Origin: Pseudobdellovibrionaceae bacterium
GTDB lineage: Bacteria; Bdellovibrionota; Bdellovibrionia; Bdellovibrionales; UBA1609
Length of the DNA: 64,000 nucleotides
Assembly (NCBI GenBank): GCA_023954155.1
Contig: JAMLIO010000009.1
Span: 1 to 64,000, forward strand
Direction: 5' to 3'
Part shown: one piece after another, positions 1 to 64,000 of the stretch
How the letters are laid out: each line of letters opens with the position of its first letter
How positions within the stretch are numbered: the stretch's first letter is position 1
Notes under the pieces: model-generated
Told to the model about the DNA's origin: nothing
Databases searched by the model: none
Seen by the model: the letters and a program-made list of their open reading frames with translations, nothing else
Program-made: the position numbers and the translations under genes

Positions 1-2
1 CA

Positions 3-62
3 AAAAACCAAGACCAAAACCGCCGCGTGGTTATCGTTGTGTCTGACACTCACCCCATGTAA
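3..62 (+). CDS. C-terminal end of a probable OmpA/MotB-family protein (partial)
   Basis: Only the last 19 codons are inside the window, reading in frame 3 to a TAA at 60-62. The visible tail includes the residues QNRRVVIVVSD. The NRRV-x-I-V pattern is what normally closes an OmpA/MotB peptidoglycan-binding domain, where the two arginines follow the last helix and the hydrophobic stretch is the final beta strand. That family membership is inferred from this short motif alone. The other two frames close early or show no recognisable motif. If right, the product would be an envelope protein that binds peptidoglycan, possibly a flagellar stator component. The upstream sequence is needed to decide. 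Confidence 0.4.
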   Translation, partial: KNQDQNRRVVIVVSDTHPM

Positions 63-373
63 CGCTAAGTTGTGCCTTCTTGCCAGAGGGCTATATGTAG
101 CTCTCTCCTACATAAATTCAGACGTAAACCTTAATTAAATCACCACCTACATCTCGATACTGCCCTTGTTCCACCCCCTTACAAAAAGACCTCTGCGCCC
201 TCCCTTTGGGCGTGAATGTCTTTGGGGATTTTTATTATATATGGTCAAAATGCGAGTTCGGCTTGGCGTGATTTTGCAAACGCAAAATCATGCCAAACGT
301 CACTGTCTGAGCATTTTGAGTATATATAAAGATAAAGAGACAAGAAATGAAACCCGACCTACTCCAGGCCTTA
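63..373. other. Structured non-coding region between two convergent genes
   Basis: No convincing gene is present. A small hairpin lies at 94-114 (arms TATGTAG / CTACATA). A second short GC-rich hairpin is at 195-212 (CGCCC / GGGCG). A large nested inverted repeat at 231-331 is listed separately. Both flanking genes end here, so the region may hold their transcription ends, though no textbook T-tailed terminator stands out. The 88-codon open frame at 166-432 runs antisense into cysE, has no ribosome binding site, and is not regarded as a gene. Confidence 0.5.
231..331. repeat. Nested inverted repeat (hairpin inside a hairpin)
   Basis: The inner hairpin has arms at 263-277 and 282-296: 15 pairs including one G-T wobble, closed by the four-base loop AAAC. 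It is enclosed by a second stem with TCAAAATGC at 245-253 and GCATTTTGA at 311-319, continued outward after a two-base mismatch by an AT-rich ATATATA-type stem. The general plan (AT-rich outer palindrome around a strong inner hairpin) recalls the two larger elements near 55.7 and 56.6 kb, but the sequence is not the same. It lies between the ends of convergent genes and could protect or end transcripts from both sides. Function is not known. Confidence 0.6.
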
Positions 374-871
374 CTAGCGGATTCTTTGGGCGGGGATGCC
401 GACGTAGGTGCCTTCTGCGATGCAGTCTTTGACGACGACAGAGTTTGCGCCGATTTTTACGTCTGAGCCGACTTGGATAGGGCCCAGAACTTTTGCTCCA
501 GCACCGATAAGGACATTATTAGCCAACATCGGGTGGCGCCTTCCACCATTTGTGGATGTGCCACCAAGGGTAACTCCGTGATAGATTTTGCAGTCGTTGC
601 CGATGACGGCGGTTTCACCAATCACTACTCCTGCGCCGTGGTCGATCACAAATCTTCTTCCAATTTTGGCTCCTGGATGAATTTCAATTAAAGTCAGCCA
701 TCTTGAAATTTCAGCAATCAAGCGTGCAATAAAATACAAACGGTATGTATAGAAAAAGTGGGCGATTCTATGACAAAAGATCGCTCGTGGGCCTGGATAC
801 AGCAAGGCGATTTCAAACAAGCTTTTGGCACTTGGATCAAATTTTCTATAGGCTTTTAAAAAATCTAACAT
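374..871 (-). CDS. cysE: Serine O-acetyltransferase
   Basis: Transfers acetyl from acetyl-CoA to L-serine, giving O-acetylserine, the carbon skeleton for cysteine synthesis in the cytoplasm. The 165-residue product is the short EpsC/CysE form: a brief helical N-terminal part (about 1-60) and then a left-handed beta-helix of hexapeptide repeats (about 63-160). Visible family motifs are EIHPGAKIG (63-71), [12 protein letters not shown] (76-87) with the catalytic-position His78, GVTLGGT and RRHP (111-114). The acidic partner is Glu63, which is common in short bacterial homologues. Twelve bases separate it from the TPR gene upstream, so it probably shares a transcript with purH and that gene. Enterobacterial CysE is about 270 residues with a longer N-terminal helical domain, absent here. 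Confidence 0.92.
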
Positions 872-882
872 AATGATTAGAA

Positions 883-2610
883 CTACATGATCTTTAACTG
901 TAGTTCAATCAAAGGTTTATAGGATGGTGCGATTAGCAGACCACTTTGCACCCACTGTTGGGCTTCTGTAGTTTTACGCTGCGAAAGTAAGGATTTGGCA
1001 ATTCCCGAATAGGCACCCACTTCAAAAGGATCCCGTTCGTTGACCTGTCTCCAATACTTTAAAGAGCAATTCAAATCCCCTTTCTCTTCACAAAAATGAG
1101 CTTGCAGAATCAAAGGCAAATTATGTAAGGACTTAGCGTCTGAGCTTAATGCTCGTCCAATCAGTAGACTCTTTTGATACTGTTCACCCATTTGACTTAA
1201 GACCACAGCTTGCGCTCCATAAACCAAGGGCTCAGTAGAAAACTTCTCTGCGGCCTTCTTAATAGGAGCCTCAACAATATCTCCCATAAAACCTATTCTT
1301 TGATAACAAAGCGATGAATACAGTAAGGTGTTCATCTTATCTTTAGGAAGTTCACGAAAAACTTGCGCACAATAGGCCTCTAAGTTTTTAGAGTCATAGA
1401 CATATTCGTAGGCACTTCTACGGATTTGCGAATAACCGTAAGGATCTCGTTCAATGAAAGCTTCAATTCTTGCTGGAACTGTCTTTTTTAAATCAGGAAT
1501 CTTTAAGGCCAGCCAAATACTAATAATACTCAACTGGTCCTTACGATCCGAATTGGTCAACATATAGTTTTCTAAAAGTTGCTGAGCTCTTAACAGCAAC
1601 AAAGAGTCTGAGTTGATCTGCCACTGCTCAATCAAAGATAAGGCCATAAATAAAGGAATATGCCCCTCATAGTAACCTCTCACATAGGCTCCAAAAAAAT
1701 AGTCCCAAGCCTCTTGAAACTTTTTTTGTGCTAAATACAAATGTCCAAGGTTCACCCACGCTGCTAAAAAGTTAGGATTTTTACGAATGCTTTGAACAAA
1801 AAAACTTTCTGCCATTTGGTAGTTCTGATCAATCAGAAAGCTTAACCCCTGAACCGTCAACCATTCTGGTGAACTTTGAATGTCTGTCGGAGCCTGACTT
1901 AACAGGTCTCTGGCATATACTGTCTGACGCTCTTGATTCAATACAAGGGCTGCCATTTGAATAAAAAATCCTGGAGCCTGTTCTGAGGCCGTACCACTTT
2001 TTACTACATTCTGAAAATGCACATAGGCTTCGCTCAAATCTCCTTTTAAAAAGCCAGCATGTCCCTTTGCTAAACTCTCTGCCACATTGATCTCTGGAGA
2101 CCGTCTTTCCATGATCATCATGTAGGCGTAGTAAGTTCCCACGGCCAAGCTAATGAACGCCAGCATAGACATTACAAATTTAGGGAAATTAAAACTGTTG
2201 GCACGCGCATTAGGATGTACTGGCCTTCTAGCGGGTGGAGTTTTAAAATTAAGAGGAGCAATATCAGGATTGGGATTGGTTTTATCAATGGCATTCAGGG
2301 CTGACAGCTCTTCGGTGTCATCCATTAAGTTCGTACTCGTCAGTTGATCTGTCGCATCCTGAGTATTAGAAGACATCGTCTTAGTGATTTCACCAGCTGA
2401 AGCCGCATTAGCTTTGAGAAGCTCATTGCGAAAAAGTTCAATGTCTCTGACAAAGGCCCAATTTCCAAAAGCCGCAGCAATTTCATCAATAGCAACCACT
2501 TGTCTTTGCTTGATCTGTTCAAAGACTTCGTTTTGCGAGTAAGGTCCCGTGATATATGTCGATGATTTTACAATCCATACTTTTTCATCTGGCCCAAAAG
2601 AAGGATTCAC
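883..2610 (-). CDS. Membrane-anchored GYF-like / TPR-repeat protein
   Basis: 575 residues. Residues about 10-62 resemble a GYF_2 domain: [19 protein letters not shown] is followed by the aromatic [10 protein letters not shown], the usual pattern for this small peptide-binding fold. A low-complexity linker (about 65-143) and one membrane span (about 145-165) follow. The remainder (about 175-575) is helical and reads as tetratricopeptide repeats, for example [25 protein letters not shown]. The predicted arrangement is a cytoplasmic GYF head with a periplasmic TPR solenoid, typical of a scaffold for envelope complexes; the partner is unknown. The GTG start is preceded by AGGAGAG, and the gene follows purH by nine bases. 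Similar GYF/TPR proteins are frequent in Bdellovibrio-like and myxobacterial genomes, but I do not recognise a named one. Confidence 0.7.
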
Positions 2611-2619
2611 AATTCTCTC

Positions 2620-4140
2620 CTAGTGTTTAAAATGTCTCACTCCTGTAAAGATCATATTAACACTTAATTCCCTCGCTTTGGAAATAACTTCTGCATCTTT
2701 TATGGACCCTCCAGGCTGAATAATCCACTTCACATTATTCTGTGCCGCCAATTCTATCGAGTCACTGAACGGGAAAAACGCATCACTAGCTAAAACCAAG
2801 TCCTTTGCCTCAGGATGAAATTTTTTAGCTCTCATAAAAGCCTGTTCCATAGCATCAATGCGACTGACCTGTCCCATACCTAAGCCCACCGTCTTGGTGC
2901 CAGAACAAACGGCAATCGCATTGCTCTTTAAATGAGCACACACTCTCCATGCAAATTTTAAGCTGTCTAAAATTGCAACTGAAGGAGTTTCTCCATGCAC
3001 CACCCAAGTTTTTTCATCTACACCTACTAGATCAGGAGTTTGCACCAAGAGTCCTCCCATTACCGATCTGGACATTGGTCGTGTTTTTTTAAACTCCATC
3101 ATTTCAGGCCACTCTAAAAGACGTAAATTTTTTTTCTTCGCAAAGACCTTTTGTGCCTCATCACTAAATTGAGGCGCAACAATACACTCAACAAAAATAC
3201 CAGCCAGCAGTTCTGCTTGGTCTTTGTCTACAGTTTGGTTTAAGGCAATGATTCCACCAAAAACACTCATAGGGTCCGCAGCTAGTGATTCTTGCAAGGC
3301 TTGGGTCAAATCCTCACTTTGGCTCACTCCACAAGGATTGGTGTGCTTTAAGCTCACTACTGTGGGCTTTTCAAATTCTTTCAGAGCATCAATAGCCGAC
3401 TGAAGATCTAAAATATTATTATAAGAAAGTTCTTTACCCTGAAGAACACGAGCATTGTGCAGGCCCTTAATATCTGTTTTGTACCAACTGGCCTTTTGGC
3501 TAGGGTTCTCTCCATACCGAAGCTCAGACACTTTATGAGCCCCAAGAGCCCATTCTTGATCCGCAAAAAAATCAGTGCCTTCACTCAACCAAGCCGCAAT
3601 CTGACTGTCGTAATAGGACGTATGTTTAAAAACTTTGGCCGCTAAATACTTTCTTTGTTCTAAAGTGGTTTCAGTTTTTAATAATTCGTAATCCGCAGGA
3701 TCACACATCACATTGATGCGATCAAAGGACTTGGCCGCAGCTCTTAAAAAAGACGGTCCACCTACATCCACAAGCTCGATCTGTTCATGAAAGGCTAAGC
3801 CTTTAGCAATCCCCGCCTCAAAGTCATATAAGTTTCCCACAACAATATCAAAAACGCTTACGCCAAACTCTTTTAATGTCTGCGCGTCCCCTTCGTGGTC
3901 TTTTCTGGCAAGAAGTCCCATGTGAATATTGGGATGCAAAGTCTTAACCCTGCCGTCCATCACTTCAGGAAATTGCGTAAGTGCACTGACGTCTTTCACC
4001 TCAACGCCCAACTCTCGAAGGGCTTTGGCTGTTCCACCCGTGCTGTAAACTTCATCTTGATGTGTGTTAAAAATCTCAGCTAACTGTTCTAAACCTGATT
4101 TGTTATAAAGACTGACTAAAACTTTGCGTCTCTTGGCCAT
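2620..4140 (-). CDS. purH: Bifunctional AICAR transformylase / IMP cyclohydrolase
   Basis: Catalyses the last two steps of de novo purine synthesis: formylation of AICAR with 10-formyl-THF, then ring closure to IMP. The 506-residue length is normal for PurH. The N-terminal MGS-like cyclohydrolase domain (about 1-130) shows STGGTAKAL and VDVGGPSFLRAAAK. The transformylase domain shows RYGENPSQKA and SLKHTNPCGVS, the latter carrying the catalytic Lys-His pair. Late motifs SDAFFPFSD, QPGGSIKD and the C-terminal FTGVRHFKH are also present. It starts 56 bases after mlaD ends and may have its own promoter or be read from the mla transcript. It is followed closely by the GYF/TPR gene and cysE. Confidence 0.97.
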   Translation of the reverse strand: MAKRRKVLVSLYNKSGLEQLAEIFNTHQDEVYSTGGTAKALRELGVEVKDVSALTQFPEVMDGRVKTLHPNIHMGLLARKDHEGDAQTLKEFGVSVFDIVVGNLYDFEAGIAKGLAFHEQIELVDVGGPSFLRAAAKSFDRINVMCDPADYELLKTETTLEQRKYLAAKVFKHTSYYDSQIAAWLSEGTDFFADQEWALGAHKVSELRYGENPSQKASWYKTDIKGLHNARVLQGKELSYNNILDLQSAIDALKEFEKPTVVSLKHTNPCGVSQSEDLTQALQESLAADPMSVFGGIIALNQTVDKDQAELLAGIFVECIVAPQFSDEAQKVFAKKKNLRLLEWPEMMEFKKTRPMSRSVMGGLLVQTPDLVGVDEKTWVVHGETPSVAILDSLKFAWRVCAHLKSNAIAVCSGTKTVGLGMGQVSRIDAMEQAFMRAKKFHPEAKDLVLASDAFFPFSDSIELAAQNNVKWIIQPGGSIKDAEVISKARELSVNMIFTGVRHFKH

Positions 4141-4196
4141 ATTGCACCCCTATACGGCTCAGCATCGTTGAAACAAAAAGATCACTGGGTCTTTGC

Positions 4197-5597
4197 TTAC
4201 CTTAGGAACTGTGCCGCAAAAATATTGATATCATCATTGGTTAAATAAATCCCACCACCAAAGAAAGGATTAAACTCACGTCCCTCTCTTTCTAAGATAG
4301 AATCACCACCACCGACTAAATAAATTCCTTTAAAGATATCCCAACGAGCAAAGGCTCTTAAATTGGGGTCATCAAAATCAAACATTTCCAAAGAAAGTTT
4401 TAATGAATTGTTAAAAAGACTGTAATCAAACCCAAAACCACCCGAGGACTGGATCAATCCCCCTCTAAGGGTAAAGTTATAAAAGTTCTTTGCAAACAAA
4501 GCCGTAATTTTAATTTTATTATCATAATTCACAACTTCTCTGACTGTGGCATCCGTAGACACTGGCGGAGCCCCCGTTGTTGTTGTGGTCTCTACAGTTT
4601 TAGATTTAATGCTTCCATACGGATCTTGAACAATCCCCAAATAATAATAGCGATCTAAACCTGGCTGAATCTTTAAACCAAAATAGGTCTGCATCTCTCC
4701 AGCTTCAGCCATATACTCTGTTTTAAAGTCAAATGTGGTTTCTAGATTTAAAGCCCCACCCAGTACACGGTTTAAGTTGCCAATGGCTTTGTTGATCCCT
4801 TCCACAGTCTCTTCATCGTTTAAGAGTTTACCTATGGTTCCCTCACCCTCATTGATTTTTGTGGTGACCTCTTCGATGTTAGCTAAAGAACGATCCAGTT
4901 TTTCCATACCACCTGTGACATTGCCCCAAGCTTTTTGGAATTCTTCTCTGCCATTTTCACCAAAAGCAATCTTAAGAGTGTCTGTGACTTCTTCGATGCT
5001 ATCAATAATGCGGTTAATACTTTCTTTGTTTTCAGAAGATACAGACGCTAGGTCTGCTGTCAGTTTTTCAAGGTTAGATACAATTCTTCCAATAGGAGTC
5101 TCGTCGGTCCCTTCTACTGTGGCTTGTTTAAGAGCAGCAGCCACTTCTTGCAAGGCTGAAGACACTTTGCCCACTTCGTTCATCACAGTGTCTAAAGACC
5201 CTGCCATTTGCACGTTTTTAATCATGGCTCCATTTTCTAAAAGAGGATCGTTGAGGTCCCCCCCGTATATGGCCACAAACTTATCACCCAAAATACCATT
5301 GGATTTGATTTCAATCACAGCACTCTCGGTAAGGCCCAAATCGCTCTGCACTAAAATATCAATCTGTGCTCTGCCATTGACTAAACGAATATCGTTGATG
5401 ATACCGACCTTAACACCAGCGACCTTCACTGCTGTATTTTTAATCAAACCACCAGCGTCTTCTAGCATAAACGAGAAGCCTTGGGTGGAGCCTAATACAG
5501 TGGGACTTTTTGAGAGCTTCACACTCAAATACAAAACAAAAGAAAGCGATACCAAAACAAAAAGACCGACCTTGAGTTCTGGAGTATTCAGTCTCAT
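4197..5597 (-). CDS. mlaD: MCE/MlaD-family lipid-binding subunit with long C-terminal extension
   Basis: Periplasmic substrate-binding part of a Mla-type ABC system that moves phospholipids between inner and outer membrane. It has an N-terminal anchor (about 10-28), one MCE domain (about 38-115, with AGGLIKNTAVKVAGVKVG) and then a long heptad-rich helical region (about 125-270) typical of MCE proteins that form tubes. The rest (about 280-466) is unlike E. coli MlaD, which is only about 180 residues: it alternates polar and hydrophobic residues in short strands and ends in a motif resembling an outer-membrane strand (INIFAAQFLR). That part may reach or sit in the outer membrane; this is inference. 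The start codon overlaps the end of mlaF by four bases, so translation is coupled. Confidence 0.85.
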   Translation of the reverse strand: MRLNTPELKVGLFVLVSLSFVLYLSVKLSKSPTVLGSTQGFSFMLEDAGGLIKNTAVKVAGVKVGIINDIRLVNGRAQIDILVQSDLGLTESAVIEIKSNGILGDKFVAIYGGDLNDPLLENGAMIKNVQMAGSLDTVMNEVGKVSSALQEVAAALKQATVEGTDETPIGRIVSNLEKLTADLASVSSENKESINRIIDSIEEVTDTLKIAFGENGREEFQKAWGNVTGGMEKLDRSLANIEEVTTKINEGEGTIGKLLNDEETVEGINKAIGNLNRVLGGALNLETTFDFKTEYMAEAGEMQTYFGLKIQPGLDRYYYLGIVQDPYGSIKSKTVETTTTTGAPPVSTDATVREVVNYDNKIKITALFAKNFYNFTLRGGLIQSSGGFGFDYSLFNNSLKLSLEMFDFDDPNLRAFARWDIFKGIYLVGGGDSILEREGREFNPFFGGGIYLTNDDINIFAAQFLR

Positions 5598-6385
5598 TTC
5601 TTAACCCCTTTAGACACAAATCGACTGACCAAAGGATGATCAGTACTTAAAAATTCAGCAGGTGTCCCTCTCATAATCACTTTGCCCTCGTGCAGCATTA
5701 TGATTATATCTCCAATTCTAAACGCAGCGTGCAAGTCATGAGAAATCACCACTGTAGTCGCATCCTCAATTCCTTCATGGGTGTTTTTAATCAAATCATC
5801 CACCATTTCAGTTAAAACAGGGTCCAATCCCGTTGTGGGCTCATCATACAAAAGAATTTTAGGGTCCAAAGCAATGGCTCGGGCTAACCCCACTCTTTTC
5901 CTCATCCCACCACTTAATTCTGCAGGAAGTTTGGCATAATGTTTAGGGTCTAGACCACACATTTCTAACTTTTTTCGTGCAATCTGTTCTCTTTGTAAAA
6001 GGCTGAGTTCCCTACGATGCTCTTTTAAGGGGAAACAGGCATTTTCAAGGGCCGTCATATCATCAAAAAGGGCCGCGTATTGAAACATCACTCCAAAGTT
6101 TTTCAGAAATTCGGCCGACTGCTTAGGCGTCATCGCATTTAAATCTTGTCCTAACACTTCAATAGAGCCTGATGTAGGTTTTAGCAGTCCTAAAATGTGC
6201 TTTAAAAGCACGCTTTTTCCCGTACCACTAAACCCAATGATCATTGTGATTTTACCACGAGGAATATCTATATCCATCCCATTCAGGATATACTCACCGT
6301 CTTCACTAAAGCGTTTTTTCAAATCACGAATTTTAATCGCAATGTTATCATTATAAGGGGCTACATCTACGTTTTCTGTACTCAT
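5594..6385 (-). CDS. mlaF: Mla-type ABC transporter ATP-binding protein
   Basis: Cytoplasmic ATPase that powers the MlaE/MlaD lipid transporter. All ABC motifs are visible in 263 residues: Walker A GFSGTGKS (51-58), Q-loop FQYAALFDDMT (101-111), signature LSGGM (157-161), Walker B ILLYDE (177-182) with DEPTTGLDP, and the switch His in VISHDLHAA. The LSGGMRKRVGLARA sequence and FQYAALFDDMTALEN stretch are characteristic of MlaF rather than generic importers. The gene sits 11 bases after mlaE and overlaps mlaD by four, as in compact mla operons. Confidence 0.95.
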   Translation of the reverse strand: MSTENVDVAPYNDNIAIKIRDLKKRFSEDGEYILNGMDIDIPRGKITMIIGFSGTGKSVLLKHILGLLKPTSGSIEVLGQDLNAMTPKQSAEFLKNFGVMFQYAALFDDMTALENACFPLKEHRRELSLLQREQIARKKLEMCGLDPKHYAKLPAELSGGMRKRVGLARAIALDPKILLYDEPTTGLDPVLTEMVDDLIKNTHEGIEDATTVVISHDLHAAFRIGDIIIMLHEGKVIMRGTPAEFLSTDHPLVSRFVSKGVKK

Positions 6386-6396
6386 CTTTGCCCCAC

Positions 6397-7164
6397 CTAT
6401 TCCACAAAATGAAAATATAAACGAATGAAATTTGTTAAAACATAACTGGCGATAATGATGGTCACCATACTGACAACCACACCACGATTGGTGGCCTCAC
6501 CCACTCCTCTTGCTCCACCTTTTGTATAAAAGCCTCTGTGTGTACAAATCAAAGAAAAAATGAGTCCAAAGATAGCGGCCTTAAACATCCCTTGATACAC
6601 ATCACTAGGTTTAATCCATGATTGGATCTTATCAATAAATAGAGCCCCATCGACTTCTAAAACATACACGGATAAACCGTATGAGCCTAACATGGCGATA
6701 AAATCAAAAAATCCACACAAAAGAGGCAGCACCACAATCGAAGCTAAAATTCTTGGCATCACCAAGTATTGAATGGGGTCCACTCCCATAACTCTCAGAG
6801 CATCTATTTGTTCAGAGACACGCATGGTCCCAAGTTGTGCTGCCATTGCTCCACCTGCTCTTGCTGAAACCAGAAGCCCTGTCAGCACAGGACCCAACTC
6901 TCTAAAAATACCAAGAGCCACAGTAGGTCCCACCAAGTCAGACATGCCCACCATGCTAAAACCCAACCAAATTTGGAGTGATAAGGCCATGCCCGTGAAC
7001 ATCCCCGTTAAAAAGATGATACTCACTGATCCTGTTCCCACAAAATCCATGTGCTTAAAAAACTCTTCCACTCTGTAAGGTCGGGCAGGGATGGTTTTGA
7101 ATGCAGAACCCGCAAAGATAAAGAAATGACCTAAGCCATACAAAAAGGCCTCAATCTTTAACAA
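6397..7164 (-). CDS. mlaE: Mla-type ABC transporter permease
   Basis: Inner-membrane permease of the phospholipid transport system. At 255 residues with five or six hydrophobic segments it fits the MlaE/YrbE family. Family signatures include FRELGPVLTGLLVSARAGGAMAAQLG, MRVSEQIDALRVMGVDP and the closing GVGEATNRGVVVSM. Its start lies inside the end of alr (14-base overlap in another frame), so its translation is probably coupled to alr. The minus-strand order alr, mlaE, mlaF, mlaD places lipid transport next to cell-wall precursor synthesis. No mlaB or mlaC homologue is visible nearby, so a soluble shuttle, if used, is encoded elsewhere. Confidence 0.95.
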   Translation of the reverse strand: MLKIEAFLYGLGHFFIFAGSAFKTIPARPYRVEEFFKHMDFVGTGSVSIIFLTGMFTGMALSLQIWLGFSMVGMSDLVGPTVALGIFRELGPVLTGLLVSARAGGAMAAQLGTMRVSEQIDALRVMGVDPIQYLVMPRILASIVVLPLLCGFFDFIAMLGSYGLSVYVLEVDGALFIDKIQSWIKPSDVYQGMFKAAIFGLIFSLICTHRGFYTKGGARGVGEATNRGVVVSMVTIIIASYVLTNFIRLYFHFVE

Positions 7165-8299
7165 TTGAATCAGATGACCTATGTACCTCAGCGGTTCCCC
7201 CTAAAATCTCTCTTCTTAGTCGACGGCTCAATCTTACTACAAATTCATAGACAATGACACCACACTTTTCTGCCAAGGACTCTAGACTGATATTTAATCC
7301 CGAAGGGTCTTGGCCCATCACCGTAGCCTCATCTCCGATCTGCACCTCATCTTGAATGTCAGTCACATCTACCATCATATAATCCATACAAATTGCGCCC
7401 ACTGTGGGAACACGATGGCCCTTTAAGATGACATGACTTTGTCCCGTCAGCCTGCGCGAGTACCCATCTGCATACCCCACAGGCAAGGTCGCAATGACAG
7501 AAGGACGCTCTGCCGTCCATAGTCCACTATAAGATACCGTCTGCCCCGCAGGAATATTCCGCAAAGAAATCACAGGGGACGCCAACCTGAGAACGGGTCG
7601 CAAACCAATTTTTTCTGCCTGAATACCCAGCAACCACAGGCCTGGTCGAAGACCAAACTTCATCTTTGCAGGTTCATTTTCCAAAGCCTTTGAACTGGCA
7701 ATATGAGCAAGAGCGTCAGGGAAGGCCTCAGCAATTTCATGAAAGACGGCATACTGCTGGGCACTGCTCGCGCCTTGTTGTGGCCAATTGCTGGCATCTA
7801 AAAAGTGAGTGAACACTCCCTCTAACTTTAACTCTGGGTACTCAAGTAGCTTCTCTTTTACAACACTGACCTGTTCTTTTTGAAACCCTAAACGGCTCAT
7901 CCCTGTATCAAATTCCAAATGAATTTTAGCAGATGTTTTTTTTGATCGCAGAAAATCTCCCAATAATACTAACTGAGCTATAGAAGAAACCACATAGGTC
8001 ACATTTTGTTTAAAGATTTCTGGCAATTCATCTTCAGTAAAATGATTAAAAAGTAAAATGTCGCGATCTATTCCATTTTGTCGCAATTCAATGGCCTCTG
8101 ACAAACGAGCCACCCCAAAATATTGCACACCCATACACTGTAACGCGTGGGCAATGTGTACCGCGCCACCCCCATAAGAGTTTGCCTTCACCATAGGACA
8201 AATAAAAGAACTTTGGGTCTTTGATCTGATCCAATCCATATTGTATTTTAAACTTTCATAACAGATGTAAATGATCGACTCAGCATACTGCATCTTCAT
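7151..8299 (-). CDS. alr: Alanine racemase (PLP-dependent)
   Basis: Interconverts L- and D-alanine, supplying D-alanine for peptidoglycan. In this 382-residue protein the PLP-binding lysine is Lys38 in VKANSYGGG (family consensus VKADAYGHG). The second catalytic base is Tyr257 in VSYSGLW. Other family motifs are HLEFDTGMSRLGF (127-139), LRPGLWLLG, LPVGYADGYSRR and GAICMDYMMVDVTD. It overlaps the upstream GGDEF-like gene by four bases and the downstream mlaE by 14, so it is part of a tightly packed operon. The N-terminus is slightly longer than usual, and an in-frame Met at residue 3 is an alternative start. Confidence 0.95.
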   Translation of the reverse strand: MKMQYAESIIYICYESLKYNMDWIRSKTQSSFICPMVKANSYGGGAVHIAHALQCMGVQYFGVARLSEAIELRQNGIDRDILLFNHFTEDELPEIFKQNVTYVVSSIAQLVLLGDFLRSKKTSAKIHLEFDTGMSRLGFQKEQVSVVKEKLLEYPELKLEGVFTHFLDASNWPQQGASSAQQYAVFHEIAEAFPDALAHIASSKALENEPAKMKFGLRPGLWLLGIQAEKIGLRPVLRLASPVISLRNIPAGQTVSYSGLWTAERPSVIATLPVGYADGYSRRLTGQSHVILKGHRVPTVGAICMDYMMVDVTDIQDEVQIGDEATVMGQDPSGLNISLESLAEKCGVIVYEFVVRLSRRLRREILGGTAEVHRSSDSIVKD

Positions 8300-9810
8300 C
8301 CCCCTTGCCCAGGCTCAAAATCAGGAACGAAGTTATCACCTTTGGACATCACAAAAAGTTGCGAGGAGTTTTCTTCTGCTAACACCTTCTGCGAGGCCGC
8401 TAACATCAAATCCTCTGCATCATAGGCTGAGGACGGATATTCAGAGATACAAATTGTTGTTGTTAAAGCAAATTCTTTCTTTAAATCATTAAAGTACTTT
8501 GCTGTTTCTAACATTCTTTTTAAACGTGTGGCCTTCACTTTTAAGTTTTCAAAATTCATATGAGGGAAAAGGACTGCAAACTCCGCTTCTCCCATTCTTC
8601 CCGCAAAGTCTGTTTTACGAATAGCCTGATCAATCACTTTGGCTACCATCTTAAGCAATGTTCTGTACCTGTCGGCATTAAGTTCTTTTTTGATGTTTTG
8701 CAGATGATCCACACTGATATATACGTAAGAGGCTGGGAGTTTAATTCTTCTTGCTCTAGCCACTTCTAAAAACACTTGTTCAGAAAACGTTCTTTTATTT
8801 AGACACCCTGTAAGTTCATCATGTCTTTCCAGATTATGAATCTTTTCTTTTAATAACACTTCCGAAAGCCAGCGTACAATCACTGCCTCACAAGCGCGAA
8901 AATAAGACTCTTCTTTTACGGAGGGTGAAACACCCACTAAAGCAAAAAGACCTCGCACTTGGCCATCCACCTTCAAAACTGATGTCGCAATTTTCTTTTC
9001 ATCCACCGCATTTTGCACCATCTGCACAAAAGGACGGTACTCATCCATCCTTAATAAATCCTTTTGCGGATCAAATAGACGATCTTCTGAAAAGTTGAGC
9101 CCCAAACCTCTGACCTTTTGAAATGCCACTCCTTCAGAGTGGGTGGCCACTAGGGACGCATAAGCTGACATGTATTTAAAATAAATGACCGCATCACATT
9201 CAAAAAAATCATAAAGCTCGTTGGTGTATAATTTGATTGCCTCATCATAATGTTCAATGGCTGTAAGTCGATCCACCCAATTGACAAAACGATTAAGCAC
9301 ATCGTTATTGCCCCCACCAGAAAAATCATTGATGTCAATGATCTGTTCTTCATTTTTAAATCTAAGGGGCTCATCTTCCAAAGTGGAGGCCCCCGCCACA
9401 CTTTTCTCTACCTGATAGCGCAATAAGAGCTGTTCAATGCCATTATCCAATAGGGCCGTTAAAACTCGTGTGGTGATCTTCCCTTGCGGAATGACTCCCT
9501 TAAAATTCTTTAAATGTGTCACTGTTTGATCTAAATCTTCAGGCAAACCTAAAAGATAAAAGAAGGTTTCAGGGAAAACTTGATTTAAGGTTGGCAAAAG
9601 TCCATGCAGGGTCACCAGAGTGTGATCCAATAAAATGATATGTGGTGGAAATTCTTTTCCTGTAGCTTGCAGCTGTTCTAGTCCTACAAATACTTTTACT
9701 GTATACCCTTCCACCGCCATGACCGTCATAAACCGATGCGACACACTGGCGTCACTGGAAAGTATCGCGATATTAAATGACGGTCTGTATCCTGCTATCT
9801 CTACATTCAT
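8296..9810 (-). CDS. Receiver-like/GAF/degenerate GGDEF signalling protein
   Basis: 504 residues in three parts. Residues about 11-125 resemble a response-regulator receiver, with Asp62 in IILLDHTLV at the phosphorylation position but no acidic pair at the N-terminal edge. Residues about 180-320 look like a GAF-type sensor. Residues about 325-450 are a GGDEF domain recognised by the entry motif HDELTGCLNKR (330-340) and the signature region. The signature itself reads GEAEF (407-411) in place of GGDEF, losing the second Gly and the Asp. The domain therefore probably does not make cyclic-di-GMP and may bind nucleotide or act by protein contact. It overlaps alr by four bases and is the first gene of the alr-mla cluster. 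Confidence 0.8.
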   Translation of the reverse strand: MNVEIAGYRPSFNIAILSSDASVSHRFMTVMAVEGYTVKVFVGLEQLQATGKEFPPHIILLDHTLVTLHGLLPTLNQVFPETFFYLLGLPEDLDQTVTHLKNFKGVIPQGKITTRVLTALLDNGIEQLLLRYQVEKSVAGASTLEDEPLRFKNEEQIIDINDFSGGGNNDVLNRFVNWVDRLTAIEHYDEAIKLYTNELYDFFECDAVIYFKYMSAYASLVATHSEGVAFQKVRGLGLNFSEDRLFDPQKDLLRMDEYRPFVQMVQNAVDEKKIATSVLKVDGQVRGLFALVGVSPSVKEESYFRACEAVIVRWLSEVLLKEKIHNLERHDELTGCLNKRTFSEQVFLEVARARRIKLPASYVYISVDHLQNIKKELNADRYRTLLKMVAKVIDQAIRKTDFAGRMGEAEFAVLFPHMNFENLKVKATRLKRMLETAKYFNDLKKEFALTTTICISEYPSSAYDAEDLMLAASQKVLAEENSSQLFVMSKGDNFVPDFEPGQGG

Positions 9811-9895
9811 GGTGGGGGTTACGCAGCTCTCTTCTTTATATTTCTAACCATTAAGAGCACCTAGAGGCACTCTCAATGATCCACTTTTTTATAAC

Positions 9896-11743
9896 TTACA
9901 ATTCTACTCTGGGAGGCTTAATAGCTCCACTTTCTTCGTTGGCTTTCAGTTCATTCTTTAGATCTTCATCAGCCTGATCCATTTCCATATCAGACATATC
10001 CAAATCCAGATTATTCAACTCTTCGGTCAACTCTTCGATCACCTTGGTCCAATCATTTTTCGATGATACAGGTCTGAATTCTCTTTCTGTCTCTTCAGCA
10101 ACCACAACCTCAATCTCTTCTAAATCATTGAGATCTCCAAAAAGATCCTCAACGTCGCCTTCAAGATCATCAGCAAAGCTACCAAAGGCCGACTTGGCCT
10201 CTTCTAAGCTCTCTGAAACCAAAGTCGAACCGTATTGGCTCGCAGGAGTTTTAACTACACTGGCCACTTCATCCACACGACTTACTGCACTCTGGCCTGT
10301 GGCCTTGACAGCCCTCTCTGTGCTTTGTAATTCAACGGCGGCGGCATCACCCAAAGAACTCTTTGCCGTGCTTGAATCTTGCCCTGCATCCTCAACTACT
10401 GGCGTGAGGCTTAAGCTTTGAGCGAAGTCCACATCAATATCTTCTTCTTCGATTTCAAAAGCAAAAGTCTCGGCCTTAATCGTTGTGCCTGAGGCCTTCG
10501 GCACTTCTGGTGTCACTTGTTTGGCTGACATTGGAGGCGCTATTGTTTTTACTTCTGGCTCTGGGTTTTGATTTTCCAGACTAGGTAGGGCTGGTAAACC
10601 TGACATCACATGCGAAGGGCTCTCTGCTTGAGGCTCGTCCTGTGTATTGAATTCAGAAGCCTCATTAAAAGCTTCATCAATTGCATGATCTAAAGTGTTA
10701 AAATCGGTAACGATGTCTTTGAGCAGCTTTTGATCTATCTCGCCCAAAGACACAAGATCCAATCGTCCTTTCAATGAAGAACTGATAAGACTCATCTTAT
10801 TTAATTTATCTCTTAGGTTCTGTACTTTTAAAACTGACTCATATCCCGCAAAATCAATTTCACTTTGTTCAGCAGTTTTAGGTTCAAAAGCTTTTACATC
10901 CTCAAAGGCCTCTGGTTCTTCTTGTAAAAGCATAGGTAAGGCCACCAAGAATCCCAAACCTAGAAGCATTAAAATCAAGGGCCACACAGCCATTCCTACC
11001 AAACTTTTTTGTTCTGCTCTAAAAACATAGTCATAACCATTTTGACGATGATGCAACCATGCTTCACCCTCATGAGTGTACAGCTCTCCTTCAGGAATGG
11101 TTTTGATCACTGACGACGCCTTTTGCGCCATGTACTCCTTGCGAGGATGTAAAATGAAACGACCTTCACCATCTAATACAACAACATCAGGTGAGATTCT
11201 TCCATAAGGCACGCGCTCAAGATCCAAAACCCCCACAAGAAGTCCCGTCCCAATAGCGGCGTCATTCACGGCCGAGGCCATCATCACTACGGACTGACCT
11301 GACTCATCAAGCCCTGCCATCCATACGTACGAAGAAGATTTGACCGCTTCATAAGATAGTGTTTGCATTCTTGTCACTATATTTTCAGACAGTTCATTAG
11401 AGGCAAAGTCCTTGGACTTTAACCACTGCTTTTCATAAGGTGTATTTTCATCATCTGTTACCGAGTAAAATCCTATCAGATCAAACTCTGCTTCCATAAA
11501 CGCAGCATGATCAAACTCTACACCTTTATTACTTTTAAGTTGGTAGTTGTAAGACCACTGTCCAAGTTTAAATTTTATTTGTTTAGAATACTCTTCAAAA
11601 AAGGATTGCGTCAGTGTCACCGAAGTCTTGGCTTCGTTAAAAGTTGTTTTATTTAGCAGCTGATGGCCAAAAAACGCAAAAGACACCGTTGCCCATGCTA
11701 AAGCTAATCCCCACAATAAAATTTTGTATGTTTTTATGCTCAT
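9896..11743 (-). CDS. Membrane sensor-like protein with acidic cytoplasmic tail
   Basis: 615 residues. The membrane span at about 8-28 and the second at about 250-274 enclose a roughly 220-residue extracytoplasmic segment that resembles a Cache/PDC sensor (GLLVGVLDLERVPYGRISPDVVVLDGEGRFILHP). The rest (275-615) is predicted to be cytoplasmic. It starts with a short heptad-rich helix (about 300-365), becomes acidic and low in complexity with runs of Glu, Asp, Ser, Ala and Pro, and ends with a Leu/Asp/Glu-rich helix. There is no HAMP, kinase, cyclase or methyl-accepting domain, so it cannot be a standard chemoreceptor. It precedes the degenerate GGDEF gene by 85 bases on the same strand and could feed a signal to it. 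No named family is recognised. Confidence 0.6.
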   Translation of the reverse strand: MSIKTYKILLWGLALAWATVSFAFFGHQLLNKTTFNEAKTSVTLTQSFFEEYSKQIKFKLGQWSYNYQLKSNKGVEFDHAAFMEAEFDLIGFYSVTDDENTPYEKQWLKSKDFASNELSENIVTRMQTLSYEAVKSSSYVWMAGLDESGQSVVMMASAVNDAAIGTGLLVGVLDLERVPYGRISPDVVVLDGEGRFILHPRKEYMAQKASSVIKTIPEGELYTHEGEAWLHHRQNGYDYVFRAEQKSLVGMAVWPLILMLLGLGFLVALPMLLQEEPEAFEDVKAFEPKTAEQSEIDFAGYESVLKVQNLRDKLNKMSLISSSLKGRLDLVSLGEIDQKLLKDIVTDFNTLDHAIDEAFNEASEFNTQDEPQAESPSHVMSGLPALPSLENQNPEPEVKTIAPPMSAKQVTPEVPKASGTTIKAETFAFEIEEEDIDVDFAQSLSLTPVVEDAGQDSSTAKSSLGDAAAVELQSTERAVKATGQSAVSRVDEVASVVKTPASQYGSTLVSESLEEAKSAFGSFADDLEGDVEDLFGDLNDLEEIEVVVAEETEREFRPVSSKNDWTKVIEELTEELNNLDLDMSDMEMDQADEDLKNELKANEESGAIKPPRVEL

Positions 11744-11937
11744 AATTATTGCCCCTTAACCCTCTTAAGCTTACCGACACCCTTGGCTAAGGGCATAATG
11801 CAGCGCAGTCTTTCTTTAATATATAACGCGCCTTCGCCCAGACCTTATCGACACGCTTATATCTATAGCACTGGGCTTTTTTCAGTCTCTACCGACAATT
11901 TCTTGTGCTTACTCGAGGATCAGAATATTTATGTCTC

Positions 11938-13791
11938 ATGAATAATTTTGACTTTATTGTTGTCGGGAGTGGTCTAGCGGGGCTCAGCTTCGCCCTTAAA
12001 GCAAGTTCTTTGGGCAAGGTCGCCGTGATCAGTAAGTCTCAGCTCATGCAGACCAATTCATGGAGAGCACAAGGGGGTCTAGCTGCGGTGATCTCGCACA
12101 CTGACTCTTTTGAAAAGCACATTCAAGATACCTTAATTGCGGGTGATGGACTGTGTGACATCCCCAACGTCAAACGCATTATCGAAAATGCGCCCGATAG
12201 GATCACAGAACTCAAAGATCTGGGCGTAGAATTTGACTCCGTGAATGGGCATTTTGAATTGGCCCAAGAAGGAGGCCATAGTCATCGGCGCATTCTGCAT
12301 GTGGATGATCACACGGGCCAGGCTCTCCACTCTCACTTTATTAGACTCGCTCAAGAGCATCCCCAGATCACTCTTTTTGAAAACCTATTTGTCTCTGAAC
12401 TCATCAGCGAGCCCCATCCTGAAAACCCACTTGCCACTGAACTCACTAACGGTTCTCATTCTAAAAACCCATTTGCCACTGAACCCACCCGCGATTCTCA
12501 TCCTGAAAGCCCATTTGTCACTGAACCCACTAGCGATTCTCATCGCTGCACAGGTGTTAAAGCCTTTAACTCCGAACACGAATTTCACTTCAGAGCCCCT
12601 TATGTTATTTTAGCCACTGGCGGCACAGGTAAATGTTTCCTTTACACCTCGAACTGGAGTGGCGCCACAGGCGATGGCATCATCATGGCCTACAACCTCG
12701 GCGCCCAAGTCAGCAATCTAGAGTTCACCCAATTCCATCCCACATGTTTGTATCACCCCATGGCTCGTAACTTTTTGATCTCTGAAGCCTTGCGTGGTGA
12801 GGGCGGACGACTACTTAACAGTAAAAATGAAGCCTTCATGTCTAAATACCATCCTCTTAAAGACTTAGCTCCCAGAGACATCGTTGCTCGTGCCATCGAC
12901 CACGAAATGAAATCCACAGGGAGTGATTGTGTTTGGTTGGACCTGGCTTATCTTAAGAATCCTGCCCTCCAACAACGATTCCCCAAAATATATGAACGCT
13001 GTCTTGAGTTGGGTATAAACTTTTTAGAGCAACCCATTCCTGTTGTTCCCGCCGCTCACTATATGTGTGGGGGGATCTTAGTCGATGAGCACTGCCAGTC
13101 TTCTATTGAAGGGCTCTACGCCATTGGCGAATGCGCCGAAACAGGCTTACATGGAGCCAATCGCTTAGCGAGCAATTCCCTCTTAGAATGTTTGGTGACC
13201 GCCGAATTTGCCTACAAACATATCGCCAAGCAGTTCAACTCCCCCGCAAGACCCCACAGTTCTCAAAAGCACCAACTTCCCATCCCTTCACAGTTCTCTC
13301 TTACGGATCACAACAAACTAGATCACCGCCCAACACATCCAAAAGAATCTTTACAAATCACCTTTCAAAACTCCGACAAGATGGACCAAGACCACGCATC
13401 ACTTCCCCCCGATGGCGACTCACACAAACCCCATCTTCCAGAGGATGTTAAGATTCATATCACCAGCCTCTGGGATGAGACGCGACAAATGATGTGGCTC
13501 AATATGGGGATCATCCGCTCACAAAAATTGATGAAACGAGCCCAAAGAAAAATTGGTCATATTTTAGAAGAAATTTCTGAGCTGCAAACCGAATCCCCAG
13601 CTCTCATCTACGACCCTCACTTTATGGAGCTCAGTCATATCGCCCAAATTTCGGCTCTTATGATAGAAGCCGCCTTATCGCGCCACGAAAGCCGAGGTTG
13701 CCATTTTGATCATAATTTTCCCAAAAAAAAGGCAAAAGTTCAAAAAAGCATCCAACAAAAGGGCAAGGCGATTGAATACATTGAGATTTAA
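11938..13791 (+). CDS. nadB: L-aspartate oxidase
   Basis: FAD enzyme that oxidises L-aspartate to iminoaspartate, the first step of de novo NAD synthesis. Motifs are the dinucleotide fold VVGSGLAGLSFAL (about 6-18), NSWRAQGGLAAV, EGGHSHRRILHVDDHTGQ, QFHPTCL, RGEGGRLLN, PAAHYMCGG and ALSRHESRGCHF. I chose the ATG at 11938 (617 residues): the longer GTG frame from 11905 adds 11 residues ahead of the conserved N-terminus. NadB is usually about 540 residues. The extra length comes from a 42-bp tandem repeat (12382-12546, listed separately) and a Pro/His/Ser-rich linker of about 70 residues before the C-terminal helical domain. Both inserts fall in surface loops by comparison with the family order. 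Confidence 0.92.
   Translation: MNNFDFIVVGSGLAGLSFALKASSLGKVAVISKSQLMQTNSWRAQGGLAAVISHTDSFEKHIQDTLIAGDGLCDIPNVKRIIENAPDRITELKDLGVEFDSVNGHFELAQEGGHSHRRILHVDDHTGQALHSHFIRLAQEHPQITLFENLFVSELISEPHPENPLATELTNGSHSKNPFATEPTRDSHPESPFVTEPTSDSHRCTGVKAFNSEHEFHFRAPYVILATGGTGKCFLYTSNWSGATGDGIIMAYNLGAQVSNLEFTQFHPTCLYHPMARNFLISEALRGEGGRLLNSKNEAFMSKYHPLKDLAPRDIVARAIDHEMKSTGSDCVWLDLAYLKNPALQQRFPKIYERCLELGINFLEQPIPVVPAAHYMCGGILVDEHCQSSIEGLYAIGECAETGLHGANRLASNSLLECLVTAEFAYKHIAKQFNSPARPHSSQKHQLPIPSQFSLTDHNKLDHRPTHPKESLQITFQNSDKMDQDHASLPPDGDSHKPHLPEDVKIHITSLWDETRQMMWLNMGIIRSQKLMKRAQRKIGHILEEISELQTESPALIYDPHFMELSHIAQISALMIEAALSRHESRGCHFDHNFPKKKAKVQKSIQQKGKAIEYIEI
12382..12546 (+). repeat. Four tandem 42-bp repeats inside nadB
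   Basis: Four units begin at 12382, 12424, 12466 and 12508 (the last lacks its final three bases). Units 3 and 4 are closest to each other; unit 1 is the most diverged and encodes what looks like the original NadB strand (NLFVSELISEPHPE). Units 2-4 encode N/S-P-L/F-A/V-T-E-L/P-T-x-x-S-H, 14 residues each. The unit length is a multiple of three, so copy changes keep the frame. The repeat lies where NadB proteins have a variable loop before the strand ending in CTGVKAF. Confidence 0.9.
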
Positions 13792-13830
13792 ACTATGATA
13801 GAAACTGAGTGCACTAACCAGGAGAACCTC

Positions 13831-14664
13831 ATGTCGCAACAGCGAGAAACTTTTGTTTCTTTTAATAAACACTCTATTTATATCAAAGAGTGGGCGGCTC
13901 CTCATCCTAAAGCGACCCTGTTTCTGATTCACGGTCTTGGTGAACACAGTGGGTCTTATGACAGCGCTTGCAAAGCTCTCAACGAGCGAGGCATCACTTG
14001 CTTTGCGGCCGACCTGATTGGTCACGGTCAAAGCTCTGGGCAAAGAGGCTACACTCCTAGCCTTAATGAATTCGTAAGACTACTTGAACATGTCACTGAC
14101 CATATTGTAGAGAACTTTCAAATAGACAAACTCCATGTCTTTTCTCACTCTCTAGGAGGTTTGATCCATCTGACCAAATTGCAATCAGGTTCGGGTTTTA
14201 AAAATCAGGTTTCAGCCATTTTTTCTAATCCATTACTAGGAATCAATGTCGACATCCCACCTTGGAAGATCACTGTGGCCAAAAATATGGCTCATTTTTT
14301 ACCTCGACTGGCAATGTTCAACGAGATCGACCCTAGTGACCTTTCCAAAGACCCACAGATGCAAGATGTCTACACCAGTGACCCGCTACGACACACCAAA
14401 ATCAGCGCGCGCCTTTTTGTAGAGATGCAAGAGCAACTCAGTGACTTGGAATACCAGACACCTAATTTTAATTTACCCACTCTAGTGCTGCTTTCGCCCT
14501 CAGATAAAGTCTGCAATGCTGAAAAAACCCAAGATTTTTTCACCGATCAAGAGTTTGCTCAAATTGAACTTTTTCCGCAGTCTGGACACGAGATTGTAAA
14601 TGATTTAAGCAAAGAAAGAGCATTCGATACCATCTCGTCATTTGTTTTAGGAGTACAATCATGA
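13831..14664 (+). CDS. Alpha/beta hydrolase, monoacylglycerol lipase-like
   Basis: A 277-residue serine hydrolase of the lysophospholipase / monoglyceride lipase type. The oxyanion motif LFLIHGLGEHSGSYD opens the fold, DLIGHGQSSGQRGY follows, the nucleophile elbow is SHSLGG in VFSHSLGGLIH, the catalytic acid is probably the Asp in LLSPSDKVCN and the catalytic base the His in QSGHEIVND. There is no signal peptide, so it should act in the cytoplasm on acyl-glycerol or lysophospholipid substrates; the actual substrate cannot be read from sequence. The ATG at 13831 is chosen because AGGAG sits seven bases upstream; the open frame extends 12 codons further up without a site. It overlaps the following lipoprotein gene by four bases. 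Confidence 0.85.
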   Translation: MSQQRETFVSFNKHSIYIKEWAAPHPKATLFLIHGLGEHSGSYDSACKALNERGITCFAADLIGHGQSSGQRGYTPSLNEFVRLLEHVTDHIVENFQIDKLHVFSHSLGGLIHLTKLQSGSGFKNQVSAIFSNPLLGINVDIPPWKITVAKNMAHFLPRLAMFNEIDPSDLSKDPQMQDVYTSDPLRHTKISARLFVEMQEQLSDLEYQTPNFNLPTLVLLSPSDKVCNAEKTQDFFTDQEFAQIELFPQSGHEIVNDLSKERAFDTISSFVLGVQS

Positions 14665-15281
14665 GCTTTTCTTTATCACCCTACAAAATCATCTTATGCA
14701 GTATTCTACTTTTAGGCGTAGGTCTCTCTGGGTGTGCCCACAATGAACCTTATAACCAACATCTTGATGAATCTTGGCAACCTCCCACATTTAAAGATTA
14801 CTACAAATCCGTGCGCAAGCAGACCCATCGCCAACAAAAATACAATGGCTTTTACAACCAATTTGATCTTTCCATCACAAATCTCACTGAAAATATTTTG
14901 ATCAAACAATTAAAACTCGAAGCCCACAAATCCCAATGGAAGCCCGAACAGGCCAACAAAAAATTAAAAGCTCTTGATGAATCTCTAAATCACGAGTCTA
15001 AGTTTTTCGTCAGTGTCTTTACACCTAAGTCCGACGATAACAAGCTTGATATGAAATCCGCAGGCTGGGTGGCCATACTGTACTTTGACGGAGAACGTTT
15101 TGATGGACATTTTCAAGCCACATCAAAAAACGCCCACTCCTTAAAACTTTATTACCCTGACCATAACATTTGGAGCAAAGGCTTTATCCTTACCTTCCCC
15201 GTACCTGCCAAAGAACTTATGGGCAAATCATTCCAAGTGAAGTTTTCCAACCCCTACGGCGAAGCTGTCTTTCAATATTAA
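14661..15281 (+). CDS. Putative lipoprotein of unknown function
   Basis: 206 residues. A signal peptide ends in the lipobox LSGC (Cys about 25), so the mature protein is probably lipid-anchored. The rest contains a Lys/Gln-rich helical first half and a beta-rich second half (SKFFVSVFTPKSDDNKLDMKSAGW, VAILYFDGERFDGHFQ). No named domain is recognised. It is translationally coupled to the alpha/beta hydrolase (four-base overlap), which hints at a shared role in lipid handling, but that is inference. It ends four bases inside the convergent addA-like gene. Confidence 0.7.
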   Translation: MSFSLSPYKIILCSILLLGVGLSGCAHNEPYNQHLDESWQPPTFKDYYKSVRKQTHRQQKYNGFYNQFDLSITNLTENILIKQLKLEAHKSQWKPEQANKKLKALDESLNHESKFFVSVFTPKSDDNKLDMKSAGWVAILYFDGERFDGHFQATSKNAHSLKLYYPDHNIWSKGFILTFPVPAKELMGKSFQVKFSNPYGEAVFQY

Positions 15282-18200
15282 GGGGCTAAGCTAATGGGGC
15301 CCACGTCTAAACTGAGCCAAACTCCTTCGGCTGGATAAATCACGTGGGTGTGGATCTCACTTTGTGGGTAAATCAACTTGAGAACTTCCTTATAAAGTCC
15401 CAACTGAAATGCCGCTTTCTTGAGATGATAGGAGCTTCCTGTTTTATAATCAAAAATATGAATATTATGATTTTCATCAAAACCCCAAAGATCAATCTTT
15501 CCTGAAAGTAAAATCTGCTTATCCAATATAGAGTTAAATCCCCATTCAGGCTGACAGTGTTTCAATATCTGCCGCATATTCGGTTCAGATATAGATGAGA
15601 TCTCTAAGATCATATTATAAATAACTTCTGGATCACTCACCACATAGTGAGCCAAGTAGGATCTCAGGTCTTCGTCACTGATATTTTTACTATGAAGTTC
15701 AATAGCTTTGTGAAAAATATCTCCTATATAGGGTTTTAAAAACTGATCCGCAAGAAGAGAAGAATAAGTTTTGTTATCGGTAAGTATTTTACCAAAATCC
15801 ACCTTGGATATATTCAGTCTTTTCTTTTCCTTAAAATCAAAACCTTGAAATTGATTTTGAGCCATAGCCTCTACTAAAGCAGATACACTATAAGCTCTTA
15901 ACTCCGTATCTCGGCTCGCCTTCACATTCAAAACAGATTTATCATAGACCAACTTGTCTCTATGCAAAATCTCCACATCCTCCCCGACTTCAAACTGCAA
16001 GCACTGAATCTCTACGTCGGAGTCTTTGATGGTCCCTCCCATCCCAACACTATTACCCTCTTGCACTCCTATATATTGCCAAGAGGTGAGCGCAAAACTA
16101 TTGATATCAATAATATGAAATAGACTCTCAGTGGATGCAAATATCTTTTCTTCCCCTGTTTTTTTATCCACACTTTTCTTCACCACACCAGATATATACA
16201 GCTGCTCTTTAGCACGAGTAGCCGCCACATAGATCACACGCCTAATCTCTTTTTTTTCTGCAAGAATTCTTTCTTTATGAGAAAAATAACGAATAACAGT
16301 GGCCTTCTTTTCTGCATCCTTGATGTCCAAAACTGGAACCACAAAAACACCTGTGTCTTTAATCTTTTCAAAATCTGCAACATGGCTTAACGCACCTTTT
16401 TTACCCCCACCCACTAAAAACACATATTTAAATTCTAACCCTTTTGAGCCATGAATAGTAAAGAGTCGCACTCCAGATTGAGACTCTGAAAATACAGCTT
16501 CTGATTGCAGCTCTTCGTTTTCTGCCGAGTTCAAATCCGAAATCAAGTTTTCTAAAGTGTAGGCGTTACTCTCTGAGCGTTTACATATATAACTGTAAAG
16601 CTTCATCAGATTGGCCATACGTCGAGCCTGATCTATCCCATCATAGCCCGAATTTATAACTTTAAGTTCATGAAAGTATCTCTTAAATCCTTCCACATAG
16701 TCTTTAGATTTAAAAAAAGCATAGAAGTCTTGGAGCTTTTGTACCGCAGGATGGGACTTGGTTTGTAGCACCGAACTCCACAAACTCCATTCTTGCCTTT
16801 GGTCATACTCATCACACCAAGTTTTTAAAATCTCGTCCTCCACTTTAAAATCTTGTGTCCGTAGGAGTTTAATCATTTCCAAATCGTTATGAGGATTGTG
16901 CATCACCTGCGCAAAACATAAAACGCCTTCAATCTCTGGTCGAGACAAAAATCCACCAGAGAACTGCGCTAAGCACGGAATGTTGTTTAAGGTCAATTCC
17001 TGCTCATACTCTTGTAATACATTTCTAGATCTTGCTAAGATACAAATATCTTGAGGTAACACTCCTGAATCCTCTAATTTTTTTATTTCAGAGATAACAA
17101 AATTCTTCTCAGCATCTGGTTCTGTAAAGTAACGCAAATTAAACCTTGCGGGCTCATTCTTATTCACTTCTTCAGCGGATTTCATCGGATTGAAGGATTC
17201 ACGAAACTCTGAGGACACCTCTTCAAGGTGCTTAAAAAACTCATTCATCCCAGCCATCAGATTAGGATGTGAACGATAATTTATATCTAACACTCGATCT
17301 TCAATACCTTCGTCATTTTGGGCGGACTCCCACTCTTGAGTGAATAAAGAGGCTTCGGCTCCTCTAAATAAGTAAATGCTCTGTTGTGGGTCACCCACTT
17401 TATAATAACTTTTACCTTTAAGTAAAATTTCAAAGATTTTATTTTGTATAGGACTGGTGTCCTGATATTCATCAATATACCAACAGTCCCACATATCAAT
17501 ATAGTCTTGGCAGTCATCTTTAAATCGTGTCAAAATTTCTAACGCTAACTCTTCAACTTCATTCATCAACACGATGGAATTTTGAATCTTGTACTCTCGT
17601 AACTCTGATTCGTATTTTTGATAAAGCTCAAATAGCAAGGCGTTCACCTCGCATACTTTAGGAAAAAAACTCTTATCAAAATATTTGCTAAAATGTTCAG
17701 GTTTTAAATATACATCTTTAATGTCTGCAAAGGCTTGCTTAAAATTATTAAAACTCTGCAAAGCCTCTTGATCCAACTTTGCCCCTCGAATAGAAGGAGT
17801 TTTATCAAATGTCTCTAAAATTTTAAAAAACTCTCCTAGGTCATTCTTCATCAATGCCGCGTTGAGTGCCACCTTGATCCCTTGCACATAGACTCTGGCT
17901 TTATCTTCATGACTACCAAGACCAACAAGGCTACTTTCAGAAAAGTTTAAAATAAATTTCACTGATTCTGAAAATTCCTCCATAAACATCTGATAGATTT
18001 CATTTAAATCATCCAGTGTTGCAGGTCGCTTTAAACTTTCTCGGTGAACAGATAATTGATTACACAGATCTAAAACTTCAGAAAAAGAAAAATGATCATA
18101 GAGCTTAGAGTAAGGTTCTTCTGATAGAAATTTAAATAAAAGCCTTTTTTGATAAAAACCCAAATGACTTTCTGAGACTATCCGCAGGTTAGGGGAATAT

Positions 18201-18601
18201 CCCAATAAATGAGCCTTTCTTAAAATGATCTGCACACAAATTCCATGAATGGTCGTGATATTTAGATTTTCCGAATAGGCAAATCGTAAGAGGTCTTCAA
18301 GGTGGGTTTCTATATACGATTTATATGGGCTTTTCTTTTCAAACTCGGCTAGCTGGTGTTGATTCTCGGGTTGATACCTTTGATATTGCAATGCCACTCT
18401 GTCTTTGATTTCGTTAGCCGCTTTACGAGTAAAAGTGGTGCCAATGACTCTTGGCGGCCGTCCCAACTCCTGCTGATATCTCGCAAAAGTCTCTAAAATA
18501 TGTCCCACAAGGTTAGTGGTCTTCCCTGCTCCCGCCCCCGCATTGACAAACGTAAACTGCGCAGGAATTTGTTTTTTATCTTCTACACCTTGATTTAACA
18601 C
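15278..18601 (-). CDS. addA: AddA/RecB-like helicase-nuclease
   Basis: 1107-residue UvrD-superfamily helicase with a C-terminal nuclease, expected to act with the upstream AddB-like protein in double-strand break end resection. Visible motifs: Walker A GAGAGKT (22-28), TFTRKAANEI (motif Ia), WYIDEYQDTSPIQ (motif II), VGDPQQSIYLFRGA (motif III), DINYRSHP (motif IV), LFTIHGSKGLEFKYVF (motif V) and YVAATRAKEQLYISG (motif VI). The C-terminal PD-(D/E)XK nuclease shows FHKAIELH, GKIDLWG and DYKTGS (Asp about 1051). The start is GTG at 18601 with AGGTGA just upstream. The gap to the AddB-like gene is 175 bases and carries a 12-copy tetranucleotide repeat. AddA is normally about 1200 residues, so length is near normal. 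RecB would be the alternative name; no RecD is visible here. Confidence 0.85.
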   Translation of the reverse strand: MLNQGVEDKKQIPAQFTFVNAGAGAGKTTNLVGHILETFARYQQELGRPPRVIGTTFTRKAANEIKDRVALQYQRYQPENQHQLAEFEKKSPYKSYIETHLEDLLRFAYSENLNITTIHGICVQIILRKAHLLGYSPNLRIVSESHLGFYQKRLLFKFLSEEPYSKLYDHFSFSEVLDLCNQLSVHRESLKRPATLDDLNEIYQMFMEEFSESVKFILNFSESSLVGLGSHEDKARVYVQGIKVALNAALMKNDLGEFFKILETFDKTPSIRGAKLDQEALQSFNNFKQAFADIKDVYLKPEHFSKYFDKSFFPKVCEVNALLFELYQKYESELREYKIQNSIVLMNEVEELALEILTRFKDDCQDYIDMWDCWYIDEYQDTSPIQNKIFEILLKGKSYYKVGDPQQSIYLFRGAEASLFTQEWESAQNDEGIEDRVLDINYRSHPNLMAGMNEFFKHLEEVSSEFRESFNPMKSAEEVNKNEPARFNLRYFTEPDAEKNFVISEIKKLEDSGVLPQDICILARSRNVLQEYEQELTLNNIPCLAQFSGGFLSRPEIEGVLCFAQVMHNPHNDLEMIKLLRTQDFKVEDEILKTWCDEYDQRQEWSLWSSVLQTKSHPAVQKLQDFYAFFKSKDYVEGFKRYFHELKVINSGYDGIDQARRMANLMKLYSYICKRSESNAYTLENLISDLNSAENEELQSEAVFSESQSGVRLFTIHGSKGLEFKYVFLVGGGKKGALSHVADFEKIKDTGVFVVPVLDIKDAEKKATVIRYFSHKERILAEKKEIRRVIYVAATRAKEQLYISGVVKKSVDKKTGEEKIFASTESLFHIIDINSFALTSWQYIGVQEGNSVGMGGTIKDSDVEIQCLQFEVGEDVEILHRDKLVYDKSVLNVKASRDTELRAYSVSALVEAMAQNQFQGFDFKEKKRLNISKVDFGKILTDNKTYSSLLADQFLKPYIGDIFHKAIELHSKNISDEDLRSYLAHYVVSDPEVIYNMILEISSISEPNMRQILKHCQPEWGFNSILDKQILLSGKIDLWGFDENHNIHIFDYKTGSSYHLKKAAFQLGLYKEVLKLIYPQSEIHTHVIYPAEGVWLSLDVGPISLAP

Positions 18602-18676
18602 ACTCTCACCTTTTTAAACCCACTATCTTCGTCCACTCTACGTTGGCCCCATTCACTTCTTACACCACCACCAACC

Positions 18677-18726
<50 letters not shown>

Positions 18727-18776
18727 CTATCTTATCTATTTTCCAACAAACTTAGCTAAAAGCTTTTCCCTATTTT

Positions 18777-21386
18777 TTAAAAATCCACGTTAATTTGATA
18801 AAGATTTCCGTCTCTATCCTTCACCCAACTTCCAAATTTGTTATCCATAATATCTGTGATGATCTTTTTAAAATACACTCGATACTCCTCAATGATCTGT
18901 GTGAACTTTTCTTCAGTAACACTCGCTTTCACCTGATGATGTAACTTTCGTTCCAGATATTTTTCATCCTGACCTTTCAAGATTAACGCTGGGACTTCTT
19001 TAAATTGAGATTTAATGGACACATATAACAGGCCCGCAAGTTCTCCAGGTAAATCCAAAATCCCATCTTGAACGATCATGGCATAAAGAGGCATTTGCAC
19101 CTCAGGACTGGACACCACATTACTGGGCAAAGAATCTGCTTTACCACTTTTGTAGTCAAGTATGTATAGACTTCCCTCACACTCATCAACGCGATCTATG
19201 GTGCCTCGAAATTTGATTCGTCCTTCGTCATGTTCTTTATAAAATCGTAAATCTTTCAAATCAAAATAAGCTTCAAACTTTTTTTCTAAACCAATTGTTT
19301 TTGCACCTGTTCTATTCTTACGTTCGCGATCGGCCTCAATATACGTACAGATGTCTTCGGCATATCTGGCAATCTGTAATTCCACTGCCTTGGTGTTAGA
19401 CCAGTACTGGTACTCATCCTTAGATTTTTCTTCAATAAGGCTTTGAATGGTCTCTTTCGTAATATTTTTCTGATCCAAAAACTTAGCTAAAATTTCATGG
19501 AAAACAATTCCTGAATGTTTGGGCGAAGGGTCCACTCCCAAAGGATCTTCATCTTTGATTCCTAGCACATAAGATAAAAAGTACTCATAGGGTCTCTCTA
19601 TATACATTTCCAAAGAAGAGGCCGACAGACTCTTAAGTTTAAAGCTTGTCATCTTACATAAGTTGACTTCCCTACGTGTGTCGACAACTTTTGGATTCTG
19701 CACTTCCAAATCATTCAGACTTTGCACTCTAGCACCTTGTTTTTCCAAATTTTGAATGATCTGAGAAGGCTGCTGAGAGGTACCAATAAAATCAAATTCT
19801 GGAACCATAAAATAATTCGTTAATCCTTTGTGTGCATGAGTTCGTAGGGCTTCCTCAAAGGCCTTCATAGGACTCATACCTTCTAAGTTAAATCCTAAGT
19901 CAGAATAAATCTTCTCCACCTCATAATCAGAAAGATACGCAAATAAAGATTTATCGTAATCTTGCCTTGTACAACTTAAAAATATATTTGTTTCTCCTTG
20001 TACCCATCTGGCTTCCTCTAGAGTGTAGAAGTTGATCTTCTGACTCCGTAGCTCAGGAGAGACCTTATCTAGCTTCAAAGAAACAAATTGCAACCATGAA
20101 CTTACATCCATTTTTATATTTTTAGGTATTTGTAAGGCAATGGGATAGAGCTTTCGAAGAACCTTACTGAAACGATCTGGATCTTTGTGTGAGGATAGGG
20201 TGACATCCAAAAATGTCAAAAAACCAATTGCCGTCTCTGGAACCATAAAACTCCGCAAGTGCTCATTGAGTTCTAAAAGTTTTTGACTGTCAAAAAGTTC
20301 TGAAGTGGCTCTTTGGAACTCCACCTCGTTTTTAAATTTGTCTTTTTCATCACTCCAAATTCTTTGCACATCAGACTGCTCAAAACTACCTTCTTGCAAC
20401 CTAAGAGGACTTAAAAACGCATTCACTTGCTCTCTAAAACTCTCTTCGTCTGTAGCCGTAGATTTAAATTCTGACTCAAAAAAAATTTCTAAAATATCTT
20501 TATAAAACCATTTCGTTTTAGGAGCGACAATGTTGATACTCTGTGAATCTAAACTCTTCTTATAAATCTGCAAACACACCTTAATCTCATCAATAGGACT
20601 CACCACTTTAACGATTGCATTTCTATTTTCCGTTTGCACTTGCGCCAGTGCATCTACCTGCACCTGTGTTGACGCAAACTCAGAAGGAGGATTTACATGC
20701 AAAAAATCACTCTCAAATTCCAAATCTACAATAGTCCATGCGTGAGCAAGCTCAGAAAAAAACTCCTTTTCTATATCCTTAAGATTTTTATAACCCACAA
20801 TGTACAGAGTTTTATTCTGCTTCTCTAGCTCAGGTAAATTCAGAAACAGCCACCCCAACGACCACGCAGGTAACACCTGTTTGGTTTGCAGAAGATTATC
20901 CCAAACGCTAGTTAAGAAACCGTAAATGTCACCATAGTTTTTCAAAAAAAGATCATCGTTCTGTATAAACTCTTCCAAGGCCTCTCGGTACACATCCCGA
21001 CCCAAAATAGGTGCAAAGATGCTGATATAATCTAGTGCCACATCAATAAATGCTGTGTACTTTTTGAACTCCCCTTGCGAGCTTAGATTCATCTTAAGCA
21101 CCAAGCTCAAAAGGTCTTTATCTAAAAATTGTATCTCAGGGGCTAGCTCTTGCACCTGTCTGGAAAAGAACTCATTGAGCCTAAGAATGCTCTGGTCGGG
21201 AACTGTTCCAAACCGTAAAGCCAGTTTTTCCACCATACTCTTTTTAAACTCCAGGCTAGGCATAATGAATAAGGGCATGGCTGTCTCAGTATGAAACACT
21301 TCTTGGACCATAGATTCGAGAGATGAAAAGCTCTGGTTTAAAATAGGCATAATCCAGTATTTTAATTTTATTTCCTCGATATTCAA
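18777..21386 (-). CDS. addB: AddB-like PD-(D/E)XK nuclease
   Basis: 869 residues. The C-terminal third carries a RecB/AddB-type PD-(D/E)XK nuclease: SASSLEMYIERPYEYFLSYV, GIVFHEILAKFL, GTIDRVD and LDYKSGK (Asp about 744). The N-terminal two thirds fit the inactivated-helicase half of AddB (FTSLESMVQEVF, ETNIFLSCTRQDYDKS) but show no proper Walker A. The four cysteines that bind an iron-sulphur cluster in Firmicute AddB are not apparent: the position before the PYEYFL helix reads ERP instead of carrying Cys. The protein is probably the partner of the downstream AddA-like helicase-nuclease in break repair. AddB is usually about 1000-1150 residues, so this one is short. An in-frame Met at residue 13 is an alternative start. 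Confidence 0.78.
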   Translation of the reverse strand: MNIEEIKLKYWIMPILNQSFSSLESMVQEVFHTETAMPLFIMPSLEFKKSMVEKLALRFGTVPDQSILRLNEFFSRQVQELAPEIQFLDKDLLSLVLKMNLSSQGEFKKYTAFIDVALDYISIFAPILGRDVYREALEEFIQNDDLFLKNYGDIYGFLTSVWDNLLQTKQVLPAWSLGWLFLNLPELEKQNKTLYIVGYKNLKDIEKEFFSELAHAWTIVDLEFESDFLHVNPPSEFASTQVQVDALAQVQTENRNAIVKVVSPIDEIKVCLQIYKKSLDSQSINIVAPKTKWFYKDILEIFFESEFKSTATDEESFREQVNAFLSPLRLQEGSFEQSDVQRIWSDEKDKFKNEVEFQRATSELFDSQKLLELNEHLRSFMVPETAIGFLTFLDVTLSSHKDPDRFSKVLRKLYPIALQIPKNIKMDVSSWLQFVSLKLDKVSPELRSQKINFYTLEEARWVQGETNIFLSCTRQDYDKSLFAYLSDYEVEKIYSDLGFNLEGMSPMKAFEEALRTHAHKGLTNYFMVPEFDFIGTSQQPSQIIQNLEKQGARVQSLNDLEVQNPKVVDTRREVNLCKMTSFKLKSLSASSLEMYIERPYEYFLSYVLGIKDEDPLGVDPSPKHSGIVFHEILAKFLDQKNITKETIQSLIEEKSKDEYQYWSNTKAVELQIARYAEDICTYIEADRERKNRTGAKTIGLEKKFEAYFDLKDLRFYKEHDEGRIKFRGTIDRVDECEGSLYILDYKSGKADSLPSNVVSSPEVQMPLYAMIVQDGILDLPGELAGLLYVSIKSQFKEVPALILKGQDEKYLERKLHHQVKASVTEEKFTQIIEEYRVYFKKIITDIMDNKFGSWVKDRDGNLYQINVDF

Positions 21387-21447
21387 TCACTTCTAAGGTC
21401 TAAAAGACGGTGCATAACAAATTTGGGCGTTAAAGCTTTAAGAGCTT

Positions 21448-22212
21448 ATGTCGATAGATACTTTGATGTGGCCAAATAAAGAGAAATTACTCATTGTGTC
21501 TTTGAATAATCACTTTTTAAGTGAGATCCAATCTGATTTGAATCAGAGCTTTGAAATCCAACGAGCAAACTCCGAACAAGTGGCCTTCTTCCTTATTCGC
21601 GAAGCAAATATCCGTTTAATCCTAGTGGATTTTGACACACCTATTGGTAACGTCGTTCAGACTTTAAGAAAATCTTTTGGTTATGACATTGCTCTTATTG
21701 GATGTGGCCAACCTTCTAAATCAGCCATCGAACAAGCTTTTAGAGCAGGCTGTGATTACTACGAATATCGAAACAGCAACGTTGAGCCTCGCCTTAAACT
21801 TACTCTCTTTGCATTAAAGAAGAGATTGGATCGCACTCAAGCTCTAGATCAACGCAAAAATGAAGCAAGAAAAGACACTCGAGCGCGTATTACTCTAGGC
21901 CCCATTGAAATCTTTCCTAACGATTACTTGGTGCACGCTCACGGCAAAGCTTTAAAGACCACACCTATTCAATTTAAACTTTTGCTTTCATTTTTCACCA
22001 AGACCGATGAGCTACTCAGTCGAGAATGGCTACAGGAAAACATTTGGGAAGATAACCCTATCTCTCATCGTTCTATTGATGCTCATATTTCTAAACTTAA
22101 AAAGATCGTGCCTGAACTCGGCCCAGCCCTAGTGAACATCTACGGCAAAGGCTACATGCTCAGCTCTGCCACTCTACAAGAGTTCGGCGAAGAGCAAAAG
22201 CAATCCGCCTAA
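21448..22212 (+). CDS. OmpR/PhoB-type regulator with atypical receiver
   Basis: 254 residues. Residues about 12-125 have the receiver fold order, with Asp61/Asp63 in LILVDFDTP at the phosphorylation position. The acidic pair normally found after the first strand is missing: LLIVSLNN is seen where LIVDDD is usual. Residues about 150-245 are a winged-helix DNA-binding domain with the OmpR-family pattern LLSREWLQENIWEDN...SHRSIDAHISKLKKIV and the wing IYGKGYML. It is a transcription factor that may be regulated without classical phosphorylation. It stands alone, with no adjacent kinase, and converges on the VWA lipoprotein gene with five bases between stops. Confidence 0.85.
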   Translation: MSIDTLMWPNKEKLLIVSLNNHFLSEIQSDLNQSFEIQRANSEQVAFFLIREANIRLILVDFDTPIGNVVQTLRKSFGYDIALIGCGQPSKSAIEQAFRAGCDYYEYRNSNVEPRLKLTLFALKKRLDRTQALDQRKNEARKDTRARITLGPIEIFPNDYLVHAHGKALKTTPIQFKLLLSFFTKTDELLSREWLQENIWEDNPISHRSIDAHISKLKKIVPELGPALVNIYGKGYMLSSATLQEFGEEQKQSA

Positions 22213-22217
22213 AACCC

Positions 22218-23366
22218 CTATTGACATAGATATGAGAACTTAGCTTTTTGGTGCGCTTGTAGTGCTGGTGAAAATACAATTTGATTTTGCGAAGCTGAAA
22301 ACGACCAAGAGATTCCTGCAGGAATATAATCCATTTGGAATGTACCAGACTCAGGAACACACTCAAGATCTTGAACCGCCACATGTCGGAATGAAGCTTG
22401 GTTGACCACATTTTTAATATTACCAGCTTGAGTTGTATAATTAGCAGAACAGATGCTTCCCACAGTTCCCACCATGAGCTTACCTTTAGCAATTTGGCTC
22501 AAAGTCTCTTGGCTCACACGTGCTGGCGAACTAGGATTTGTCATCTCCATATAGAAGTAACCAATGTTAGCATCTATATAAGAGTTGTTATTCTGTCCTA
22601 CTTGTTGCGAACGACATTGAGCTGTATCTGTCACAATCGCATGGGCACTCATAGTGTGAGTGTCACCTAAGCGTCCTAAAACATATTCAATCAAAGTGGC
22701 AGGATAATCCCCACGAGTAGGCAATAAACTGCTTGGGTAACCAGGAATATTAAAAGCCGCTAAACCTTTTCCTCTTACATCTTCATCTGTCAAAAAGATA
22801 AAAGCAATATGGCTTCCCGTTCTAAAGAATTTACCTTCATTACGATCCACCGTTTTTAAAGCCGCATAAATCCCGCGCTCATCCCCTGATGGGCATTTAG
22901 ACTCCACAAACCCTGCCGCCTCACAGTCCAAAGTCTCTTGACGTTGGATACGGCTAGCAAAAAGCCCTTGAATATTTCCATTATCATAGTCTGTATTATC
23001 TAAATACAACTTACCGTTACCAAATTTAATCAATCTTCCGTCTTGTAGGGCCCCTTTTTCTAATCCACCTAAACTCTTTTGTGGATTAAGACTGGATGTC
23101 ACATCTGTTGTGGTAATACCGATTCTATAATCTAGCCCTGCGATGTCTAAACCGTGCACTAAAGTAGGAAATGCGGCAGCCATTTTGGTCTGCTCCACAT
23201 ACATGGACCCTGAGTTGTCCACTACAAATAAAATATCTACTTTTCCCGAGTTCACTTCTTGCTTTACCGTACGAGGTGGCTTTTGTGAAAATTCAGTCTC
23301 AGTACAACCCACTGATGCGATTGCAGCTAAAACTACGATTTGGAAAACAACTATTAACTTTTCCAT
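22218..23366 (-). CDS. VWA-domain lipoprotein
   Basis: 382 residues with a signal peptide ending in a lipobox (ASVGC, Cys21). A von Willebrand A domain fills about 43-270. Its metal-ion-dependent adhesion site is seen as DNSGS (Asp50, Ser52, Ser54), with a Thr/Asp further on in FIFLTDEDVRG. Several cysteines in the second half may form disulphides, consistent with a periplasmic or surface location. VWA lipoproteins mediate protein-protein contact and are frequent in predatory deltaproteobacteria-like genomes; the ligand is unknown. The start is preceded by GAGAAGG. It is transcribed away from a 394-base non-coding stretch. Confidence 0.8.
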   Translation of the reverse strand: MEKLIVVFQIVVLAAIASVGCTETEFSQKPPRTVKQEVNSGKVDILFVVDNSGSMYVEQTKMAAAFPTLVHGLDIAGLDYRIGITTTDVTSSLNPQKSLGGLEKGALQDGRLIKFGNGKLYLDNTDYDNGNIQGLFASRIQRQETLDCEAAGFVESKCPSGDERGIYAALKTVDRNEGKFFRTGSHIAFIFLTDEDVRGKGLAAFNIPGYPSSLLPTRGDYPATLIEYVLGRLGDTHTMSAHAIVTDTAQCRSQQVGQNNNSYIDANIGYFYMEMTNPSSPARVSQETLSQIAKGKLMVGTVGSICSANYTTQAGNIKNVVNQASFRHVAVQDLECVPESGTFQMDYIPAGISWSFSASQNQIVFSPALQAHQKAKFSYLCQ

Positions 23367-23760
23367 AACCTTCTCCTCTTAACCACTGATAATCCAATAC
23401 TTATGCCGTAAAACGCCCTTTCCCATGCCAACTCTAACTATTTGATTTTACTTGTCTTTTTTATGATCCAGAAACCCCTATCTAAAAGGCCAAACTGATA
23501 AACTAAAATACAGCAGTGACAATTTACGCCCAACCTGCGGACCAAGCGCCCCTCACACACCGTTTCTAAAGATTATCCCAAACGCTTCTCCCTCCCTCTG
23601 CCACACACAGTAGCAAAACCACACCTCTACCTTCTGGAAATCACATCGACCTAGTACCTGTAGCTTTCTTAAGCCTAAATACTGGGACTGAAGTCTGACT
23701 TCACTCAAACTTTGCCTAAATCTCCTAGGGAAACTTTAAATTTTAAGTTAGAATTTTGGA
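23367..23760. other. Non-coding spacer with divergent promoters
   Basis: 394 bases between divergent genes. No open frame of note, RNA gene or tandem repeat is seen. It must hold the promoters of the VWA lipoprotein (minus) and of the small anchored protein at 23761 (plus), but no clear -35/-10 pair stands out. A short hairpin GAAGTC-T-GACTTC lies near 23690. Confidence 0.5.
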
Positions 23761-24246
23761 ATGTTACAAAAAATCGTTGGTATTTTAATTATTGGTCTTT
23801 CAGCTTTTGGTTTATTTGCTCTTCTTCAAGGTGGTGCACTGAATAGCAAAAAGACAGCAAAAACCAAAATTGTCTTTGGAAATAAAAAAGCTGAATTTGT
23901 TGCTCCTTTTGATTTGAATATCCGATGGAGAAAAGACTTTGAAGAGCTTGTTAAAGATGGCGAAATCCCAAAGGCATGGGGCTCAGTAAGAGAAGTAAGG
24001 TTCATCCCTTTAGATAAACCCTTAGTCAAATTGGTGGATAAACTGATTCCTCCACTTATCGTAAAGGCTGATGGTGGATATATTCTTGAGGTGACCCTCA
24101 TGGCTCACATCGGTGATGACGGCAACACCTATGTGATCTTTCAACATAACCTCTTAGACGTCGAACACGAGAACACCGTATGGGAGTTAAACAGAAACTA
24201 CCCATTGATTGCGCAAAAGCAAACTTCATCTCAAAAAGAAAACTAG
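23761..24246 (+). CDS. Small membrane-anchored protein of unknown function
   Basis: 161 residues. The first 25 form a hydrophobic segment (VGILIIGLSAFGLFALLQGG) without a lipobox, so it is probably a membrane anchor. The rest is a compact, charged, beta-rich domain (IVFGNKKAEFVAPFDLNIRW, IVKADGGYILEVTLMAHIGDDGNTYVIFQHNLLDV). No named family is recognised. It stands alone and converges with the STN-like gene with 13 bases between them. Confidence 0.6.
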   Translation: MLQKIVGILIIGLSAFGLFALLQGGALNSKKTAKTKIVFGNKKAEFVAPFDLNIRWRKDFEELVKDGEIPKAWGSVREVRFIPLDKPLVKLVDKLIPPLIVKADGGYILEVTLMAHIGDDGNTYVIFQHNLLDVEHENTVWELNRNYPLIAQKQTSSQKEN

Positions 24247-24259
24247 CGTAACCGCAATC

Positions 24260-24793
24260 TTATTTTAAAGTCTGAATCACTTGTTGCAAGCGGCTCAAAT
24301 TAGAAGTCCAGTCAGAGATGATCAATTTATCTCCAGCTGAAGACACGGCAACTGCACCATCACGAGAATAAAGCGCACGAATACTCTTTTCCATATCGAA
24401 GGCTTTACCCTTTGGAACATTTAAAACTAAAGTGGCAAATCGTTCTGGTGTTGTAGAAAATTTTGTATCATAGATAGTTTCTATTCCAGATTTTAGAGCT
24501 TCTTTTGCCGCCACTAAAGACACTTCAGTTTCTGTTTCAATCACCGCAACACCTTCTAAAGATAAGGCTTTGGCAATAATATGTTTAGCGGCATCTGCAT
24601 TAACATCTTCAGCTTTTATGTTTATTGTTTTATTGGAAAGTCCAGAAGCCACAACAACAGGCTTATTATAAATCTTTGTTAAAAGCTTCATCTGTGTCGA
24701 AAGAGATTTATTATTCACATCTAAAGAGACACCACCCGCCCATGCTGTGATTGAAACCAATAGTGTTGAAAGTAATAGTACTAGAAATCTCAT
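24260..24793 (-). CDS. Exported protein with an STN/secretin-N-like domain
   Basis: 177 residues with a cleavable signal peptide (MRFLVLLLSTLLVSITAWAGG). The mature region resembles an STN or secretin N-terminal fold: it begins LDVNNKSLSTQMKLLTKIYNKPVVVASGLSNKTI and continues NIKAEDVNADAAKHIIAKALSLEGVAVIE, the beta-alpha-beta pattern of these modules. The C-terminal half (GKAFDMEKSIRALYSRDGAVAVSSAGDKLIISDW) reads like a second module with the same fold. It has no outer-membrane barrel part, so it is probably a soluble periplasmic accessory for a secretin or TonB-type system. Which one is unknown; the only secretin-like gene in the window is 20 kb away. Confidence 0.62.
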   Translation of the reverse strand: MRFLVLLLSTLLVSITAWAGGVSLDVNNKSLSTQMKLLTKIYNKPVVVASGLSNKTINIKAEDVNADAAKHIIAKALSLEGVAVIETETEVSLVAAKEALKSGIETIYDTKFSTTPERFATLVLNVPKGKAFDMEKSIRALYSRDGAVAVSSAGDKLIISDWTSNLSRLQQVIQTLK

Positions 24794-24913
24794 GATTTAT
24801 GACTCCTGTTTAGGTTAATGAACTGTGCACCCAAGCACACACATAGAAACACTAATACAACAATGAAGTCTATAAGAAGTTTCTCAAAATTAAAAAGCTA
24901 CGGAATAAAAAGG

Positions 24914-24948
24914 CAAAAAAAAACCTGATAAGTTGCCTTATCAGGTTT
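24914..24948 (-). terminator. Rho-independent terminator of the rrn operon
   Basis: A perfect 12-bp stem has arms 24921-24932 and 24937-24948 and a four-base loop. Read on the minus strand it is followed by a run of nine T residues (24915-24923 region). It lies about 12 bases after the 5S gene, the expected place for the end of the ribosomal transcript. Confidence 0.92.
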
Positions 24949-24960
24949 AAAAATAAAAGT

Positions 24961-25071
24961 TGGCGTCGTGCTACTCTCACACGGACAAGCCGCATTACCA
25001 TCGCCGCTGACGGACTTAACTGCTGAGTTCGGAATGGAATCAGGTGTATCCCCGTCGCTATCAACGCCATT
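24961..25071 (-). rRNA. rrf: 5S ribosomal RNA
   Basis: On the minus strand the sequence begins ATGGCGTTGATAGCGACGGG and shows the typical internal CCGAACTCAGCAGTTAAG, ending GTGAGAGTAGCACGACGCCA. The two ends pair to form helix I. Length is about 111 bases; the exact ends are estimated to within a few bases. It is the last gene of the rrn operon. Confidence 0.93.
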
Positions 25072-25242
25072 AAAACAATTTGAATAAAAGCTCAACCTAG
25101 TCGCTTAAAAGCTTCTAAGCCTTGAAGTGTAAATTTAATTTGAGTGATACAGATCTACTTAAAGATCAAGTAAGCTCATTGTACGATTACGATTTGTTTC
25201 GCGTATTAAATTGACAATTAAATTTTGAGATCCAACAAATTC

Positions 25243-25286
25243 TAAATTTGTTCAAATCATTCTTAGCAGAGGAATTTAAGAATAGA
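25243..25286 (-). other. 23S precursor processing stem, downstream arm
   Basis: This stretch is largely complementary to 28272-28312 on the other side of the 23S gene; the matching blocks include AAATTTGTT, ATTCTTAGCAGAG and TTTAAGAATA. Together the arms would close a long stem around 23S pre-rRNA, the usual RNase III substrate. It sits in the 270-base spacer between 5S and 23S, which otherwise holds no gene. Confidence 0.8.
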
Positions 25287-25345
25287 ATTTTTAGTTCACT
25301 GATTTAGCAAAGCTAAAAATTTAAGTCTAAAAATTGCTCCACATT

Positions 25346-28268
<2,923 letters not shown>

Positions 28269-28271
28269 TTG

Positions 28272-28312
28272 GTATTCTTAAACTCTGCTAAGAATCAACT
28301 CAACAAATTTGA
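28272..28312 (-). other. 23S precursor processing stem, upstream arm
   Basis: This arm is complementary to 25243-25286 beyond the far end of 23S. With that arm it forms the predicted RNase III stem of the 23S precursor. Confidence 0.8.
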
Positions 28313-28631
28313 AAAATCATTTAATTTTACTTAAATGATATGTTCTCTCTCAAGTATATCGATTTTCATCGATACATTTTTAATTGCTTACAATGCTTAC
28401 ATTTTATTTTCATAAATTCAGTCATTGTAAAAATTTAATCCAGCGAAACAACCGCATTTTTTTATTTCATTTTGTACTACAGTTAAAAAAATTTAGGCTA
28501 TTTCAAATTAAATTTTACCTTTCAATTACAAACATAAAAATAAACTATTAAAAATAATTTATCTTACATATTTGTAAGAGCTTTTATTCAATTTTCAAAG
28601 AACAACTTCATAGCGAGAGCTTTGTAACAGT
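28313..28631 (-). other. tRNA-23S internal transcribed spacer
   Basis: This AT-rich spacer between tRNA-Ile and 23S holds no tRNA-Ala or other gene. Two perfect small hairpins are seen: 28316-28339 (arms ATCATTTAA / TTAAATGAT) and 28357-28374 (arms TATCGAT / ATCGATA). Near 28595-28608 the stretch TTTTCAAAGAACA matches one upstream of 16S at 30451-30463 and may be an antitermination or processing element. Confidence 0.6.
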
Positions 28632-28708
<77 letters not shown>

Positions 28709-28732
28709 TCTCGCCTTGATTGAGCTTACGCT

Positions 28733-28762
28733 CTTTCAAAGCTGAATAGCTTGGTTTTTGTG
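28733..28762 (-). other. 16S precursor processing stem, downstream arm
   Basis: The reverse complement of this stretch matches 30428-30459 upstream of 16S: both read CACAAAAACCA, then GCTATTCAG and then a CTTT/TTTC-rich end. The two arms would pair across the 16S gene to give the RNase III substrate. Confidence 0.82.
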
Positions 28763-28828
28763 AAAGACCTAGAATGTTCATTCACCATAATTTAACTTCG
28801 CAGTTATTTTATTGGTTTCAGAAATATC

Positions 28829-30348
<1,520 letters not shown>

Positions 30349-30427
30349 AATTGAAAAGTTGATCTTTATAAAAAATCATTAAAATTATCATTGTTAAATC
30401 CAAAGAAATAAATTTCTTCGGGTTTGG

Positions 30428-30459
30428 CACAAAAACCATACGCTATTCAGTTTTCAAAG
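30428..30459 (-). other. 16S precursor processing stem, upstream arm
   Basis: This arm lies about 80 bases ahead of 16S and is complementary to 28733-28762 beyond its 3' end. It lies between the predicted promoter and the gene, as expected for the transcribed leader. Confidence 0.82.
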
Positions 30460-30480
30460 AACATTAACTCAAGAAGGATG

Positions 30481-30509
30481 GTTCTAAGGCTCAAAAACTT
30501 TTTGGTCAA
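30481..30509 (-). promoter_or_regulatory. Probable rrn promoter
   Basis: On the minus strand a -35 box TTGACC (30504-30509) is followed by a 17-base spacer and the -10 box TAGAAC (30481-30486). Transcription would start about 125 bases before 16S, just upstream of the processing arm. The sequence upstream of the -35 box is rich in A and T tracts, like an UP element. An 11-base match to the -10 region (GATGGTTCTAA, plus strand) recurs at 30804-30814 without a good -35 box. Confidence 0.6.
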
Positions 30510-30724
30510 CAGAAAAAAACAAGAAAAAGAACTTTTTTTTCATTTTTCTTTTTGACCAAAGCCTTAGCTTATTTTTTGAACAATTTCGGGAAGTTACCTT
30601 CGATCGTCAAAACCACCACAACTCAGTGAGATCAGCTTGTACGTTGGTATTTCCAGATAAGCAAACTTTTTTTTAAAAAAGATCAAAAGAACATCATTTT
30701 GTCTGTTTTTTGACCTGTTTTTGA

Positions 30725-30750
30725 ATAAAAAGCCCGATCTGCTGGGCTTT
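30725..30750 (-). terminator. Minus-strand terminator with no obvious gene before it
   Basis: A perfect 7-bp stem AAAGCCC / GGGCTTT (30729-30735, 30744-30750) with an eight-base loop is followed on the minus strand by TTTTT. No minus-strand gene ends here; the next sequence upstream is the spacer in front of the alpha-2-macroglobulin gene. It may end antisense transcription, insulate the rrn promoter or finish a small RNA. Confidence 0.6.
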
Positions 30751-31182
30751 ACTCCCTCCTTATCTCCGTTTAAAGACCATTCCATATGTGCCTACGCAAG
30801 GAAGATGGTTCTAATTAGCTCATTCCCCCTCTCTTATGTGATAAAAGGCTTAAAGTTGAACTGATGGCTTAACGAAAAACTAACAAAGACACTACCGCTC
30901 CCTCTATGTAGAAACTGTTTTATATTTACACTCTTTGTTTACGAGATATTTTGTTTCCTTCAGTGCATAAACTTGTTTATGCTTTTCATCAGACTTGTTC
31001 GCGAACTTGTTTGCGTCTTTGATTAGACCTGTACGTGAACTTTATGCCATTTGCATTGGATTCATTATAAGTTGGAGTTCTTATGCTTGTGCATTGCTGT
31101 TGGACTCTTGGGGTTTCGCGTTCTAACATTATCTTTATTCGTATTTATAAATATAACTATAAGTAGAGTTGTGGGGGCAAAC
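30751..31182. other. Non-coding spacer ahead of the alpha-2-macroglobulin gene
   Basis: It holds the promoter of the plus-strand gene; TATAAG at 31066-31071 is a possible -10 box, with no clear -35 box. The hairpin GCATAAAC / GTTTATGC followed by TTTT lies at about 30964-30985, and GTTCGCGAAC, a perfect palindrome, shortly after. A 27-codon open frame with a good ribosome binding site (31083-31166) is listed separately. Confidence 0.45.
31083..31166 (+). other. Possible short upstream open frame (27 codons)
   Basis: The ATG at 31083 is preceded by TTGGAG at about eight bases, a better site than any start of the following large gene. The frame encodes MLVHCCWTLGVSRSN... and stops at 31164-31166, 16 bases before the GTG chosen for the large gene. 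It may be a leader peptide coupling translation, or a trace of a frameshift near the true N-terminus. There is no similarity to judge it by. Confidence 0.25.
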
Positions 31183-34100
31183 GTGAAGCGTGTTTTAAAG
31201 TTCATCCTAAGTTTTTTTCGTGCGATCTTTGGGAAGTGGAGGTTGGCATTGTCGTGGGACAAGCCTGCTTGGCTGAGCAAACTTTGTAATAAATTGACCT
31301 CATCGTTTTTAGGCCGCGCTTGTGCCAATGTTAAAAATAAAGCTCAGTCTTCAAAACTGTCCCAACCCAGATACCTAGCCTTTTTGGGGTTAGGAGCTAT
31401 GGTGTTAAGTGGTCTGCTGGTTGCGGGGTATTCGGCGTACCAAAAGTACCTCGAGTCCTTACCTAAACCCGATTATGTAGGGGTCAGCATCTCTGCCCCT
31501 CAAAATACTAATCCTGAAACCAAAGAGATTCATGGGTTACGCATTCATTTTTCAAAGTCAGCGGCTCCAATGGATCAAATCGGCAAAGAGGTCACTGAAA
31601 ATGCACCTACTCTATCCCCAGCACTTTCTGGAACGTGGCATTGGGAAAGTGATAAGTCCTTGGTGTTTACGCCCCAAGCAGACCTTGTCGCCTTTCAAAA
31701 TGACTGGTTAGTGGGAAGCACCTATACTGTCTCTTTAAATACTAAACTGTTTCCTTCTCACCTTTTGTTTTCAAAAACCAAATATGAATTTAATACGGCG
31801 GCCCTCTTCCCCAGAACTACGAATAGTGAGTTTTATATTCATCCTAACAATAATAAAATCAGAAAGGCTCTGTTTACTGTGACCAGCAGTATTCCTTTAG
31901 ATGCTGAAGATTTTAAAAAGAAAGTTTCTCTTAAAATTAGTACCAAAGAGAATGCTTTAATAGGTAAGGGATCACAAAGTCTAACACCTACCATATCTTT
32001 TAATCCCGAACTCACCCAAGCTTATATTGAATCTCCTGCCTTGGATATGGTGGGGCCCGATAGGCAAGTGGAACTTAAGCTGGAAAAGAATCTACAATCT
32101 TTACGAGGAGGACAAGGTTCTACAGAAAGTTTAAGTGCCAGCGTCGATGTACCAGGTAAATTCAGTGCTTTTAAAGTCGAAAAACCTCAAATCATTTTTG
32201 CGCGCAATGAAAAGTTTGAGCCTGAACAGATCATCACCCTAGAAACTAAGGTGGGAGTAAAATCCGAAGACCTTTTGAAGTCCTTAAAGCTGTACTTGTT
32301 GCCTGAAACTCACGATCGAGTACGTCAAGTGCAGCATGGAGCTACAGTGACAGCTAAGGATGTGCGAGAATGGTACGAATCAGACATCAACAGCACGGCC
32401 CTCAATAACGCCGAGGTGCTCACGCCCATTGCGATTCCCACCCCTACGCCCTACAGCCAAACTCACAGTTTTAAAATCATTGTACCAGTAGACCGTTATT
32501 TGTACTTCTCTTTATCCAAAGGCATTAAAGCAATGGGAGATTACGAACTGGGGAAGGATGTACAGCACGTTGTTTATTCTCCTAATTATACTCCTGAGCT
32601 GATGTTTATGAGCGACGGGGCCATTCTTTCTTTGTCAGGGGACGGTAAACTGCCTTTGCTGGCTAGGAACGTAAAGCAAGTGGAGTTTGAGATATCCAGA
32701 GTTCTTCCTGAGCATATTAACTTTTTAATTTCCAGGATGGTTTATAATAATTCCTTTACCCATCCCTATCATCAAGACATTGAGGATTTTATTTCAGAAA
32801 GAAAAGTCGAAAAACAAAATATTCCTTTTCATTCTGAAACCGAAACTCAATATTTTTCTCTGGATCTAAAAAGCCATAAGGCCCGATCTGGATTTCTGTA
32901 TGTCAGGTCCAAAGCTTTACAAGCAGGAGGGGTTCAAAAAGGGCGAAACAGTTACTACCAACTGCCCTCCACAGAACGACTGATTTTGATCACTGATCTG
33001 GGCATGATTGCCAAACACACCGCCGACCAAGAACTGTATGTGTATGTGCAAAATTTGCGTACAGGTCAACCTATGGCTCAAGCTAAAGTGGACATCTTGG
33101 GGCAAAACGGTATTCCAGTTTTGACCAAGATGACGGACAGCCAAGGTCATGTAGTTTTCCCTAAATTTAATTTCCAAAGAGAGAAAAAACCTTTGGCCAT
33201 TGTGGCAAGGTCTGGAGCAGATGTCTCTTATCTTCCTTATCAAATTCCCAATCGTGAGTTGGCCTATTCCAGATTTAATACAGGAGGCATTCACAAGCCT
33301 TCCCAATCTGAAGAGCTTTCGGCGATGTTATTTTCGGATAGAGGACTTTATCGCCCTGGAGAAACGGTCAACATTGGAATGATCCTACGCTCACATCTGG
33401 AGAACACTTCTGAGATCGAAAAACTTCCTCTTGTTGTGAAGGTCCTTGATCCTAGAGGAAACTACATCAAACAAGAAAAACAAAAAATCCCTCTGTTTGG
33501 TTTAAAAGACTTTCACTTTACCACTCAAGAAACCAGCCCTACAGGAACTTATGTTGTCCAACTGTATGTGACCAAGACCAACAACAATTACACTTATGAT
33601 CAGCTGATCTCTTCAACTCAAGTTGTGCTTGAAGAGTTTCAACCTGACAAACTAAAGATTCATACACAGCTCACCCCTGCTAAAACTGTGGGCTGGGTGC
33701 CACTGACCAAACTCACTGCACGCGTCAGTCTGAAGAACTTATTTGGAACCGCAGCTGAAAATCGAATGATTAAAAGCGAGCTGGAATTGATCCCCACTGT
33801 GCCACGAACAGAAAAATACCGTGACTACATCTTTAAATACTCCCGAGAGCATTTACAGACTGTAAAAGAAAACTTGGTGGATAAAACCACGGATAAAAAT
33901 GGAGAAGTAGAGTTTGATATTGATCTTGAAAAATACGAAGGCTTTTACTCTGTGATCTTGCGTACCCAAGGTTATGAAACAGGAGCTGGGCGCAGTGTGG
34001 AGGCTTCAGCTTCCGTCTTTGCCAGCACTTGGAAGACCATTGTGGGATATAAGACGGACGGGTCTTTAAACTATATTAAAAGAGACTCTGCACGAAGTAT

Positions 34101-37008
34101 CAATTTGGTGGCCTTAAACTCTGATCTTGTGCCTTCGGCGGAGGATGTCACTTTGCAATTGCATGAGACACAGTATGTGTCCGCACTGATGAAACAAAAC
34201 GATGGCACCTACCGATATCAGTCCATCAAAAAAGAAGTTCTTCTGAACGAAGATCAAAAAAATATTCCTGCGTCGGGCCTGAAACTGACCTTGCCCACGG
34301 ATAAAGCTGGGGACTTTGTTTATCTGGTTAAAAATAAAGAGGGGCAAGAGATCAATCGCATTGAATTCAAAGTGATGGGTACGACCAATTTGACCCGTTC
34401 ATTAGATAGAAATGCCGAACTGCAAATTGTGTTAAACAAAGAGGACTACCAGCCTGGGGAAGAGATTGAACTGCAAATTCTTGCCCCTTATAAAGGTTCG
34501 GGTCTTATCACCATTGAAAGAGAAAATGTCTTTGCTCAAAAGTGGTTCACCACCCAATCAAACACTACGATAGAGCGCATACGCATTCCTAATACCGTAT
34601 CTGGGAATGCCTATGTCAATGTCACTTTCTTGCGAGCCATAGATTCTTCAGAAATTTACACCAGTCCCTTAAGCTATGGTGTGCAGCCTTTTTCGATCAG
34701 TCTTGATAAATATAAAACTCAGGTGAATTTACAGGCACCAGAAAAAGTAAAACCAGGACAGGCTCTTAACATTCAGTACTCTGCCAGCCGACCGACCTCA
34801 CTGATTTTATATGGGGCAGATGAGGGTATTTTACAGGTGGCCAAGTACACACTGCCTAACCCTATTTTACACTTTTTTAAAAAGCAGGCCTTACAAGTAA
34901 GAACCTTTCAACTTTTAGATTTACTGCTGCCTGAGTACTCTGTACTTAAAAACACGTCCTCTCCTGGAGGTGATGATTTTAACGAAGCCTTACAACGCAA
35001 CTTAAATCCCTTTAAAGCCAAGTCCCTCAAGCCCGTGGTCTTTTGGTCTGGAGTGCTAAGTGCCTCTCAAAAACCACAAACTTTCAGTTACGAAGTGCCT
35101 GATTATTTTAATGGCTCTATTAAAATAATGGCGGTCGCAAGTTCTAAACAAGGTTTAGGAGCTAGCGAAACAGGCTCTATTTCTAGAGGGGATTTTATTA
35201 TTTCTCCAACTACACCTGTCTTTGTCACCCCAGATGATGAAATTGAAGTAGGTGTGAATGTTTCTAATCAAAGTGAAAATCCGAATGCCTCGTCTTCACT
35301 GACTGTGAAAGTCGTAAGTTCTTCTCATCTGAGTGTCTCGGGGGCTTCGGAACAGACTCTTAATGTACCCGTGGGTAGAGAAGAAGGAACATCTTTTAAA
35401 TTCAAAGCCCGTAGAGAGTTTGGAGCCGCAAACTTAAAGTTTGAAGTCCATAATGGAACTGAAAGTGCCAAGTACTCTCACGAACTCAGTGTCAGGCCCG
35501 CCACACCTTATATCACGACCATTCAAGCGGGCATTCAGGACTCTTTACCTCTTACGATTGCAAACCCAAGAGTTTTAGCTCCTGAGCTGGCTTCTCAATC
35601 TTTAAGTTTATCCTTCTTACCTTTATCTATTGGCACAGCACTGGTGCAGTACCTAGAGAGCTTCCCGTACGGATGCACAGAGCAGATCGTTTCTAAAGCT
35701 GTGCCTTTATTACTGACCTATGCCTATGACGTAGGAACTGAGCGCGCTTCTACGACCCATGCTCACGTGATCTCGATGCTACAGCGTCGACAAAAAACTG
35801 ATGGCGGTTTTGCTTTGTACGAAGGCTCGGGGTCGTCACACACTCCAGCCACTCTGTACGCGATCACCTACTTACAAGAGGCCCAAAAGCACAATCTTGA
35901 AGTTCCAGAAGAGATGCAGGAACAGCTTAAAGAGTATTTAAATTCACAAGACCTCAGAGCCTTTGGCAATGTCCATCAGGTTCGCATGTTCACTCAATCG
36001 CTTTATCTGCGAGCACGCTATGGTGAAAACCCAAAATCAGACTTGGTGTACCTAGAACAACTTTTAGAAAAGAACTTTAAAGGTCAGTGGGAGCAAGATG
36101 TAACAGCCATATATCTGGCGGGCCTGTATCAAATCATTCAAAATAAAAACAAAGGGTGGGATATTCTAAAACGTGTTAAGATGAATGAGAAGATCAGCAG
36201 TAATTATGAATACTACTACGATTCTGCGATTCGTAATGGAGTTTATCTTAGAATCATTGCTCAACATTTTCCAGAACGACTAGCTTCTGTGTTGAACCAT
36301 GAAACATGGAAGTCTCTTTTAAACCCACTTCTTAATGGTCAGTACAATACAAACTCTGCAGCTCATATTCTATTGGCATTCAGTTCTTTGGATAATGAAA
36401 AGAATAAGGATGGATTTCCTCAAGGACTTAAAACTGAGCAAACCTTCCAAGATGGAAAGACCAGCGAGTTGACCTTGGCTTCGGGGTTGGTGTCTAAAAC
36501 TCAAATTGATTTAGGTGTCACCAAGCTACAACTTAAAGGAACTGCGCCAACTCCTCTTTTTTATAGCTTAACTCAAAGTGGATTTGACGCTGAATTGCCC
36601 ACTCAAGAAGTCAAAAAGCGCATTGAAATCAGTCGTGTGGTGGAAAATCAAAGTGGCACACCTATCAAACAAGTCAAAATGGGGGATAATATCTATATTA
36701 AGGTGCGCTGGCGCACACTGAAGTCCGAAGGAGTCCCCCACCTAGTGATTGTTGATCTTTTCCCTGCGGGATTTGAATTGGTCAGTTCAAGTGTCAATCA
36801 AAACTCTGCCTCTTATGTGGACTACATTGATAAACGTGAAGATCGTTTGGTGATTTATGGTTATGCCAACGCCGAGATGGGGCAAACCACATACGAGCTG
36901 CGAGCCACTCATAGAGGTAAATTTAATTTGCCAGCTATTTTTGGCGAGTCACTTTATGACAAGAGCATTCAGTACAGAGGAGTGAGTGAAACGATTGAAG
37001 TTTTATAA
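31183..37008 (+). CDS. Bacterial alpha-2-macroglobulin with thioester
   Basis: About 1941 residues. A membrane anchor (LAFLGLGAMVLSGLLVAGYSAY, about 65-90 of this start) is followed by many MG-type beta domains, including the conserved LFSDRGLYRPGETVNIG. The thioester motif is GCTEQ (about 1497-1501), followed by the helical TED region (QKTDGGFALYEGSGSSHTPA). Such proteins trap proteases in the periplasm and work with PBP1C, whose gene follows and overlaps by 23 bases. The open frame extends up to a TTG at 31051, which would add a second hydrophobic segment but lacks a binding site. I chose GTG at 31183 because GGGGG lies five bases upstream and MKRVLKFIL is a plausible N-terminus; GTG at 31171 is also possible. 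Bacterial members are usually 1500-1900 residues. Confidence 0.93.
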   Translation: MKRVLKFILSFFRAIFGKWRLALSWDKPAWLSKLCNKLTSSFLGRACANVKNKAQSSKLSQPRYLAFLGLGAMVLSGLLVAGYSAYQKYLESLPKPDYVGVSISAPQNTNPETKEIHGLRIHFSKSAAPMDQIGKEVTENAPTLSPALSGTWHWESDKSLVFTPQADLVAFQNDWLVGSTYTVSLNTKLFPSHLLFSKTKYEFNTAALFPRTTNSEFYIHPNNNKIRKALFTVTSSIPLDAEDFKKKVSLKISTKENALIGKGSQSLTPTISFNPELTQAYIESPALDMVGPDRQVELKLEKNLQSLRGGQGSTESLSASVDVPGKFSAFKVEKPQIIFARNEKFEPEQIITLETKVGVKSEDLLKSLKLYLLPETHDRVRQVQHGATVTAKDVREWYESDINSTALNNAEVLTPIAIPTPTPYSQTHSFKIIVPVDRYLYFSLSKGIKAMGDYELGKDVQHVVYSPNYTPELMFMSDGAILSLSGDGKLPLLARNVKQVEFEISRVLPEHINFLISRMVYNNSFTHPYHQDIEDFISERKVEKQNIPFHSETETQYFSLDLKSHKARSGFLYVRSKALQAGGVQKGRNSYYQLPSTERLILITDLGMIAKHTADQELYVYVQNLRTGQPMAQAKVDILGQNGIPVLTKMTDSQGHVVFPKFNFQREKKPLAIVARSGADVSYLPYQIPNRELAYSRFNTGGIHKPSQSEELSAMLFSDRGLYRPGETVNIGMILRSHLENTSEIEKLPLVVKVLDPRGNYIKQEKQKIPLFGLKDFHFTTQETSPTGTYVVQLYVTKTNNNYTYDQLISSTQVVLEEFQPDKLKIHTQLTPAKTVGWVPLTKLTARVSLKNLFGTAAENRMIKSELELIPTVPRTEKYRDYIFKYSREHLQTVKENLVDKTTDKNGEVEFDIDLEKYEGFYSVILRTQGYETGAGRSVEASASVFASTWKTIVGYKTDGSLNYIKRDSARSINLVALNSDLVPSAEDVTLQLHETQYVSALMKQNDGTYRYQSIKKEVLLNEDQKNIPASGLKLTLPTDKAGDFVYLVKNKEGQEINRIEFKVMGTTNLTRSLDRNAELQIVLNKEDYQPGEEIELQILAPYKGSGLITIERENVFAQKWFTTQSNTTIERIRIPNTVSGNAYVNVTFLRAIDSSEIYTSPLSYGVQPFSISLDKYKTQVNLQAPEKVKPGQALNIQYSASRPTSLILYGADEGILQVAKYTLPNPILHFFKKQALQVRTFQLLDLLLPEYSVLKNTSSPGGDDFNEALQRNLNPFKAKSLKPVVFWSGVLSASQKPQTFSYEVPDYFNGSIKIMAVASSKQGLGASETGSISRGDFIISPTTPVFVTPDDEIEVGVNVSNQSENPNASSSLTVKVVSSSHLSVSGASEQTLNVPVGREEGTSFKFKARREFGAANLKFEVHNGTESAKYSHELSVRPATPYITTIQAGIQDSLPLTIANPRVLAPELASQSLSLSFLPLSIGTALVQYLESFPYGCTEQIVSKAVPLLLTYAYDVGTERASTTHAHVISMLQRRQKTDGGFALYEGSGSSHTPATLYAITYLQEAQKHNLEVPEEMQEQLKEYLNSQDLRAFGNVHQVRMFTQSLYLRARYGENPKSDLVYLEQLLEKNFKGQWEQDVTAIYLAGLYQIIQNKNKGWDILKRVKMNEKISSNYEYYYDSAIRNGVYLRIIAQHFPERLASVLNHETWKSLLNPLLNGQYNTNSAAHILLAFSSLDNEKNKDGFPQGLKTEQTFQDGKTSELTLASGLVSKTQIDLGVTKLQLKGTAPTPLFYSLTQSGFDAELPTQEVKKRIEISRVVENQSGTPIKQVKMGDNIYIKVRWRTLKSEGVPHLVIVDLFPAGFELVSSSVNQNSASYVDYIDKREDRLVIYGYANAEMGQTTYELRATHRGKFNLPAIFGESLYDKSIQYRGVSETIEVL

Positions 37009-39448
37009 GATCGCTTTTTTGTTTTTTATCCTCTTGGCTGTGACTGTGGGAGGCGGGCGATGGCTTGCCTCCCCTTTGCGCGATCATATTTCTTTTTCCA
37101 GAGAAGTTTACGATCGGCAGGGTCGACTGCTGCGCTTGACTCTGTCTGGTGATGAGAAGTATCGCATTTGGACTCCTTTAGAAGATATCCATCCCCAATA
37201 TGTGGAGTCGGTCTTACTTTATGAGGACCGATATTTCTTTTACCATATTGGAGTCAATCCCGTTTCACTTCTCAAAGCCGCCTTCAGTTATACGCAAAAC
37301 ACCAAAGGCCCAGGGGCTTCGACCATCACCATGCAGCTGGCCCGCATTAAATACGGGTTAAAAACCCAAACTCTTAAAGGAAAAATCAAACAAATTTTAT
37401 ATGCACTAAGATTAGAAGCTCAGCATTCCAAAAAAGAAATTTTAGAAACCTATTTGAACCTGATTCCCTTTGGGGGCCCTATAGAGGGCGTTGGGAGCGC
37501 CAGCCGTGTGCTATTTGGCAAAGCTCCTAAAGACCTGCACCTTTCTGAAAGTTTATGGCTGACACTTATTCCTCAAAATCCGACACAAAGAGGGCGACTT
37601 GCAAACAAAACGTCCCAGTCCCCTGTTTTAAAACAGGCCTTCACCAAACTTTCTAAAATGTGGTTGGAAAAACATCCGCAAGACCAAGAATGGGCGACCT
37701 TGCCAGACATTCCCAACATGGTTACTCGTTTAAAAAAACTCCCTTTCTTAGCGCCGCATTTTACCAATATGGTTTTATCGGAATCAGAAAAACTTGTGGT
37801 GAAAAGCACTCTAGATTTTCAAATTCAAAGACTGGTGGAAAAAAAGTTAAGTCACTTTGTAAACTCCAAAAGTGCTTTAGGGGTGCAGAATGCTGTGGCT
37901 TTGGTGATTCACCATGAAACCCAAGAGGTGCTTGCCTATGTGGGCTCTAAAGATTTTTTTAATGATGAGATTGGAGGGCAGGTCAACGGTGTGCTGGCCA
38001 AACGTTCTCCTGGTTCTACCCTTAAACCTTTTGTGTATGCCCTAGCTTTTGAACAAGGGCTCATCCATCCAAGGACTTTATTAAAAGATACGCCCTCGGT
38101 GTTTGCCTCTTATCATCCTGAAAACTTTGACCAAAAATTTTTAGGACCGATCACCGCCGAGCAGGCTCTGAGGCTCAGTCGTAATATTCCTGCTGTGAGT
38201 CTGAATCAACGTCTTGTGGACCCCAACCTGTATCAGTTTTTAAAAAAGGCGCACATTCATTTTCCTTATGATGAAAAGCACTATGGCTTAAGTTTGGTCT
38301 TAGGTGGCACCGAAGTGTCCCCTTGGGAGATGGCCCATCTGTACAGCATGCTGGCAAACCTTGGGCAGTGGTCCCCTTTGCGCTGGGACATGGAAGGTGA
38401 GCAGAGTTTCGCATCATCTAACCCCTTACACGCACAGACCGTAGTGGCATCCCCCCTTGAAGATGCTTCACGGCTCTCCACCTCCGACGAGAAGACCACC
38501 CAGGTATATTCCTCTGCTACTTCTCAAAGTTCTAGAGTTCAAACTTTGCTTTCTGAAGAGAGCAGTTTTGTGACCTTAGACATTCTAGCAGGTACACCTA
38601 AGCCTTATCAGAATTATCAAGCCCAGTGGGTGTCTGACCCCATTCCTGTGGCGTGGAAGACGGGAACCTCTCCTGGTTTTAGGGACGCATGGACTGCGGG
38701 AGTTATGGGGCCTTATACAATTGTGGTGTGGTTAGGAAACTTTGATAACACACCTAATCCTGCCTTTGTGGGGATTGAGCTGGCTGCACCTCTGTTTTTT
38801 CAGATTGCCGACGGTTTAAGCCAGACTGACTTTCAAAAGCCTTTTTGGAATAATCCCACGGGTTTGGATCTGCAAAGAGCCGAGGTCTGTTCGGTCTCGG
38901 GGCATCTGCCGCATGAGCACTGCCCCCATACCACCCCAACATGGTTTCAATCAGGAGTTTCGCCGATCACATCTTGTGACGTGCATCGACCTGTACCCAT
39001 TGATCGCATCACGGGACTTAGAAGCTGTACGGGCATGACCTCACAAACAGAAATCAAAGTGTATGAGTTCTGGCCCACAGACTTGCAAAGACTTTTTAAA
39101 CAAGCGGGGATACATCGCAAACTGGCACCTGCTTTTTCTCCTGAATGTGGGTTGAGTGATACGGCTCACTTGGGTAAAAAACCTCAGATCACATCTCCGC
39201 AAAAAGACATCACGTATTTAAAAAGTTTAACCACCGCCGAAGGGCAGAACACCCTCACCCTTGAAGCCACTGCGGACAGTGATAGCTCTGAACTTTATTG
39301 GTTTATAGATAAAAGTTTTATTGGCAAAAGCAAAAGCCGTGAGCCCTTACTTTATAAAGCCTTAAAATCAGGGACACACACTTTTACTGTTATTGATGAT
39401 TTGGGGCGCTCGGATTCGGTCAAAGCAGAGTTACAGATTGTACGTTAA
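36986..39448 (+). CDS. pbpC: Penicillin-binding protein 1C
   Basis: 820-residue bifunctional peptidoglycan synthase anchored by an N-terminal span (about 8-25). The glycosyltransferase domain has the catalytic Glu80 in LLYEDRYFFYHIGVNP and GASTITMQLAR. The transpeptidase has STLK (Ser344, Lys347), SRN (398-400) and KTG (558-560). The C-terminal part (about 740-820, PQITSPQKDITYL...) is the BiPBP_C domain found in PBP1C. Between SRN and KTG sits a Ser/Thr-rich insertion of about 50 residues (about 470-520) not usual in the family. GTG is the start, with AGAGGAG upstream inside the end of the macroglobulin gene. The pairing with alpha-2-macroglobulin is a known conserved arrangement in Gram-negative bacteria. 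Confidence 0.95.
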   Translation: MKRLKFYKIAFLFFILLAVTVGGGRWLASPLRDHISFSREVYDRQGRLLRLTLSGDEKYRIWTPLEDIHPQYVESVLLYEDRYFFYHIGVNPVSLLKAAFSYTQNTKGPGASTITMQLARIKYGLKTQTLKGKIKQILYALRLEAQHSKKEILETYLNLIPFGGPIEGVGSASRVLFGKAPKDLHLSESLWLTLIPQNPTQRGRLANKTSQSPVLKQAFTKLSKMWLEKHPQDQEWATLPDIPNMVTRLKKLPFLAPHFTNMVLSESEKLVVKSTLDFQIQRLVEKKLSHFVNSKSALGVQNAVALVIHHETQEVLAYVGSKDFFNDEIGGQVNGVLAKRSPGSTLKPFVYALAFEQGLIHPRTLLKDTPSVFASYHPENFDQKFLGPITAEQALRLSRNIPAVSLNQRLVDPNLYQFLKKAHIHFPYDEKHYGLSLVLGGTEVSPWEMAHLYSMLANLGQWSPLRWDMEGEQSFASSNPLHAQTVVASPLEDASRLSTSDEKTTQVYSSATSQSSRVQTLLSEESSFVTLDILAGTPKPYQNYQAQWVSDPIPVAWKTGTSPGFRDAWTAGVMGPYTIVVWLGNFDNTPNPAFVGIELAAPLFFQIADGLSQTDFQKPFWNNPTGLDLQRAEVCSVSGHLPHEHCPHTTPTWFQSGVSPITSCDVHRPVPIDRITGLRSCTGMTSQTEIKVYEFWPTDLQRLFKQAGIHRKLAPAFSPECGLSDTAHLGKKPQITSPQKDITYLKSLTTAEGQNTLTLEATADSDSSELYWFIDKSFIGKSKSREPLLYKALKSGTHTFTVIDDLGRSDSVKAELQIVR

Positions 39449-39507
39449 ATTCAAAAAAATCTACATACGGCTCGGCTTTTACTACTCATATCAATGATGG
39501 ATTAAAT

Positions 39508-39583
<76 letters not shown>

Positions 39584-39601
39584 ACTAAAGGTCGAAGCGT
39601 T

Positions 39602-39631
39602 ATTTTTCATTGAATTTTAGATAAAGGTCAA
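39602..39631 (-). promoter_or_regulatory. Possible tRNA-Ala promoter
   Basis: On the minus strand TTGACC (39626-39631) is followed after 18 bases by AAAAAT (39602-39607), about 20 bases before the tRNA. The -35 box is the same as in the predicted rrn promoter. The -10 box is weak. Confidence 0.4.
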
Positions 39632-39676
39632 GATTATTTTCTATGGATTGCCGCCAAAGTGCCACCCCTAACGAAC

Positions 39677-39702
39677 AAAAAGCCCACCTCTAAGGGGGGG
39701 CT
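39677..39702 (-). terminator. Terminator of the 39755-40231 gene
   Basis: The stem AGCCC-CCTC / GGGG-GGGCT (39681-39702) has one bulged A and a three-base loop, followed on the minus strand by TTTT. It is about 50 bases past the stop codon of the gene at 39755. Confidence 0.7.
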
Positions 39703-39754
39703 ATGTTTTGCAGCTTAAAGAGTATGCAGTTTTTGTTTTTAAGTGAGATGAATA

Positions 39755-40231
39755 TTAAGCGTTGGCGGCGAAAAGAGTCATTTGGGCTAGCCATTCTCTT
39801 TCTTTGGAAAGGTCAAAGCCTACGGCTTCCCCTCCGTCAACGATGGACAGATAGACCTTTCTCAGAACATCAAACTCTTGGGTGTCTAAGTGGTCTTCGT
39901 CAGTGATCACATCAATGATGCTTAATAGATCGGGGGTGGTTACAACCTTAGGTAATCTTTGGTCATCTAGACCATAAACCCTAGAAGGTTTAAAACCAAT
40001 AAGGTGTTTGGTTAAAAGGACTTTGTGGCCATCCAAAAAGTTCACTTGTAAAAAGGGGTTGCCTTCAGAATCTTGGCGATTCAATACGGCCTCTACGGTT
40101 TCAGGTTTAAGTTTTAAAGTTTTGCCATCGGTCTTTTGAACTAAGACGTGCTCGCCTTTGATTGAATGGATCAATTGTAGGCCACTGCCCTCGGTTTCCA
40201 AAAATATTTTGATATCTTCCAAACTTCCCAT
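39755..40231 (-). CDS. Conserved-looking protein of unknown function
   Basis: 158 residues, no signal peptide or membrane segment, so probably cytoplasmic. The first half is beta-rich with regularly spaced hydrophobic residues (GEHVLVQKTDGKTLKLKPET, PFLQVNFLDGHKVLLTKHLI). The second half is acidic and helical (IIDVITDEDHLDTQEFDVLRKV). No family is recognised. It is a single gene with its own terminator, next to tRNA-Ala and opposite the cupin gene. Confidence 0.6.
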   Translation of the reverse strand: MGSLEDIKIFLETEGSGLQLIHSIKGEHVLVQKTDGKTLKLKPETVEAVLNRQDSEGNPFLQVNFLDGHKVLLTKHLIGFKPSRVYGLDDQRLPKVVTTPDLLSIIDVITDEDHLDTQEFDVLRKVYLSIVDGGEAVGFDLSKEREWLAQMTLFAANA

Positions 40232-40441
40232 CTGCTTCCTTAAAAGAACCTTTGTTAATCCATTCGGCCCTATCTCATTCTTTAATAGCTTTTCGCCAAA
40301 GCAGGGAAAACATTTAGGTTTTCAATAATTTTTGGCAGATTGTCCTGTGATAAACTTAGACACATTCTGGCAAATCCCTACTTTTGTGTCTCAAAATAAA
40401 AATCTGTTGCGAAAGTGCTGAGCTGGCCCTAGTGTGGAGGC

Positions 40442-40753
40442 ATGATTGTTACTAGATGGCAGGCTCCTGTGGTGCCCACAAAAGAGCAAATTGTGCATAT
40501 ATTTCGAGTAGAAGGCTTACAGCCAGAAGAGGAGATCTATCTCCCCAAACAGACTGTGACAGAGCATAAGCAGCCCTTTGACGAAGTCCGCATGATTGTT
40601 AGCGGGGAACTTTTGATGAACATTGCGGGCAATAAACTCCTACTCCGTGCAGGAGATCGCATTCTAATTCCTTCTAACACTAGACATGCTAAAGAGGTGC
40701 GCGGCGATGAACCTTGTATTAGCATTTATGCTCAAAAAGTTTTTCATTCTTAA
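40442..40753 (+). CDS. Cupin-domain protein
   Basis: 103 residues forming a single small beta-barrel. The cupin pattern is seen in EHKQPFDEVRMIVSGELLMNIAG (motif 1, with His and Glu) and AGDRILIPSNTRHAKEV (motif 2, with the closing His). Metal binding is likely; the substrate is unknown. GGAGG stands directly in front of the ATG. It has no operon partner: the next gene downstream is on the other strand. Confidence 0.82.
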   Translation: MIVTRWQAPVVPTKEQIVHIFRVEGLQPEEEIYLPKQTVTEHKQPFDEVRMIVSGELLMNIAGNKLLLRAGDRILIPSNTRHAKEVRGDEPCISIYAQKVFHS

Positions 40754-40849
40754 AATAGTCTAGACTTTCCTTTCACAGCTCATCACTCCGCCTTGGTAAC
40801 CGCTTAGCTACGATCGTCTTTTTTTCTGTAAAGTTCACATCACCTGCAC

Positions 40850-40882
40850 AAAAAGCAAAAAGGCCACAGTGAGCTGGGCCTT
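40850..40882 (-). terminator. Terminator of the 40924-42738 gene
   Basis: The stem AAGGCC / GGCCTT (40860-40865, 40877-40882) is followed on the minus strand by TTTTTGCTTTTT. It lies about 40 bases after the stop codon of the Gly/Tyr-rich secreted protein gene. Confidence 0.8.
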
Positions 40883-40923
40883 GTTTATATCTTTATTCAA
40901 ATGTGTGGTCTTAAGCTTTGATC

Positions 40924-42738
40924 TTATAAACCCAATGAAGGAACTGCGTTTCCCGTGTTTCCACCTGTGCTGGGCACTGTAGTACCTGTTGAAGGCACAG
41001 TGGTTCCAGTCGTGGGCACCGTTGCTCCAGTATAAGGCGGTACCACTGGATATCCATAAGAGGCTCCATAAGTGGTCCCATAAGGAGTGCCGTATGTTGT
41101 GCCGTATGCACCATAGCTGCCGACGGCCCCTATACTGATATTACCTTGTATAGAACCAAAAAGACTTGTTCCACCACCATACGCCGAAGTGCCATAGGTG
41201 CCGTACGCTCCGTAAGTCCCATAGCTTGTGCCAAAGCCAGGATTAGAGGCAAAGATCTGTTGTCTTTGGGCATTGATTTGAGCCAACTGCACATCTAGCT
41301 GAGCCACAGCCTGTAAGGTAGCAAGGTCTCTGTTACCCTGCGCAATCGCGTTTTGGAGAATCAGCTGTTGCTGCTGTAAAGCAGCTTGTTGAGCTTGCAA
41401 ATTACCGCCAGCGTGCATTCCCATAGGATTATTTGCATATAGACCACCACCGACCATCAACTGACCGTTTGGACCTACAATCATATTTTGAGGATAGCCT
41501 AAAGCTCCGCCCACATTTAAGAATGGGCTTCCGTTAAACTGATATTGCCCGTAAGGACCGACATTTGTGGCACCTAAAACACCTTGGCCGTTAAGTCCAC
41601 CTGTTGGAGCACAACCAAAAGCCCCCGAAGCCTTAAAGGTGTCTATCACTTGGCTTGCACCGTTCATCACATAATTAGTCATCACCCATGGCTGACGATC
41701 ATCGCTGGGGTAACCCGCTTCCCAATTTCCTTCACGAGTCTTTTCCATTTGATTGTAAGCAAAGATTCCACCCGCTGTCCAAAGACCTGCCGTCAATAGA
41801 CCTGGCAACCATTTGCTCCACTCCACACCTGATGACTTTTTCTCTTTACCTGACTCATCACATGTTAAACAGTAGTCTGCAGCTGTAGCGTACTCATCTG
41901 CATCCAAAATACATTCTCTGAATTCACTATTTTTGTTGGCCATCTCGCCATCAATATAAGATTGCGCACAAGCCACTTTGGCCTCTGCGATTTCCAAGTC
42001 TTTTTTATATTGAGCTTCTTTTTGTTGAAGTTCATACACTTCACGAACCAAAGAAGGGTATCTTCCTCTGGGATTTGAGGGTGTTGCCCGAAGACAACCG
42101 TCACACTGCTCATAAGCGTTTTGTGCAATATGCCCACCTCTTGCGGCAGCCTCACACAAGGTAGAATCAATTCCCCCTCCTGAAGCCGCATAGTTGTCAC
42201 AAGATTGAAAACCTGGAGTAAGAGGAGTCGCATCCGCAGGACCGCCACCATCAGCGCTCGCAAGCATTCTATAGGGATTTTGCATACCTAATTCTTTGTA
42301 CAAGCCATTCATAGTATATAAATACTCTTGAGTGAAACTCATACCTGCACCCACAAAAACAGGTGATCCTGTCATGTGATTTTTAAAGTCATTCCACGCT
42401 TTAGAACCTGAGATTCTTTTTTCGTTATCAGAAGAACCTGTTGCACAATATCCTCTGACGGCGGCACTTACGACTCTTTCACAACTAGAAATAGAATTGT
42501 CTGTGCTTAACTTATCTAATTTTTTCTGGATAGATTTAAGCTCTCGTCGGACTTTAGCGGCTGCCGCCTCAAATCTTTCACTCTTTTTAGTGACTTTGCC
42601 AGCAATGGAGGTCTGCTCGTAAGAGCACGGTGGATACGCTGCCGAGAGCCCTGTCCCATACATATTGGCGTTATACATTTGCGCCATCCCCACGGGTGCA
42701 ATCGCCATAACCATCAGAAATAAAATTATTCTTTTCAT
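40924..42738 (-). CDS. Secreted protein with Gly/Tyr/Thr-rich C-terminus
   Basis: 604 residues from the ATG at 42738, chosen because it starts a normal signal peptide (MKRIILFLMVMAIAPVGMAQ) and has GGAAG just upstream; the frame continues seven codons further up. The first half is helical with many cysteines, including CDGC and CLTC pairs. A hydrophobic segment (LLTAGLWTAGGIFAYN) lies near 320. A Gln/Leu/Ala-rich helix follows (about 445-500). The last 110 residues are repeats built from YGTYGAYGT-like and VPSTGTTVPSTG-like units. No enzyme motif is visible. The composition suggests a surface or envelope structural protein; the repeats could mediate assembly. Function is unknown. Confidence 0.65.
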   Translation of the reverse strand: MKRIILFLMVMAIAPVGMAQMYNANMYGTGLSAAYPPCSYEQTSIAGKVTKKSERFEAAAAKVRRELKSIQKKLDKLSTDNSISSCERVVSAAVRGYCATGSSDNEKRISGSKAWNDFKNHMTGSPVFVGAGMSFTQEYLYTMNGLYKELGMQNPYRMLASADGGGPADATPLTPGFQSCDNYAASGGGIDSTLCEAAARGGHIAQNAYEQCDGCLRATPSNPRGRYPSLVREVYELQQKEAQYKKDLEIAEAKVACAQSYIDGEMANKNSEFRECILDADEYATAADYCLTCDESGKEKKSSGVEWSKWLPGLLTAGLWTAGGIFAYNQMEKTREGNWEAGYPSDDRQPWVMTNYVMNGASQVIDTFKASGAFGCAPTGGLNGQGVLGATNVGPYGQYQFNGSPFLNVGGALGYPQNMIVGPNGQLMVGGGLYANNPMGMHAGGNLQAQQAALQQQQLILQNAIAQGNRDLATLQAVAQLDVQLAQINAQRQQIFASNPGFGTSYGTYGAYGTYGTSAYGGGTSLFGSIQGNISIGAVGSYGAYGTTYGTPYGTTYGASYGYPVVPPYTGATVPTTGTTVPSTGTTVPSTGGNTGNAVPSLGL

Positions 42739-42874
42739 AAATACTTCCAAGCGCCTCATCCCCTATAGTCTATTATGTTTTCGACACTGAAGGCTTAAAA
42801 CTTTACTTTTTCGTTGCAGAATCAGGACTTTAGCAGAGCCAACAAATCCTTTAAAACAACCGAAAGGCCCCTGT

Positions 42875-44005
42875 ATGGATAAACCTAAGGTAATATGCGT
42901 TGATGACGACAGCGACAACTTGGACGCCGTGGCCACTATATTGGGCCGCGACTTCCATGTTCAGCCCTTTAGGTCTGGTTTGCAAGCCCTAGAGCATTTA
43001 AAAAAAACACCCTATGAATACTCTGTTATTATTAGCGACCAACGCATGCCAGAGATCAGTGGTATTGAGTTTTTAGAAAAAACCATTGAAATCAATCCTC
43101 TGCCAGCACGTATTCTTTTTACAGGATATTCCAATATTGAAGTGACCATTGAGGCGATCAACAAAGCCCATATTTATCGCTATCTAACCAAACCTTGGGA
43201 GCCTGCGGATTTACTTTTAACGGTTAAAGAAGGCTTTGAAAAATACAAGCTGTCTTTGGAACTACGACAAAAAAATGAACTTTTAGAAAAGGCTCTGGTG
43301 GATGTGCAGGCCATGGATAAAATCAAAACTAATTTTATGGTCTTGATCAATCACGAGCTTAAAACCCCTCTGACAGCGATTTCTAGCTATTTAGAACTTT
43401 TAAAAGAAGAAGAGGATCTTGGAGTTTTACCTAAAAAGTATTTATCCAGAATTGAAGAAGGCTGCTCAAGGCTTAAGTTTTTGACTAACGAAGTGATGTA
43501 CTTGCTGAGCGACAACAATGAAGTTCTAAATCGCATCAATCACGGCTTAGCAGAAACCAATTTAAGTGATCTTGTCAGACCCTACCGTCAAGATGAAAAC
43601 TTTAAGGTGACACTCAAGACCGAAGAGAGTGTGGTTGCTATGGCCGAAAAGGTTCTCAAAAATGTGGTCGAACGTCTCACACAAAATGCGTTGCGATTTA
43701 AATCTCAAGGACAGGTGGACTTAAGCATTCACGATAAAGGCGAAGGTTTACTGTTTGAGATCAGCAACTTCAGTGATCCTATTGATGAAAAGGACTTAAA
43801 ACGAATCACGGAACCCTTTGAACTTAATCGTGATATTATGAACCACTCTGGTGGCTTGGGTCTAGGTCTTCCTATCGTTCAAGTTTTACTTAAAAAAGTG
43901 GGGAGCAGCTTGGAGCTGTCTTACGATAAAGGACGATTCACCGCAAGATTTGTTGTCCGAAAGCGTCCGCTTCACATGGACGCCTCAAAGCTCAACTTCA
44001 GCTAA
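42875..44005 (+). CDS. Receiver-histidine kinase fusion protein
   Basis: 376 residues, soluble. Receiver domain about 4-118, with the acidic pair in CVDDD, the phospho-acceptor Asp in IISDQRMP (about 55), Thr in LFTGYS and Lys in YLTKPW. A short coiled coil (about 125-150) follows. The HisKA domain has the phospho-accepting His in NHELKTPLT (about 160), and the HATPase domain ends in SGGLGLGLPIVQVLL. The N box (VVERLTQNALRFK) is slightly degenerate. With the receiver first, the kinase can be controlled by another kinase. It is directly upstream of the secretin/CpaF pair on the same strand, so it may control pilus or secretion functions (inference). Confidence 0.88.
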   Translation: MDKPKVICVDDDSDNLDAVATILGRDFHVQPFRSGLQALEHLKKTPYEYSVIISDQRMPEISGIEFLEKTIEINPLPARILFTGYSNIEVTIEAINKAHIYRYLTKPWEPADLLLTVKEGFEKYKLSLELRQKNELLEKALVDVQAMDKIKTNFMVLINHELKTPLTAISSYLELLKEEEDLGVLPKKYLSRIEEGCSRLKFLTNEVMYLLSDNNEVLNRINHGLAETNLSDLVRPYRQDENFKVTLKTEESVVAMAEKVLKNVVERLTQNALRFKSQGQVDLSIHDKGEGLLFEISNFSDPIDEKDLKRITEPFELNRDIMNHSGGLGLGLPIVQVLLKKVGSSLELSYDKGRFTARFVVRKRPLHMDASKLNFS

Positions 44006-44056
44006 ACTCAATTTTTGACCCATAAAAATCGGACATGAGCTTGCATACGTCGTTTT

Positions 44057-45325
44057 ATGCAAAACTTCATTCTCTTATGGATTTATAATTCTTTAATTTA
44101 CTGGTCCTTAGGGCTACTCCTTTATACAACTGTTGAGGCACGTGCGGCTTCGACAGCGTTGCCTTCGCCTATTGTTCTGACTGTCGGAGAAAGTACCACT
44201 TTAGATGTCACGCCTCAGTCGCAGATCTATATTCAAAAGCGAATTTTAAATCCTAAAACAACAGGAAGTCGGCTGGTTTTGACTGCCACACACCAAGGAC
44301 AGACCCTTGTGAAAGTTGATGAACAAAGTCATCTGATCCTCGTTCTGACAGAAGAAGACCGTACCTCTTTTTTAGCTTTGCAAAATACTTTTTCTAAACA
44401 TCCTTCTATTCACATTCACCTTAATAACGAGGGGCTTCTGATCCGTGGAGAGGCCTTGAGTGCCTTTGACTTTGAAAATATTTTTACCTGGCGAGACGCT
44501 TTCCTCTTCGGGTTACCTGTTGTTTTGCAAGTGACTTGTCCCGAGTTTCTAACGGCAGAAGTCAGCGTGCTCTTTTCGCAAAGACTCAAACAAGCTGTGA
44601 CTCTGCCCACAGGTCCCATTGAATCTCTTAAACTTAAAGCGCCACCAAATAAAGAAGCCAGAGCTTGGCTGAAACAGTTTGATCTTAAATTCACCTATGA
44701 CGAAGTAGACATTCAACCCATGGGGCGATTAAAAATTTATTTTGCCGAAGTAAAAAAGAATAAACTGGAGCAGATTTCCCCTATCCTTAACTCCACTCAT
44801 CCCCTTAAACCTCTGGCTCTGGAACAGCTTTTGACCTCTGAATACAAACACACCAACGAGCACTTGTTTTCCAGTGTAGGAAGCCAAACAGAAATTTTAC
44901 TTTTTGATCAGCAGACCGCTAAAATTCATTCAGGGGGTGAATTTCCGATTCTGAATCAAAGCTTTCATCGGTCGGACGTGTCGTGGAAACAGTTTGGTCT
45001 TTTTTTAGATGTTATTGGTAAAGACCTTGATGAAACCAGCAGCATCTTAGATTTAAATTTTAAACTTTCCATGGTGGTCAGCAGCAGTAATGAAAGCTCG
45101 ATCCCCAGTCTAACCAGTGACAGCTGGGTGCAAAAGATTAGGATTTTAAAAAATCACACTTACATTTTAAAAAGTGGTTTCACTAAACATCACCTGCATG
45201 GACAACAAGGAAGTTCCATCTTTAAATACATCCCACTGCTGAAGTTTTTATTTCAAGGACGAAGTAAAAACACGGGGGATTCTGACTTGGTACTTGTCCT
45301 CACTCTGACTGATACCCCGCTTTAA
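44057..45325 (+). CDS. cpaC: CpaC/RcpA-like secretin
   Basis: 422 residues. The first ~28 form a hydrophobic export signal. Residues about 37-100 fit the PilN/CpaC N-terminal domain (VLTVGESTTLDVTPQSQIYIQKR). Two small beta-alpha modules follow (about 105-170). The C-terminal secretin core shows AKIHSGGEFPI, WKQFGLFLDVIG, LKSGFTKHHLHG and the final SSIFKYIPLLKFLFQGRS...LVLVLTLTDTP, matching the IPxLGxLF-R closing motif of secretins. It would form the outer-membrane pore of a Tad/Flp pilus or related secretion system. The inner-membrane (TadB/C) and pilin genes are not adjacent. It lies 16 bases before cpaF. Confidence 0.82.
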   Translation: MQNFILLWIYNSLIYWSLGLLLYTTVEARAASTALPSPIVLTVGESTTLDVTPQSQIYIQKRILNPKTTGSRLVLTATHQGQTLVKVDEQSHLILVLTEEDRTSFLALQNTFSKHPSIHIHLNNEGLLIRGEALSAFDFENIFTWRDAFLFGLPVVLQVTCPEFLTAEVSVLFSQRLKQAVTLPTGPIESLKLKAPPNKEARAWLKQFDLKFTYDEVDIQPMGRLKIYFAEVKKNKLEQISPILNSTHPLKPLALEQLLTSEYKHTNEHLFSSVGSQTEILLFDQQTAKIHSGGEFPILNQSFHRSDVSWKQFGLFLDVIGKDLDETSSILDLNFKLSMVVSSSNESSIPSLTSDSWVQKIRILKNHTYILKSGFTKHHLHGQQGSSIFKYIPLLKFLFQGRSKNTGDSDLVLVLTLTDTPL

Positions 45326-45341
45326 TCAAGGAGTCCTTTTA

Positions 45342-46442
45342 ATGCTTGAAAATGTCACAATAGGCTATACCCATGCCTATCAAAAATTCACTGATTTTTT
45401 AGGAACAAGAAATGAATTCTATTCCTCCGAGAGGAAGACTCTTGAGGTGGCAGAACTGATCCCCCTCGCCTTAGAAGGAGAATCCCCAGAGCTGCAAAAC
45501 CGCATTCTGAGTGAGTTCAACGGTATGGGGCCCCTAGAGTCCTTACTGCAACGTCCTGACATTGATGAGATCATTGTGATGGGACACGACAAGATCATCT
45601 ATGAGGCACAAGGAGTTCTATATCCACATTCTGATATTTTTTTAAGCGAGAGAAGTTTTATGCGCGTGCTGGATGTGGTCTCAAAATCTTTTTTTAAAGC
45701 CATCTCTTATGAAAACCCTACAGGCAACGGCCACTGGGACCACTACCGTGTGCACATCATTGCTCCACCTCTGTCACCTGTTTACAATTTGTCCCTTAGA
45801 AAAAAAGGGGCGACAAAAATAAAATCATTAGAGCAGCTGATCGAAAGACAAGCCCTGACTCCCCCACAGTCTGAAGTTTTACAGCAGCTTTTAGTGGAAA
45901 AAAAGAACATCCTAGTTTCTGGAGCCACCAGCTCAGGTAAAACCACATTCATCCAGTGTATGTTAAACACCTTAAATCATGATCGTTGTTTGATTATTGA
46001 AGACGCGCAAGAGTTAGACCTTCCCAATACATTTAGCACTCGCCTCCTGTGCCCCACTCGCGAAGAGCAGTACGGCCTTTCGATGTCTATGAGTGACCTT
46101 GTCAAAGAGTCCTTGCGTATGCGTCCCGATCGATTGATTTTAGGGGAAGCCAGGGGATCAGAGGCCAAAGATTACATTCAAGCTCTTAGCACGGGTCACA
46201 GAGGCTGCATCGCTTCGATTCATGCCGCCCATCCGCAAGAAGCCTTACTGCGTTTAGAATGTTTGATCTTACAAGGGGCTCCCGAATGGTCCACAAAGGT
46301 GGTGCACCAACTGATGCACTCAAGTATAGACTATGTCATCCAACTGAATAAAGACATTACAGGTCGCCGTCATGTTCAAGATATCCAACGTGTCAGCTGT
46401 TTAGAAGAAGGACATATTTCTTTAGAGTCGCTACTACTTTAA
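45342..46442 (+). CDS. cpaF: CpaF/TadA-type secretion ATPase
   Basis: 366-residue hexameric ATPase that powers Tad/Flp pilus assembly. Motifs are EFNGMGPLESLLQRPDIDEIIV at the N-domain, Walker A GATSSGKT (194-201), the Asp box LIIEDAQELDL, Walker B RLILGEARGSEA and the His box STGHRGCIASIHA. It has no long N-terminal FHA or MinD-like part. AAGGAG stands before the ATG. The last nine bases overlap the end of aspS on the opposite strand. Together with the secretin it is a reduced Tad set; the platform and pilin genes must be elsewhere. Confidence 0.92.
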   Translation: MLENVTIGYTHAYQKFTDFLGTRNEFYSSERKTLEVAELIPLALEGESPELQNRILSEFNGMGPLESLLQRPDIDEIIVMGHDKIIYEAQGVLYPHSDIFLSERSFMRVLDVVSKSFFKAISYENPTGNGHWDHYRVHIIAPPLSPVYNLSLRKKGATKIKSLEQLIERQALTPPQSEVLQQLLVEKKNILVSGATSSGKTTFIQCMLNTLNHDRCLIIEDAQELDLPNTFSTRLLCPTREEQYGLSMSMSDLVKESLRMRPDRLILGEARGSEAKDYIQALSTGHRGCIASIHAAHPQEALLRLECLILQGAPEWSTKVVHQLMHSSIDYVIQLNKDITGRRHVQDIQRVSCLEEGHISLESLLL

Positions 46443-48269
46443 AGAAGCTTCTGTACCTTCTGGAGAATCTTGTTGAGCTTTGACAGAACTGCGAAGTTTA
46501 ATGCCTAACTCGATCAACTGTTCGTTGTCGACATAACTTGGAGCTTCGGACATCATGCAATTTCCACGCGCTGTTTTAGGAAAGGCAATCACATCCCTAA
46601 TGGCTTCGGTGCGACCCAAAATCATCACCAAACGATCAAGTCCCCAAGCAATGCCCCCATGAGGTGGAGTTCCGTACTTCAGAGCATCGTTAAAAAATCC
46701 AAAACGAGCTTTCACCTCTTCATCAGAAATATTAAGAGCTTTAAACACTTGCTTTTGAATTTTAGGATTAAAGATTCTTAAACTGCCACCCGCAACTTCG
46801 TTGCCGTTGCAAACAAAGTCATAGGCTTGAGATAAAACCTTACCGTACTCTTTTTCTCGGCCTTCAGACAAGATGGCAAATCCTGTGTCATGAGGAGCTG
46901 TGAAGGGATGGTGAACACTGAACCAACGCCCTTCTTTGGCATCAAACTCAAGAAGTGGGAAGTCCACAACCCAACAGAATTTATCTGTGGTCTCATCAAT
47001 GAGGCCCTCTTCTTTACCTAGAGTCAGTCGTAACCCAGCCAAGCTGTCACATGTGAGCCTCCACTCATCAGCGATCACAAAAAATGTAACAGCACCTTGA
47101 GTAAGACCGTGAGCTGCGCGCAACTTGCTTATGAACTCCTCGGTTACAAACTTTTTGATAGGGCTTTGTACATCACCCTTCTCGTCAATTTTAATCCAAA
47201 CTAAACCTTTCACTCCGTGACGCTTTACTTGTTCTGTCAGTTTGTCTAAGCGTGAGCGTGAAAAAGACTCAACACCTGAGTAGCCTAAACTTCTAACCAC
47301 ACCACCCTGCTCTACGGCTTGTTTGAACACATTGAAGTCCAATTCCGTCGCAAAATCTGAAATGTCCACAATTTTATTGGGAATACGTAAATCAGGTTTA
47401 TCGTTACCGTATTGATCCATGGCCTCTTGATAAGTCAAAACAGGAACCACGCCCACGTCTTGTCCACGAAACTCTTTCCAAATGGCTTGAGCCAGTTTTT
47501 CTGTCAGAGCCATGATCTCTTTTCGTGTGATGAAGCTCATTTCAATATCCAGTTGAGTGAACTCTGGTTGACGGTCAGCTCTTAAATCTTCATCACGAAA
47601 ACATCTGGCAATCTGGAAGTATCTGTCAATTCCACCCACCATTAAAAGTTGCTTTAAAGTCTGAGGGCTTTGAGGCAAAGCATAGAAATGCCCCTGGTGC
47701 ATACGTGAGGGAACTAGAAAGTCCCGCGCGCCTTCGGGCGTGCTTTTATAAAGAATAGGCGTTTCCACTTCAAAAAAGTCGTTGTCTGTTAAAAACGCTC
47801 TCAGCTTTTGACTGACCTTGTGTCTCAGTCTCATTAAGTTTGTCAGATGAGCTGAACGCATCTCCAAATAGCGATACTTTAGACGTAAAGATTCTGAGAC
47901 ATTCTTTTCTTCAGGTAAAAAAGGTAAGGTTTCTGCTTCGGATAAAATTCTAAGCTCGGTAGCATGAATTTCTATGTCCCCTGTGCTGACCTTAGGATTT
48001 TTCATATTTTCAGGACGTTCTTTGACTTGTCCTTTGATGCTCACGACATATTCATTTTTAATATTTTTTGCAGCCTCAAGCACTTTGGGATCTAAAACCG
48101 CCTGCACAATACCTTCGCGGTCACGCAAATCCACAAAGACAAGTCCACCATGATCGCGACGAGTGTCAATCCAACCCATGACCACTACATCTTGATCTTT
48201 ATAGTTCAAACCTATGCGACCACAATAATCGGTTCTTGTTTGATCTAAACTATTGACGACTTGACTCAT
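46434..48269 (-). CDS. aspS: Aspartyl-tRNA synthetase
   Basis: Charges tRNA-Asp (and perhaps tRNA-Asn). The 611-residue length and the GAD insertion domain (about 290-420) mark it as the bacterial type. The OB-fold anticodon domain shows VVVMGWIDTRRDHGGLVFVDLRD. Class II motif 2 reads CFRDEDLRADRQPEFTQLD, and motif 3 reads GIAWGLDRLVMILG. FPKTARGNCMMSEAP near the C-terminus is typical. It is a single gene with a divergent neighbour (PHA-type small protein). Confidence 0.97.
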   Translation of the reverse strand: MSQVVNSLDQTRTDYCGRIGLNYKDQDVVVMGWIDTRRDHGGLVFVDLRDREGIVQAVLDPKVLEAAKNIKNEYVVSIKGQVKERPENMKNPKVSTGDIEIHATELRILSEAETLPFLPEEKNVSESLRLKYRYLEMRSAHLTNLMRLRHKVSQKLRAFLTDNDFFEVETPILYKSTPEGARDFLVPSRMHQGHFYALPQSPQTLKQLLMVGGIDRYFQIARCFRDEDLRADRQPEFTQLDIEMSFITRKEIMALTEKLAQAIWKEFRGQDVGVVPVLTYQEAMDQYGNDKPDLRIPNKIVDISDFATELDFNVFKQAVEQGGVVRSLGYSGVESFSRSRLDKLTEQVKRHGVKGLVWIKIDEKGDVQSPIKKFVTEEFISKLRAAHGLTQGAVTFFVIADEWRLTCDSLAGLRLTLGKEEGLIDETTDKFCWVVDFPLLEFDAKEGRWFSVHHPFTAPHDTGFAILSEGREKEYGKVLSQAYDFVCNGNEVAGGSLRIFNPKIQKQVFKALNISDEEVKARFGFFNDALKYGTPPHGGIAWGLDRLVMILGRTEAIRDVIAFPKTARGNCMMSEAPSYVDNEQLIELGIKLRSSVKAQQDSPEGTEASLK

Positions 48270-48415
48270 TTTTTTGCTCCTATTTTCCGCTCTTGTTGAG
48301 AGACTACGCCGATATTTTAGACTCCTGATTCTAGGGCTTCATACAATATCGTGCGAGATTGAGATCTTTGCCTATACGGCTAGACAAAGTCTGAATATTT
48401 ATATTAAATACTTTC

Positions 48416-48718
48416 ATGCCACAAGTGAAGATTGAAAAAGATTTTTCTTTAAAACCCGACGATGTCCTTAAGCAGATTGAAACTCTGCTTCGCAACTCCA
48501 AAGACCTCAAACAAGTCGAGCCCAACCTGCAAGTGGATGTGAATAATGGGAACCGCACCATCACCGCGCAAGGTAAAAAGCTAAGCGGTAGCGTCAAAGT
48601 CCAAGAAAGCGGTTCTGGATGCCATATCGTGCTTGAACTTGACCTGCCATGGACTCTGGCGCCCTTTAAATCCTTGGTGCAATCAAAACTTGAAGCAAAT
48701 TTAGATAAAATATGTTAG
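48416..48718 (+). CDS. Small protein of the polyhydroxyalkanoate-system type
   Basis: 100 residues of the family sometimes named PHA_gran_rgn: it starts PQVKIEKDFSLKPDDVLKQIE, has a beta hairpin (VDVNNGNRTITAQGKKLSGSVKV) and ends LPWTLAPFKSLVQSKLEANL. Such proteins occur widely without PHA synthase genes, so the granule link is not certain here. It lies nine bases before the RpoH-like sigma factor and is probably co-transcribed. Confidence 0.7.
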   Translation: MPQVKIEKDFSLKPDDVLKQIETLLRNSKDLKQVEPNLQVDVNNGNRTITAQGKKLSGSVKVQESGSGCHIVLELDLPWTLAPFKSLVQSKLEANLDKIC

Positions 48719-48727
48719 AAATCGCCC

Positions 48728-49852
48728 ATGTCTAAGAGCAGGAAGAAAACCCCAACGGCTAAGACAAAGACGACAGGTGCAAAAAAAACTCAGAAAACGA
48801 CGTCAAAGTCTGGACCTCCCGAAAGCTTAAGAAAGACCGCTAGGTCTAAGGCGAAGGCACTGCCTTCTGACCTTAAAGCTGAAACACCTGTGCAGGTGGA
48901 AATCCTGACTCCCGATTCAGAAATGCCCCCGACAAAAGCTTTGCCCTCTAAACATTCTAAAACCTCTTCTGCGGTTCTTACGCCCAAGACTTCAGGGAGT
49001 ATCGAAAGAACAGGGAGTACCGAAGAGGTGTCCCCCAAAGACACCTTGAGTTTGTATTTACAACAGATTCGTCAGTACCCCGTGCTGTCCCGAGAGCAAG
49101 AGCTAGCGTTGGCCCAAAAGTACTACGAGGACAACGACGCCAAGGCTGCAGAGACTTTGGTGAAGTCCAACCTGAGATTTGTGGTTAAAATTGCATTGGA
49201 GTACTCGAAATTCGGCTCACGTGTGATTGACCTGATTCAAGAGGGCAACATGGGGCTGATGCACGCCGTTCGTGAGTACAACCCTTACAAAGGTGTGCGT
49301 CTGATCAGCTATGCGGTGTGGTGGATTCGTGGGTACATTCAAGACTACTTAATGAAACAGCAGTCCATCGTAAAAATTGGCACCAATCAAAAGCAACGCA
49401 AACTTTTCTACCAACTGGAAAAAGAAAAAAATCGACTCTTACAAGAAGGTTTAGACTCCACACCTAAGCTTTTAAGCCAACGCCTTGATGTCACCGAAAA
49501 AGATGTGGTCGAGATGGAACAGCGGCTGGAAAGAGGCGATCTCAGTTTAGATCAGAAGATTTCTGAAGATAATGATCAAAGCTGGTTGGACCGACAAACT
49601 GAAAATGATAGCGAATCCTTAGATGAAAGTTTCATCAATGCCGAACAGCTTTCTCTTCTTAAAGAAAAGATTGACGGCTTGATGCCTGAGCTTAATGAAA
49701 GAGAGATCGAGCTTTTAAACGAGCGGCTCTTAAACGACGAACCCGTCACACTCAAATCTCTGGGTGACAAGTGGGGTGTGACTAGAGAAGCCGCTAGACA
49801 GGCCGAGACCCGCCTGATTGAAAAGATCAAGAAAGCCTTTTTGGAATCTTAG
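48728..49852 (+). CDS. rpoH: RpoH-like sigma-70 family factor with basic N-terminal tail
   Basis: 374 residues. Regions 1.2 and 2 begin near 108 (TLSLYLQQIRQYPVLSREQE) and include NLRFVVKIALEYSKFG, DLIQEGNMGLMHAVREYNPYKGVRLISYAVWWIRGYIQDYLMKQ, with the RpoH-type continuation SIVKIGTNQKQRKLFYQL. Region 4 ends with VTLKSLGDKWGVTREAARQAETRLIEKIK. The RpoH box makes a heat-shock-type sigma factor the best guess. The first ~105 residues are unusual: a Lys/Ser/Thr/Pro/Ala-rich disordered tail resembling histone H1 tails. RpoH is usually about 285-300 residues. It converges with fliA across a hairpin. Confidence 0.85.
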   Translation: MSKSRKKTPTAKTKTTGAKKTQKTTSKSGPPESLRKTARSKAKALPSDLKAETPVQVEILTPDSEMPPTKALPSKHSKTSSAVLTPKTSGSIERTGSTEEVSPKDTLSLYLQQIRQYPVLSREQELALAQKYYEDNDAKAAETLVKSNLRFVVKIALEYSKFGSRVIDLIQEGNMGLMHAVREYNPYKGVRLISYAVWWIRGYIQDYLMKQQSIVKIGTNQKQRKLFYQLEKEKNRLLQEGLDSTPKLLSQRLDVTEKDVVEMEQRLERGDLSLDQKISEDNDQSWLDRQTENDSESLDESFINAEQLSLLKEKIDGLMPELNEREIELLNERLLNDEPVTLKSLGDKWGVTREAARQAETRLIEKIKKAFLES

Positions 49853-49920
49853 CTAAAAATTTAGAAACTCTTTTTTACTACTCAAACTGCAAATACGAGT
49901 TCCATGTTTCAAATGTTTTA

Positions 49921-49944
49921 CGCCCTTAGATAACTCTAAAGGCG
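49921..49944. terminator. Hairpin between convergent sigma-factor genes
   Basis: CGCCCTTAGA pairs with TCTAAAGGCG (one mismatch) around a TAAC loop. It lies between the ends of rpoH and fliA and could end both transcripts, but no strong T run follows on either strand. Confidence 0.4.
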
Positions 49945-49976
49945 CACGTGAATTTAAGATTTAGGTTAAGAATTTA

Positions 49977-50759
49977 CTACCCTGCGAGCAGTTCTTCTTC
50001 GTCGAACTTCTGTTGTAGTTTTTGTTTTAGCTTGTTCACAGCTTGAGCATGAAGTTGAGAAATACGACTTTCTGTCACTCTTAGAATTTTACCAATCTCT
50101 TTTAAGTTTAAGTCCTCGTAATAGTATAAAGAAAGAACCAAACGTTGTCGTTCTGGCAAAGACTCAATGCACTTAGCGATCGTCTTTTTTACTTTCTTCA
50201 CATTCAGTTGCACAAAGGGATTGTTTGTCTTAGACGCATCCAAAATATTTAATAAGGATTTTTTGTCCACATTATTATAAGTGGCCTGCTCATCAACAGA
50301 TAAGATGCTTACAGGTTTCACTTGGTTGACTAAAGAGTGGTATTCATCCATTGAGATCTCAAGTTCTTTAGCTACTTCTTCTTCTGTGGGGCTGCGGCCT
50401 AACTCTGATTCTAAACGACTGACGGTTCTGTCTAGTTTTTTAGACTTGTCTCTGACTGATCTAGGAACCCAGTCTTGAGCACGCAATTCATCTAGGATCG
50501 CTCCACGAATTCTAAACTCTGCGTAAGTTTTAAATTTGTTATCACGGGTAGGATCATATTTATCAATAGCATCCATCAACCCGATCACACCACTTGAAAT
50601 GAGATCATCCAATTCAATATTGGCGGGCAAACGAATTGCAATTTTTTGAGCAATAAATTTAATCAAAGGTGCATATTCTGTGATGAGCCGACTCTTTTGC
50701 TCTAGAGTTAAGACTTTATTTTCCGTTTTTAACTTTTTTACCATTGATTGTTCTGACAT
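49977..50759 (-). CDS. fliA: Flagellar sigma factor FliA (sigma-28)
   Basis: 260 residues with the full FliA/WhiG set: the start of region 2 YAPLIKFIAQKIAIRLPANIELDDLISSGVIGLMDAIDKYDP, then FKTYAEFRIRGAILDELRAQDWVPRSVRDK, region 3 (LGRSPTEEEVAKELEISMDEYHSLV) and region 4 (LPERQRLVLSLYYYEDLNLKEIGKIL, VTESRISQLHAQA). It directs transcription of late flagellar genes, and in related predators some attack-phase genes. GGGGAGGGG stands upstream of the ATG. A 175-base gap upstream, with an AT-rich inverted repeat, suggests its own promoter in addition to any read-through from the two genes ahead of it. Confidence 0.95.
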   Translation of the reverse strand: MSEQSMVKKLKTENKVLTLEQKSRLITEYAPLIKFIAQKIAIRLPANIELDDLISSGVIGLMDAIDKYDPTRDNKFKTYAEFRIRGAILDELRAQDWVPRSVRDKSKKLDRTVSRLESELGRSPTEEEVAKELEISMDEYHSLVNQVKPVSILSVDEQATYNNVDKKSLLNILDASKTNNPFVQLNVKKVKKTIAKCIESLPERQRLVLSLYYYEDLNLKEIGKILRVTESRISQLHAQAVNKLKQKLQQKFDEEELLAG

Positions 50760-50805
50760 TAAGACCCCTCCCCTGTGCCATCTTTAAGTTTATCAAATCG
50801 AGATA

Positions 50806-50840
50806 GTTTAAAAAAATTTTTCCCCTATATTTTTTTAAAC
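50806..50840. repeat. AT-rich inverted repeat upstream of fliA
   Basis: Perfect 11-bp arms GTTTAAAAAAA (50806-50816) and its complement (50830-50840) enclose a 13-base loop. It lies about 50-80 bases upstream of the fliA start. It might be an operator, or a terminator for the gene ahead; the T tracts would suit either strand. Confidence 0.55.
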
Positions 50841-50934
50841 TTGTTTTGTAATTTTAAACTTTAAACTCCCTAAATCCCTTATTTTTCTCAAAAAACGACG
50901 ATTTTAGTCCCTACCCATTAGACCTGTTAAAAAG

Positions 50935-51873
50935 TTATGCAACTGTTGCTATAGTGTGATGAAGGTCATCAAAGACCTCTTCAAGCGCTAAAATAGTCTG
51001 CCTTTCTGGGTTTTGAACCTCTCCTAAAGCTTCGCCATTCCAAAAAAAACTAATAGGTAATTGTCTGAAGTAAGACTCTTCCAGGGTATGTATCAACCCC
51101 AGATAGCCCTCTCTATACTCCCCCACCAGACTGCATGGGATATCATAAAAATCTTTAAACTGATCCAAATCCAAAGCACTGTCTAAAAGCACACTGAAAT
51201 CAAAAGCGGACGTGACTCCATTGATAAAGTCGGCTCCCAGTTCTAAAGCTTGATCTGGCGGAATCAACCAAATGCCACTTTCGCCCTCTAGCGTAGAGCT
51301 GAGTTTTTGTAGACTTAAATCTTCAGGATTGTAGCCTTGAACAACAATTTTATCAGATACACTAAGGTCTTTGATATTGGACACCCATCCTTCAGGAGCA
51401 ATTACAAAAAAGCCTTTTTCTTTCACGTAGTACTTTAAGGATTTTTGCAAGCTGCACCAAAAGGACTCTGAAGGTTCTTGATTGGCAATCATGCACAGTC
51501 TTTGTGAAAGTTCACTTGCAGCTTGGAAACGTGTGATGTCAAAGATCACATTGTGCAAATGGTCTTCGGGGTGTGTCTTCCAAAACTCATCTTTAGCTTT
51601 AATGCTTTCTAAAACTGTAGTGATGTACGGGCTTGAAAAGCCTATCTCACGCATTTGAGTGACAAAGTTCTCCCATACTGTATCTAAATTTTCATCAGGC
51701 TTGGCATCGGCAAAACGAATCAATTTCACCACCATAGAGTTTGTTTTTGGATCTAACACCTTTTTGCTCACTAAATGAAAATTTTGCTTTCTGTAAGATT
51801 CAAAAAGTTCGCGGGCTTGCTGTTCGGATTCACACTCTAAAACCACTTCTTTCACTCTTGCTTTAATCTTCAT
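50935..51873 (-). CDS. Soluble protein of unknown function upstream of fliA
   Basis: 312 residues without signal peptide or membrane span. It starts with a small basic alpha/beta segment (MKIKARVKEVVLECESEQQA), continues with a helical part (about 60-150) and has an acidic, beta-rich second half (GEREGYLGLIHTLEES-like region near 270). No motif for an enzyme or nucleotide binding is visible, and I do not recognise a family. It overlaps the upstream FliL-like lipoprotein gene by four bases and precedes fliA by 175 bases, so a flagellar or motility link is possible by context only. Confidence 0.6.
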   Translation of the reverse strand: MKIKARVKEVVLECESEQQARELFESYRKQNFHLVSKKVLDPKTNSMVVKLIRFADAKPDENLDTVWENFVTQMREIGFSSPYITTVLESIKAKDEFWKTHPEDHLHNVIFDITRFQAASELSQRLCMIANQEPSESFWCSLQKSLKYYVKEKGFFVIAPEGWVSNIKDLSVSDKIVVQGYNPEDLSLQKLSSTLEGESGIWLIPPDQALELGADFINGVTSAFDFSVLLDSALDLDQFKDFYDIPCSLVGEYREGYLGLIHTLEESYFRQLPISFFWNGEALGEVQNPERQTILALEEVFDDLHHTIATVA

Positions 51874-52301
51874 AAAACCTCTGTAGACACTTTGTATCTT
51901 GATGCTTCAATATGTCCGCTTTTTAAAAAATCATTGATAGTGACGGTTAAATCTTTGTCTGCCAAAAACTGAGTTGAGTTTTTTACGTCTTTTAAATCTT
52001 TGTCGGCAAAATACACGATCAGAATTCTTTTGATTTCATCTAATTGATCTTCAACATAGGGCTTTGTGGCTTCTTGTACAGAAAGCTCAATGTGAAGAGG
52101 CAGTATCTCTTCATGGGTGGTGCCTGTTTTAAGATAGATAGGATTCAAAGTGACTGTGGCGCGTTTTACATCTTGTGCATCTTCTACTGTTGCCTGTATC
52201 GCGGCTTCTTTTTGAGATTGCTGAGAGCAACCCGCAAGCATAATTAGTGTGCAGATGGCCGAGTTGAAGATATAAAGTGGTAAGGCTTTGTACTTTGACA
52301 C
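51870..52301 (-). CDS. FliL-like lipoprotein
   Basis: 143 residues. The N-terminal hydrophobic segment ends in the lipobox MLAGC (Cys about 25), so it should be lipid-anchored. The mature part resembles the FliL domain: a strand region with ILPLHIELSVQ, then YVEDQLDEIKRILIVYFADKDLKDVKNSTQFL and a short closing helix and strand (TINDFLKSGHIEASRYKVSTEV). FliL normally has a membrane helix and sits at the flagellar stator; a lipoprotein form is unusual. The resemblance is by pattern and needs a profile search. It is coupled to the unknown gene downstream, and fliA follows. Confidence 0.6.
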   Translation of the reverse strand: MSKYKALPLYIFNSAICTLIMLAGCSQQSQKEAAIQATVEDAQDVKRATVTLNPIYLKTGTTHEEILPLHIELSVQEATKPYVEDQLDEIKRILIVYFADKDLKDVKNSTQFLADKDLTVTINDFLKSGHIEASRYKVSTEVL

Positions 52302-52498
52302 AACCTAGTTAAAGCAATTGAGATGCCAAGCAGACCATGGTCAATTTTTCGGACACTTTAGTCTAAGATAATCCCCCAAAATCCACACCAAGAGCGAGTC
52401 CTAGGAGACAAGGCTTTGACGTACAAGGTCGTAAAATCGACGGAATTCTGACGAGTCTAAGGGCTTGACTTCATATTGATATCCATAGATTTTATGAC

Positions 52499-53218
52499 AT
52501 GGCCAAATTCTTTTTAACTCTTTTTTCTCTGCTTCTTATATTTTCTATTGGCATTTTCGCCTTTGATCACTTTGCCCCACAAGTGGAAGTTCCACAAAAA
52601 CTGCAAGCTCTGATACAAAAATTAACTGCGGGTGAAGAAGTGGAAGTGAAAACTCAAACGGATTTAGCCGACGAAACCACAGAAGAAGAGACCTCTGACA
52701 TTGCTGATGAGGCAGATGTCGACGAAGAGAATCTGACATTTGCAGAGATGCTCGCTAAAGAAAAGAAAGCACAGACCTCATCCAAAAATAAACCTACAGA
52801 GAAATTAAAGTCGACATCACAAGGGAGTGAAAAGAAATCACCCACCCCACAAAAGAACGCAACAAAGACAGCGCCCAAGATGTCTGACGCTCCGAAAGCA
52901 AGTTCTACTCCTCCAAAGGCGGTATCTTCTACTGTACCAAAAACAGCCTCACCTTCGAAGAAAGCGTCTACAACAACCACTCCAAAAGGCTGGTGTATTC
53001 AAGTGGGTGCATTTCGCACTGATGAAGAGGCTCAGCGTCTGGCTTTAGACCTTGAGAAGAATCGCTACCCTCACTTTGTTTATCAAACAGAAATCAATGG
53101 CAATACATGGTACCGCGTGAATGTCGGTCCCTTTGACTCACCTGGTGCTGCTGCTACCTTTAAACAAAGTCGTGGCATCGGGCAAAAGTTTAAAGGAGCT
53201 TTTGTTAAAAAACTTTAA
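52499..53218 (+). CDS. SPOR-domain protein
   Basis: 239 residues. One membrane span (about 5-24) puts the rest in the periplasm. A long Lys/Ser/Thr/Pro/Ala-rich linker (about 45-160) leads to the C-terminal SPOR domain (about 163-239: GWCIQVGAFRTDEEAQRLALDL, YRVNVGPFDSPGAAATFKQ), which binds denuded glycan strands at division sites. No ribosome binding site is seen before the ATG at 52499; TTGACT lies about 36 bases upstream, so the message may be leaderless or nearly so. It precedes the helicase gene by three bases. Confidence 0.88.
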   Translation: MAKFFLTLFSLLLIFSIGIFAFDHFAPQVEVPQKLQALIQKLTAGEEVEVKTQTDLADETTEEETSDIADEADVDEENLTFAEMLAKEKKAQTSSKNKPTEKLKSTSQGSEKKSPTPQKNATKTAPKMSDAPKASSTPPKAVSSTVPKTASPSKKASTTTTPKGWCIQVGAFRTDEEAQRLALDLEKNRYPHFVYQTEINGNTWYRVNVGPFDSPGAAATFKQSRGIGQKFKGAFVKKL

Positions 53219-53221
53219 ACT

Positions 53222-55612
53222 ATGTCTGGAATTGATCTTACTCAGGGACTAAATCCCCAACAAAAAGAAGCCGTACTTAAAACTGAAGGGCCTTTACTGA
53301 TCCTAGCGGGTGCGGGGTCGGGCAAAACCCGTGTGATCACTCACCGTATTGCGCATATCATTTCCAGCGGTCTGGCTAGTCCTGACGGAATTTTGGCAGT
53401 GACCTTTACCAATAAGGCCGCCAAAGAAATGGGAGCACGAATTCAGAAGCTTTTAACTCAGTTGGAGATTCCTATTTATTCTGAACCTTGGGTCAGCACG
53501 TTTCACTCGATGGCAGTAAGAATTCTGCGCCAGCATTTACCTCTTTTAGGTTACCAACCTGGATTTTCTATTTATGACAGTGACGATCAGCTTAAGATGA
53601 TCAAGCAGGTTCTTACCCAGCTCAATATCAACGACAAGATTTATCCTGCTAAAGGTTTTGCATCCAAGATCAACAATGCCAAAACTCAAATGCTCAGCCC
53701 TGATGATTTAGCCAAACAGGCCAACTATGGCGGCTATGATGACAGAACCCTAGATGTGTATGAAAACTACGAACGCTCTATGAAGCAGGCCAACGCTTTA
53801 GACTTTTCTGACCTGCTGCTAAAGACCTACGAGCTGTTTAAAAACTTTCCACAGATTTTATCCCAATACCAAGATCGCTTTCAGTACATTCATGTTGATG
53901 AGTATCAAGACACCAATCGTATTCAGTATATGCTGATCAAAATGCTTGCGGCGAAGTCTGGTAATCTTTGTGTGGTGGGGGATGAAGATCAGTCCATTTA
54001 TAGCTGGCGTGGAGCAGACATTCGTAACATTTTAGATTTTGAAAATGATTTTGAAGGGGCTGTGGTTAAGCTTGAAAAAAATTATCGCTCTTCAGCCAAT
54101 ATTGTGAATGCGGCCAATGCCGTGATCTCCAATAACACTTATCGCAAAAGTAAAACTCTATTTACGGATAACCCTGAAGGGGAAAAGATCACCATTGCGG
54201 AGTCTAATACCGAGTATGATGAGGCTCGCTTTGTGGCTAATCATGTGGAAAAGTTTTTAAACTCCAGTTATAGCCCTAGTGATATTGCTGTGTTTTACAG
54301 AACCAACGCCCAATCTCGTGTGATCGAAGAGCAACTGCGCTTAAAATCTATCCCCTACAAGATTGTGGGAGGCACTAAGTTCTACGAACGTAAAGAGATC
54401 AAGGACATCATTGCTTACTTAAAAGCACTCGTGAATCCTGAGGACGACATTGCAATTAAAAGAATCATCAATGTGCCAGCCAGAGGAATTGGTAAGACCA
54501 CTTTACAAAAAATTGAAAACTTAGCCGTGCAAGATCAGTGCTCTTTTATCAAAGCTCTGCAAACTAGCATCACAAATAAAGTTTTTAATTCTGGAACACA
54601 AAAAAAGCTGGAAGGCTTTTTAAATCTTATTGTGCGTTTGCAAGACAAAAAAGATCTGCCTTTAGATGAACTCTACCATCTTGTTTTAGATGATACCCTT
54701 TACATTCAAAAACTGCGTGAAGAGAACACCCTAGAATCTAAAAGTCGCATTGAGAACTTAGAAGAACTTAATAACGCCATTGTGCAGTTCTGCAAAGAAC
54801 GTCAAAGCGAAGCCAGTTTGCAAACCTTCTTAGAAGAAATGGCACTGGTGTCTGACATCGACGAAGTGGATGACCAATGGAACTCGGTCACCTTAATGAC
54901 ATTACACATTTCAAAAGGATTAGAATTCCCTGTCGTCTTTCTTGTCGGCATGGAAGAGGGGCTTTTTCCTGGACATCAAAAGATCAACGACGCGGATGAC
55001 ACAGAAATGGAAGAAGAACGTCGTCTTTGTTATGTGGGGATGACTCGGGCTCGTGAAAGGCTCTTTATGCTTCACGCTCGTACACGTAAGGTGTGGGGTC
55101 AGGATCAATTCCATCCCCCTAGCCGCTTTTTATCGGAAGTCCCTGATGAGTTTACCAATAAAGCCTCATTAGGTTTACGACCTAAGTTTATGGATCAATA
55201 TGGAAGTGGGAGTTATGGCTCTGAAGCTGGCTACGGTAGTGCTTCGGGGTCCTACTCTTCGGACTATGGTGGCAAATCCTCATCTTCTGGGTATGGGTCC
55301 TCTTCGTATGGGAAATCGGCAAATAGCAAATCCAGCGTAGCTTATGGGCGTAAGTCTATCACCAGAAAAGCAGGGGCCTCCCCTTCCAAGGCCTCCTATA
55401 ACCCTTTCCCTGACTATGAAAGTGGCGACAGTGGTTATGTGTCCTCATCTAGTTCCTACAAAAAAGGCATGCGAGTCAAACATCCTACCTTTGGCTTTGG
55501 TTCTATCTATGACATAGAGGGGGCGGGAGATTCTGAAAAGGTCAGTGTCCTCTTTAACGACAATGTCATCCGTAAATTTGTCACCAAATACGCCCGCCTC
55601 GAACAGGTCTAG
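53222..55612 (+). CDS. pcrA: UvrD/PcrA-type DNA helicase
   Basis: 796-residue superfamily 1A 3'-5' helicase for repair and for clearing stalled complexes. Motifs: Q motif GLNPQQKEAV, Walker A GAGSGKTRV (about 30-38), TFTNKAAKEM, HVDEYQDTNRIQY (motif II), VGDEDQSIYSWRGAD (III), LEKNYRSSANIV (IV), TLMTLHISKGLEFPVVF (V) and LCYVGMTRARERLFM (VI). The C-terminus (MRVKHPTFGFGSIYDIEG...KFVTKYARLE) is the Tudor-like domain that contacts RNA polymerase in PcrA. Between them lies a Ser/Gly/Tyr-rich low-complexity linker (about 660-735) that is unusually long. The gene ends eight bases before the first palindromic element. Confidence 0.93.
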   Translation: MSGIDLTQGLNPQQKEAVLKTEGPLLILAGAGSGKTRVITHRIAHIISSGLASPDGILAVTFTNKAAKEMGARIQKLLTQLEIPIYSEPWVSTFHSMAVRILRQHLPLLGYQPGFSIYDSDDQLKMIKQVLTQLNINDKIYPAKGFASKINNAKTQMLSPDDLAKQANYGGYDDRTLDVYENYERSMKQANALDFSDLLLKTYELFKNFPQILSQYQDRFQYIHVDEYQDTNRIQYMLIKMLAAKSGNLCVVGDEDQSIYSWRGADIRNILDFENDFEGAVVKLEKNYRSSANIVNAANAVISNNTYRKSKTLFTDNPEGEKITIAESNTEYDEARFVANHVEKFLNSSYSPSDIAVFYRTNAQSRVIEEQLRLKSIPYKIVGGTKFYERKEIKDIIAYLKALVNPEDDIAIKRIINVPARGIGKTTLQKIENLAVQDQCSFIKALQTSITNKVFNSGTQKKLEGFLNLIVRLQDKKDLPLDELYHLVLDDTLYIQKLREENTLESKSRIENLEELNNAIVQFCKERQSEASLQTFLEEMALVSDIDEVDDQWNSVTLMTLHISKGLEFPVVFLVGMEEGLFPGHQKINDADDTEMEEERRLCYVGMTRARERLFMLHARTRKVWGQDQFHPPSRFLSEVPDEFTNKASLGLRPKFMDQYGSGSYGSEAGYGSASGSYSSDYGGKSSSSGYGSSSYGKSANSKSSVAYGRKSITRKAGASPSKASYNPFPDYESGDSGYVSSSSSYKKGMRVKHPTFGFGSIYDIEGAGDSEKVSVLFNDNVIRKFVTKYARLEQV

Positions 55613-55619
55613 GGCTCGT

Positions 55620-55800
55620 CCCTTCCGCCATTTTATATAGGGTTTTCTTATTTATTCCCTTTCTATATAGAGATAGACCTCCAGCAAGCGGGACGCGTTT
55701 TGCTCGAAGAGCAAATGCTGGCAGAGCCCATGGATGGGCGTGTCTGTTTCTATATAGAAAGGGAATAAATAAGAAAACCCTATATAAAATGGCGGAAGGG
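55620..55800. repeat. Palindromic element, copy 1 (52-bp perfect arms)
   Basis: Left arm 55620-55671 and right arm 55749-55800 are perfectly complementary over 52 bp. The stem continues inward to 55678/55742 with two G-T pairs. The enclosed core folds further: CCAGCA (55681-55686) with TGCTGG (55716-55721), TTTGCTC / GAGCAAA (55699-55715) with a GAA loop, and GCCCAT / ATGGGC (55726-55739) with a GG loop. The whole would form a long stem ending in a branched head. It starts eight bases after the pcrA stop codon. No open frame is inside. Confidence 0.95.
55665..55755 (+). repeat. 91-bp conserved core, copy 1
   Basis: This core matches 56557-56647 in the same orientation with four substitutions in 91 positions. 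Two of these change a G-T pair in copy 1 (55672/55748 and 55674/55746) to a Watson-Crick pair in copy 2, so pairing is kept. It contains three inner helices described under the full element. It is the only part of the element whose sequence is shared closely between copies. Confidence 0.95.
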
Positions 55801-55914
55801 GCTTCTGGGACGTTTTTGGGCTTTGCTATAAATTTGTTAAACAGTTTGCCCCCTTATTTTTAGGCGAAAAGTTGGCCTAGCTTTTGATATGTCTATGTTG
55901 TGGAGGGTTTGACA

Positions 55915-56400
55915 ATGAAAACTCTAGGTATAAGCAAGACAGCATCTTTATTTTTAAAGCTTGTATGTGTCTTATCATTCGTATCTTTAACTGCCTGTGA
56001 TGATGGTGGAGGCGGACTTAGCGCAAGCCAACATCCTCATTTGCCACCTGCGGGTACTATTGAGGCGTGCAGATACCAACAGCAAAATCAGTTTTTTGTA
56101 GGTATTCCAGGAAATCCTCATTGCCCTTACCAAGGACAGGCTATCAATGGCCAAGTTGAGGCTTTTGCTCAGATCAATTTTAATGCAGGTTTTGAAATCG
56201 ACTTTGGACTTCAGTACAACGACGCTTGTCCCCCAGGACAAATGCCTGTTTACGAACACATCCAAGGTAATCTGATTCATACTCGTTGTGACAATATTGG
56301 TGGCTCTTATGTGGATTACGTGTTTTTCCAACATCATAATAGCAGCAACTGTGCTGGTGCTTTTGCTGGAGATAAACGCTGTATCCCTAATCCGCTCTAA
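55915..56400 (+). CDS. Small Cys-rich lipoprotein between two palindromic elements
   Basis: 161 residues from the ATG at 55915, which has GGAGG eight bases upstream; a GTG five codons earlier is less likely. The signal peptide ends in LTAC, a lipobox, followed by DDGGGG, a flexible acidic/Gly linker that may direct sorting. The mature part has six further cysteines (in EACRYQ, PHCPYQ, DACPPG, TRCDNI, NCAGAF and RCIPNP), enough for three disulphides, and many aromatic residues. No family is recognised. It is the only gene between the two palindromic elements and has its own terminator, so it forms a single-gene unit. Surface exposure is plausible but not shown. Confidence 0.75.
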   Translation: MKTLGISKTASLFLKLVCVLSFVSLTACDDGGGGLSASQHPHLPPAGTIEACRYQQQNQFFVGIPGNPHCPYQGQAINGQVEAFAQINFNAGFEIDFGLQYNDACPPGQMPVYEHIQGNLIHTRCDNIGGSYVDYVFFQHHNSSNCAGAFAGDKRCIPNPL

Positions 56401-56432
56401 GTTCCGCAACACATTTTATTTTGGTTCCCTAG

Positions 56433-56479
56433 CCTTCCAGAATTCTCCCTCCCCCCCTTGGTTCTGGAGGGCTTTTTTT
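56433..56479 (+). terminator. Terminator of the Cys-rich lipoprotein gene
   Basis: CCTTCCAGAA (56433-56442) pairs with TTCTGGAGGG (56462-56471) over 10 bp with one G-T pair, followed by a run of seven T (56473-56479). The 19-base loop is C-rich and could alternatively pair with the G-rich stretch at 56529-56555. Confidence 0.9.
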
Positions 56480-56481
56480 AT

Positions 56482-56698
56482 AAGTCCAGCATGGGGATTT
56501 TCCCTAGAGTTTTTCTTATTATTCACCTGGGGGGGGGTGGAGGGGGGTGAGCGGGCATATAGAAACAGACCTCCAGCAAGCGGGACGCGTTTTGCTCGAA
56601 GAGCAAATGCTGGCAGAGCCCATGGATGGGCGCGTCTGCTTCTATATGGATAGGTGAATAATAAGAAAAACTCTAGGGAAAATCCCCATGCTGGACTT
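56482..56698. repeat. Palindromic element, copy 2 (47-bp perfect arms)
   Basis: Left arm 56482-56528 and right arm 56652-56698 are perfectly complementary over 47 bp. The left side then carries a 28-base G-rich insertion (56529-56556) that has no partner on the right. An inner stem of 14 positions (56557-56570 with 56634-56647, one mismatch) closes the 91-bp core (56557-56647), which has the same three inner helices as copy 1. The arm sequence differs from copy 1 but about three quarters of positions align (for example ATTTT...TAG.G.TTTT.CTTATT.ATTC). It starts three bases after the lipoprotein terminator and ends 60 bases before the oligopeptidase start. Confidence 0.95.
56557..56647 (+). 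repeat. 91-bp conserved core, copy 2
   Basis: Direct repeat of 55665-55755, 892 bases downstream in the same orientation, 87 of 91 positions identical. The inner hairpins are all unchanged; the four differences are in the closing stem and the adjacent strand. Confidence 0.95.
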
Positions 56699-56758
56699 GT
56701 CAAAGCGTTGGCAGGGCACATATTCAATACTATAATTTTCCTTTCTTTAGGAGGCCCC

Positions 56759-58780
56759 ATGTCTGATCCGATTTTAAATTCCAGTCTTTTTGACCAAGCC
56801 ATTAATTTTAGCAAGTTCACAGCTAAAGACTTAGCAGGGTCCCTCAAACAAAGTTTTGAGAAGGCTTTAAAACAAAGAGATGCTTTGATTGCGCCTCAAA
56901 CAGAAATCCGTTGGGATAACACCATGGGAACTCTTGAGAGTTGTGGTGAGGATTTAGAAAAAGTCCTTGCTGTGGTTTTCAACTTCTTTAGTGCGAACAC
57001 CAGTGATGACATTCAAAAGCTTGTGGAAGAGTATTCGCCATTGTTGTCTGAATATTCGAACTCCATCACTTTAAGCGACGAACTCTTTAAACGAGTTAAG
57101 TTTTTGTATGAAAGCCAAGGTAGCCTTAATCTCAACGCCGAACAGAAACAGCTTCTTAAGAAATCTTATGACGACTTTGTACGTAACGGCGCACTTTTAA
57201 GTGCAGAAAAAAAAGAAGAGCTTAAAAAGATCGACCGTGATCTTTCTGAACTGAGCCCTAAATTTTCAAAAAATGTTTTAGATGCCACAAACGCTTTTGT
57301 GCTGACTTTAAACAAAGAAGACCTAGAAGGACTTCCTGAGTCCGCCATTGAAGCCGCAGCCGCTGAAGCCGAGAGCCGTGGTCTGCAAGGACAATATGTC
57401 GTCACGTTAGATTTTCCTAGTTACTCCCCTTATATGAAGTATGCTAAAAATCGTGAGATCCGCCAGAAACTATTTATGGCTATGGCTCATCGTGCGTACA
57501 AAGATCAATTTGACAACCAAGAGACCATAAAAAATATGGTGAACCTAAGAAAACAAAAAGCACAAATTCTGGGCTTTAAAGACTATGCCGAATTTATTTT
57601 ATCTAACCGTATGGCTGAAACTCCACAAAAGGTTTTTGATTTTTTACTTAAATTAAACCAAGTGGCCTTACCCAAAGCCAAAGAAGAAATCAAGGAGATT
57701 GCCGATTTTGCTCAAGCCACCGATCAGGTTGAAATGCAGGAATGGGATTTTAGCTATTATGCAGAAAAATTCAAACAGAAAAAATTTGACTTCGATGCTG
57801 AAGAACTTCGCCCATATTTTAAATTAGAAAACGTTTTACGAGGCGCTTTTGACCATGCAGAAAAGCTTTATGGTATTGCATTTTATAAACGCGAAGACCT
57901 GCCCGTGTATCACCCTGATGTGACTGTGTATGAGGTCAAAGATGCTAAAACTCAAAACTACGTTGGGTTATTTTATGCAGACTTTTTCCCTCGTGCCACA
58001 AAACGTGGTGGGGCTTGGATGACCTCGTATCGTGATCAAGGCACATGGAATGGCGAAGTTAAACGCCCTCATATCAGTATTGTGTGCAACTTCACTAAAC
58101 CCACTCCGACCAAACCTTCCCTTTTAACTTTTATTGAAGTTCAAACCCTGTTCCATGAGTTTGGTCACTCTTTGCACGGCCTACTTTCTGACTGCCAATA
58201 CCGCAGCCTAGGAGGAACTAATGTATTGTGGGACTTTGTCGAGCTTCCATCGCAAATTATGGAAAACTGGACGCTTGAAAAGGAAAGTTTGCACCTCTTT
58301 GCCCGTCACTACGAAACTGGCGAGCTGATCCCTGATGAATTGATCCAAAAACTTCAAGCCAGCGAGAACTTCTTAAACGCTTATGCTTGTGTCCGTCAGT
58401 TTAATTTCGCGTATATGGATATGATCTGGCACACGCAACCTGATTTGAGCTTTAAGGATATCAACGAGTACGAAAAGGCCATGCTTAAAGACACCTTGCT
58501 CTTTAAGACTCACACAGGCTCTTCTTCTTGTGCTTTTTCTCATATCTTTGCTGGAGGCTATGCGGCTGGCTACTACTCTTATAAGTGGGCTGAGGTGCTG
58601 GATGCCGATGCCTTTGAGTTTTTTAAAGAAAAAGGGATCTTTAACTCCGATGTGGCCACCTCGTTCAAAGAGAACATCCTTTCTAAAGGCTCTACGGCAC
58701 ACCCCATGGAGCTTTACAAGAAGTTTCGTGGCCGAGAACCAGATGTTTCCGCGCTCTTAAGACGTGATGGCCTTATCTAG
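56759..58780 (+). CDS. M3-family oligopeptidase
   Basis: 673-residue zinc metallopeptidase of the thimet oligopeptidase / OpdA / Dcp group, which degrades short peptides. The zinc site is HEFGH (His466, Glu467, His470) in TLFHEFGHSLHGLLS; the third ligand is probably the Glu in WDFVELPSQIMENW. Other family motifs are YADFFPRATKRGGAWM and the C-terminal GGYAAGYYSYKWAEVLDADAF. No signal peptide is present, so it should be cytoplasmic. I chose the ATG at 56759, with AGGAGG six bases upstream. The open frame extends 35 codons further into the right arm of the palindromic element, which is not typical protein sequence. Its promoter must lie within or next to that element. Confidence 0.92.
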   Translation: MSDPILNSSLFDQAINFSKFTAKDLAGSLKQSFEKALKQRDALIAPQTEIRWDNTMGTLESCGEDLEKVLAVVFNFFSANTSDDIQKLVEEYSPLLSEYSNSITLSDELFKRVKFLYESQGSLNLNAEQKQLLKKSYDDFVRNGALLSAEKKEELKKIDRDLSELSPKFSKNVLDATNAFVLTLNKEDLEGLPESAIEAAAAEAESRGLQGQYVVTLDFPSYSPYMKYAKNREIRQKLFMAMAHRAYKDQFDNQETIKNMVNLRKQKAQILGFKDYAEFILSNRMAETPQKVFDFLLKLNQVALPKAKEEIKEIADFAQATDQVEMQEWDFSYYAEKFKQKKFDFDAEELRPYFKLENVLRGAFDHAEKLYGIAFYKREDLPVYHPDVTVYEVKDAKTQNYVGLFYADFFPRATKRGGAWMTSYRDQGTWNGEVKRPHISIVCNFTKPTPTKPSLLTFIEVQTLFHEFGHSLHGLLSDCQYRSLGGTNVLWDFVELPSQIMENWTLEKESLHLFARHYETGELIPDELIQKLQASENFLNAYACVRQFNFAYMDMIWHTQPDLSFKDINEYEKAMLKDTLLFKTHTGSSSCAFSHIFAGGYAAGYYSYKWAEVLDADAFEFFKEKGIFNSDVATSFKENILSKGSTAHPMELYKKFRGREPDVSALLRRDGLI

Positions 58781-58829
58781 GCTTTGCCTATTTTATGCTT
58801 ACAGTCGATTTTTAAGATTCCACCTTTCT

Positions 58830-58857
58830 ACTGGCCTTTTTAGGGCCAGTTTTATTA
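58830..58857 (+). terminator. Terminator of the oligopeptidase gene
   Basis: ACTGGCC (58830-58836) pairs with GGCCAGT (58844-58850) around a seven-base loop and runs into TTTTATTAT. It lies about 50 bases after the stop codon. Confidence 0.85.
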
Positions 58858-58894
58858 TAATCAGTGGTGTCCAAATTTATATTTGCAGGTGACC

Positions 58895-59731
58895 ATGGTT
58901 AAAAATATTTTAATTGTCTATCGTGACGATACTCCTCAAGCTGAAAAGCTCAGCCAAGATTTCAAACGCTACCTTTCAGGACAAAGCATTGATGTCGACA
59001 TTTTAAGTTACACGGAACTTAAAGATAAAGTGTGTGCTCAGGGTTATGATCTGGTTGTCGTTTTGGGAGGAGATGGGACTTACCTCTCTACCGTCCGTCA
59101 TTTGCATCCACATGACACACCCATCTTAGGAATTAACATGGGGTCTTTAGGTTTTTTAACAGAGGTTAAATTGGATGCGGCTTATGAAGCCCTTGATGCC
59201 GCGTTAAATGATAAACTTGAAAGACGCCCACGCACCATGATCGAGGTTCAGATTCAACATGCTAATAAAAGTATTTATGAAGATACTGCCCTTAACGATG
59301 TGGTGATTGAAAGAGGAGCGCGCTCACAACTGGTACGCATTCAAATTTACTCCCAGTCCAACTTAGTCCAAGATGTTAAAGCAGATGGACTGATCATCTC
59401 CACACCTACAGGAAGTACGGCCTACAACTTAGCTGCAGGTGGTCCTATCCTACACCCAGAGATGGCAGGGCTGGTAGTCACACCCGTGGCTCCCCACAAT
59501 TTGACCAGTCGACCGATTGTATTTCCCGACCATTTAGAACTTCGACTGCGTTTAGCCCCTGGCAATCAAACAGCACAACTCACTATTGATGGACGCAAAG
59601 TGGAAGCCATTACCGAACATGACACCATCATTCTTAAAAAATCCACTCACCAACATTTCGTTTTAAGAAAAAAAGGACACAATTATTTTGATCTGCTTCG
59701 CGAAAAACTAAAGTTTGGACAAAGAGACTAA
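58895..59731 (+). CDS. nadK: NAD kinase
   Basis: 278-residue ATP-NAD kinase that makes NADP. Motifs: VVVLGGDGTYLSTVRHL (GGDGT, with the catalytic Asp), GINMGSLGFLTEV, the NE/D pair as LNDVVIERG, and SPTGSTAYNLAAGGPILHP. The ATG at 58895 is used, with AGGTG four bases upstream; TTG at 58883 would add four residues. It is followed by recN after 25 bases, an order (nadK-recN) seen in many bacteria. Confidence 0.96.
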   Translation: MVKNILIVYRDDTPQAEKLSQDFKRYLSGQSIDVDILSYTELKDKVCAQGYDLVVVLGGDGTYLSTVRHLHPHDTPILGINMGSLGFLTEVKLDAAYEALDAALNDKLERRPRTMIEVQIQHANKSIYEDTALNDVVIERGARSQLVRIQIYSQSNLVQDVKADGLIISTPTGSTAYNLAAGGPILHPEMAGLVVTPVAPHNLTSRPIVFPDHLELRLRLAPGNQTAQLTIDGRKVEAITEHDTIILKKSTHQHFVLRKKGHNYFDLLREKLKFGQRD

Positions 59732-59756
59732 GATCACAAAGTAAGGAGGCTATCTT

Positions 59757-61439
59757 ATGTTAGTTGAACTACGAGTTAAAAACTTTGCACTGATTGATGA
59801 ACTCAACATTCAATTTAAAAAAGGCTTTAACGTTTTAAGTGGAGAAACAGGCTCAGGAAAGTCGATCTTACTTAAAAGTTTAGCCGTACTGATGGGAGCA
59901 CCTAGCTCAAATGATTTTGTCGGTCCATTTGGTGACACCGCCCAAGTCGAAGGTTTATTTGATGTCAGCGAGCGCCCTGACATTAAAGAGCGTTTAAATG
60001 AAATGGATCTTATGGATGGCGATGACCTGATCGTCAGAAGACAGCTGGGTAAAAAAAGCCGCGTGTATATCAATGGTTCTATGATCACTCTGACAGAGCT
60101 TAAAAATATCATCACCCCGATCTTAGAAATTGCAGGCCCCTTCTCGGCCCCACTGATGGAGATGACAGGGCAGCATGACACCAAACAGCTTTTATCCACC
60201 CACTACCATCGGTTTTTATTAGACCTCTTTGGTGGTGTGCAAAAGCATCTCGAAGAGTACCGCGTGGGGTTTGAGCACAGAAATAAATTGATCCAAGAGA
60301 CGGAAGAGTTAAAAAGCAAAGCCCACGAACGTCATCACCAGCTTGATTTTTTAAAGTATCAAATCCAAGAACTGGATCAGTTTAACTTTGATCCCGAAGC
60401 CGACGGAGACCTTAAAGAGCGCATTTCGCGATTAAAGAACAAACAAAAGCTGATCGATTTCTTAGCTTCTGCGGATTATGTTTTAAATCAAAGTTCAGAA
60501 TCTGTGCTTTCTGGCATTCATAAAATTCTTAAGACTTCGGAAGTGTTTGGTGATTCTTACGAAAAGATCAACGCCAGCATGGAAAACCTGCAAACAGCCA
60601 AAGCCATCATCGAAGATGTGTCCTTTGAGCTTTCTAACTTTGAAAGCCACGCCTTTTCTGACGAAGATAACCTTGATGCCTTAACCGAACGTTACACTAA
60701 ACTTAGAAGTCTACAAAAGAAATTCGGCGAGAGCATTGAAGAGTTTATGAATGCTCATGCTAAACTTAAAACTGAAATCGAAACTTTAGAAAGTCTAGAT
60801 GATATTCTTGCAAATAAAGAAGCAGAACTTAAAACTCTTGAAACTAAACTGCAAATGAAAGCCTCACAGATGCACGAACTGCGTCTGTTGGCCGCAAAAA
60901 ACATTGAGGTGAAGGTCAATGAACAATTGCAAGACCTCAATATGAAGGGTGTTTTATTTTTTGTAGGTCTTGAACGCTCAGGGGAACTAAACCGTTATGG
61001 AAGTTCAAAGGTGGAGTTTTTAGTAAAGACTCACAGTGAGTCCGAACTTAGGCCTTTGGCAAAAACAGCCAGTGGTGGGGAGTTAAGTCGGATTTTACTT
61101 TCTATCAAATCTGTTCTTGGCGAAAATGAATGGCCACGCACTTACCTGTTTGATGAAGTGGATACTGGTGTCAGTGGCCCTACGGCAGAATTAGTAGGCA
61201 AAAAGCTAAAAACATTAGCTTTTGATCAGCAAATTCTATGCGTCACACATCTTCCCCAAGTGGCGGCCTTAGGGGACCATCACTACGCCATTGAAAAACT
61301 AGTTCGTCAGGATAAAACCCAGATCAAAGTGCGTGAACTGAATAAAAATGAGCGGGTCACAGAAATTGCACGTTTGATGTCGGGCGAACATATTTCAGAG
61401 TCCAGTCGCCAACACGCTCAAAAGCTGTTAGGATACTAA
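59757..61439 (+). CDS. recN: DNA repair protein RecN
   Basis: 560-residue SMC-like ATPase for double-strand break repair. N-terminal VKNFALIDELNIQFKKGFNVLSGETGSGKS carries the Walker A (GETGSGKS). EMTGQHDTKQLL is the RecN QHD motif. The middle (about 160-390) is coiled coil. The signature is TASGGELSRILLSIK, and Walker B is YLFDEVDTGVSGPTA. THLPQVAALGDHHYAIEK is the typical switch region. AAGGAGG lies directly before the ATG. It is probably co-transcribed with nadK. Confidence 0.97.
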   Translation: MLVELRVKNFALIDELNIQFKKGFNVLSGETGSGKSILLKSLAVLMGAPSSNDFVGPFGDTAQVEGLFDVSERPDIKERLNEMDLMDGDDLIVRRQLGKKSRVYINGSMITLTELKNIITPILEIAGPFSAPLMEMTGQHDTKQLLSTHYHRFLLDLFGGVQKHLEEYRVGFEHRNKLIQETEELKSKAHERHHQLDFLKYQIQELDQFNFDPEADGDLKERISRLKNKQKLIDFLASADYVLNQSSESVLSGIHKILKTSEVFGDSYEKINASMENLQTAKAIIEDVSFELSNFESHAFSDEDNLDALTERYTKLRSLQKKFGESIEEFMNAHAKLKTEIETLESLDDILANKEAELKTLETKLQMKASQMHELRLLAAKNIEVKVNEQLQDLNMKGVLFFVGLERSGELNRYGSSKVEFLVKTHSESELRPLAKTASGGELSRILLSIKSVLGENEWPRTYLFDEVDTGVSGPTAELVGKKLKTLAFDQQILCVTHLPQVAALGDHHYAIEKLVRQDKTQIKVRELNKNERVTEIARLMSGEHISESSRQHAQKLLGY

Positions 61440-61477
61440 GAAGTTTTAAAGCTACTTTGTAGTTTTGGGAGCCTTTT

Positions 61478-62740
61478 TTGTTTCACATTAAAAATTCAAT
61501 GCTTGATGACCTCAAAGCGGGTCTTGTGGTTTCGCTTGTGGCTTTGCCTCTATGCTTAGGAATTGCTTTAGCCTCTGGAGCACCAGCACTTTCAGGACTG
61601 CTAGCTGGTATTATTGGTGGGCTTCTGATTGGAATACTCAGTCCTTCTCATGTTTCCGTCAGTGGGCCTGCGGCGGGTCTAACAGTGGTGGTCTTAGATG
61701 CCATTGCGGATATAGGTTCTTTTGCTGCTTTTTTACCTGCTCTGATTTTAGCAGGGTTGATCCAACTACTTATGGGGCTCTTTCGGCTTGGGAAAATTTC
61801 AAATTTCGTACACCACTGCGTAATTGAAGGTATGCTGTCAGCTATTGGCTTAATTCTGATCATCAAACAACTGCCCTATGTGATTGGCTCTTTAAGCCCC
61901 AAATACACAGAGATTTTTAATACCCCTGCACCTGACAATATAAACTTAGGAGCTTTTTTAATTGGGCTGATCTGTCTGATTTTTATTGCTGTTCACAATA
62001 CAACCTCTTTGAAAGATAAAAAATTTTTTAAACTTATTCCTTTATCAATGCTTTTGGTGGTTATAGCTTCGGTTTTAGCGTTTTTGTTTTCATTTTATTC
62101 TCCACTTCAATTATCTCAAAACTTATTCGTAGACCTCAGTGGAATTACGGGTGGTGCACAAGCGTTTTCTGCTTTGATCTTCCCTGACTTCTCACAAGGC
62201 TTTTCACTTAACATCATTAAATATGCCGTAGTTATGGCTTTAGTGGCCAGTCTTGAAACTCTTTTATGTGTTAAAGCCGCTGACCAAATCGACCCCCACA
62301 AGCGCTTTACCCCTCCAAATAAAGAATTATTTGCTCAAGGCATTGGTAATATATTTTCTGGATTTATCGGTGGGCTTCCCATAACTTCTGTCATTGTCAG
62401 AACCTCAGTGAATATTCAAGCGGGTGCCAAAACCAAGTGGGCCTCTGTCTTTCACGGCATAATTCTAATGATAGGACTCTTAGCTTTTCCCACTTTAATC
62501 ACCAAGATCCCTTTGGCGGTTCTGGCATGTATTTTAGTGCTTGCAGGTTATAATCTGGCTCACCCCAGACAGATCTCTTCAAGTGTGAAAAATGGGTTTT
62601 TATATGCCATTCCTTTCTTTGTCACTTTAACTATAGTGGTTTTTACAGACATCCTTATAGGAGTCATTGTAGGCCAGTGTGTCTCTATGGCTCTACGTTT
62701 TGGCTTTAAAGGATCACAAGAAAAGCTGAAACACACTTAA
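61478..62740 (+). CDS. SulP-family anion transporter without STAS domain
   Basis: 420 residues with about 10-12 membrane segments. SulP motifs are DLKAGLVVSLVALPLCLGIALASGAPALSGLLAG at the start, SVSGPAAGLTVVV, and NIFSGFIGGLPITSVIVRTSVNIQAGAKTK in the middle. The cytoplasmic STAS domain of about 130 residues that follows in most SulP proteins is missing. Bacterial members carry bicarbonate, sulphate or dicarboxylates; the ion cannot be read from the sequence. The start is uncertain: TTG at 61478 has GGGAG seven bases upstream, while ATG at 61499 has no binding site but fits the conserved N-terminus. Confidence 0.9.
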   Translation: MFHIKNSMLDDLKAGLVVSLVALPLCLGIALASGAPALSGLLAGIIGGLLIGILSPSHVSVSGPAAGLTVVVLDAIADIGSFAAFLPALILAGLIQLLMGLFRLGKISNFVHHCVIEGMLSAIGLILIIKQLPYVIGSLSPKYTEIFNTPAPDNINLGAFLIGLICLIFIAVHNTTSLKDKKFFKLIPLSMLLVVIASVLAFLFSFYSPLQLSQNLFVDLSGITGGAQAFSALIFPDFSQGFSLNIIKYAVVMALVASLETLLCVKAADQIDPHKRFTPPNKELFAQGIGNIFSGFIGGLPITSVIVRTSVNIQAGAKTKWASVFHGIILMIGLLAFPTLITKIPLAVLACILVLAGYNLAHPRQISSSVKNGFLYAIPFFVTLTIVVFTDILIGVIVGQCVSMALRFGFKGSQEKLKHT

Positions 62741-62964
62741 TCTTTTGTCCCCTATTGAAAAAACTCCATTTGCAGATTTTTTCTTGTGTTTACAAAAAAA
62801 TCGTATTAACACCCTTACACGCCGATTTTGATAAAGCTTGCGGGCGCACAGCTAAGCTTTAGAGACTCCATGTTAGAGGTTAAATCCCAAGCTGGACTCT
62901 ACACCGATTCAAGCCCCACTCTTATCAAATTTAACTTTTTAATCTTTTACAAGAGAAGAGATGA

Positions 62965-63891
62965 ATGAAAATCATTTGGGTATGGCTATTTAGTATTGGA
63001 GTAGGATTCAGCTCTGCCGCTTACGGCAAGACTTTACAATGTCAGTCCTATCTGAGCGAAAACAGTGCTCAGGTTTTACAACAGGTTAAAATTTTTGATC
63101 GTATTTATAAAAATGATTTTTTTGTATCGAGAACCTTTGACCGTTATACCAGTTTGCTTACATCCCCCCAAATTCCTCCTCTAATAGAGTTTTTAAGATC
63201 ATTGAAAGCTAAAGACATTTACCTTGATGCAGGAGCAGGTGAAGCCAAAGCCTTAGTGGAACTTATAAGGCGTACTCAAGAACTTGAACTTCCCCCATTG
63301 CAATATTTGGCCGTAGCCCTTAAAAGACCTGGATTCAGTGAGGGTTTTAAAAAATCCAATCCTCAAGCTCTGACGGAATTAGAGCAGCATCTTGTCACTT
63401 ATGCCAAACAGTTTCGTTATATTGATGGGGATCTTATTGAAAATTTAGTGGCTTCACCCAAGTCTGGGCTTTTTTCCTATCACAATAAAGTCAGTCTGAT
63501 CACAGACATCTATGGACCTTTTTCTTACACTTCAAAAATTGAAGATGTCTTGCTTGCGTATGCCTCTTTATTAAAGGTCGGCGGGAATGCCTTGATTCAC
63601 TTTTATGATCCAGGATTAAATTTTGTGAATAAAACCAAAAGAGGAACATCAAATAAAAGTAAAAATTTAGAACAAATGTCTCATTTAATTTCAGAATTGA
63701 CGCAAGGACGTTTGGAAGCCGTTGTGGTGAGCCCTCAACATGAAGGCAAGTGGCCTCAAACCCATCTGGCAATACTTTGGTTAAAAAAAGTTTCTGACTC
63801 CCCCACCCTGACACCACAATCGCATATTGAGCTTAAACATATTTATGACGAAGCCCCACCGATTAGGACTTATGAAGTGAGTTCAAAATAG
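62965..63891 (+). CDS. Exported protein with a methyltransferase-like motif
   Basis: 308 residues. A signal peptide (MKIIWVWLFSIGVGFSSAAYGKT) suggests export to the periplasm. The mature part nevertheless shows a Rossmann-methyltransferase arrangement: DIYLDAGAGEAKALVELI (about 89-106) has the glycine-rich motif I, then QYLAVALKRPG, VSLITDIYGPFSYTSK in the position of motif II/III, and LLKVGGNALIHFYDPG like the motif before the fifth strand. S-adenosylmethionine is not normally available in the periplasm, so it may bind something else or act after secretion. Similar exported proteins occur in Bdellovibrio-type genomes, but I cannot name one. A hairpin lies 30 bases after the stop. Confidence 0.65.
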   Translation: MKIIWVWLFSIGVGFSSAAYGKTLQCQSYLSENSAQVLQQVKIFDRIYKNDFFVSRTFDRYTSLLTSPQIPPLIEFLRSLKAKDIYLDAGAGEAKALVELIRRTQELELPPLQYLAVALKRPGFSEGFKKSNPQALTELEQHLVTYAKQFRYIDGDLIENLVASPKSGLFSYHNKVSLITDIYGPFSYTSKIEDVLLAYASLLKVGGNALIHFYDPGLNFVNKTKRGTSNKSKNLEQMSHLISELTQGRLEAVVVSPQHEGKWPQTHLAILWLKKVSDSPTLTPQSHIELKHIYDEAPPIRTYEVSSK

Positions 63892-63920
63892 TTTTATGCT
63901 AAAACAAATATTTAATATAA

Positions 63921-63948
63921 AAACTCCTCAAAATTATTTGAGGAGTTT
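63921..63948. terminator. Bidirectional-looking terminator hairpin
   Basis: A perfect 12-bp stem AAACTCCTCAAA / TTTGAGGAGTTT with an ATTA loop. On the minus strand it is followed by TTTTTATATT, on the plus strand only by TTTAACC. It ends the gene before it and probably a minus-strand gene beyond the window edge. Confidence 0.75.
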
Positions 63949-64000
63949 AACCATTTATAAAAAACCTAACAAGGTGACTTATACTCTAGTTGTCTGCGAT

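Follow-up and report, generated by a model that had tools for sequence, protein, structure and literature searches.

Two palindromic elements in a 64,000-nt stretch of DNA from a Pseudobdellovibrionaceae bacterium, referred to here as the window, are copies of a small, dispersed and previously undescribed element family of Bdellovibrio-type bacteria. The family combines a conserved structured core with outer arms that are private to each site and perfectly, or nearly perfectly, complementary within it. These arms are probably made, and made perfect again after mutation, by foldback (template-switch) copying of the flanking DNA that is templated by the element's own hairpin. The first copy covers positions 55620-55800 and the second copy positions 56482-56698 of the window, with the following features:

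55620..55671, + strand: copy 1, left (5') outer arm of 52 bp, fully complementary to the right arm
55665..55755, + strand: copy 1, structured core, 91 nt, covariance model R1, 106.8 bits
55726..55739, + strand: copy 1, hairpin P5 with GGA loop, GCCC-ATGGAT-GGGC
55749..55800, + strand: copy 1, right (3') outer arm, 52 bp
56482..56528, + strand: copy 2, left outer arm of 47 bp, fully complementary to the right arm
56529..56556, + strand: copy 2, G-rich insert in the left arm, 28 bp, partnerless on the right, seen directly in the sequence
56557..56647, + strand: copy 2, structured core, 91 nt, covariance model R1, 106.4 bits
56618..56631, + strand: copy 2, hairpin P5 with GGA loop
56652..56698, + strand: copy 2, right outer arm, 47 bp

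The palindromes had been noticed in a sequence-only reading of the window, and a letter-by-letter check confirmed that the two cores match at 87 of 91 positions in the same orientation and that the arms of 52 bp and 47 bp are perfectly complementary within each copy. The inner helices described in that reading were likewise borne out, as the core folds far better than shuffled sequences (z-scores of -4.8 as RNA and -5.3 as DNA). The statement that the arms of the two copies are alike at about three quarters of their positions applies to the approximately 36 inner nucleotides only, whereas the outer 20 bp or so are unrelated. The left arm of the first copy starts 8 bp past the stop codon of a UvrD/PcrA-type helicase gene, and an intrinsic-terminator-like hairpin is located upstream of the left arm of the second copy. 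The region between the two copies (55900-56400) contains a small lipoprotein-like ORF of 166 aa with a signal-peptide-like start and a cysteine.

Copy number and distribution of the element family

A BLAST search with the core detected 19 copies in the genome that contains the window (G000; 2.44 Mb in 15 contigs) and 21 copies in that of Bdellovibrionaceae bacterium UBA6776 (G011). The covariance model R1, which was built from 30 copies, yielded 20 copies in G000, about 88 in UBA6776 and 1 to 14 in each of seven further genomes. According to this model, the element is present in 9 of the 47 family genomes and in 34 of the 141 order genomes, single-contig genomes included, and its distribution is patchy. 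Altogether, 109 distinct copies were gathered, most of them with inverted arms, so that the family is neither limited to the two copies of the window nor composed of otherwise armless cores. Arms of less than 15 aligned bp were found in about 20 of the 109 copies, mainly in degraded ones of UBA6776.

The designation of the element as unrecognised held true at the level of Rfam, since no family reached its gathering score with the window element or the 20 loci searched. With respect to a viral origin, no exact match to the core was detected in IMG/VR, and an exact-pattern scan of contigs returned UBA6776, one chance match inside an Elainella gene and nothing else. Five cores, most of them degraded, are arranged in tandem at a spacing of approximately 120 bp beside a truncated HNH gene (L027:484-1047), and a purine riboswitch lies near an element copy at L160:2840-2937 of genome G120, to which it is probably unrelated.

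Structured core and possible interaction with CsrA

The core comprises the helices P1, formed by the inner arms, P2, P3, P4 and P5, all five of which are supported by covariation. Covariance modelling revealed that 97.6% of the cells are standard pairs and that 18 of the 34 pairs have changes in both partners; a pairing statistic as good as that of the core was reached by 0 of 500 shuffles. These data clearly indicate that a structured core of approximately 65-91 nt is selected for its fold on the + strand. Of the two explanations offered by the sequence-only reading, that of a selected single-stranded structure applies to the core but not to the origin of the long arms. On the + strand, G-T mismatches outnumber A-C mismatches in the arms (75 versus 39; binomial p 0.001) as well as in the core helices (about 23 versus 7), and the + strand therefore appears to be the functional single strand, either as RNA or as single-stranded DNA.

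The trinucleotide GGA was present in the P5 loop of 108 out of 109 distinct copies, and G000 as well as all 31 good family genomes have a gene for CsrA. The P5 hairpin resembles a CsrA site and can be regarded as a lead, as a GGA loop and a CsrA protein in the host are necessary and not sufficient for such a function. The element shares the GGA in a short hairpin loop with CsrA-binding RNAs of the CsrB/RsmZ type and with the TwoAYGGAY motif (RF01731); it differs from them in that it has one GGA hairpin instead of two or many, in that its CsrA binding is putative and in that it stays below the TwoAYGGAY gathering score, the match of copy L001 being sub-threshold (35.5 bits at a cut-off of 43). 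Rfam matches to MIR families were rejected as long-hairpin artefacts. In genome G103, the P4 stem varies from copy to copy while its pairing is kept, and in the copies L172 and L181 it is lengthened by an apparent intrinsic-terminator sequence (AAAAAGCCTGAAGC...GCTTCAGGCTTTTTT), suggesting that inner stems are exchanged as well.

Outer arms are perfect within and private to each copy

Every copy carries arms of its own, which mostly measure 25-100 bp. The paired positions amount to 102/102, 95/95, 82/82, 83/84, 52/52, 51/51 and 50/50 in copies of G000 and to 58/58, 57/57, 53/53 and 51/51 in copies of G103, and comparable arms were found in G055 (46 paired and 3 gap positions) and G097 (41/41). 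Over 40 nt, the two arms of one copy are 85-100% identical in G103, with a mean of 96%. Between copies, the identity of the outer arms drops to 60%, compared with 57-58% for shuffled letters, whereas that of the cores is 87% in G000 and 93% in G103. When G000 was searched with the outer arms of the tested copies, the matches were restricted to the two arms of the respective copy, with the exception of one subfamily. Accordingly, the outer arms are private to each site, where they match each other fully or almost fully, and arms without common sequence are not the product of gradual compensatory change.

The exceptional subfamily of G000 consists of the copies L009, L010, L012, L013, L015 and L016, which share their arms and mostly carry 1-4 one-sided mismatches per approximately 47 bp; several copies of UBA6776 also have arms in common. 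Arms can thus travel with the element. The copies L009, L010, L012 and L013 have 75-205 bp of common flank on the left side only, with a variable left end, which may be a case of flank transduction.

Gene ends captured in the arms

The source of the arm sequence can be read from copies that overlap a gene. The right arm of L005 (G000:C4, approximately 92339-92566) includes the final 26-27 bp of an OppC/DppC permease gene in convergent orientation. These base pairs specify the C-terminus AFDPKMKK*, and solved homologues show a conserved counterpart (GDGLRDALDPK) to the encoded end DGLRDAFDPK. The left arm of this copy is an inverted copy of the oppC/dppC gene end and starts directly past the stop codon at which the other gene terminates. 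In L133 of genome G027, which belongs to another genus, the last 7 nt of a tRNA-Cys gene are part of one arm and their inverse is part of the other. Weaker cases are L011, with 7 bp of a QueD-type gene in the arm, and L131, with 6 bp of pgk. An arm that equals the inverted native flank, as expected from foldback or template switching, was thus seen strongly in two copies only (L005 and L133).

The native side is located 3' of the element in all four overlaps, and from these two strong and two weak cases we infer that copying probably proceeds from the 3' flank to the 5' arm. Among the copies examined, no left arm overlapping a convincing gene was found; an apparent overlap of the left arm of L072 with an ORF was rejected, as the ORF is spurious. 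Several left arms start 1-9 bp past a stop codon, which is what would be seen if the copied sequence had replaced the spacer as far as the gene. The native 3' side and the left arms that abut stop codons are in keeping with foldback copying while the complementary strand is being made.

Insertion sites and candidate mobility genes

The G000 copies examined lie between genes, and the element is commonly found just past stop codons. The earlier observation that no transposase or recombinase gene adjoins the palindromes is correct for the window, but in UBA6776 elements flank most of the HNH-endonuclease genes. This genome contains approximately 33 copies of a gene encoding a 266-aa HNH endonuclease (P0001; PF01844 over the cut-off; for instance at L021, L026 and L065-L084), and the elements, in arrays of up to five cores, are often located about 40 bp past the stop codon. 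The HNH gene of UBA6776 seems to be a mobile unit in its own right. Upstream of each of its copies, approximately 270-300 bp are conserved, and the sequence past the stop codon is hardly conserved; relatives of P0001 were detected in 36 of the 59 genomes searched, with up to 40 per genome.

As a general mobility enzyme of the element, the HNH endonuclease was rejected: G000 has two distant relatives only, G015 has none along with 14 element copies, and the HNH copies inspected in G046, G025, G036 and G041 have no adjoining element. REPs are tied to RAYT (Y1) transposases, and the respective family PF01797 was not found in G000 but in 30 of the 47 family genomes, carriers and non-carriers of the element alike. 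Reverse transcriptase (RVT_1) was not found in the carriers G015, G017, G022, G026 and G059, some of which are incomplete assemblies, so that the gene does not accompany the element in all carriers, contrary to what would be expected of a retron or a similar reverse-transcribed element. A single weak RVT_1 gene of G000 (G000:C2:213961-214521) is located about 9 kb from L006. The spotty occurrence of HNH, Y1 and RVT_1 among the carriers indicates that none of them is the general agent.

A clean empty site was not found, as the loci of G104 that are orthologous to four G103 copies have no recognisable intergenic sequence in common with them. In G103, the copy L179 and a second element lie between convergent genes, the orthologous stop codons of which are 4 bp apart in G104. 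This locus shows that approximately 500 bp were gained or lost and that the arm was either brought in or lost in G104.

Origin and renewal of the arms

Foldback copying, the reading that we favour, would operate during synthesis of the complementary strand of the core, when the new strand passes through the 3' flank and then through the core. The short inner arms, of which approximately 12-15 bp are conserved across copies, would fold the new strand back on itself, and the polymerase, with its own product now as the template, would move outward by 20-100 nt and then switch back to the original strand. The 5' arm would thereby become an inverted copy of the 3' flank, and later template switching of the same kind would make mutated arms perfect again. 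The proposal of the sequence-only reading that arms are corrected by hairpin copying is supported by the locus-private arms and by the inverted gene ends of two copies; a slow drift of the arms is not. Transition and transversion counts over all arm pairs were set aside, most pairs being non-homologous arms. Renewal can be followed at L065 and L066 of UBA6776. The two loci have common sequence from 280 bp upstream of the HNH gene to approximately 310 bp downstream, so that they descend from one insertion. A comparison of their arms showed 9 paired positions with changes on both sides (three of the nine being transversions) and 1 position with a change in one arm only. These concerted changes favour correction in place.

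It is rather improbable that selection on a long double-stranded RNA stem, as part of a structured regulatory RNA, has perfected the arms by compensatory mutations. The strong covariation of the core, the excess of G-T over A-C mismatches and the CsrA-site-like P5 loop are in line with such an RNA, but the outer arms are unrelated and nevertheless of Watson-Crick type for up to 102 bp without wobble pairs, whereas gradual compensation would give related arms and G-U intermediates. Moreover, gene ends inside the arms would not be explained, and for the outer arms the evidence speaks against this mechanism. It is highly improbable that the family is an ordinary non-autonomous element of the MITE or REP type, with the long arms as its own terminal repeats. 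Small size, dispersed intergenic location, lack of coding capacity and the conserved inner part of the arms would suit such an element, but the inner 12-15 bp alone are common to the copies instead of constant terminal inverted repeats, the outer arms differ between copies and G000 is without a Y1 transposase.

A further alternative is that arms are re-made only at transposition, when a hairpin intermediate, formed by single-stranded DNA or in self-primed reverse transcription, allows one arm to serve as the template of the other, and that they decay in place afterwards. One-sided mutations do pile up in the shared-arm subfamily, many copies are perfect as if recent, and target-primed synthesis would yield the native side in the 3' flank. 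This restriction to transposition is nonetheless unlikely in view of the RVT_1 and Y1 results and of the concerted changes of L065 and L066, which occurred despite duplication together with the flanks. The one-sided mutations indicate that correction is not immediate, and renewal in place by foldback copying and re-making at transposition may both act.

Tolerance of long palindromes

SbcCD is a hairpin-cutting nuclease, and the Mre11 nuclease is the yeast homologue of SbcD. No match to SbcD (TIGR00619) over the cut-off was obtained in the 47 family genomes, while the gene was detected at the same E-value in 13 of 14 control genomes. The SbcC model also recognises other SMC-type ATPases and is uninformative at low scores. 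The carrier bacteria therefore appear to be devoid of SbcCD, with the absence of SbcC being less firm, and the palindromes may persist because this nuclease is apparently missing. In yeast without the Mre11 nuclease, inverted duplications form the major class of rearrangements, with foldback priming as one proposed route (PMC10622511).

Comparison with known systems

That template switching makes and repairs perfect stems is already established, since it creates and maintains hairpins (PMC8794818) and has been studied in an E. coli system (PMC7202029). The element resembles these quasipalindromes in that inverted copying, for instance on the nascent strand, makes stems and makes them perfect again. 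There, however, the events are sporadic and affect unrelated sites, whereas here they are systematic at the copies of one dispersed structured core, with arms of up to approximately 100 bp that include gene ends. Long perfect arms with apparently active maintenance are also known from the mitochondrial inverted repeats of Nematomorpha, which have a mean length of 43 bp and reach 142 bp and for which repeat conversion or template switching was proposed; these repeats are located inside genes and have neither a conserved core nor a dispersed family (PMC6649704). The hairpin elements of sponge mitochondria are likewise dispersed, intergenic and patchy, but belong to other genomes, and the accessible part of the respective report does not describe a conserved multi-helix core with perfect arms that are private to the copy (PMC2800124). 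REP/REPIN sequences and prokaryotic MITEs (PMC3116915, PMC3733652, PMC10969869) are similarly small, non-autonomous intergenic palindromes with many copies; REPs are palindromes of 20-40 bp, in contrast to the private arms of the present element, the host of which, G000, has no Y1 match. In the literature searched, no dispersed element of bacteria was found that combines a structured, conserved core with perfect arms private to the locus.

Implications for the Bdellovibrio-type bacteria

Tentatively, and with some doubt, the family might be regarded as a mobile element whose folded core programmes foldback synthesis at insertion, so that each new copy would write the inverted 3' flank of its target as its own 5' arm and would combine an inherited centre with locally written ends, in an order of predatory-type bacteria that apparently is without SbcCD. 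A long perfect stem is usually taken to prove that selection has acted on an RNA through compensatory mutations. In the present order-wide family, a conserved core is enclosed by perfect stems that are unrelated in sequence, and arms have captured the ends of genes and of a tRNA. The element family thereby allows the origin of hairpins by template switching to be tested directly in a bacterium and links this origin to a missing hairpin nuclease, SbcCD, of the Mre11-Rad50 type. Additionally, it represents an undescribed family of structured repeats with a possible connection to CsrA.

Follow-up and report, generated by a model that had tools for sequence, protein, structure and literature searches.

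MITEs and ERIC/RPE-type repeats are short, repeated, non-coding and palindromic sequences of intergenic DNA whose ends or arms are shared between copies. The REPIN is a dispersed, non-autonomous intergenic hairpin with conserved REP sequences at its ends and a variable middle, and compensatory changes have been reported in its stem (PMC3116915). The element described here is likewise a dispersed extragenic hairpin (the 20 copies in the source genome adjoin genes), and the REPIN is the nearest known kind. However, the arrangement is turned around: our element conserves its middle, and its outer arms are specific to each locus. It lacks two features of REPINs, namely shared inverted REP ends (the outer arms have no consensus) and a repeat-flanked RAYT gene. 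With its outer arms unshared, it also lacks the common ends or arms of MITEs and ERIC/RPE-type repeats, and the shared terminal inverted repeats and autonomous partner of a MITE were not found.

Two other systems resemble the element in part. TwoAYGGAY (RF01731), reported from the human gut, gamma-proteobacteria and Clostridiales, also has a long stem around hairpins, one of which carries an ATGGAT-type loop, but our element nests two further hairpins within its stem P2. The coding palindromes of Nematomorpha mitochondria have perfect inverted repeats with concerted arms, for which template switching was proposed; unlike the element, they have no conserved core, are not dispersed and lie in mitochondrial coding DNA (PMC6649704). 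No Rfam family reaches its cut-off on the element, and matches to microRNA families (to 65 bits) are artefacts that any long stem gives. The literature collection that we searched, which is incomplete, yielded no description of it. It seems to be a structured element that had not been described before in Bdellovibrio relatives, with up to ~106 copies per genome.

Why the two sides of a stem change in step has long been debated. In the standard model, two separate mutations occur, with a G.U intermediate between them. Template switching, which is a mutation mechanism rather than an element, has been proposed for RNA stems and quasipalindromes as a way to obtain mirrored changes, and stems that are longer and perfect, in a single step (PMC8794818, PMC8604942, PMC7202029). 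It homogenises the arms of inverted repeats (PMC8604942) and has been proposed to create and maintain RNA hairpins; the evidence that it maintains short stems in one step is called circumstantial by its authors (PMC8794818). We found no description of template switching for a repeated bacterial element in the literature searched. Because the family presented here supplies a large number of long and young stems built on a single core, and because its copies include both paralogues and orthologues from across a bacterial phylum, the two routes should be separable by event counts and direct assay. Its arms, which vary between copies and species and mostly change as mirror images, are a natural test bed for the evolution of paired stems.

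The window, by which we mean the whole stretch of 64,000 nucleotides that was analysed, holds two copies of the element in the same orientation, 892 nt apart (Table 1). Both lie where the initial annotation had placed them, and no other well-paired inverted repeat of at least 22 nt with a spacing of up to 300 nt occurs in the window. Each consists of a 69-nt conserved core (GACCTCCAGCAAGCGGGACGCG...GAGCCCATGGATGGGCGTGTC) enclosed by long inverted arms. Copy 1 begins 8 nt past the stop codon of a UvrD/PcrA-like helicase gene. Between the two copies is a small ORF (55915-56400) that is lipoprotein-like and has no Pfam match. ORFs that run through the elements themselves were rejected as genes and taken to be chance open frames.

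Table 1. Features of the two element copies in the 64-kb window.
Feature	Position	Strand	Remarks
Copy 1	55620-55800		
Copy 1 arms, 59 nt	55620-55678/55742-55800		complementarity 97%; spacer 63 nt
Copy 1 left arm	55620-55675	+	inverted repeat with 55745-55800; exact reverse complement over 55620-55671
Copy 1 conserved core	55676-55744	+	20 copies in source genome; covarying fold
Copy 1 core closing stem	within 55676-55744	+	GAC/GTC
Copy 1 core P2	55681-55685/55717-55721	+	
Copy 1 core P3	55688-55690/55694-55696	+	
Copy 1 core P4	55699-55705/55709-55715	+	
Copy 1 core P5	55726-55730/55735-55739	+	GGA in loop
Copy 1 right arm	55745-55800	+	inverted repeat with left arm
Copy 2	56482-56698		
Copy 2 arms, 53 nt			complementarity 96%; spacer 123 nt
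Copy 2 outer left arm	56482-56528	+	perfect over 47 bp with 56652-56698
Copy 2 G-rich 28-nt stretch of left arm	56529-56556	+	gap between arm pieces; right side without mirror image
Copy 2 inner left arm	56557-56567	+	inverted repeat; pairs with ~56637-56647, one A.C mismatch
Copy 2 conserved core	56568-56636	+	
Copy 2 right arm	56637-56698	+	inverted repeat; related to copy 1 right arm

The arms of the two copies had been proposed to be related, and this is borne out. Their right arms align with a score of 24, whereas the best of 2000 dinucleotide-preserving shuffles scored 17, and their left arms align with a score of 16 that 9 of 2000 such shuffles reached; the kinship therefore exceeds likeness in composition. 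The aligned block is exactly self-complementary in each copy, and hence its substitutions and single-base indels are mirrored on the two arms, as had been claimed. Two of the four differences in the core do convert G-T pairs to Watson-Crick pairs (T.G to C-G and G.T to A-T). It had been overlooked that a third difference changes an A-T pair to an A.C mismatch; the fourth falls within a linker that is unpaired. The description of both stems as perfect needs correction, since copy 1 has two G.T wobbles adjoining the core and the left arm of copy 2 is broken by the one-sided G-rich stretch. This stretch (GGGGGGGGGTGGAGGGGGGTGAGCGGGC) may be a real insertion or a sequencing error.

The core adopts a fold in which a closing stem runs on into the arms, P2 encloses hairpins P3 and P4, and P5 forms a separate hairpin. 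Among 59 cores, both-sided changes occur at 15 of the 23 pairs, with 130 double-changed cells compared with 31 in shuffles. A more diverse set of 61 cores, whose alignment was fitted to the model and hence leans towards it, has compensatory change at 20 of the 23 pairs and 302 double-changed cells versus 63 in shuffles. The cells in both sets are sequence counts and not independent events. The core fold is real and is under pairing constraint. Departures from it also occur. Most copies in one genus, g37, carry a shorter core variant that has no P4, and two 115-nt cores (L222 in G102 and L228 in G116) have a much longer hairpin in place of P4.

The source genome (G000, 2.44 Mb), which belongs to a relative of predatory Bdellovibrio, has 20 copies, compared with ~106 in a related Bdellovibrionaceae MAG (G011). 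Because copy number differs so greatly between genomes, the element must spread between sites. Searches with covariance models of the core, whose thresholds differ by the rank searched, found it in 10 of 47 genomes of the family (E<=1e-3), 39 of 140 genomes of the order (E<=1e-4) and 36 of 368 genomes of the phylum (E<=1e-5). The distribution is patchy, and the 36 positives at phylum level represent five families within the order plus a single family from outside the order. Copies are dispersed, form hairpins and are usually intergenic, near gene ends. Most of those read have inverted arms of their own, the exceptions being copies in arrays and some others that have one arm lost or diverged. 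An array of five cores ~118 nt apart is seen near a contig end (L144, at G011:C42:493-1038, and L063), and several further contig ends in G011 are also near element copies. No split-core or longer version emerged among the matches to the element.

The arms of copies within one genome show how mirrored change is distributed. Over the inner 37 arm positions of the 20 source-genome copies, 92.7% of cells are paired and 269 cells are double-changed, a count that none of 500 shuffles reached. A consensus is common to the inner ~19 columns, and therefore the element has arms of its own; the outer columns have no consensus and are locus-specific. This supports the part of the initial annotation that gave the element its own arms. 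The element comprises a folded core of ~69 nt plus an inner arm of ~19-25 bp. Perfect arms of 98, 91, 78 and 60 bp were found, the longest in the source genome being 98 bp with no G.U pair. A coding-like frame in this 98-bp arm (G000:C2:300694) was set aside as a gene candidate, the arm sitting between two genes. In seven copies from G327, half of the 38 arm columns are variable (19/38), 12 of these 19 are mirrored in every copy, and one indel is mirrored as well; 253 of 259 arm pairs are Watson-Crick and 3 are G.T. When copies with homologous arms are compared in pairs, which are not independent of one another, double changes exceed the expectation for independent change ~6-fold in G000 and ~3-fold in the largest subfamily of G011. 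In that subfamily, one-sided cells number 254 versus 108 two-sided cells. Older copies often carry one-sided changes, and the maintenance of pairing is therefore imperfect.

Unlike the inner arms, the outer arms can consist of target sequence copied in inverted orientation. At G000:C4:92417, the arm is perfect over 78 bp, and at its end are the final eight codons plus the stop codon of an OppC gene. The encoded protein is a full OppC by Pfam, and its end aligns with those of OppC and DppC chains of solved structure. The arm at G027:C2 takes in the last 7 nt of a tRNA-Cys gene. An arm of 146 bp at G017:C86 enters a predicted gene and reaches the contig end, and it may be an assembly artefact. 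It is very unlikely that compensatory mutations, arising step by step, would reproduce the end of a conserved gene in inverted form, so that where arms hold gene ends, DNA must have been copied. The proposal that mirrored arms exclude inverted duplication of the target is not supported, since the outer arms are locus-specific and in some copies contain host sequence. The choice that had been posed between an element with its own arms and an inverted insertion site is too simple, and both processes occur.

Orthologous copies were compared in genus g37, which is probably Bdellovibrio and was covered by 24 species, many represented by one contig of 3-4 Mb. Here copies occupy the same genomic place in several species, with both flanks alignable. 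At the first such place, the arms of G047 and G076 are identical. Those of G071 and G073 depart from them in five substitutions and a 2-nt deletion, every one of which is mirrored; one-sided changes are absent. At the second place, one mirrored change separates the arms of G075 and G052. Arms common to the species G079, G081 and G083 are also found there and have diverged through many one-sided changes, and the differences between the old orthologues G079 and G083 are mostly one-sided and keep G.U pairs. The assertion of compensatory change beyond chance is supported, as the arms change together well above the chance level in paralogous copies and in orthologous copies from different species.

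Thus, mirrored changes distinguish the arms of paralogues as well as those of orthologues, and an arm can reach into host sequence, of which the opposite arm is then an exact inverted copy. We consider it roughly an even call that this is a dispersed non-coding hairpin element whose arms are kept alike by copying from arm to arm together with selection for pairing of the + strand. During a single-stranded DNA stage, the element would fold back on itself and a polymerase would copy one arm from the other by template switching, as in quasipalindrome correction. One such step would turn one-sided changes and indels into mirrored ones, and at times it might extend the palindrome beyond its previous limits and thereby draw the end of a flanking gene into the arm. 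The rarity of G.U where variation is greatest, the mirrored indels and the perfect arms of 60-98 bp fit copying in one step, for example by template switching. As an added layer, the core's + strand would be selected for pairing as RNA or as single-stranded DNA, with G.T tolerated. Mismatches on this strand favour G.T over A.C by 128:47 overall (73:29 in G011 and 55:18 elsewhere). Because equal numbers would be expected in the absence of strand-specific selection or strand-biased mutation, some selection for pairing of the + strand is likely, whether as RNA or single-stranded DNA.

Several observations count against copying. No copying event was directly observed, older copies frequently show one-sided changes, a search for a mismatch gradient running from the core to the arm end gave no clear trend, and the 28-nt stretch of copy 2 was not copied to its other arm. 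We nevertheless favour the view that copying and pairing selection act together. The initial annotation had left both covariation driven by selection and arm-to-arm conversion standing, and the present data separate them incompletely. More tentatively, the element might represent a class of mobile element that consists of the folded core and inner arms only, makes an inverted duplicate of the flanking host DNA and re-matches its arms by repeated hairpin template switching. If so, it would be a self-building element, with arms that are unique to each copy yet matched, made on arrival or later.

A possible but doubtful alternative to joint copying and selection is stepwise compensatory evolution, in which a functional RNA or single-stranded DNA is selected for its long stem and the second arm is matched later, mostly via G.U. 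Covariation in the core is consistent with this route, as are the excess of G.T over A.C mismatches in two independent sets and the one-sided, G.U-keeping differences between G079 and G083. Indeed, the G.T excess shows that pairing selection contributes, and selection could alone explain part of the mirroring. However, stepwise change sits poorly with pairing that is perfect to 98 bp without G.U, with the exact copy of a host gene end and with mirrored indels. Its expected intermediate is also rare where variation is greatest, G.U accounting for 3 of 259 arm pairs in G327 and 1.3% of core cells in the 59-core set.

A rather unlikely alternative is that the element is a CsrA-binding RNA akin to TwoAYGGAY, whose arms would present hairpins with GGA loops to CsrA. 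Judged from sequence, a CsrA-related role is possible: GGA is found in the P5 hairpin of 59 of the 61 diverse cores and in P3 of 36, there is a weak Rfam match to TwoAYGGAY (35.5 bits), and 42 of 47 family genomes have a CsrA gene. That match, however, falls below the gathering cut-off of 43, and because this DNA gives still higher scores with microRNA models that have long stems, stems alone can yield such scores. The CsrA gene, being nearly universal in the family and equally common where the element is absent, was discarded as a discriminator. In a survey of 72 copies with rough gene calling, the right-hand neighbour gene aims at the element in ~49 cases and away from it in ~22, with no bias on the left; read-through from the right would give the other strand.

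We regard as distinctly unlikely a one-off duplication of the target, whereby the core alone moves, the flank is duplicated once as an inverted copy at insertion and later likeness between arms is due to chance or descent. The host sequence and locus specificity of the outer arms agree with it. So does the second g37 place, where the cores of G091, G080, G082 and G075 are near-identical and yet lie within different, well-paired arms, through either turnover or repeated insertion at a favoured site. A single inverted duplication does not, however, account for the inner-arm consensus common to copies, nor for homologous arms within subfamilies that gained mirrored differences after the copies separated, as orthologues also did. 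In g37 species without the element, neither arm is present and the gap at the first place is ~108-133 nt shorter, which also speaks against this reading; the intergenic DNA there is too diverged to be decisive, so these sites cannot tell whether either arm is native.

It is similarly improbable that the element is REPIN-like and moved as single-stranded DNA by a RAYT (a Y1 transposase) whose gene lies at another genomic site. Of 47 family genomes, 30 have Y1 transposase genes, among them 9 of the 10 with element copies, REPINs are hairpin elements known for compensatory changes (PMC3116915), and the G.T excess would suit a single-stranded DNA substrate. However, the source genome, which is 99% complete and has 20 copies, contains no Y1 match (E<=1e-3), only 1 of 20 Y1 neighbourhoods examined contains a copy, and Y1 genes are also common where the element was not found. 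The searches of the source genome and of Y1 neighbourhoods thus do not support a RAYT partner. The search for a transposase partner, which covered Y1 only, found none, and a search for carriage by phages or plasmids gave no match. The family is rich in Y1 transposases whose length is RAYT-like (24 matches in G034 and 14 in G011); few of them are near the element, and they may serve other repeats.

That the inverted arms arose from misassembly of metagenomic contigs is exceedingly improbable: some copies do lie at contig ends, and the 146-bp G017:C86 arm runs to one, but most copies are mid-contig, and arms built alike occur in the single-contig genomes G047, G071, G072 and G103 and at orthologous sites shared by several genomes.

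Another class of palindrome was also encountered in g37. A 15-base motif of this class matched 15 viral contigs, probably by chance. At four loci (L284, L288, L290 and L291), this palindrome, with the inner sequence AGTTCC..CAG ... GCGAGGACTGTCCGA, stands where other species carry the element, and it has locus-specific arms of its own of at least 30 bp.
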